A stretch of 32,494 bases of DNA from the NCBI GenBank assembly GCA_021810145.1, contig JAJZJL010000048.1, forward strand, positions 1-32,494. Reading direction: 5' to 3'. Positions 1 through 32,494 of this stretch are shown one piece after another. Positions within the stretch are counted from its first letter, which is position 1. Each line of letters opens with the position of its first letter. A program made the translations under genes and the position numbers. The DNA is from Planctomycetota bacterium (lineage in GTDB: Bacteria; Planctomycetota; Phycisphaerae; WQYP01). The notes below the pieces were generated by a model that worked only from the letters and a program-made list of their open reading frames with translations, made no database searches and had not been told where the DNA came from.

Positions 1-2
1 CC

Positions 3-710
3 AGTCCCGTGGGCTATGTCAAGCATCAGGTTATTACCTTGAAGGTCAACGCCATGGCCACCATCTCGCTGCTGGAATTGGCCCAGCGCTGTAAGGCCCG
101 TATGTTTATTGCCTCAACGAGTGAATGCTATGGCGATCCACTGGAACATCCGCAGCGCGAAACGTACTGGGGACATGTTAATCCCGTGGGCATGCGCAGT
201 ATGTACGATGAAGCCAAACGCTTTATGGAAGCTGCCACCATGGCCTATCATCGTGAACGCGGTGTTGATACCCGTATCGTTCGGATTTTCAACACTTACG
301 GCCCGCGGCTGGCTGTTGATGACGGGCGTGTGGTCGTGGCATTTATTAAACAATCCATGAAAGGCGAACCGTTGACCGTGCAGGGCGACGGTTCACAAAC
401 GCGGTCGCTTTGCTATGTGGACGATGAAATCCGTGGCTTTATCATGCTCATGGAATCGCCACCCTATCATTTGCCGGTAAATATTGGAAATCCGGATGAA
501 GTTACGGTTCTGCAATTGGCGCAGGAAATACGCGAACTGGTGGGATCAACAAGCGAAATTATTCACACGCCGCTGCCACCGGATGATCCGCGCCAGCGCT
601 GCCCGGATATCACATTGGCCAAAAATCTTCTGCAATGGTCGCCTGTGGTTGATCGCCGCGAGGGCCTCAAACGAACCATCGACTACTATCGTCGAAAACT
701 GAAAATCTGA
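3..710 (+). CDS. NAD-dependent epimerase/dehydratase, UDP-glucuronate decarboxylase-like (5' truncated by window edge)
   Basis: Open frame continues upstream of the ORF-track GTG at 9 (in-frame 'SP' before VGYVKHQ). Motifs: ASTSECYGDP, YDEAKRFMEA (YxxxK), RIFNTYGPR, VQGDGSQTRSLCYVDD, NIGNPDEVTVLQLA. Confidence 0.9.
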   Translation, partial: SPVGYVKHQVITLKVNAMATISLLELAQRCKARMFIASTSECYGDPLEHPQRETYWGHVNPVGMRSMYDEAKRFMEAATMAYHRERGVDTRIVRIFNTYGPRLAVDDGRVVVAFIKQSMKGEPLTVQGDGSQTRSLCYVDDEIRGFIMLMESPPYHLPVNIGNPDEVTVLQLAQEIRELVGSTSEIIHTPLPPDDPRQRCPDITLAKNLLQWSPVVDRREGLKRTIDYYRRKLKI

Positions 711-825
711 CGTTCCCGGCAAGTGCGGCACCGATAACACACCGGCAAACTTCGACCCCTGTTTTCCCCGCCAGGCCGGGATACTGCAGCCGATGCGGTT
801 GAGTCACGCCAATCCATGCGTTACG

Positions 826-1896
826 TCAATATCGTCCCGTAAGCGGCGGATTGAAGCTGGCACTGTTATCCGCGGCAACGCCCATGGCAATGGGTTTTGC
901 CTGATGGTTCGCCCGGTCGTCTTCATTGAGCCGGCGCGGAGTCATGGACTGGATGATGCGCCGGATGTTCTCCGGAGGGCGAAGTGAATGTAACGTCGCG
1001 CTGCCGCTGGCTCCGGTCTGAATCCACCAGCGGATCAATGCAATCTCGCTGGTGGTAAGCTGGTGATGGTGGCGCGGCGGCATGTGGTGCCGCTGCCAGA
1101 GCGGAATGGTCAATCGCTGATACAGTTTGCTGCGATCGGCATTGTAAGGAATCACCACGGGTCTTCCGTTGCTGCCGCGGCGCAGCCAGTAATACGAATC
1201 CAGCCTCAGACGCCCTTTCTGGCGGTCGCGTCCGTGACATCGCGTGCAATTATCGGTGAAGATTCTCTGAATATATCGGCCATAAAAACTGCCATCCGAC
1301 CGCAAATCCGTAATGAGCGTTACCCGCACGCCCGTGTTTGAAGCGTTGCCCATGGCGCGGATTGAGGAGGCATTGATGCCGGCATCCGTGGCGGGCAGTG
1401 CGGAATGCCGGGGTGGGGCATAACTCAATAACGGTTTAAGCAGCGGTGGGGCGTACTTACTGAGATAGCGGCTGCCGAAGGTCAGCGTTCCGCCGAAATG
1501 TGCGGCAATAGTCATAACCAGCAAAGCGGAAATCAGTGTGGAATAATACACGACACCGGTCTTTTTCCTGTAAAACCACCATCCGAGCAATACGAGGCTC
1601 AAAACGCCCACGCTTGTTCCCAGCCAGCGGTGCCAGAATAAAACGCGATGTCCATAACCACCGCCGCTGGCCAGCAGCCAGCCGCAGGTAATGGTAAAAA
1701 CCGCCGCAATTGCAAGCATGACCAGAATAAAACCCCTCGCCGCGGTGATATGTTGAAAGTTTTTGAACCGCCCGGCCAGTTCCAATGCGCCCAGCAATAC
1801 CAGAAATCCGATTGGAAGATGCACAAGAAGCGGATGAAAATGTCCGAAGAACTTGATCCAGTTTGTAGCGGCTGCAATGGGAATACCAACTGTCAT
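826..1896 (-). CDS. DUF2231-like membrane domain fused to a planctomycete-type cytochrome c domain
   Basis: N-terminus FFGHFHPLLVHLPIGFLVLLGALELAGR (DUF2231-like) with several TM segments; C-terminus FTDNCTRCHGRDRQKGRLRLDS...MPPRHHHQLTTSEIALIRWWIQTGAS (CxxCH). ATG at 1896 (MTVGIP) preferred over the 1998 ORF start. Confidence 0.8.
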   Translation of the reverse strand: MTVGIPIAAATNWIKFFGHFHPLLVHLPIGFLVLLGALELAGRFKNFQHITAARGFILVMLAIAAVFTITCGWLLASGGGYGHRVLFWHRWLGTSVGVLSLVLLGWWFYRKKTGVVYYSTLISALLVMTIAAHFGGTLTFGSRYLSKYAPPLLKPLLSYAPPRHSALPATDAGINASSIRAMGNASNTGVRVTLITDLRSDGSFYGRYIQRIFTDNCTRCHGRDRQKGRLRLDSYYWLRRGSNGRPVVIPYNADRSKLYQRLTIPLWQRHHMPPRHHHQLTTSEIALIRWWIQTGASGSATLHSLRPPENIRRIIQSMTPRRLNEDDRANHQAKPIAMGVAADNSASFNPPLTGRY

Positions 1897-2060
1897 GTTG
1901 CGAGTCCTTTCGACTTTTACGCGGGCTTGTGCGCTTCGCCCTGCTTGGGCGTGATGCGGCCCGCCCTGCCAAGTCATTGCGGTATCACCGGCATCCATGC
2001 CCGAAAGTGGAACTATAACGCAATAAGATTAAAAGAACATTAATGCGGCGACGATTTTTA

Positions 2061-4106
2061 TCATGCCGCCGGCGGTGGTGATGGTGCCGGCGTTACGGTG
2101 GGGGGCGCTGGGTTGTCGGCATCAGGATTCAGGGGAAGAATAACTTTAACCTGTGTGCCCGTCGGTAGCGGACGAATGAAAATCTGGCCTTCATGCAGAT
2201 CGACAAAACGCCGAACAATCGCCAGACCCAGCCCCAATCCGCGGCTGCCTTCTTCACCGGCGTCGCCACTGTGATGCTGCATGGTATCCGTGCCGGTCTT
2301 GAATGGCTCAAAAGGCCCGGCCATGACTTCTTGCGGCATGCCGGATCCGGAATCCTCAACAATCAGTTCAATGTGCTCGTTAACCAGTACGTTGACGATC
2401 ACCCGAACCACCGCTGCATCCGGTGAAAAGCGGATGGCGTTGCTTAACAAATTGGACAGGATATCTCCAATCTTGTCCGAGTCTCCCAGCATGGTTGGAA
2501 TGACATCCGGTAGAACCAGCTCAAGCGTTTGTTTTCGCGCTGTGATAAAACCGCTCTGCTGGTCACAAACATCAAGAATCACCTTCCGCAGATCAAACGG
2601 ATCCCGGCGTGGTTTGGTGGTAAAGACATCTTCCTGCACCAGTTTCAGCAGATCGGTAACAATTTTAGAAAGCCGTCTGGAATTTTTCAGTATGGAATCA
2701 ACGGATTTATATATTTCAGCCGCGGACGCGTGACCGGCATCGCCCGGTTCGGGCCGCGCGATCCCCGCATTGGCCAGTTGTCGAAAAATCAGTTGCGTTG
2801 TGGTCATGATATGAGATATGGGACTGCGGAGTTCATGAGCGGCAAGATCCATAAAGCGCTGTTTGGCTTTGGCGGCCTGCTCAAATTGCCGCACGTTGGC
2901 GGCCAGACGTCGCGTCATTTCGTCAAAGTCTCGCGCCAATTCGCCAAGTTCGTCGCTGCGGAACATGACGTCTTCAGGTTCCTGTGACAGCAGGCGAATG
3001 TTAAGTTCTCCGCGGCCCACGGCACTGGTGGCTTCGCGCAGCCGCAGAATGGGGTAGATAATTTCACGTTTGCTGATGACATATCCGAGCGCAAAAAGCC
3101 CGAGAATCAGCAATCCGCCCGCCAGCGCAACCATTTCCGCCTGCCGCAGAATCGGCGCGAGGATCTCCTGGGATGACTGGCTTAATATGATGCTCCAATG
3201 CGGCACCACGGCCGGCTGATTGATAATCGAACTCATTCGGCTGAATTTGACTGTGGCATCGCCGATCAGACAGCCGGCCAGAAAATCACCGATCCAGCCC
3301 GACCGGTTCCCGCCGTGCAAGGCAATGTATCGCTGCCTGCCAATACGGGCCTGACTTGCGTTGCCAAGGACAAATACCGGCGAATTGAGCTTCTGATCAT
3401 ATACCTGCGCTACCGCCTGACTTTGCGGCAAATACAGCCGCAGTTCGTATGTCAAAGCCGTGACATCGACCGTCTCAAGAATAAATCCCACCAGCACGCC
3501 GCTGCCGGGTTGCACCACGGGGACCACAATGGGTATCGATGGAAGGCCGGTGATCGGATCGGAAAAAACCGACCCGATCACACAGGTTCCGCCGATACCG
3601 CTGTCCGCAATCTTCCACCACCATTTTTTTCGGACATTCAGCACTTCCGGTGCCACATCCGATGCGATAACGATGCCGTGGCGATTAATAACCAGCACAT
3701 GATAAAGCCCGAGTTTATCGGCGGTGATCAGGCGGATGCGCCGGGCGATCGGGTTGTTGATCAAGGCGGAAATGGTTTCATGCGGACCGGTTGGTCCGGT
3801 GGCGGGTCTGGTTGCCGGACGGGTTTGGGCCGGCTTGATTGCAACTGAGCGAATATTGTTGTGCTGCTGGATAAAACGCACAAATTCGGGAAGCGTGGCG
3901 GCGAAACTCACCCGGCGCACCTCGGCTTCGAGTTGAAAACTGATGGCATGCGCGCAGGCGGATGCGAGTTCCACGTACGCATCCTGCACGGTATTAATGC
4001 GGTCGCGCGCGCCAATGCCGAGAATCGCCATCAGGCTCAGAGCCATGGGAAGCAATCCGACCAGCACCAGCGTGCCAATTAGTTTTCTGCGAATACCAAA
4101 TTGCAT
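2061..4106 (-). CDS. Sensor histidine kinase (N-terminal TM plus extracytoplasmic sensor region, HAMP, HisKA, HATPase_c)
   Basis: H-box FMDLAAHELRSPISHI, N-box ILSNLLSNAIRFSP, G-boxes VEDSGSGMP and GLGLGLAIVRRFVDLHEGQI; HAMP-like IYPILRLREATSAVGRGELNIRL. Confidence 0.92.
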   Translation of the reverse strand: MQFGIRRKLIGTLVLVGLLPMALSLMAILGIGARDRINTVQDAYVELASACAHAISFQLEAEVRRVSFAATLPEFVRFIQQHNNIRSVAIKPAQTRPATRPATGPTGPHETISALINNPIARRIRLITADKLGLYHVLVINRHGIVIASDVAPEVLNVRKKWWWKIADSGIGGTCVIGSVFSDPITGLPSIPIVVPVVQPGSGVLVGFILETVDVTALTYELRLYLPQSQAVAQVYDQKLNSPVFVLGNASQARIGRQRYIALHGGNRSGWIGDFLAGCLIGDATVKFSRMSSIINQPAVVPHWSIILSQSSQEILAPILRQAEMVALAGGLLILGLFALGYVISKREIIYPILRLREATSAVGRGELNIRLLSQEPEDVMFRSDELGELARDFDEMTRRLAANVRQFEQAAKAKQRFMDLAAHELRSPISHIMTTTQLIFRQLANAGIARPEPGDAGHASAAEIYKSVDSILKNSRRLSKIVTDLLKLVQEDVFTTKPRRDPFDLRKVILDVCDQQSGFITARKQTLELVLPDVIPTMLGDSDKIGDILSNLLSNAIRFSPDAAVVRVIVNVLVNEHIELIVEDSGSGMPQEVMAGPFEPFKTGTDTMQHHSGDAGEEGSRGLGLGLAIVRRFVDLHEGQIFIRPLPTGTQVKVILPLNPDADNPAPPTVTPAPSPPPAA

Positions 4107-4197
4107 TCGTTTCTCACTAAACCCGCCATCACGCGCCTTGCGATGATAATCGGGCCGGCTGGCCCCGGCCAGTGGTGATTATGACAAACGCCAATTC

Positions 4198-4743
4198 CTA
4201 TAACATTTGTTCCAGCATGGCCGTCATTTTGGCCAAACTGCCCGGCGGCTGTTCCGCAATGCGCCCGAAAATCCGATGGAATACAGAAAAAAAGTGGATC
4301 AATTCCTGCATTCTCCGCACATATGCCGCATGGCCTGCCTGTTGCGCGGGATCCGTTGGCACACTGCCGGCAGATTGCAGGCATTGTTCCAGGCGGTTCA
4401 GCAACGGGTCGAGCTCGCGCCGTTTACGTTCCCGGAAAATATTTTGAAACACCACCCATACATCGCCTTCAGTGGTGAAAAAATCGCGGCGGTCTCCCGG
4501 TAAACTGGTTCGCCGCACGATGCCCCAATTCACCAGATCACGCAGATTCATGCTGACGCTGCCGCGGGAAATCTGCAGTTCTTCCATGATTTGTTCCGCG
4601 GTCATAGGCTCCGCCGAGACCATCAACAACGCGTGCATCTGCGCCATGGTGCGATTAACACCCCAGTGGCCGGCCATCTGACCCCATAAATCCACAAACT
4701 GCCGTCGGGAGTCTGCCAGTGTGTTCGCGGTGTTTTCCGTCAT
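4198..4743 (-). CDS. GbsR/MarR-type HTH transcriptional regulator
   Basis: Winged-helix region MTAEQIMEELQISRGSVSMNLRDLVNWGIVRRTSLPGDRRDFFTTEGDVW characteristic of GbsR-like proteins. Confidence 0.85.
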   Translation of the reverse strand: MTENTANTLADSRRQFVDLWGQMAGHWGVNRTMAQMHALLMVSAEPMTAEQIMEELQISRGSVSMNLRDLVNWGIVRRTSLPGDRRDFFTTEGDVWVVFQNIFRERKRRELDPLLNRLEQCLQSAGSVPTDPAQQAGHAAYVRRMQELIHFFSVFHRIFGRIAEQPPGSLAKMTAMLEQML

Positions 4744-4951
4744 GCCGTTTATCCCGTTTGTTTGTCCAGTGCGGTGATGGTTATGTCAATGCCGTCACGG
4801 ACCATTAAAAAGAATATCCGGCATGGCCCGCAATTTCCACCTCCAGGGAGTCTTTGGGTATGTATCCTGTTTTTGGCCGGGCGGTTTTGCCGGTAACACT
4901 TCCTGCAATATACTTTTGGGGTGCTGTAGCGTTATGAACCCGGGAGTACCC

Positions 4952-5131
4952 ATGAACCCTGATGACATCGCAACGCCTGGTAAGCCAAAGGCTCGCGTAT
5001 CTGCATGTGTGCTGGTATTGCTGATTCTGTTTGGCATCGCCTTGGCCGCCATCGCGGTGGTAAACGCCAAGGTGGGTCGCGGCGTGGCGGTTTCGCATGA
5101 ATCGGCCGCCGGAGTGCATCAGCTTCCATGA
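4952..5131 (+). CDS. Possible small single-TM protein of unknown function
   Basis: In-frame ATG at 4952: MNPDDIATPGKPKARVSACVLVLLILFGIALAAIAVVNAKVG, one hydrophobic segment; short overlap with the 3' end of the opposite-strand gene. Confidence 0.35.
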   Translation: MNPDDIATPGKPKARVSACVLVLLILFGIALAAIAVVNAKVGRGVAVSHESAAGVHQLP

Positions 5132-6366
5132 ATTAATTCTTCCGCGGCTTTCAGCGCGGCGGTTCGATCGGCAAAGTTGTCTTCCAATTGGCGATCATAA
5201 AGTTCTTCAAGCCAGAATTTGAATCGTGGCCCCGGTTTGACGCCCATGGCAATTAAATCGCTGCCGTTCACAAAGCGATCGGGTGTCAGCGGCTTTTGTT
5301 TCAATTCCGATATGTGCTGTGTCAGAGCCTGCATGTCCGCACGATCCGAATTTGCCGCAGTGTATAGCGTTATCAAATCGGATGACCAGCTATGGGCCAG
5401 CAGCCGCCTGAAGGCCGCCAGCCGCAATGTTCGCCATTGGACCAGGTATGGCAGGTTGTTCAAAAGCCATTGCGTCCATTGCGTTTCTTCCGTGCTCAGC
5501 GCCAGGTTTTCCTGCAATGTGTTGCTTTCAATGACCAGAGCGGCGGCGTTTTCTTCATCCACGGCGGCCAGATCCAGCAGAATGGCCGCCAAAGCCAGCG
5601 GAAAGGAGCTCTTCTCCGGCAGAGCGGAAATTTTCGGCAAGTTGATTGCCGCAATCGTTGGTTCAATGTGTTTCGACCAGAACGTATTGAACAATCCGCT
5701 GTTAATCAGTAAATGTACCGCAAGGTGCCGTTGCGGATGAACCAGCATTTTACGTAATTCCTGCCCGATGCGCTCCCGGCTGATTTCGGATAATTTCCCG
5801 GCGTTCGCCACAATCGCATCCCATGTCCCCGGTTCAATGGAAAACTGCAGCCGCGCCGCAAATCGCACCGCCCGCATCATGCGCAGATGATCCTCGCGGA
5901 AGCGGTGGAGCGGCTGGCCAATGGCCCGGAGAACCTTGGCCTCAATGTCCGCCTGGCCACCCACATAATCAATAAGCTTGTCCTTCACAGGATCAAAAAA
6001 AAGGCCGTTACAGGTGAAATCTCGCCGCTGTGCATCATGTTCTGCCGTGGTATAGGTGATGCTGTCAGGCCGTCGGCCATCGGAGTAAACGCCGTCCGAA
6101 CGAAACGTGGCAACTTCAATGCAGTACCCATGGCGGCGTACCATGACCACCCCGAATGCCGCGCCAACACGCATGCTGCGCGGAAAGAGTCTCACGACAT
6201 CTTCGGGGCGCGCGGAAGTGGCAATGTCATAATCTTCGGGCACATTGCCCATGATCTGATCGCGTACACATCCACCGGCGAAATAGGCTTCATGCCCGGA
6301 CGCCTGCAGTGTCTGGACAACCTCGGTGGCAATTTTCCGCCGATCCAATTTCTTTTCCTCATTCAT
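5119..6366 (-). CDS. CCA tRNA nucleotidyltransferase / poly(A) polymerase family protein
   Basis: YFAGGCVRDQIMGNVPEDYDIATSARPEDV, RRDFTCNGLFFDP, DYVGGQADIEAKVLRAIGQPLHRFREDHLRMMRAVRFAARLQFSIEP. ATG at 6366 (MNEEKKLDRR) preferred. Confidence 0.93.
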   Translation of the reverse strand: MNEEKKLDRRKIATEVVQTLQASGHEAYFAGGCVRDQIMGNVPEDYDIATSARPEDVVRLFPRSMRVGAAFGVVMVRRHGYCIEVATFRSDGVYSDGRRPDSITYTTAEHDAQRRDFTCNGLFFDPVKDKLIDYVGGQADIEAKVLRAIGQPLHRFREDHLRMMRAVRFAARLQFSIEPGTWDAIVANAGKLSEISRERIGQELRKMLVHPQRHLAVHLLINSGLFNTFWSKHIEPTIAAINLPKISALPEKSSFPLALAAILLDLAAVDEENAAALVIESNTLQENLALSTEETQWTQWLLNNLPYLVQWRTLRLAAFRRLLAHSWSSDLITLYTAANSDRADMQALTQHISELKQKPLTPDRFVNGSDLIAMGVKPGPRFKFWLEELYDRQLEDNFADRTAALKAAEELIHGS

Positions 6367-6883
6367 AAACACGATTATAGCCGCAGCCTGATAACGTGAG
6401 GAGTCGCTGTCATCGCTGCATGTCTCCGCGCCGCAAGACCTCAAACGGCATCGCCGGCAGTCCGGCCTTATTAGCCAAATTGATTGCCATCGCAAAAGAT
6501 CCTGCGCCCCGAAAAATGGCGATGGTTTGGCAGCAATTTACGCGATCCGTCGAACGTCCATACCTGTGTGCAGCAACGCATCCGGCTGTGCCGAGTCTCT
6601 GGACCCGCGGGTGGCCAAGCCGGTACGACATATGTATGGGGACTTCCGTCGGCCTGGCGACAGGCCGGGGCGGCCTCGGCTGCGCTTGCGGGGAATCAAT
6701 AAAAATAATCCGATTCAAATGCTGTGCCTGTTCGCCGGTCCCGACTTGGCGTGCTTCGCAAGCGATTTATCGCGCGGTGAATTTCCAATTTTGGCCGCCT
6801 ACAATTCTGCAGTTCTTGCTCGCTGGAAGTCCTGGAGCGTTTCCACTTTTCCTTCGATAAGAACCTGATGATGAGGTGCCCGG

Positions 6884-7903
6884 ATGGCACAGTTGCAGTA
6901 CAGTTCTTTCAGTCCCAACCCGAATGATTCCACAGCCCATTCGCCCCCCGATGTGCCGCCGCAGGCCGATATCGACCTGCTGGATGCCTATTCCCGGGCG
7001 GTTTCCGCGGCCGTGGAAACCGTTGCGCCAAGCGTGGTCAATATTGAAGTTTTCCAAGGGTCGGATTCCGCACGCCGTGCCGGAAGCGGATCAGGATTTA
7101 TTTTTACACCCGATGGTTTTGTTCTTACCAACAGCCATGTCGTGCATGGTGCGGTGCGTATAGCCGTCACCACCGCGGATGGCCGCCGATTGCGGGGATT
7201 TTTAATTGGAGATGATCCGCATACCGATTTGGCCGTCGTTCGCATAGACGCTGAAAACCTGCCGGCGGCGCAGTTTGGAGATTCAACCCAACTGAAAGTG
7301 GGGCAGGTTGCAATTGCCATCGGCAGTCCGCTGGGGTTTCAGGCTTCGGTTACCGCGGGCGTGGTCAGCGCTCTGGCCCGGTCTTTTCGCAGCGGATCCG
7401 GACGGTTGATAGACGGTGTTATTCAAACCGATGCCGCACTGAATCCGGGAAATTCCGGCGGTCCCCTGGTGGCCTCCAATGGCAAAGTAATCGGCGTAAA
7501 TACCGCGGTTATTCTGCCCGCACAGGGAATCTGTTTTGCCATTTCCTCCAACACCGCCGAGTTCGTGGCGTCGCGGTTGATTCGCGATGGAAAAGTTCAT
7601 CGCAGTTATATCGGTGTTTCAGGACAGGATGTGCCAATTTCCCGGCGTATCGTCCAGTTTTACAAATTGGACGCTCCCAGTGGCGTGGGAATCGTGGCCA
7701 TAGAACCGGAAAGTCCCGCCGATGAGGCCGGGCTGCAATCCGGTGATATTATCCTGGCACTGGATCGCCAGCGCGTTTCGGGTATTGATGACCTTCACCG
7801 CCTGTTGACCGAAGAACGCATCGGCAAGCACACCGGAATTCGTGTATTGCGGCAGCATGACCTTACGGAGTTGCTCATTACGCCCGCCGCCGCGCTGCAA
7901 TAA
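6884..7903 (+). CDS. HtrA/Deg-type trypsin-like serine protease with PDZ domain
   Basis: Catalytic motifs TNSHVV (His), HTDLAVVRI (Asp), NPGNSGGPLV (Ser); PDZ-like VGIVAIEPESPADEAGLQSGDIILALDRQRVSGIDDL. Confidence 0.93.
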   Translation: MAQLQYSSFSPNPNDSTAHSPPDVPPQADIDLLDAYSRAVSAAVETVAPSVVNIEVFQGSDSARRAGSGSGFIFTPDGFVLTNSHVVHGAVRIAVTTADGRRLRGFLIGDDPHTDLAVVRIDAENLPAAQFGDSTQLKVGQVAIAIGSPLGFQASVTAGVVSALARSFRSGSGRLIDGVIQTDAALNPGNSGGPLVASNGKVIGVNTAVILPAQGICFAISSNTAEFVASRLIRDGKVHRSYIGVSGQDVPISRRIVQFYKLDAPSGVGIVAIEPESPADEAGLQSGDIILALDRQRVSGIDDLHRLLTEERIGKHTGIRVLRQHDLTELLITPAAALQ

Positions 7904-8350
7904 TGGCATGTGGGATCGATCGCCCGTGAATATGCTTTGGCTTGCGAATCTGCACCCTGCCGACCGGCCGCCTTACACCCGACGCCCAGGTGGCGCACGC
8001 TGGGTTATGTATTTCGGACGCCGTGGATCAATCGATTAACCGGTGTCTGAAGTATTTGCAGCATATCGCGGCAGGTAACCATGCCACTGTCTGTCAAATT
8101 CTTCGCAATCTGCGAAGAATTCCCAACTCGGCACACCGCGCTTTTGACGGACGGTAACCGTCGGCGAAGCCGGCGGCTATGTGGTGTTTGGTTGCGGCTT
8201 TGCCGCGCTGGGTCAATCGGCGCATCCGGCTGTGATTCTGTCTGGAACGGATACTGATTGCTTGATCCATCCCGCAAAATACTTGAAGATTTGCCCGGCA
8301 GAGTGGCTTTTCGCTTTACTCGGCGCGCCGCTGGCAGTAAATTCTTACGC

Positions 8351-9061
8351 ATGAATACTGTCAGTGAATCAGAATCTGCTGCCCCCGAGGCCATCGACCA
8401 ACCGGTTCAAAGCGAATCTGCGGAGCCAACGGCGATATCCAACCCGGAAGTTCCGCCCGCTGCCGACGAAGCGGCAACTGCCACGGTCATCGAGACTCCG
8501 TCCGAGGAGGGCGCAATTACCGAGTCTGTCACGACTGAACAAATGCCATTGCGGCAGGTGCTGGAGGCACTGCTTTTTGCCAGCGATGTTCCCTTATCCG
8601 CCGCCAAAATCAGCCAGACTCTTGGCCTGGACTCGGTGCGGGCGGTGAAATTGGCCGTGGAAGAGTTAAACGACATTTACAATCAACGTGAGGCGGCGTT
8701 CAGAATTGAAGAACGTGCCGGCGGGTATCAGATACTAACTTTGCCCCAATATGCCCAATATATTCAACGATTAATGCGCAAGCGCGATGAAGGCCGGCTG
8801 ACCCCGGCGGCATTGGAGACACTGGCTATTATTGCGTACAAACAGCCGATTTTGCGCGTTGATGTTGAAGCTATTCGCGGAGTGGCCTGCGGCGAAGTCA
8901 TTCGCACGCTCATGGAATACAATCTGGTTAAAATTGTGGGCCGTGCCGAGGATGTCGGTCGTCCGATGCTTTATGGCACGTCAAAACATTTTCTGGAAGT
9001 CTTTGGCTTATCAAGCCTGAAGGATCTGCCCAAAGCGGATCAACTCAAAGAGCCGGCATGA
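8351..9061 (+). CDS. scpB: Segregation and condensation protein B
   Basis: LRQVLEALLFASDVPLSAAKISQTLG, RAGGYQILT, RLTPAALETLAIIAYKQPILRVDVEAIRGV, GRAEDVGRPMLYGTSKHFLEVFGL. ATG at 8351 (MNTVSES) preferred over 8258. Confidence 0.92.
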   Translation: MNTVSESESAAPEAIDQPVQSESAEPTAISNPEVPPAADEAATATVIETPSEEGAITESVTTEQMPLRQVLEALLFASDVPLSAAKISQTLGLDSVRAVKLAVEELNDIYNQREAAFRIEERAGGYQILTLPQYAQYIQRLMRKRDEGRLTPAALETLAIIAYKQPILRVDVEAIRGVACGEVIRTLMEYNLVKIVGRAEDVGRPMLYGTSKHFLEVFGLSSLKDLPKADQLKEPA

Positions 9062-9068
9062 AACCCTG

Positions 9069-10148
9069 TCACTGCTCCTCGCTTGAGCGTTGGCGTTCCA
9101 GCACGCGGGGGGATAAATACCTGAATTGTCCTCCGGTTTCCGCGGCAATTTTCTTCAGGTTTTTCTGGTGGCGTTTGTTATCCCCCATAAATGTAAACGT
9201 GTACACCCGAATCGGATATTGGCTGTTGAGGTCCGCAATATCCGCAATCAGTCGCGGATCGACATAGCCATCGGTAAGAAAAAATATGACCTGCGGGTGC
9301 ATGGCCCAGGCCGCCTTAAACGGCCGGAGGAAAGGCAGAAGCTGGCCATAGTCGCGGTTTTCCGCGATCATGCGGTGCACTCGCGGCAGTACCATGGCGC
9401 GGTTGGCCGGCGATGCCCGCAGCAGTTTATTCGGGCCCAGAATCTTGTACTTCGCGGAAATCTCGATAACCGCAAAGCGTTGGAACGGCAACAAGTGACG
9501 GATCGATCTTTGCACTTCCCGTTTCAGTAAATAGAGATGCCCCACCATCCGCCCCGCATGGTCCACTAAAAATACCACGCGTTTGGCGCGTGTTTGTACG
9601 CCAAAGAAAGATACCGCCGGCATTCCGCCAATCGTTTTTCCAGGCACTCCCATTGCCCCCATGGAGCCATTGTTTGCTGCCAGTTGCCCCCCTGCGCCAA
9701 GACTGATGGCGAAGAGGTGCTCGTTGGCTGCAGTGCCATTAAGCATGGCATTAAGGGCGGTCGGCGAAACGGAATTGCTGGCGTTGCGTGTGGAAAGAAA
9801 ATGGCGCAGCGACGATGCTCGCGTAGGCGCGGCCGTGATCTTATCGGGGTGCGACAGTTGATTGCCGGACAGGAACGATTGAGGAACGATTAACGGCAGC
9901 GGTGGGGCGGGGGGAGGCTTTATGAGCAGCCGTATTGTCAGAATAAAAACGAATAAAATCAGTACATGAACCAGCAGGGACAGCACCACGCTAAGTGAAG
10001 AACTCCAGCCTATGGTGTTACCGGTTCCGGAACTGGCTTTGACAATCAGCGGGGCCGGTTTTTTGGGCAGCTTGAACCTTTTACGCGGACGAAATGCGAA
10101 CATCGGGCGGCGCGAAAAGGTGCGTCCAAATTTTGGTTCGCGCGCCAT
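9069..10148 (-). CDS. Membrane protein with VWA-like C-terminal domain
   Basis: N-terminal TM (SLSVVLSLLVHVLILFVFILTI); VWA-like core RVVFLVDHAGRM...VIFFLTDGYVDPRLIADI...RVYTFTFMGD. Confidence 0.7.
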   Translation of the reverse strand: MAREPKFGRTFSRRPMFAFRPRKRFKLPKKPAPLIVKASSGTGNTIGWSSSLSVVLSLLVHVLILFVFILTIRLLIKPPPAPPLPLIVPQSFLSGNQLSHPDKITAAPTRASSLRHFLSTRNASNSVSPTALNAMLNGTAANEHLFAISLGAGGQLAANNGSMGAMGVPGKTIGGMPAVSFFGVQTRAKRVVFLVDHAGRMVGHLYLLKREVQRSIRHLLPFQRFAVIEISAKYKILGPNKLLRASPANRAMVLPRVHRMIAENRDYGQLLPFLRPFKAAWAMHPQVIFFLTDGYVDPRLIADIADLNSQYPIRVYTFTFMGDNKRHQKNLKKIAAETGGQFRYLSPRVLERQRSSEEQ

Positions 10149-10151
10149 AAA

Positions 10152-10406
10152 TTATTTTCCCTTTGTTGCTGCTGCACCAGCAGAATAGTCATTTTGGCGC
10201 ACGGCGACTGGAATATTTCGGTTCCGGCCAAACGCATGGAGACATAATCTTGAATTCTGTCCGGACTTAACTAAAAATTCCAGCACATCCATCCGATCCA
10301 AAAGATTCCAAAACAGCCGTTTTTCGTCTGTTTTGGCCAATCTTGCCCAGTCTTTATCGACCATTACCGGCCCGTCGCTTGACTTACGACCTATAAATTC
10401 ATACAA
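10152..10406 (-). CDS. Hypothetical 84-aa protein
   Basis: ORF whose stop lies 3 bp upstream of the VWA gene start, same strand; positional support only. Confidence 0.35.
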   Translation of the reverse strand: MYEFIGRKSSDGPVMVDKDWARLAKTDEKRLFWNLLDRMDVLEFLVKSGQNSRLCLHAFGRNRNIPVAVRQNDYSAGAAATKGK

Positions 10407-10620
10407 CGGATAGGACGGTTAGTAAAGTCCTGGCCGAAAAATACGTTTTTTCGGTCTTTGTGGGACTTGAGACTGCTTACGACCGGCCATGGGGATTATT
10501 TGAGAGCCATTGGGGCTTTGATGCTTTGATGCTTTGATGCACGCAGGCCCATGGTGGTCATGGATATGAAGGCTTTTTTGGCTTGATACTGATCAAGCCG
10601 CCATTACAGGAGATTGATTT

Positions 10621-10905
10621 ATGGCTACTCGCAAAAAAACCACTCCGACGACGACTCGAGCAAAAACCAGCGCCGCCGCACCCATTGCACCCGCCGCCGT
10701 TCCAACGCCGGTCGCCCGATCGGAAAGCAAAGGCAGCGGTACCTTGGCTGCAAACAAGGCAGCCATTGCTGCTCCGAAAGCCCCCGTTACTTACGAACAG
10801 ATTGCGGAACGCGCTTATCAGATTTATCTGAAACGCGGATTTGGTCCTGGCGACGCACACTCGGATTGGATCGAAGCCGAACGACAGCTTAAAGCCGGCC
10901 GATAA
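10621..10905 (+). CDS. DUF2934 domain protein with Ala/Lys/Thr/Pro-rich N-terminus
   Basis: YEQIAERAYQIYLKRGFGPGDAHSDWIEAERQL matches the DUF2934 pattern; AGGAG ribosome-binding site at 10609-10613. Confidence 0.85.
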   Translation: MATRKKTTPTTTRAKTSAAAPIAPAAVPTPVARSESKGSGTLAANKAAIAAPKAPVTYEQIAERAYQIYLKRGFGPGDAHSDWIEAERQLKAGR

Positions 10906-11007
10906 ACTGGTTCTGCGTAACCGGGCATAATTTTGCCACCTTTGGCGGTTTCGTGCGTGTAACTCCAACAGGAAAGCCGGAAGCTTTCCGACAGATGGAG
11001 TTGCAAC

Positions 11008-11223
11008 ATGAAAAAAGCCGCTGCCGCAATGATCACCTGCTCTGCGCTGGGCGCGTGCGCTTTAGCCGGATGTGCCTCCCGGGCGATTATCGTCGCCCGA
11101 CCGGGTCCACCGGTTGCGGGAATTGTCGTCGCGCCTGGGCCGCGAGCGGTCTGGGTGCCCGGGCATTGGGTATATCGACCTTATTGGGGCCGGTACGTCT
11201 GGGTTCGGGGCTATTGGCGATAA
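11008..11223 (+). CDS. Small lipoprotein with WXXGXW/YXWGXW-like repeats
   Basis: Signal MKKAAAAMITCSALGACALAGCAS (lipobox LAGC), followed by VWVPGHWVYRPYWGRYVWVRGYW. Confidence 0.75.
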   Translation: MKKAAAAMITCSALGACALAGCASRAIIVARPGPPVAGIVVAPGPRAVWVPGHWVYRPYWGRYVWVRGYWR

Positions 11224-11278
11224 AAGCCGCCTTGCCGTCCCGATTTGATGCGGTTGCTCCGGGTGCCGTTGGGTTTCA

Positions 11279-11833
11279 TTACATGGGCCGGCGCTTGCTG
11301 GTTTGATCGTAAATGGCCAGCAGTTTTTGCTTGTCAAAAACCATCTCTTCGCGGGTCAGGCCCACAATATCGTATTCGTATGTCAGCTCGATGGCGTCAA
11401 CCGGACAGGCTTCTTCGCACATGCCGCAATAAATGCAGCGCAGCTCGTCGATATCAAATTTAATGGGATATTTTTCGCGGTCCGGCCAGGAATCCGGCGC
11501 GGCATCACCGACAATATGAATGCAATGAGCGGGACAGGCTGTTGCGCACATATAACAAGCCACGCACTTGACCCGGTTCTGCTCATCCCGGTTGAGCCGA
11601 TGCACTCCCCGGTAACGCTGTACATCCATGCCCTGTTCCAGTACCGGCTTATCCTCGCGGCGCTCTTCCGGATATTGCATGGTTCGCACATTGCCGCTCA
11701 CCGACCGAAACAGGTGAACCATCGTGCTCCCCAAACCGGAAAGAACCGCCGGCAAAAAGATATTTTCCGACGCTTTCAACTCCGGGGGTTGCAATTCAAT
11801 AATATCTTCAAGCTTCATATCAGCATTCTCCAC
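11279..11833 (-). CDS. nuoI: NADH-quinone oxidoreductase subunit I (2x[4Fe-4S])
   Basis: Two ferredoxin motifs CVACYMCATACP and CIYCGMCEEACP in NuoI context (NRVKCVACYMCATACPAHCIHIV; FDIDELRCIYCGMCEEACPVDAIEL). Confidence 0.9.
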   Translation of the reverse strand: MENADMKLEDIIELQPPELKASENIFLPAVLSGLGSTMVHLFRSVSGNVRTMQYPEERREDKPVLEQGMDVQRYRGVHRLNRDEQNRVKCVACYMCATACPAHCIHIVGDAAPDSWPDREKYPIKFDIDELRCIYCGMCEEACPVDAIELTYEYDIVGLTREEMVFDKQKLLAIYDQTSKRRPM

Positions 11834-12242
11834 ATCTGTGGTTTACGGTCTCATTCCAATCCATATAGTAAGCATTACACGCTGATTTGAAAAGTTGCCA
11901 TCGCAGGTTAGGCTAAAAACAGGGCACGCGGTGCACGTTCAGCATGTGGAACCGCAGCATGCTCAATGGCATGGCATTACAAGCCACTGCGATATTTGAG
12001 CTGTTTCACTGATCCCGACCGCCATGTGCATGTGTTCCGATCGCCATTAAGCCTGCGCAGTCCATGCCGTTTTCCCAGCAGTCCCGATTGCCAGCGCGTT
12101 GGAAACCCGCGGCAGCCTGCCCGCTGGGCAAATATCACTTGCCCGGAAAATCAGCCGTCAGATATTTCGGCACAAGCTGGTGTCCGGCCGGGATGCCGGC
12201 CTTGCCGAGGAATATGCCGAAGTCAATATCCAGTTACCCGGT

Positions 12243-15200
12243 TCAGATATAAAAGCCTTCGCGGTTGTTTTGCTTGTTTGCGGGCTGTTGATTTCGAATT
12301 AATTCCTGATCAATGCCCAAAATCAGCGAATGGATGACGTTGCCCCATTCTTCCAGTAATTCAATGGACCCGTCGTGGTTGGCCGGCGCTAAAATATCGT
12401 GTCGATGCAGGTGGGCTTTATCCATGGCCACAAATGCCGGCAGATGGCCATAGACAGGTCTACGCCGTTCAATCCAATGTCCGGTTGGACAGCTCTCAAG
12501 TGGCGGAACATCCATGGGTAATGGATCGGGAATTCCCGCCGCTCGCATTTCGCGCAGCCGATGAAGTCTTTCATTCACCGACACATGCCGTGTAAGCAAC
12601 AGCAGATCGTCGTTGGCGTAACGTGGCGGCGATGGTTGCGGGGGCAGCTTGAGTGTTTTGGCCCAGGAAATAAATTGGTCTTCCTCCATGGGCTTGGCCA
12701 GAAAATATCCCTGGATATTCTGGCCGCCTAAACGCAGCCAGTAAGCAAGTTGCTCCGAGGTTTCAACGCCCTCGGCAATCAGACGGGTACCCGAGAGTTC
12801 GGCAAATTGCAGGGCGGAAATCGTTACCGAAGCGTGCGCATTTTTTGCCAGCAGCCCCCCCATAAATTCCTGTCCGAGCTTGAGTTCCTTCACCGGCAAC
12901 GAAGCAGCATACAGCAGTGAAGCATGCCCCGTGCCAAAGTCATCGAGGCTTGTGGAAACATGGCGCAGATTAATGGCTTCAAGTCGTTGAACTGCCAGAG
13001 GCAAGTCCGTTAAGGCTGTGACTTCGGTAATTTCGAGTGTGAGAAATGATGGATCCGGGCAACCGGATAAAGCGGCATCCAGATCGGCCATGAAACTGGG
13101 ATGCAGCAGATGCCGCGAGCCGATATTCACACTGATTCGCAAATCCAATCCCCGGGCCAGCAGGCGCCGCCGCAGGTTCACCGCTTCACCGATCACCTGG
13201 CAATCCAGCAGACGAATCAGTGCGGGGTCATGTTCGATCACCGGCATAAAGGCGGCCGGAGAAAGCCATTTGTCACCCTCGCGCCAGCGTGCCAGCATTT
13301 CGGCACCATCGAGTTTTCCCAGCCGCATATTGGCTTGCGGTTGGAGAAAAAATCGTATGTTGCCCTCTTTCAAAGCGGTGGGAAACGTCTGCCGGATGCG
13401 AAATCGCTGTTCCACTTTCTCCGCAATGGCGCTTTGGAACACTTCAAAACGGGCGTTGCCTTCCTTCGCGGAGTACAAAACCGCATCGGCGTGCCGCAAC
13501 AGCGTTTCCCGATCCGCATTGTCGATGGGATAAATCGTAAATCCCATTCGCGCATTGACGTTGATATTCTGATCGTTCCAATTTACCGGCTCGGCGAGAA
13601 CCTGCAGCAATCTTTCCGCGGCAATGCCGATATTTACGCCGTCTTCCATGCTTAATATAAGACCGAATTCGTCGCCTCCCACGCGCGCCACCACATCGCC
13701 TTTCCGCATGGCGGTCCGCAGTCGGCGGGAAATCGCTCGCAGCAGATCGTCTCCGGCGGCATGGCCGAGGGTATCATTTATTTCCTTAAAGCCATCAATA
13801 TCCAAAATGCCAATCGCCATTTGCCGGTGATACCGATCCGCCCGTCCCATCGACTCGGTGATGGCGTGCTCAAAGTAAGCGCGATTGGGCAGGCCCGTCA
13901 GCGAATCGTGAATGCTCAAAAATTCCAGGCGTTCCCGCTGACGGTGGCTGGACAGTGCCAATGATGCGCTGCCGGCCAACTGGTCCAGTAGTTTTACGAT
14001 CGGCCGGCTGAAATAGCTGGATTGCCGGCTTCCGACAAAAAGAACTGCTTCGGGCTTTTTATCTTTCTCTCCGATCGGAAAGCCCGCGGCCCCGCGCAAT
14101 TTCAGAGAATTCAATAAATCTTTCCAGACCGCAAAATCGGGGTGTGACAAGGCATTTGGCACGACAAATTTCTGGCCGCTGCGAAACACGTTGCCCGTTA
14201 TGCCCAAGCCCCACGATCCTTCGAGATTGATGGATTTCTGCGATTGCAGCAGGTGTTCCACACCTTTGCCCGAATGACTGACGATCTCGGCGATTTGTGT
14301 CCGCGGATCAATGAGTCGCACGTAGGCAACTGGCGCATCAGTATGTTCAACAATCGTATCGACCAGCAATCGATAAATGGCCGGCGGTGTCGGATTCTTC
14401 AGAAGCATCTGATTGATTGCATCCAGCGCATCTTCGTAAGCGTGTAATCGCCGCAATTCCCGTTGCGAATGAATGCGGTTCAACGCACTGCCGATGTCAC
14501 TTGCCAACTGATTCAGCAGTTTCGCCGCGCCTTCGGGAAATGGAATTTCCGCCGAGCGGTACATGCTTAATAATCCCTGTTGTCCGCGCCGCGTTTTGAA
14601 TGGCGCGGTGATGCTTCCTGCCAAACCAAAACGCTCGGCTTGACTTCGCCACAAGTCAAAGGTTGGATCGTCGGCAAAGTTGTCCACCTGTATGACTTTG
14701 TTGCTTCTTAAAGCCTGCCCGCCGGGGCCGCAGCCTGCGGGATCAGTCGCGGATGCCGACAATTTGACATTGTTAAAATAAGCCTTTGCCGGACCCGCCG
14801 CAGCGCGAATTCGAACCTGATGCGTGCGCGGATTGATAAATCCGATTCCCAGCAGAGGGGCTTTAAGATAATGCGATAATGTTTCAACAATACCGTCCAA
14901 AAGCAGCGGAGCGCTGGTGTAATGAGCCAGTAACTGATTCGAGAAACGAATGGCCTCATACAGCGCTTCCTGCCGTTGCAGACTCTCCTTTTTTTCCTGG
15001 CGATAGCCGATCTCAGCGCACCGCTGGTCCAGTTGCAGTCGCTTATGCATGGCGCCAAGCAATAATTCCCGGTCCGATTCGGGAAACGCAGCGATGACCT
15101 TCGTCAGAAATTGATTAAACGCGTCGTAAACGCTGGATATCCACTGTTCGCTCATGGCTGATTTATGTGGCCAGGCACCCAATGAAATCTGATTATCCGC

Positions 15201-15464
15201 CTGATTGGCATCATAATCCGTCAGACATAATGTGGTAAAATGTTCTGTAATCTGGGCTTTAATACGATGAATGTCCGTTGCCGGCAGATTTTTAAGATAT
15301 TTCGCGCTTTGCGGGTTTTCCGCCAACCAGTTCCAGATCTGTTGAGTCAGGGATTCGCCATGCTGCGATAACCTGATCGCATGGCGGTGCAGTGTCTCCC
15401 GTTCCTGCGACGACAGCCGCAGCGAATCGGCCAGACGCAATACCTCCGCAAGATTTCCTGCCAA
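12243..15464 (-). CDS. Sensor-GAF-GAF-GGDEF-EAL c-di-GMP signalling protein, N-terminus protoglobin-like
   Basis: GGDEF domain ARVGGDEFGLIL with RKGD I-site five residues upstream; EAL-domain motifs GAEMLARWR, ISVNIGSRHLL, LEITEV, LDDFGTGHASL, IAEGVETSEQL, IQGYFLAKPM; two GAF-like segments before GGDEF; helical N-terminus resembling globin-coupled sensors. Confidence 0.9.
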   Translation of the reverse strand: MAGNLAEVLRLADSLRLSSQERETLHRHAIRLSQHGESLTQQIWNWLAENPQSAKYLKNLPATDIHRIKAQITEHFTTLCLTDYDANQADNQISLGAWPHKSAMSEQWISSVYDAFNQFLTKVIAAFPESDRELLLGAMHKRLQLDQRCAEIGYRQEKKESLQRQEALYEAIRFSNQLLAHYTSAPLLLDGIVETLSHYLKAPLLGIGFINPRTHQVRIRAAAGPAKAYFNNVKLSASATDPAGCGPGGQALRSNKVIQVDNFADDPTFDLWRSQAERFGLAGSITAPFKTRRGQQGLLSMYRSAEIPFPEGAAKLLNQLASDIGSALNRIHSQRELRRLHAYEDALDAINQMLLKNPTPPAIYRLLVDTIVEHTDAPVAYVRLIDPRTQIAEIVSHSGKGVEHLLQSQKSINLEGSWGLGITGNVFRSGQKFVVPNALSHPDFAVWKDLLNSLKLRGAAGFPIGEKDKKPEAVLFVGSRQSSYFSRPIVKLLDQLAGSASLALSSHRQRERLEFLSIHDSLTGLPNRAYFEHAITESMGRADRYHRQMAIGILDIDGFKEINDTLGHAAGDDLLRAISRRLRTAMRKGDVVARVGGDEFGLILSMEDGVNIGIAAERLLQVLAEPVNWNDQNINVNARMGFTIYPIDNADRETLLRHADAVLYSAKEGNARFEVFQSAIAEKVEQRFRIRQTFPTALKEGNIRFFLQPQANMRLGKLDGAEMLARWREGDKWLSPAAFMPVIEHDPALIRLLDCQVIGEAVNLRRRLLARGLDLRISVNIGSRHLLHPSFMADLDAALSGCPDPSFLTLEITEVTALTDLPLAVQRLEAINLRHVSTSLDDFGTGHASLLYAASLPVKELKLGQEFMGGLLAKNAHASVTISALQFAELSGTRLIAEGVETSEQLAYWLRLGGQNIQGYFLAKPMEEDQFISWAKTLKLPPQPSPPRYANDDLLLLTRHVSVNERLHRLREMRAAGIPDPLPMDVPPLESCPTGHWIERRRPVYGHLPAFVAMDKAHLHRHDILAPANHDGSIELLEEWGNVIHSLILGIDQELIRNQQPANKQNNREGFYI

Positions 15465-15697
15465 CTTGCACCTACGCGTTAAAGACGCTCAATCCCTTCT
15501 ATACAGCTTGGCCGACATGATACTGCAAAACGCTGCGCAATGCCATATCCTGATCACGCGTGAAATGGCTGCCAATGTTGACAAGGACGGATAGGCACTG
15601 TCTTGCATCACGATATTTGGGCGCTGGAATTTGCAATTCTGTTAAACCTGAATCATTCCAATTGCCGCCTGTGCGCAGTCTGTGTTGGCCGGCTCAA

Positions 15698-16378
15698 TTA
15701 TTTCGCACGCTGCGGAGCCTTGGCAGGTGGCACCGCAGCCTGGGTTGTTGTGGGTTGGGTCTGCGGTGGACCAACCAGCACCGGCTGTGCCCACTGCTTG
15801 AGATGATCCAGTCGATATTGCGCCAGCGGAGCGAACGATTTTTCAATGCCACTGGCATTGGGGGATGTGAATGTACGATAAATGGCGGCAGCCTTGCTCC
15901 ATTGACCGGCATCCTCATGCGCCAGTGCAAGTCCCAGCTCGGCCCGCGCCACCGCCAGAGCCTGTTTGGGAAAATCACTAATTACGGTTTGAAATGCTTT
16001 TTGGGCAGCTGCGATGGATTGCGCTTTCGTGGCTTTTACCTTCTCAAACCCCGCGGGCGGGTTACCCATTGCAATCAAATTAAGATAAAAATCGCCGATT
16101 CGGATATATGCCTGAGCGGAAATAGCCGGGACTTTGTAGCTGTTCAAAACCGTATTTTGTATTTGTCGGGGCGTCTGCGCCTGCTGAAGCGCAATGGCGG
16201 CTTCCTCCACTTTGCGCCGTTCATTGGCCTTATGAAGCTGAATCAATTCAATGATCAAAACAACAATGGCGATGCCAAGCAGGGCATAAATTCCGTATTT
16301 ACGAATGAAAAGATACAATCCGGCCGCACTTCCGACCAGATCGTTCTGTTGCAGTTCGTGACGTTCCTCCGCTTTCAT
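15698..16378 (-). CDS. Single-TM TPR-like/YfgM-like membrane protein
   Basis: TM YGIYALLGIAIVVLIIELIQL followed by TPR-like helices (AYIRIGDFYLNL, AVARAELGLALAHEDAGQWSKAAAIYRTF). Internal ATG (MKAEERHELQQND) at 16378 chosen. Confidence 0.75.
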   Translation of the reverse strand: MKAEERHELQQNDLVGSAAGLYLFIRKYGIYALLGIAIVVLIIELIQLHKANERRKVEEAAIALQQAQTPRQIQNTVLNSYKVPAISAQAYIRIGDFYLNLIAMGNPPAGFEKVKATKAQSIAAAQKAFQTVISDFPKQALAVARAELGLALAHEDAGQWSKAAAIYRTFTSPNASGIEKSFAPLAQYRLDHLKQWAQPVLVGPPQTQPTTTQAAVPPAKAPQRAK

Positions 16379-16495
16379 TCCATACGCTCCAGAGTCCAAG
16401 GAAAAAAAACAGCCCGACAGTATAGGCGTTTCCTCCGATTAACGCGAGCAGCGGCTGGATTATGTGAAAAACTATGGCTGTGAACGGCAACGATA

Positions 16496-16524
16496 TTGGT
16501 CGAGGATATTGTTCTTGGTATAAT
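16496..16524 (+). promoter_or_regulatory. Sigma70-type promoter upstream of the NusG-like gene
   Basis: TTGGTC (16496-16501), 17-bp spacer, perfect TATAAT (16519-16524). Confidence 0.65.
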
Positions 16525-16529
16525 ACCCA

Positions 16530-16720
16530 TCCGACTGACTTCACGGGGTGGTAGTCGGACTTTGGTATGTGGGCATCCCGGAGAGCAAGGATGTTTGAGT
16601 TGAGCGTTCCAATCTGGCAATATTTCTGGCAATCATGGCGCGAGCTTTGCGCTTTTGGTGACCGTCGAAGCGGCGGTGATCTCCCTGCAGGGGAAGCCGC
16701 CGGGCTTTACCGTCCGAAAA
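16530..16720 (+). promoter_or_regulatory. Candidate structured 5' leader RNA
   Basis: Begins at the predicted TSS with hairpin TCCGACT(16530-16536)/AGTCGGA(16553-16559). Further stems GCGC-gagcttt-GCGC and GGCGG...CCGCC enclosing CCCTGCAGGG, ahead of the CDS at 16819. Confidence 0.45.
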
Positions 16721-16818
16721 ACGTGATTTTTATGCTTGAAATGAACCGATAAAGTTAAAGGCACGCGACATGAATGTCCGAATACATGAGCGAAGCCCAT
16801 AGGTAAGGGTGTAAAGCC

Positions 16819-17553
16819 ATGCAGGCGAAAGTGAATAGAGAGTTGATGGAGGGGCGAGAATTGTTAGCAGGACCCAATATGACCGAAGCAGTATCCCAGA
16901 GCGCAGGTGGCACGGAAAGTCCGGAAACTGGAGTATCTGCGTCAAATTCCGGGGCTTTGCCTGCAGTACCGCAGGATGTCAATCCCAATGGATCCGGTTC
17001 GCTCATCAGCGCTGATGGTGTTCGCAAATGGTTTGTTTTACACACCAAAAGCCGCCAGGAAAAGGTGGTTTGCGATTTTTTCCGGGAACGTCAAGTTGAA
17101 TGCCTTTTGCCGCTTGTGTCCAAAACCACTTACTACGGCAAACGTAAAGTTAAATCAGAGCTTCCCTTGTTTCCCGGCTATGTCTTTGTTCACAGCGGTA
17201 TTCAAGATGCTTATGCGGCTGACCGCACAAACCGCCTGGTACGCATTATTCCAGTTTTTGATCAAGCTAAAATCGCGGAAGAGCTTTTCAGCCTGACCCG
17301 CACGTTGGATGCGGATCAGCCGTTTGATCGCCATCCGCACCTTGTCGCGGGGGTGCGAGTTGAGGTAAAATCCGGTCCGCTCCAGGGTGTGCGGGGCGTA
17401 GTGGAAAGCCGACTGAAAATGGATCGCTTGGTTTTGCAGGTTGACATACTTGGCCAGGCCATCAGTGTTGAAGTAGATGCCGACCTGCTGGCAGTCCTTG
17501 AGGATGCGCCGATGGAGGCAGAAAATCCCAGAGACGGCATTCGGGCGGCGTAA
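16819..17553 (+). CDS. NusG/RfaH/UpxY-like transcription antitermination protein (NGN + KOW)
   Basis: KWFVLHTKSRQEKVVCDFFRERQVECLLPLV...LPLFPGYVFV (NGN) and AGVRVEVKSGPLQGVRGVVESR (KOW). Confidence 0.9.
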   Translation: MQAKVNRELMEGRELLAGPNMTEAVSQSAGGTESPETGVSASNSGALPAVPQDVNPNGSGSLISADGVRKWFVLHTKSRQEKVVCDFFRERQVECLLPLVSKTTYYGKRKVKSELPLFPGYVFVHSGIQDAYAADRTNRLVRIIPVFDQAKIAEELFSLTRTLDADQPFDRHPHLVAGVRVEVKSGPLQGVRGVVESRLKMDRLVLQVDILGQAISVEVDADLLAVLEDAPMEAENPRDGIRAA

Positions 17554-17585
17554 GCCAGCCGACATATAACCGCCGTCGCAAACTC

Positions 17586-17601
17586 GGGGAAGCCGTTCCC
17601 C
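17586..17601. repeat. Hairpin GGGGAA-gccg-TTCCCC
   Basis: Perfect 6-bp inverted repeat in the intergenic region before the exosortase gene. Confidence 0.6.
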
Positions 17602-17747
17602 TGATCCCTTCGCGCTAAAAATTGGCGCAAGCGACAATAGCGGAGCTTTGGTCAAAATTTGACATCAGCTAATAAGATTGTCATCTAAGCGAATGAATAT
17701 TCCGCCCGAACCCAGATTGAATCTTTAAAAGAGGCCAAACGAAAAAC

Positions 17748-18644
17748 GTGACCGCCGCAGTGACTGAAATGAATGCCGTTGCCCCCAAAGACCGCATTGG
17801 TCGTGGTTATCTCGTGGCCGCGGGAATACTGGTGCTGTTAACCATGCTGGTGCAGCACCGGGCCTGGCATGATGTGTTTGCAATTGCCATCAATGATCAG
17901 GATTCCAGCCATATATTGCTCGTGCCATTCCTGACGGCTTGGCTGATATTTGTCCGTCGCCTGCGCTGGCGTGAATGTCGCCTGACGGGCCGCTGGCTTG
18001 GGCCGGTGTTGCTGCTGCTTGGCGCTGCTACCAGCAATTTTGGGGTGGATCATGGTATGGCGGTCTTTTGGCATTTTGGCTCCTTGCTGATGGCCTTTGG
18101 CGCGGCCATCGCCGTGCTCGGCGTGGATATTGTCCGAAAATTTTTTCCAGCGTTTCTGATGCTGATGTTTCTTGTGCCGGTGCCGGCCACGGTCCGGCAG
18201 GCGATATCCGTTCCCCTGGAACATCTGTGTGCCCTGCTTAGTCAACAGATTCTGGAAATCGTGGGAGTAACGGTTTCCCGCGCCGGTAATGTGCTGATTG
18301 TTAATGGTGTAAAAGTGGAAATTGCCGAAGCCTGCGACGGAATGCGTATGGCCATTGCCCTTATGGTGCTTGTGGCCACCTTCACGCTGAGTATTCCGAT
18401 GAATCGTTGGGCCAGAGCTGTTTTTCTGATATTAAGCCCCGTGGTGGCGTTGCTGTGCAATATTATCCGTCTGGTTCCCACGGTGTGGGTCTTTGGCAAG
18501 TATCCGCATACAGCCGCCGAGAATTTTCATAATATTGCCGGCTGGCTTATGTTGCCGATTGCCTTTTTATTGTTCTGGGGTGTTTTGCGACTCTTACGCT
18601 GGGCGTCGGTTCCGGTAGCCCCCTTTGGCCTTGCCTATGATTAA
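17748..18644 (+). CDS. Exosortase (EpsH/XrtA superfamily)
   Basis: Polytopic membrane protein with Cys motif VEIAEACDGMRMAIAL, Arg motif LLCNIIRLVP and His motif ENFHNIAGWLM. Confidence 0.9.
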   Translation: MTAAVTEMNAVAPKDRIGRGYLVAAGILVLLTMLVQHRAWHDVFAIAINDQDSSHILLVPFLTAWLIFVRRLRWRECRLTGRWLGPVLLLLGAATSNFGVDHGMAVFWHFGSLLMAFGAAIAVLGVDIVRKFFPAFLMLMFLVPVPATVRQAISVPLEHLCALLSQQILEIVGVTVSRAGNVLIVNGVKVEIAEACDGMRMAIALMVLVATFTLSIPMNRWARAVFLILSPVVALLCNIIRLVPTVWVFGKYPHTAAENFHNIAGWLMLPIAFLLFWGVLRLLRWASVPVAPFGLAYD

Positions 18645-18672
18645 TCAAGTCAATTGCCCGAAGCGGGTAATG

Positions 18673-18710
18673 GCAAACCGCCATGGGGCTTGACGAGGCG
18701 CCCGGTTTGC
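18673..18710. repeat. Intergenic inverted repeat GCAAACCG-(22 nt)-CGGTTTGC
   Basis: Perfect 8-bp arms at 18673-18680 and 18703-18710 between exosortase and EpsI-like genes. Confidence 0.6.
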
Positions 18711-18930
18711 TCCGTTAGTGAGCCATGGGCATGTGGCACGTTGAGTGCATAGGAAGGCTCAGCAATGCAACAAATTCAAATGTCGTAACGGCACCGAACA
18801 TCGCGCAGCCTGGCGTTTGATCCTTCTCGGCCAACCCATGTTGTTTCACAAAGGACTCGGCACCGGGGGCATTTTCCGCTTTACAAATCGTCGTATTGCA
18901 CCGGCGATAAAACGGTTTCACTGGAATTTT

Positions 18931-19650
18931 ATGGTTTTAAGCAAACGTACAACCTCCTCCCGTTGTTCGGTCTGGTCTACCTGGGCACCCGCGGCGGCCT
19001 GCGTGATATTGCTGGCGGCCATTGAGGCTCGCGCGTATTTTGAAAAGCCTCCCAAGCAGGCGGGAGCGTATCTGGCTCATGTTCAGGCTCTGGCGGAACA
19101 GATGCCGAAGGTATTTGGTCATTGGATTGGCCGTGACGTCCCGTTGCCGCTTTCCGCGGTACATCTGCTGCAACCCAATGTGGATTTATGCCGCAATTTT
19201 ATCAACAGCAAGACCGGTGAACAGGCCACCTTAATGGTCATCGACTGCTCGGATACCCGCAATCTTTCCGGCCACTATCCGCCGAATTGTTATCCCGGCA
19301 ACGGTTGGATACTCGATAAATCAACGGCCAAAACCTGGGTGATTCAGAAAACGCCCATCACGGGCATGGAATACAAATTTCATCGCGGAGCGTTTGATAC
19401 TGAATCGCATATATACGTGGATGATTTCTTTATTATGCCGGACGGAAAATTTCTCGCCACTGAACGGGAATTTCTTCATGATTCCGGAAGTTTCAATGAA
19501 CGCGTTTTTGGGGCCGCGCAGGTGGAATTAACGCTGCCTGGCGACATGCTGCCCGCTGATCGCTTACAGGTATTTCATGATCTGATTGGCGCGAACTGGA
19601 AGCTCATAACTGCGATTTTACATGGGGTGTCCAATGAATCCTCAAAATGA
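18931..19650 (+). CDS. EpsI-like exosortase-associated protein (DUF3485)
   Basis: N-terminal TM then SGHYPPNCYPGNGWILDKS, the EpsI-type H-P-x-x-C-x-P-G-x-G-W region. ATG at 18931 (MVLSKRTT) preferred over the 18745 ORF start. Confidence 0.85.
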   Translation: MVLSKRTTSSRCSVWSTWAPAAACVILLAAIEARAYFEKPPKQAGAYLAHVQALAEQMPKVFGHWIGRDVPLPLSAVHLLQPNVDLCRNFINSKTGEQATLMVIDCSDTRNLSGHYPPNCYPGNGWILDKSTAKTWVIQKTPITGMEYKFHRGAFDTESHIYVDDFFIMPDGKFLATEREFLHDSGSFNERVFGAAQVELTLPGDMLPADRLQVFHDLIGANWKLITAILHGVSNESSK

Positions 19651-22084
19651 CAATATGGATTACGTGCCAACGTCGCTTAGACCGGAAATGGTTCCCGGAC
19701 CCGTCCAGTTCTCCGATTCCGGCGAACCGATGGCCAATCCATTGCTGCTGATCCATCGGCTGCTGATTGGCCGCTACCACTGGGCCATTCTGCTGGGGCT
19801 GGTGCTTGCGACCATCGGCAGTGTGTTAACGTACAAGAGTATCAAGCTGGTTTACACCAGCACGGGACTCGTGCGTATTTTGCCGTATTTGCCCCGCATT
19901 CTGTATACAACATCGCAGAATGAAGCCATGCCCATGTTCAGTGCGTATATAAATTCTCAAACCGCGCTGATCATGAGTTCCCGCACCATTGATCTTGCCA
20001 TGCAGAATCCAAAATGGCAGGCCCTGCACCGTGGAATTGATGCCGCGGCCAAGGCTAAGTTCGCCTCGGAATTAACCGTTACGCATAAGCCTGGCAGTGA
20101 ATTAATTTACGTTGCGTATACCAGCAAAGATCCGGTCGTGGCGCAAATTGGTGCCAATGCGGTGATCGGTGCCTATCGTCAACTCTACAGCCATGGCGAT
20201 TCCGCCACACAGAGTCTGCAGATCAGCGCCCTGCGCGATCGCCAGACGGTTCTGCAGAATGAGTTGCAAAGTGATCAGGATCAGATTGCCACGCTTTCCA
20301 GCCAGTACGGTGCCGACGGTCTCGGGACGGTTTACAACTACAAGCTGGGCTTAATGGATGAACTTGATACCCAATGGCAGGAAGCCCGGATTGCCCTGGC
20401 TAAAGCCGGATCAGGCTCGGGCACCGGCAAAGGAAAAGGCGGTGCAACAAAAGTCGCGAAAGCGCCGCTGGCTCCCGTTTATGACCCGCAAATGGCTCAG
20501 TTTGAATTACAGGCGCTGGCTCTGAAAAAATCAATCAAGGAACTGGAACTTTCCGGCTTAGGCCCCAACAACCATCGCATCATGAACTTGCAATCCAGTT
20601 TGGATGCCCTGCGCGATGAAATGCGAAGTTATCAGGCCAGTTTATCTGGAAAGGGGCCTTCGTTGGCTCCAACCACCCCCGGAGGCCCCATGTCGCTGGC
20701 TTTGCTCAAGGCACGGGAGCACCAGTTGCGCCTTCTGTATGAGTCGGTCAAAGCTCAAACCCTTGATCTCGGTGGCGTATACGCCAAGGTGCAAAACCTC
20801 CAAACCCAAAGCCAGGACTTGCGTCAGCAGCTCAACACCATCAAATCACGCATGGATGCCATTAATATGGAATCCGCCACCGGCGGTCGCATCCGTGTTG
20901 AAAGTACCGGTAATTTTCCGGCTGCTCCAACCACTAAATCCCGCCATCTTCGTCTCGCCGCCGCTGCCGCCGCCGGACTTGGCGGAATAATCGTCGGGTT
21001 CGGTGTGATATTGCTGTGGGGTTTCCTGCACGGCAATCTTCGCTCCGTAGGCGATATGCAGATTACCACATTAAATTCCTATCGGGTTCTCGGGGCAGTT
21101 CCGCAGTTGCCGCCCAATGGCGTGGCCACGCCGCTGGAACTTGCGATTGGCGCACATAGCATTCACCGCATCCGCGGCTTATTGCAGGTTCGCCCCAACA
21201 TGGCCGGCAGTCAGGCTCTGGCCCTTACCAGTCCAACGGCCGGAACCGGAAAAACCAGCATGGTCCTGGCACTTGGAATGTCTTATGCCGCCTCCGGAAT
21301 GAAAACCCTGCTTATTGATGCCGATGTGGTTGGCGGACAATTGACCGATCGCATGGGCATTCTGCGCAGCCAGCGCCTCGGCGATGTGATGGTCAAGCAC
21401 AAAATGATCACACGTGATCAGCTCAAGGAAGCTCTGGCCGCGGCCGCCGAATCCAAGCGGCCGGTAGGCTCCGAATTGCTGAACCTCGGCTACATTGACC
21501 ATGAAATACTTGAGAAGGCCTTACACATGCAGCGTTTAAGCAAGCGCGGCCTGATGGATGCCGTTGCCGGCAAGCCGCTGGATGAATGTGTGGTGCATAC
21601 CAAAATTCAAAATCTGGATGTTCTGCCGCTGGGACGCACCAAGGCCCATCACGGTGCCCGCATGTCCCCGGCATCCATCCGGGCAATGCTGGCTCACGCC
21701 AAGGAACAATATGATATGGTGCTGGTGGATACCGGACCGGTATTGGGTTCTCTGGAATCCGCATTGCTGGCCAGCCAGGCCGACGGGGTTCTGATGGTTG
21801 TGGCCCGTGGTGAAAGCCGCAACCTCTCGGGCCGCGCCGCGGATTATCTGGCTTCGGTTGGAGCGCACCTGGAAGGTGTGGTATTTAACCGTGCCACCGA
21901 TCGCGATATGCAGCGGCAATCGTATAGTACATCGCTGGAAAGCTTTACCAGTACCGCGCCCTCCGCGGATAACGCGCTGGCTATTCAGAATGATACCGAT
22001 CGCCTCAAGCCGATGGTGCCGCTTGGCCCGCTGGCCATGGCGGTTGCGGCCTCATCCACAACACCGGATGAAGAAGAAAAATGA
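19622..22084 (+). CDS. Wzz-type chain-length determinant fused to BY-kinase/ParA-like ATPase, with an apparent MshEN-like insertion
   Basis: N-terminal Wzz-like TM region (LIGRYHWAILLGLVLATIGSVLTY), coiled coil, second TM (AAAAAGLGGIIVGFGVILLWGFLHG); Walker A SPTAGTGKTS, A' KTLLIDADVVGG, B MVLVDTGPV. Overlaps the EpsI-like ORF end; alternative ATG at 19634. Confidence 0.9.
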   Translation: MGCPMNPQNDNMDYVPTSLRPEMVPGPVQFSDSGEPMANPLLLIHRLLIGRYHWAILLGLVLATIGSVLTYKSIKLVYTSTGLVRILPYLPRILYTTSQNEAMPMFSAYINSQTALIMSSRTIDLAMQNPKWQALHRGIDAAAKAKFASELTVTHKPGSELIYVAYTSKDPVVAQIGANAVIGAYRQLYSHGDSATQSLQISALRDRQTVLQNELQSDQDQIATLSSQYGADGLGTVYNYKLGLMDELDTQWQEARIALAKAGSGSGTGKGKGGATKVAKAPLAPVYDPQMAQFELQALALKKSIKELELSGLGPNNHRIMNLQSSLDALRDEMRSYQASLSGKGPSLAPTTPGGPMSLALLKAREHQLRLLYESVKAQTLDLGGVYAKVQNLQTQSQDLRQQLNTIKSRMDAINMESATGGRIRVESTGNFPAAPTTKSRHLRLAAAAAAGLGGIIVGFGVILLWGFLHGNLRSVGDMQITTLNSYRVLGAVPQLPPNGVATPLELAIGAHSIHRIRGLLQVRPNMAGSQALALTSPTAGTGKTSMVLALGMSYAASGMKTLLIDADVVGGQLTDRMGILRSQRLGDVMVKHKMITRDQLKEALAAAAESKRPVGSELLNLGYIDHEILEKALHMQRLSKRGLMDAVAGKPLDECVVHTKIQNLDVLPLGRTKAHHGARMSPASIRAMLAHAKEQYDMVLVDTGPVLGSLESALLASQADGVLMVVARGESRNLSGRAADYLASVGAHLEGVVFNRATDRDMQRQSYSTSLESFTSTAPSADNALAIQNDTDRLKPMVPLGPLAMAVAASSTTPDEEEK

Positions 22085-22875
22085 CCTTCCCGGCGGAGCA
22101 AACTATGCTGGCATCATCTGAGTCCGCGGCTAATGCGCTGAGGGTCTGGGGATATTCCCCATCCGACCTGCATGATCTGTTCTGGCTGTCCAAAGAAGTG
22201 GCCATTGTGCGGCCCGGTTCCAGAGAGCCGATTTCGCCTGATGCCCGGCTGTTTCTGCTGATTCCGGAAGATAAATTATTCCGTCTGCATCTCCGATTTG
22301 TTCTTGATCAGTTGTTCTGGATTCCGCGGGCGATGTATCTCATTGGTCTTCATCCGCCGGCGCGACGTAAATCCGCGCAGAACCCTGAAACAAATATGAT
22401 GCCCCATGATCACAATCCTGAAACGCCAGACGCGATGACCGTTGGGCATTGCCCGTCAGTTACCGAACCAGCCGCCCGCCTGGCGCTTACCGCGCACCGG
22501 CCCATCGCGGACTACTGGCGTACCATCAGCCCAGCGGATAACGTATGGATGTCTTTGCGAAGGCAATATCCGGATTTCGGTTCGATCAAAGTACCCGGAA
22601 TTGCCTATGCCGCCCACGGTTGTCAGGCTATGAATTATCTTCAGGCGTTGACACGGGACTGGCCCGATCCGGAAACGGCTATTGCCGGTATCACCCGTTT
22701 GGCGCATCGCGTGCACGGACCAAAAGGTTTTGATATGTCCATGTTGAAAAATCACACGCGCCCTCTCTGGATCGGCAAGGGCTGTAACGGCGCCGCTGCG
22801 GATCTCACCGCTACGGTACTGCCGGATGTTGTACCCGTCATGATTCCAACTGCTTCCAATATCGGGAGGAAATGA
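22081..22875 (+). CDS. Unknown 264-aa protein in the exosortase operon
   Basis: ATGA overlaps with both the preceding (22081-22084) and following (22872-22875) genes; no family recognised. Confidence 0.75.
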   Translation: MTFPAEQTMLASSESAANALRVWGYSPSDLHDLFWLSKEVAIVRPGSREPISPDARLFLLIPEDKLFRLHLRFVLDQLFWIPRAMYLIGLHPPARRKSAQNPETNMMPHDHNPETPDAMTVGHCPSVTEPAARLALTAHRPIADYWRTISPADNVWMSLRRQYPDFGSIKVPGIAYAAHGCQAMNYLQALTRDWPDPETAIAGITRLAHRVHGPKGFDMSMLKNHTRPLWIGKGCNGAAADLTATVLPDVVPVMIPTASNIGRK

Positions 22876-25800
22876 TGAATTCACGGCAACGCATGAAACG
22901 CCGCCTGCTGATACTCGCGGGTGTTATTCTGGCCCTGGTCGTACTTGGCGGGGCTTTGGTGATATACCGCAAGCACCGCATTCATGAGCATTTCCTGCAG
23001 CTCCGTGCCCAGGGACTGGCGGCTGTAAAGGCCAAAAAATATGAACTGGCGCTGGGGGATCTCGGGGCCTATCTTGGACAGGACCCCACCGATCTGCGCT
23101 CATTGGAAGGTTATGCCGCCGCAAGCCTGAAAGTGCCGCAGCCCGGCGGGAAAAATCTGTATCAGGCGGCCTCCGTTATCAAGCAGATTCTTTATCAAAA
23201 GCCCGACGATCTTTACTATCAGCAGAAACTTGTGAAATTGCTGGCTGAACTGAATTACAATGTGGAATGTGTAGCCTTGGCTCATCAGATACTGGCCAAA
23301 AATCCGGGCAATCTGCCGGCGCTGGAATCGGAAGCGCAAGCCTATGGCCGGTTGCGAAAATTCCGACGCGCTTTTGCCGCCGCCGATAAGGCGTTCCAGT
23401 TGTCGCCGGATCGTATTCAAAACGGCTTTCTCGCCTTGGATATGCTCTATCAGCGGCAGTTGCCGGCCGGAACTCTGACCAACTGGGCGGGAAAATTTCT
23501 GGCCAAGGCACCCGCCAATCCGGTGTATCAGGTGCTTGGAAGTGCCGCCGCCGCTTTGGCCGGTCACCCGGATAACGCCAAACGGCTGGCCCTTAAAGCT
23601 GCGGCCAATGCCAATCTTCCGGACTCGGTTATTCTTCCGCTGGAGCGGCAGCTGGATTCCCTGCGACTTTATACGCAGGCCACGCTGGTGCTCGAACACG
23701 CCGTTCGCCACGGCGCATCAATTCCCGTCCAGGAAGCGTTATGCGAACGACTCTATCAGCAGGGTAATGACGGCGCGGTGCTGAAACTTACGGCGACAAA
23801 ATCCACCGGCCATCCTCTGCTTCTGGCGTACCGGGCGCGATCGTTGCTGCGCCTGGATCATCCGCGCCGCGCGGCCCGGATTATGCAATTGCTCAAGGCC
23901 ATTAAATCGCCGGTTGCCGGCCAATGGTATGCCGTGCTGAATTTGCGGTTACATCCAGACGTGTCTGATCTTGCACGGATGAAAATTCTTCGCACGGCCG
24001 CCTCCACCTTTCCGGGACAGGCTTACTTTGTTGATCTGCTGGGCACCGGTTATCAGCATGTTGGTGAATTGGAACTGGCATTGATTCAATGGCAAAACGC
24101 CGCGCGCCTGGCCCCAACCTGGCCGGAACCCATTTTGCATCTGGCCATGGGGTTGGTGCGGGCCGGGCACCTCAAGGCCGCGCAAATGCTTTTGAAACAT
24201 GCCGCACAATTGGCTCCGGATAACAGGCGGGTACTCATTGATCAGGTGCGTCTGCTGGCCATGACCACTGCCATAAACAAACCTGCTCGTGTGGAAGCTT
24301 TACTGCATGCTATAGAGAATCTGCAGCGGGAAATCCCCGGAAAGCCAGTTCTGTTATCCGAACACATTCGCTGTTTGATGGCCTTGAAACAACCGGCCGC
24401 CGCACGCCAGTTAATCGCCGCCGCCCTGGCTGCCAGGCCGCCTCACAAACTATCGACACTTCTAGGGTTATATGCCGTCAATCGGGTCGGCAAACTGGGC
24501 ATGGGACAAACCATTTTGGCCGCTGCCGCAAAAACCTATGGTCTGCGCCCGCGCATCGCCTTGGCGTATGCGGGTCGATTGCTGCAGGCCAAGCACCCCA
24601 GGCAGGCGTTGACGTATCTGCAATCGCACCGCCGGACAACCGGTGCTTTGGCTCCGCAATGGGATTTGGCCATGGCGGAATTTCTCTCGGCCACAAAAAA
24701 TTCTGCCGCTCCCAAAGCCTGGAAAAAAGCGGCCACCGCCGATCCCACCAACGCCCATGCCCAATGGCTGGCATTGTCCGTGCCGGGCCTGCAATCAGAT
24801 CGCCGATTTATTCTCAGCACCTTTTCCAATCTGCAGGCCATTATCGGCAGCCGCGGTTTTTCCTGGAAAATGGCTAAGGCCGGCTGGCTGATTAATCACA
24901 GTGCCGGAAAAAAGGACCTTCTGGCCGCCCGAAAATTGCTGACGCAAACCATTCGCACCTCACCGGATGTGCTGCTGCCGCACCTGCTGCTGGCGCAAAT
25001 TGACCTGAAAAATTCCGATAAGGTTGACGCGATCAGTCAACTTCAGGTGGCGGCCGCACTGGCTCCGCAAAATGCCGGTGTGGCACTGCAACTCGCTCAG
25101 TTGTATCAAAGTGAAGGCGACAGTGAGCATGCCCGGCAGTATCTTCAACAGGTGGCCAGTTCACCCATTGCGACGCCCGCCCAGCAACGGCAGGCGGCCG
25201 CTTTATTCGTCGCCGATGGGCAAGCCAGCAAGGCAATTGACTTATTGCGACGTTCCCAGGGTGCTGGAAAATCCAACCCCGGTGATAATCTGATCCTTGC
25301 GGAACTCTATCAGCAGGAAGGCGATAGTAAGGCGGCTGCCCAACTGTATGATCAATTGCTGAAAACCCCGAACGCTCCAATTATCGCCGCCGCCAGCCGG
25401 TTTTATGCCCAGCATGGCCAACGTGGCAAAGCGCTGCGGATTCTGGCATTGCTGAAGAATCTGAAACTCACCCCCGGAATCGCCGATGTGATTTACGGTG
25501 ATTATTATGCCGATTCCGGTAAGGCCAAAAAGGCCCTTGCCGCATATCAGGCCGCCGTTGCCGCCGCACCGCGGAATCAAGTCGCCTGGTATCGGCTGCT
25601 GGCTTTGAACATTCGCCTCGGAGAATTTAAAGCGGTAAAGGAGACAATCCAGTCCGCTGTTGCCGCTCTGCCGGATGACAAAACCCTGGCTTTTGTGAAA
25701 GATAATCTCGGAACCATTAACCCGCTTATTAACAATGTAGTACTGCGGCCGCTGGCGGTGGCGCTGTTGGCGGATCCGCCTGTGCCATCCGCACAGAATG

Positions 25801-27023
25801 TGGTACAAATCGTCGGTACTTCCGCGGCAGGTAATCCCAAACTTGTGGAGTTTGCGGCGCAGCTGGCGCAATTGGCCAAGCAGCACCCGCGTTTTGCCGC
25901 ACTGCAGAATGCCGCGGCGCAGTTGTTGATTTCCGCCGGGCATCCCGGTCAGGCTGCCGTTGTGGCGCTTAGTGCGGTGCGAATGTTCCCCACCAGCGTT
26001 ACGCCCGCACGTTTGGCCGCCGTGGCGTTCGCGGCTTCGCACCAATGGTCGCAGGCCTTAAGCGCCGCCCAAACGTGGGCCAGTCGCAGTGCCTCCGACC
26101 CCACTTCCGCGGTTGTGCTGGAATCGGTGGCTTACTTGAATCTCTCTGAACCGCATTCCGCCGTCCGCACGCTGCAACCTTATCTCCATGCCGCGCTGCG
26201 GAACCCGGCGGGTGATCCCGGCGTTATCGCCGCATACCTTCAGGCACAAATTGCATTGCATAATATGGTTGAACTGAAACGTGTGCTGCTGCCCTTGCTG
26301 TCAAAGTCTCCCAATTGGCGGCAATTCGCCATTAACATCGCCAGCCGTGAATTACCTGCGGCAACCGCTGCGCTGTGGCTCCAGCGTGTGGCCGCCGCTA
26401 CACCCGCCGCCGCGCTGACGGAACAACTCCAACTGGCGCAAGGCTATTGGGCCTTGGGCCAGCGAGTCGGTAATAAAACCGATCTTAATCAGGCGGCCGT
26501 TTTACTTTCCAATTTGCTGAAAACCGGGAAGATGTCCCCAACTCAGCGTGGAACCATGCTTTCGGAATTGGCTACCGTGCAACTCTCTGCCGGAGAAACG
26601 CCCCTGGCGGTCACCAATTATCAGAACGCCTTAAAACTCAATGGCCATCTGCCGGTGGCCCAGAATAATCTCGCCATGCTGATGGTTCGGGAGCCTGATG
26701 CTGATTTAACCCAAGCCCGGTCGTTGGCTCAGGCTGCCGTGAAGCTTGCCCCCGATGTCGCCGCCTATTGGGACACCCTGGCTCTGGTTCAATCCCGCAT
26801 CGGTGATACCAAGGCGGCCATAAAGGCCATTAACTCCGCAATAAATCTCGATCAAACGGATCCGGAATGGGATGTGGATCTGGCCCGCATTCTCGTTCAC
26901 GCCGGCGACATGAAGCAGGCTGCGGCAGTACTGCATAAAATTGACCCCCAGAAATTAAATTCTCCGCAAGTTTCACCCAGTGCCAGGCGGCACTATGAAT
27001 CTCTCATGCAGCGGGTCAAATAG
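22872..27023 (+). CDS. Very large TPR-repeat protein with N-terminal TM (exosortase-locus TPR protein, PrsT-like in context)
   Basis: 1383 aa; N-terminal TM RRLLILAGVILALVVLGGALVIYR; many TPR-like helices (e.g. ALGDLGAYLGQDPTDLRSLEGYAAA, AVTNYQNALKLNGHLPVAQNNLAML). Confidence 0.85.
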   Translation: MMNSRQRMKRRLLILAGVILALVVLGGALVIYRKHRIHEHFLQLRAQGLAAVKAKKYELALGDLGAYLGQDPTDLRSLEGYAAASLKVPQPGGKNLYQAASVIKQILYQKPDDLYYQQKLVKLLAELNYNVECVALAHQILAKNPGNLPALESEAQAYGRLRKFRRAFAAADKAFQLSPDRIQNGFLALDMLYQRQLPAGTLTNWAGKFLAKAPANPVYQVLGSAAAALAGHPDNAKRLALKAAANANLPDSVILPLERQLDSLRLYTQATLVLEHAVRHGASIPVQEALCERLYQQGNDGAVLKLTATKSTGHPLLLAYRARSLLRLDHPRRAARIMQLLKAIKSPVAGQWYAVLNLRLHPDVSDLARMKILRTAASTFPGQAYFVDLLGTGYQHVGELELALIQWQNAARLAPTWPEPILHLAMGLVRAGHLKAAQMLLKHAAQLAPDNRRVLIDQVRLLAMTTAINKPARVEALLHAIENLQREIPGKPVLLSEHIRCLMALKQPAAARQLIAAALAARPPHKLSTLLGLYAVNRVGKLGMGQTILAAAAKTYGLRPRIALAYAGRLLQAKHPRQALTYLQSHRRTTGALAPQWDLAMAEFLSATKNSAAPKAWKKAATADPTNAHAQWLALSVPGLQSDRRFILSTFSNLQAIIGSRGFSWKMAKAGWLINHSAGKKDLLAARKLLTQTIRTSPDVLLPHLLLAQIDLKNSDKVDAISQLQVAAALAPQNAGVALQLAQLYQSEGDSEHARQYLQQVASSPIATPAQQRQAAALFVADGQASKAIDLLRRSQGAGKSNPGDNLILAELYQQEGDSKAAAQLYDQLLKTPNAPIIAAASRFYAQHGQRGKALRILALLKNLKLTPGIADVIYGDYYADSGKAKKALAAYQAAVAAAPRNQVAWYRLLALNIRLGEFKAVKETIQSAVAALPDDKTLAFVKDNLGTINPLINNVVLRPLAVALLADPPVPSAQNVVQIVGTSAAGNPKLVEFAAQLAQLAKQHPRFAALQNAAAQLLISAGHPGQAAVVALSAVRMFPTSVTPARLAAVAFAASHQWSQALSAAQTWASRSASDPTSAVVLESVAYLNLSEPHSAVRTLQPYLHAALRNPAGDPGVIAAYLQAQIALHNMVELKRVLLPLLSKSPNWRQFAINIASRELPAATAALWLQRVAAATPAAALTEQLQLAQGYWALGQRVGNKTDLNQAAVLLSNLLKTGKMSPTQRGTMLSELATVQLSAGETPLAVTNYQNALKLNGHLPVAQNNLAMLMVREPDADLTQARSLAQAAVKLAPDVAAYWDTLALVQSRIGDTKAAIKAINSAINLDQTDPEWDVDLARILVHAGDMKQAAAVLHKIDPQKLNSPQVSPSARRHYESLMQRVK

Positions 27024-27027
27024 TATC

Positions 27028-27084
27028 CGCGGTAAAATGCCGGCTCGCAGCAAACGTCCAACAGCGTGCAAACGGCATATGTGG
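27028..27084 (+). repeat. 57-bp direct repeat, copy 1
   Basis: CGCGGTAAAATGCCGGCTCGCAGCAAACGTCCAACAGCGTGCAAACGGCATATGTGG; pairs with 27951-28007 with 4 mismatches. Confidence 0.9.
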
Positions 27085-27314
27085 CGGTATGCGGAGTGCA
27101 GGCTCTGTATCAGCACAAAGAGTATTGGTGCTTTTCCCCTGCGTGGTGCACAGTCTGATCTGTGGACGCGGTTAGATGCGGCTATCCCGCAGGGCGGAGT
27201 GCTCCCCCGCGTTCCACCCGGCGCCTGGACTGCATAGGCCACTACACGGGTGACCGGCACATGGGCCAAAGGATTTATCGTAAAGCGTTGATATGTTGTA
27301 ACTTATAGGATACA

Positions 27315-27653
27315 ATGGAGCAGGTGTTTGAGGTGCGGCACTATTGCACCGCCGATGGCCGAATCATCGTCGGAGAATGGCTCCGCTCGTTGCGCAATAA
27401 GGAGGCGAAAGCAAGGGTTATTACCCGCTTTTCCAGGCTGTCGCTTGGAAATTTTGGCGACCACAGGGCCCTGCGCGATGGTGTATGGGAGTTGCGAATC
27501 GACACCGGTCCGGGTTACCGCGTGTATTACGCGCTGGCTGGAAAAACCTGCGTGCTGTTACTGTGCGGCGGTGATAAGAATAAGCAATCTTCCGATATCG
27601 AGCGTGCAGTGGCTTATTGGAAGGATTATAAGAAAAGGTCGGCATCGTTATGA
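27315..27653 (+). CDS. RelE/HigB-superfamily addiction-module toxin
   Basis: EWLRSLRNKEAKARVITRFSRLSLGNFGDHRALRDGVWELRIDTGPGYRVYYALAGKTCVLLLCGGDKNKQSSDIERA: typical addiction module killer protein. Confidence 0.88.
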   Translation: MEQVFEVRHYCTADGRIIVGEWLRSLRNKEAKARVITRFSRLSLGNFGDHRALRDGVWELRIDTGPGYRVYYALAGKTCVLLLCGGDKNKQSSDIERAVAYWKDYKKRSASL

Positions 27654-27958
27654 AGCACACAGCCAGCGTATCCAATGATGAGGTCATTATCTCGGAGATT
27701 CGCGACAACCCCGAATTTGCGGCATCCTATCTTGCTGCGGCAATGGAGGACACGGATGAGCCGGGAGTCCTGCTGATTGCACTTCGCCAGATTGCCGAAG
27801 CAAGAGGTGGTATGGCCAAGATAGCCAAAGACGCTGGGATGCAACGAGAAAGTCTTTATCGCGCGCTCTCCAGGCGCGGCAATCCGCGGCTGACAACACT
27901 GCTTGCGGTTATTCGTGCCATGGGAATGACGCTGACAGTGGCCGCGAAATCGCGGTAA
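27650..27958 (+). CDS. Addiction-module antidote protein (HTH, HigA-like)
   Basis: MAKIAKDAGMQRESLYRALSRRGNPRLTTLLAVIRAMGMTLTV; 4-bp overlap with the toxin gene. Confidence 0.88.
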   Translation: MKHTASVSNDEVIISEIRDNPEFAASYLAAAMEDTDEPGVLLIALRQIAEARGGMAKIAKDAGMQRESLYRALSRRGNPRLTTLLAVIRAMGMTLTVAAKSR

Positions 27959-28007
27959 AATGCCGGCTCGCAGCAAAAGTCCAGCAGCGTGCACGCGGCA
28001 TATGTGG
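27951..28007 (+). repeat. 57-bp direct repeat, copy 2
   Basis: CGCGGTAAAATGCCGGCTCGCAGCAAAAGTCCAGCAGCGTGCACGCGGCATATGTGG; includes the antitoxin stop codon (27956-27958). Confidence 0.9.
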
Positions 28008-28060
28008 ATCCGTACCCGCTGTATATGTAAAAAGGCTAAGCCGAAAATCGGCAATGAGGA

Positions 28061-28083
28061 ATTTGAGATTTAAAATCTCAAAT
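28061..28083. repeat. Perfect palindrome ATTTGAGATTT-A-AAATCTCAAAT
   Basis: 11-bp arms, 1-nt centre, 38 bp upstream of the permease start codon. Confidence 0.9.
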
Positions 28084-28121
28084 CCGAAACGCCATCCCCC
28101 CTAACTTTCAGGTTCTAAAAA

Positions 28122-29087
28122 ATGACTGAATCGATTTATCAAAAAGTTGAGGCCATCTCCGCTGACCCTGTCTCGCAGGGTATGTCAGGCGGTATTTCCC
28201 AGCCGGATGACTTGCGCCATTCGAGCGAGCAATCCGCTGCAGCCGAAGCAGCGCCGCTTTCCGTGCCGCACCTGGTGTTGCGGCCCGGCTCGGCATGGCA
28301 TCTGGTCGATCTCGCCGAAGTCTGGTACTTCCGCGACCTGTTGTTCAGTTTCGCAGGCCGCGACCTGAAACTTCGATACAAACAAACCGCTCTGGGCATC
28401 ATTTGGGTGATTCTGCAGCCGTTAATGGCGGCTGGTGTTTTCACATTGGTCGGCAGCCTCGCGAAGCTGCCTTCGGGCGGTATTCCTACGTTTGTATTTA
28501 TGTTTGCGAGCATGCTGGCGTGGAACCTGTTTTCCAATACACTAGGTCGCATCAGTACTTGCATGGTGTCAAACTCCAACATGATCTCCAAGGTTTACTT
28601 CCCGCGCATTATTCTACCCCTATCCATTACGCCCTCGACCTTGGTGGATTTTTCCGTTGGCAGTTGCCTCATGGCTGTGCTGATGATTGTCTATCACATC
28701 GCACCGGGATTCGGCCTTTTATTGATTCCGCTGTGGGTGATGCTGATATTGCTGACTGCGGTAGGTTTTGGCATGATTGCCTCCGCCCTGGCGGTCAGTT
28801 ACCGCGATATACAATATATTTTGCCAGTTTTGGTGCAGACGCTTATGTTCGCAAGCCCGGTAATTTATCCTGCATCCGCGTTCAAAGCACATCACCCGGC
28901 CCTTTATCCATTTTTCTGCCTCAACCCGCTTTCGGGAATATTAACCGCATTCCGGTGGTCTATCTTTGGTAAGGGATCGTTTCCGCTTGAGCCGCTACTC
29001 TGGAGCGTGGCCGCCGCGGTTATCGCCGGCCTGATCGGCTTGTTTACTTTCAAACGGCTGGAAAGCCGCTTTGCGGATGTGATTTAG
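28122..29087 (+). CDS. ABC-2 type polysaccharide/polyol-phosphate export permease (Wzm-like)
   Basis: YFRDLLFSFAGRDLKLRYKQTALGIIWVILQPLMAAGVFTLVGSLAKLPSGGIPTF...VSYRDIQYILPVLVQTLMFASPVIYPASA...LNPLSGILTAFR. Confidence 0.92.
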   Translation: MTESIYQKVEAISADPVSQGMSGGISQPDDLRHSSEQSAAAEAAPLSVPHLVLRPGSAWHLVDLAEVWYFRDLLFSFAGRDLKLRYKQTALGIIWVILQPLMAAGVFTLVGSLAKLPSGGIPTFVFMFASMLAWNLFSNTLGRISTCMVSNSNMISKVYFPRIILPLSITPSTLVDFSVGSCLMAVLMIVYHIAPGFGLLLIPLWVMLILLTAVGFGMIASALAVSYRDIQYILPVLVQTLMFASPVIYPASAFKAHHPALYPFFCLNPLSGILTAFRWSIFGKGSFPLEPLLWSVAAAVIAGLIGLFTFKRLESRFADVI

Positions 29088-29290
29088 AAAACTGTCCACC
29101 AATGACACAATCACCCGGCCGCAACCACCGTCCCGGCGCGGCTTCGCCGAGAATTTAGAACGTAGCGAGTAGAAAGTAGAACTCAAGGAAATGCATAATC
29201 ACCGGGGGGAGATTTCGGCATCTGTGCCTCCCCGGCAAATGAACCGCCAGTCGCCGAAATCAAAGCCAGCCCCGCCAAGGCGTAAGGGTT

Positions 29291-29350
29291 GGTCAGTATT
29301 GCCAGTATTGTCAGTAGGTTCAATATTATCAGTAGTAACAGTATGTTCAG
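29291..29350 (-). repeat. Inverted partial copy of the composite repeat (9-mer arm)
   Basis: Reverse complement reads ...GAACCTACTGACAATACTGGCAATACTGACC, matching the GAACCTACTGCCAATACTG segment of copies A-C. Confidence 0.7.
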
Positions 29351-29381
29351 GAGTTAGAAGTTAGCATTCGGCGTACGTAAC

Positions 29382-29453
29382 GCGGGCGTACCGCCCGCTT
29401 CCCCGGCCCGCCGGGACGGATTCAAGGTTCCAGGTTCTGCATCCACCGAACCT
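29382..29453 (+). repeat. Composite dispersed repeat, copy A (GC hairpins plus right heptamer arm)
   Basis: GCGGGC-gtacc-GCCCGC-tt-c-CCCGGC-cc-GCCGGG (29382-29415), then GGATTCA AGGTTCC AGGTTCT GCATCCA CCGAACC. Confidence 0.85.
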
Positions 29454-29553
29454 ACTGCCAATACTGCCAATACTGATAATACTGCCAATACTGCCAATAC
29501 TGCCAATACTGCCAATACTGCCAATACTGATAATACTGCCAATACTGACCAAT
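29454..29553 (+). repeat. Tandem 9-bp repeat (ACTGCCAAT), 11 units including variants
   Basis: Eight exact ACTGCCAAT units, two ACTGATAAT units (3rd and 9th) and a final 10-bp ACTGACCAAT. Confidence 0.97.
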
Positions 29554-29606
29554 ACTGTTACTGATCCCCGCTCCCTGCTTCTGAAAATCCCGGTTATACT
29601 GACGAA

Positions 29607-29915
29607 ATGTTGCCGATGATTGAACAAAATCGCCCTGAGATCGCTGCACTGTGCCGCAGGTACCATGCGCAAAAGCTGTCCCTTTTCGGGTCGGTTTTGC
29701 GCAGCGATTTCGGCCCGCAAAGCGACATCGATGTTCTTGTTGAATTTGAGCCACAACACGTTCCGGGCTTTTTTCGGCTCTCTGAAATGGCGGATGAGCT
29801 TTCGCGGATATTTGATGGCCGTACTGTGGATCTTCGCACGCCCCAGGACCTGAGCCGCTATTTCCGCTCGGACGTGCTGGCCCATGCAAAGGTGCAGTAT
29901 GTCGCTTCCCGATGA
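29607..29915 (+). CDS. MNT-type minimal nucleotidyltransferase (MntA-like antitoxin)
   Basis: LSLFGSVLRSDFGPQSDIDVLVEF: GS-x10-DxD motif. Confidence 0.9.
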   Translation: MLPMIEQNRPEIAALCRRYHAQKLSLFGSVLRSDFGPQSDIDVLVEFEPQHVPGFFRLSEMADELSRIFDGRTVDLRTPQDLSRYFRSDVLAHAKVQYVASR

Positions 29916-30246
29916 AGTTCGCCTCCGCCATATTTGTGACGCCGCACGTGAGGCCATCCATTTTGTCCAGGGTAAATCACGCCCCGATCTTGATTCCAAT
30001 GATATGCTCTCCCTGGCGCTGGTTCGGCTGCTTGAAATCATCGGAGAGGCTGCAAACGGCGTTTCTCCGGAGCTGCGTGAAAAGTACCCCGCAATTCATT
30101 GGACAGGCATGACCGGAATGCGAAATTGGCTTATCCATGGATATTTTGACGTGAATTTGGATATCGTCTGGCAAACCGTTACCAAGGATCTTCCGCCGCT
30201 GGCGGCCCAGATCGAACGGGTTCTCCGAGAGTCTGTGGAAAATTGA
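29899..30246 (+). CDS. HEPN-domain protein (HepT-like toxin)
   Basis: GMRNWLIHGYFDVNLDIVWQTV: RX4HXY motif of HepT. ATG at 29899 (MSLPDEVR) preferred; overlaps the MNT gene. Confidence 0.9.
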   Translation: MSLPDEVRLRHICDAAREAIHFVQGKSRPDLDSNDMLSLALVRLLEIIGEAANGVSPELREKYPAIHWTGMTGMRNWLIHGYFDVNLDIVWQTVTKDLPPLAAQIERVLRESVEN

Positions 30247-30280
30247 ATTAAACCGGCGGTATAGAGCCGTTAGCACATAG

Positions 30281-30475
30281 CATTCAGCATGCAGCCTCGA
30301 TTTGCCGATCCAATCGTCGGATCTGGAATCTGGAACCCTGAACCTGGAATTCTGTGTCGCGGGCCTCCCGCCCGCTTCCCCGGCCCGCCGGGACCGCATT
30401 GCCCATTGATCACTGATTCAAGGTTCAAGGTTCTGCATCCACTGAACCTACTGCCAATACTGACCATACTGTCAT
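30281..30475 (+). repeat. Composite dispersed repeat, copy B
   Basis: CATTCAGCATGCAGCCTCGATTTGCCGATCCAATCGTCGGATCT, heptamer arm, GC hairpins 30359-30392, heptamers, two or three 9-mers. Confidence 0.88.
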
Positions 30476-30516
30476 TGGTCATTGAGCGAAGCGCCCCCAA
30501 TGGTTACAGTATTGTC

Positions 30517-30744
30517 ATGAAGAATGGCAAACATTCGCCGCCAAAAAATATTGAGGTCATCGACGATGCCATGGCCGAGGTTCTGCGGGCAAAAACCGGT
30601 GCGCAGCGGCTCGTTATTGCCAGCGGGATGTATACAAGTGCCCGGCGCATGCTGATCGGTTACTTAAAGACCCAACATCCGGACTGGAGCGAATCGCAAA
30701 TCTCTGCCGAGGCCGCGCGGAGGCTTTCGCATGGAGCAATTTGA
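30517..30744 (+). CDS. Uncharacterised 75-aa protein, putative partner of the downstream nucleotidyltransferase
   Basis: ATG at 30517: MKNGKHSPPKNIEVIDDAMAEVLRAKTGAQRLVIASGMYTSARRMLIGYLKTQHPDWSESQISAEAARRLSHGAI; 14-bp overlap with the next gene. Confidence 0.75.
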   Translation: MKNGKHSPPKNIEVIDDAMAEVLRAKTGAQRLVIASGMYTSARRMLIGYLKTQHPDWSESQISAEAARRLSHGAI

Positions 30745-31300
30745 TCTGCTGCGATTCGCCGCGGGCGTGCTGGAAACCATGCGACTGCGCTACTTTGTCA
30801 CAGGCTCCACTGCAACAATCCTGTATGGTGAGGCCCGCTTTACCAATGACATCGACATTGTTGTGGATTTGCCGGAGGCACAGGTAGCGACTTTCTGCCG
30901 CCAATTTCCTTCCGGACAGTTTTACGTCAGCATGGAGGCGGCGCTTGACGCGGTACGCACCCGAGGACAATTCAATATCATTCACCCGGAGTCGGGTTTG
31001 AAGATTGATGTGATTATTCCGGTGGAAAATTCTTTCAACGCGTCGCGTTTCACCCGTGCACGACGGGTTGAAGCGGGGGGAGAGCTGGAAGTGTATTTTG
31101 CCTCACCGGAAGATGCGATTATAAAAAAACTGGAATATTATCAGTGTGGTGGTTCGGATAAACACCTGCGTGACATAGCCGGAATTTTGAAAGTCAGTCG
31201 GGGCTGTATTGACATGGAATATATTAATAAGTGGGCAACTGCTTTGGGCCTGGGAGAAATATGGACGGCTGCAAGCCACCGTGTGGCCTCGCCGCAGTGA
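30731..31300 (+). CDS. Nucleotidyltransferase-superfamily protein
   Basis: RYFVTGSTATILYGEARFTNDIDIVVDL (GS...DIDI), LKIDVIIP (third acidic residue), SPEDAIIKKLEYY. Confidence 0.8.
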   Translation: MEQFDLLRFAAGVLETMRLRYFVTGSTATILYGEARFTNDIDIVVDLPEAQVATFCRQFPSGQFYVSMEAALDAVRTRGQFNIIHPESGLKIDVIIPVENSFNASRFTRARRVEAGGELEVYFASPEDAIIKKLEYYQCGGSDKHLRDIAGILKVSRGCIDMEYINKWATALGLGEIWTAASHRVASPQ

Positions 31301-31456
31301 AACGGTATGACGTGCAGGGAACGGGCGATGAACGGCGGTTCCGGGTTCGAAGGCGTCGTGGAGAATTCGGAATCCGGCGGTAGAGGAGTTTGCCAGGACG
31401 ATCTTTACGAATCCTCATCCACAATTTGTGCGGATTTCACAGATGACAGTTGACAG

Positions 31457-31674
31457 CATTCAGCACGTAGCCTCGATCCGCCGATCCAATCATCGGATCG
31501 GGAACTTGGAATCGGGAACCTAGAATCTGGAACCCTGAACCTGGAATTCTGTGTCGCGGGCCTCCCGCCCGCTTCCCCGGCCCGCCGGGACGGATTCAAG
31601 GTTCTGTGTTCCAGGTTCCAAGTTCTGCATCCACCGAACCTACTGACCATACTGCCAATACTGATAATACTGTT
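31457..31674 (+). repeat. Composite dispersed repeat, copy C
   Basis: CATTCAGCACGTAGCCTCGATCCGCCGATCCAATCATCGGATCG, heptamer arm 31501-31556, GC hairpins 31556-31589, heptamers 31592-31640, 9-mers. Confidence 0.9.
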
Positions 31675-31786
31675 ATTGATCATTGATTCCAGATTCCAGA
31701 TTCCAGGTTCTATCTCCTAACTCCTAACTCCTAACTCCTAACTCCTATGTTCTGATCATTGATCACTGATCACTGTTCCCTGATTC
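31675..31786 (+). repeat. Degenerate heptamer array, 16 units in one register
   Basis: ATTGATC ATTGATT CCAGATT CCAGATT CCAGGTT CTATCTC CTAACTC(x4) CTATGTT CTGATCA TTGATCA CTGATCA CTGTTCC CTGATTC. Confidence 0.9.
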
Positions 31787-31832
31787 CGGGACAACAATCA
31801 TTGCAACGCCAACGCGTTGCCGGGGAGAATTC

Positions 31833-32494
31833 ATGGTTCCATCATCCTGGTATGGTGTTTCCTTCGTGGGCGGCCTCTGGGCCGGCGTGCTGTCGTTTGT
31901 GCCGGTTATTCTGCTGGCGCGGCGGCTCAAGCTCGTCGACATCCCCGATGCGCGCAAAGTGCATGATCGGCCGATTCCGCGTGTCGGCGGTGTGGCCATC
32001 GCGCTTTCCACGCTTATCAGCGCCGCGCCCGTGCTGCTGCTGTACCGCCGCACCACCCTCATGCATGCCATGTTTCATACGCCCATGGCATCGCTGATCT
32101 TTGCCTCCATTGTCCTGCTGGCCATCGGTTTTATTGATGATGTATTGAACATCCCCGCTAAAATCAAACTCGTCGGCCTGATCGGGGCCGCCGTCCTGTT
32201 TGCCTATTATGGCGTTTGCGTGCCCACCGGCCCCGTGCTGCCCAACTGGCAGCCTTGCCTCGGCTGGCTCTCCTGGCCCCTTACCATCCTCTGGCTGGTA
32301 ACCGTTCCGGTGAGTTTGAATTTCTGTGACGGCCTCGATGGCCTCGCCGGCGGTATCGCCACCGGTGCGGCATTGGTGGTCGCCGTTATCGGTATTGCCA
32401 GCGGCGAAGCTTCCATCGGCTTTCTCATGCTGGCCCTGATGGGTGCCCTTACCGCTTTTCTTATTTTTAACTTTAACCCCGCCCGCATTTTCAT
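31833..32494 (+). CDS. WecA/TagO/MraY-family undecaprenyl-phosphate glycosyl-1-phosphate transferase (3' truncated by window edge)
   Basis: By-eye translation from ATG 31833: DIPDARKVHDRPIPRVGGVAIA...IGFIDDVLNIPAKIKLVGL...VSLNFCDGLDGLAGGIATG...FLIFNFNPARIF; GGGGAG upstream. Confidence 0.9.
   Translation, partial: MVPSSWYGVSFVGGLWAGVLSFVPVILLARRLKLVDIPDARKVHDRPIPRVGGVAIALSTLISAAPVLLLYRRTTLMHAMFHTPMASLIFASIVLLAIGFIDDVLNIPAKIKLVGLIGAAVLFAYYGVCVPTGPVLPNWQPCLGWLSWPLTILWLVTVPVSLNFCDGLDGLAGGIATGAALVVAVIGIASGEASIGFLMLALMGALTAFLIFNFNPARIF

Follow-up and report, generated by a model that had tools for sequence, protein, structure and literature searches.

Organization of the locus

The window, that is, the whole stretch of 32,494 nucleotides that was analyzed, belongs to a contig of a Planctomycetota bacterium of the class Phycisphaerae. 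It contains a polysaccharide locus with the following genes:

16819..17553, + strand: NusG-like/UpxY-type antiterminator, head of the locus (PF02357, NF033644)
17748..18644, + strand: exosortase (PF09721, E 1.8e-45; synteny)
18745..19650, + strand: EpsI/DUF3485 exosortase-associated protein; 29-nt overlap with the co-polymerase gene
19622..22084, + strand: Wzz/BY-kinase-like polysaccharide co-polymerase, 820 aa, with insert (open reading frame; TIGR hits below cut-off)
22081..22875, + strand: homologue of the N-terminal part of the relatives' Bac_transf sugar transferase; catalytic domain absent
22872..27023, + strand: large TPR protein, PrsT-like (TIGR02917, E 1.8e-40, below cut-off; synteny)

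For this locus the domain identity, predicted fold, insertion site and recurrence of the insert, the operon context, the loss of autokinase hallmarks and the purifying selection were computed. The gene order exosortase-EpsI-insert protein-sugar transferase-TPR was found in most of the 25 neighborhoods examined. PF02397 was detected in all three full-length sugar transferase copies scanned, and no match to it was found in this genome (93.9% complete). A sugar transferase shortened in the same way, without the PF02397 catalytic domain, is also present in locus L154. Wzy_C and Polysacc_synt matches are located elsewhere in the genome. An Rfam search of the window returned no riboswitch and no other family.

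A co-polymerase without the hallmarks of a kinase

The 820-aa protein matched the NCBIfam models TIGR01005, TIGR01007, TIGR03017 and TIGR03018 (exopolysaccharide transport, BY-kinase-like), all below their curated cut-offs, and EpsF/chain-length models likewise matched below cut-off. The following elements were assigned outside the insert:

19775..19843, + strand: predicted transmembrane segment 1, residues 52-74 (hydropathy)
20948..21040, + strand: predicted transmembrane segment 2, residues 443-473 (hydropathy)
21227..21259, + strand: Walker A TSPTAGTGKTS, residues 536-546
21302..21337, + strand: Walker A' KTLLIDADVVGG, residues 561-572; has DxD but lacks the canonical Arg
21716..21739, + strand: Walker B-like MVLVDTGP, residues 699-706
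21887..22081, + strand: C-terminal tail; a single Tyr, hence no cluster

The two hydrophobic segments bracket the presumed periplasmic part, and the cytoplasmic ATPase lies in the same chain, which is the PCP-2a layout. With a Wzz-like periplasmic part, two membrane helices and a cytoplasmic ATPase of BY-kinase fold, the protein would act as a polysaccharide co-polymerase. An AlphaFold2 model of residues 497-786 was built from 34 sequences (mean pLDDT 88.6, pTM 0.81). Foldseek comparison of the whole predicted ATPase domain with the PDB gave CapA2B2 (CapAB), Wzc, Etk and VpsO as top matches, together with BceF, so that the domain has the BY-kinase fold.

The clade to which the protein belongs keeps Walker A, both Walker A' Asp residues and the Walker B Asp (VLVDTGP). 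The remaining hallmarks are missing clade-wide and present in most outgroup kinases. The DxDxR of Walker A' reads DADVV here and D-x-D-hydrophobic across the clade; the ExxRxxR before Walker A is replaced by HSIHRIR and similar sequences; and Tyr accounts for one of the 65 residues of the C-terminal tail, whereas outgroup kinases mostly have six to nine, in a cluster. Since the Walker A' Arg, ExxRxxR and the Tyr-rich tail are all lacking, the clade is best read as one of kinase-deficient ATPases, and the Tyr-phosphorylation switch of Wzc appears to be gone from it. The initial annotation had placed the insert inside a kinase fold: the BY-kinase-like fold agrees with the PDB matches, but the word kinase is probably wrong, as the residues for autophosphorylation are missing.

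Compared with PCP-2a BY-kinases of the Wzc/Etk/VpsO type, the protein shares the two membrane helices, the Wzz-like periplasmic part, the BY-kinase fold, Walker A and the Walker B Asp; it differs in the missing Walker A' Arg, ExxRxxR and Tyr-rich tail and in the presence of the insert. The pseudokinase co-polymerases EcpK/EpsV and HfsB/HfsA also combine a BY-kinase fold without autokinase motifs with an exopolysaccharide pathway (PMC12004946). EcpK, however, is a separate protein without any Walker motif (PMC12004946), whereas the protein described here keeps Walker A, the Walker A' Asp and the Walker B Asp, is a single chain and carries a sensor-type insert.

A second Wzz/BY-kinase-like protein of the same genome (L186, 453-2669, - strand) has no insert. 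It also looks catalytically degenerate, because its Walker A (SFSPGGGASTV) is without the usual Lys.

An MshEN_N-type domain is nested in the ATPase domain

The inserted segment RLGDVMVKHKMITRDQLKEALAAAAESKRPVGSELLNLGYIDHEILEKALHMQ comprises residues 585-637 of the open reading frame and has the register 24+5+24, two 24-residue motifs joined by a 5-residue spacer (53 residues in total):

21374..21532, + strand: inserted MshEN_N-type domain, four helices (NF053729; AlphaFold2; PDB fold match 5htl)
21374..21445, + strand: motif I, 24 residues; R1, L2 and G3 kept, G10 changed to K, Q24 changed to A
21461..21532, + strand: motif II, 24 residues; R1 changed to P; V2, G3, G10, L17, L21 and Q24 kept

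The segment had been placed at 21374-21535 in the initial annotation, one codon too far at its end; its position between Walker A' and the Walker B-like motif was given correctly. The tandem pattern had been taken as MshEN-type, and this assignment was borne out by NF053729 (NCBIfam c-di-GMP_motif; 'cyclic di-GMP-binding domain-containing protein, MshE-related'). Residues 585-637 align with all 53 positions of this profile (1-53) at 43.8 bits (E 1.6e-11; curated cut-off 38 bits), and NF053729 is the sole domain above cut-off in the 820-aa protein in the NCBIfam scan. In the genome-wide profile search the same insert scored 48.8 bits, and three divergent homologues each exceeded the cut-off (57.4, 55.2 and 54.6 bits). 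A PDB sequence search with the insert returned PilF of Thermus thermophilus (E 7e-5) and MshE of Vibrio cholerae (E 0.002) at the top. The proposed check against Pfam would not have shown this: no MshEN/T2SSE_N family was listed for the insert at E <= 1, so that Pfam alone would miss the domain. Sub-threshold Pfam matches of the segment alone to FumaraseC_C, DUF4388 and DUF4426 were set aside in favor of NF053729.

In the alignment, insert-free relatives have only a short loop joining the helix after Walker A' to the next 'GL/GI' helix, and the insert occupies the place of this loop. Structure prediction, a check proposed in the initial annotation, gave a confident four-helix bundle inside the BY-kinase fold. 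The insert helices span model residues 90-96, 102-115, 119-125 and 131-144, with pLDDT means of ten-residue blocks of 87-98 over model residues 91-150 and of 79 at the N-terminal junction. Modeled alone, the insert reached a pLDDT of 82.9. Its best PDB fold match was 5htl, MshE with c-di-GMP (rmsd 1.0-1.5 over 51-55 columns), followed by PilF GSPII-B with c-di-GMP; at 0.013 and above the E-values were weak, which is normal for a query of 70 residues, and lower ranks were taken by fumarase helices. The insert is thus predicted to have the four-helix bundle fold of MshE.

These data also bear on the possibility that the segment consists of ordinary BY-kinase helices or of a chance helical repeat. 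The fumarase C-terminal helices in the isolated fold search and the sub-threshold FumaraseC_C match would suit such a segment, but the 53 profile positions above cut-off, the clean absence of the segment from sister proteins and the first rank of the MshE and PilF domains do not. The profile, alignment and fold results refute this reading, to which we give practically no weight, and the call of an MshEN_N-type domain is secure.

A few residues separate the start of helix 1 from the linker that comes from the Walker A' region; at the other end, Gln 637 is the last contact residue and adjoins the return linker. The start of helix 1 lies at about residue 578 in the isolated insert model and at residue 586 in the context model. 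Apo-like and holo-like states are not demonstrable from these two models, as their alignments differ.

The predicted c-di-GMP site

Gly3 of MshEN motifs touches the Hoogsteen edge of guanine through its backbone. It is present in both motifs of the insert (G587, G616), and the hydrophobic L2/L17/L21 triads are preserved as L, L, L in motif I and as V, L, L in motif II. Wang et al. (2016) give a relaxed motif; motif II (PVGSELLNLGYIDHEILEKALHMQ) satisfies it and motif I (RLGDVMVKHKMITRDQLKEALAAA) fails at positions 10 (Lys) and 24 (Ala). Position 1 is Arg in motif I and Pro in motif II, and Pro is allowed by the relaxed motif. Pro at this position of motif II is also found in the c-di-GMP-binding PilF GSPII-C (PMC11731258, PMC12002112).

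The Gly-to-Lys change in motif I, to which uncertainty about ligand binding had been attached initially, is present. However, it affects a turn position, at which motif II has Gly here and at which motif I has Gly in 18 of 31 representatives. The more relevant departure had gone unmentioned: Q24 is changed to Ala, and across the clade this position holds Ala or another small residue. Not one of the 31 representatives has Gln at position 24 of motif I (A 19, S 7, V 3, G 1, T 1), while 24 of 25 MshEN proteins of pilus-ATPase length from the same class do. Gln24 of motif II is kept in 27 of the 31, including this protein. Changes of Arg9, Asp12 or Gln32 of MshE cost at most about fivefold in binding, and the MshEN_N part alone binds c-di-GMP (PMC5013675). 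In PilF GSPII-B the change Gln190Glu at the equivalent position lowered the affinity 158-fold, to 950 nM, which the authors regard as still potentially relevant in the cell (PMC11731258). By analogy, loss of the motif I Gln suggests binding that is weakened, not abolished.

Both guanine-contacting glycines occur together in 21 of 29 representatives, and both are lost in seven, in which the domain is retained. Thus, in about a quarter of the representatives the insert can persist without the pocket. This would fit a degenerate MshEN domain that has lost its ligand and acts on the ATPase ring as a spacer or as a site of protein contacts, docking, for example, the sugar transferase or the TPR partner. 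Several lineages without the two glycines keep the fold-forming residues, the motif I Gln is missing in all 31 representatives, and the related PilF domain GSPII-A is a natural non-binder (PMC12002112). On the other hand, all 21 representatives with both glycines have the motif II Gln, and 20 of these 21 have Arg or Lys at position 1 of motif I. In addition, conservation at the twelve contact positions exceeds that of randomly drawn sets of equal size (permutation p 0.004, with kinship ignored). We consider a ligand-free module rather unlikely, although a serious alternative.

The uniformity of the Gln-to-small change, compared with the Gln of the pilus-ATPase domains, would also be compatible with a different nucleotide, or with c-di-GMP bound asymmetrically, through the small residue (mostly Ala or Ser) at position 24 of motif I. 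The replaced Gln contacts the ribose-phosphate and not the base, and the guanine-reading glycines, which are part of the MshEN specificity determinant (PMC5013675), are unchanged. An altered ligand or binding mode is improbable in our view. On balance, the insert probably binds c-di-GMP, although with no great certainty.

Retention of the two glycines was also tabulated (29 both, 8 neither, 1 mixed). Their co-loss was discarded as statistical support, because two to three changes on the tree are enough to explain it and it yields no more than two independent pairs. In L130, L131, L132, L133, L125, L135, L034 and L048 both RLG motifs are eroded and the helical segment is kept; in L032 and L035 the insert is reduced to a stub.

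Distribution, phylogeny and selection

The initial annotation had proposed a search for the same architecture in other Planctomycetes. Continuous matches spanning the insert were found at 38 places in 35 of the 397 sampled genomes of the class (a hand count from the match list; family codes f1, f6, f15 and f18). In the phylum-wide sample of 392 genomes three strong matches were obtained outside the class, all covering only the part after the insert. A scan of named records added the Phycisphaeraceae, a 'Planctomycetaceae' MAG and one Hydrogenedentota MAG with an eroded insert.

In a tree built without the insert columns, the insert is confined to one clade of exopolysaccharide proteins. This clade (100/100) comprises all insert-bearing proteins, seven insert-free proteins and two with a stub, and the insert-free members form a single group inside it (98/96), so that presence and absence require two changes; deep forks of the tree are unsettled, its bootstrap had not converged and the outgroup branches are long. 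The distribution indicates that a single gain of the insert was probably followed by its loss in one branch and by erosion in others. The insert-free clade members lack the kinase hallmarks as well. The disappearance of the kinase features and the arrival of the insert therefore appear associated near the base of the clade, in either order.

Between congeneric genomes the dN/dS of the insert was 0.04-0.07, compared with 0.02-0.05 in the rest of the domain, at a dS near saturation. The insert is under purifying selection.

A candidate c-di-GMP switch in a polysaccharide co-polymerase

Direct c-di-GMP receptors are known in synthase-type exopolysaccharide systems, such as PilZ in BcsA and MshEN in NfrB. 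The part of the literature that was searched contained neither a direct c-di-GMP receptor inside a Wzz/Wzc-type co-polymerase nor a description of the present architecture. A summary in one paper connects MshEN domains with 'protein phosphorylation' and with 'polysaccharide secretion'; some fusion of a related kind may thus be on record already.

MshE of V. cholerae and PilF GSPII-B/C of T. thermophilus resemble the insert in the tandem 24-residue motifs, the 5-residue spacer, the four-helix bundle, the guanine-binding glycines and the fusion to an ATPase. Their domain is N-terminal, is followed by an MshEN_C subdomain and belongs to a secretion-type (type IV pilus) ATPase, whereas the insert is nested in an ATPase of MinD/BY-kinase fold, is without MshEN_C and has a motif I without Gln. 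NfrB of Escherichia coli likewise has an MshEN domain, which controls an exopolysaccharide system (PMC8669469); NfrB is, however, a processive glycosyltransferase with a C-terminal MshEN domain, compared with a nested domain in a co-polymerase here.

The Wzc octamer comes apart when its Tyr tail is autophosphorylated, and cycling is believed to be a requirement for polymer production (PMC8285477). We propose that an MshEN_N domain entered the ATPase domain of the co-polymerase at the loop that separates Walker A' from Walker B. One c-di-GMP molecule would be bound across the two half sites of the four-helix bundle, with reduced contact at the first, where Ala takes the place of Gln. Two of the binding residues are situated right at the junctions, Arg 585 at the N-terminal and Gln 637 at the C-terminal one, so that a bound ligand could move the Walker A' strand or the subunit contact. 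This could shift the assembly of the co-polymerase ring, and polymer synthesis or export would go up or down; the proposal allows either sign of the c-di-GMP effect, activation or inhibition. The insert would thereby take the role of the phosphorylated Tyr tail in Wzc.

It is plausible that c-di-GMP gates polymer assembly, and we give about even credence to the explanation as a whole, a co-polymerase whose ATPase domain acquired MshEN_N and in which c-di-GMP shifts ring assembly and polymer output. The reading that we favor, and hold tentatively, goes further: an embedded allosteric c-di-GMP switch may have replaced the Tyr-phosphorylation switch of a Wzc-type co-polymerase in this clade of the Phycisphaerae. 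If true, a co-polymerase-dependent polysaccharide machine would contain a direct receptor for the second messenger, and one solution would be at hand to the question, raised by the work on EcpK, of what controls co-polymerases that are kinase-deficient. As natural versions with an intact, an eroded or no insert occur within one clade, the regulation of pseudokinase co-polymerases becomes directly testable.

Genomic context of the signal and neighboring genes

Since the genome contains 11 GGDEF matches and one weak PilZ hit, the c-di-GMP signal is probably present in the cell. GGDEF counts of genomes with intact, eroded or absent inserts showed no difference tracking the site; GGDEF matches were equally common with eroded and intact sites, and decay of the site thus does not follow loss of the signal. 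Five copies with eroded sites (L145, L149-L152) have no detectable EpsI or TPR neighbors, which counts as a single observation because all of them belong to one branch.

Upstream of the operon, at 12243-15464 on the - strand, a Protoglobin-GAF-GAF-GGDEF-EAL protein is encoded, likely an oxygen-linked c-di-GMP enzyme. A homologue was not found beside the operon at the same-genus locus L155, and the gene was dropped as a candidate dedicated partner of the co-polymerase.

Downstream of the TPR gene lies an ABC-2 permease of polysaccharide type (KpsM/Wzm-like, below cut-off; 28122-29087, + strand), which was also observed in L142 and L155. An ABC exporter beside a Wzc-type co-polymerase is unusual. 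Toxin-antitoxin-like genes are located near the operon at 27315-27653, 30289-30744 and 30731-31300 (+ strand), with matches to Gp49/DUF891 and to Rv0078B-like proteins with a DUF6036/AbiEii-like nucleotidyltransferase. A homologue of the gene starting at 30731 lies between EpsI and the exosortase in L155, which suggests mobility.
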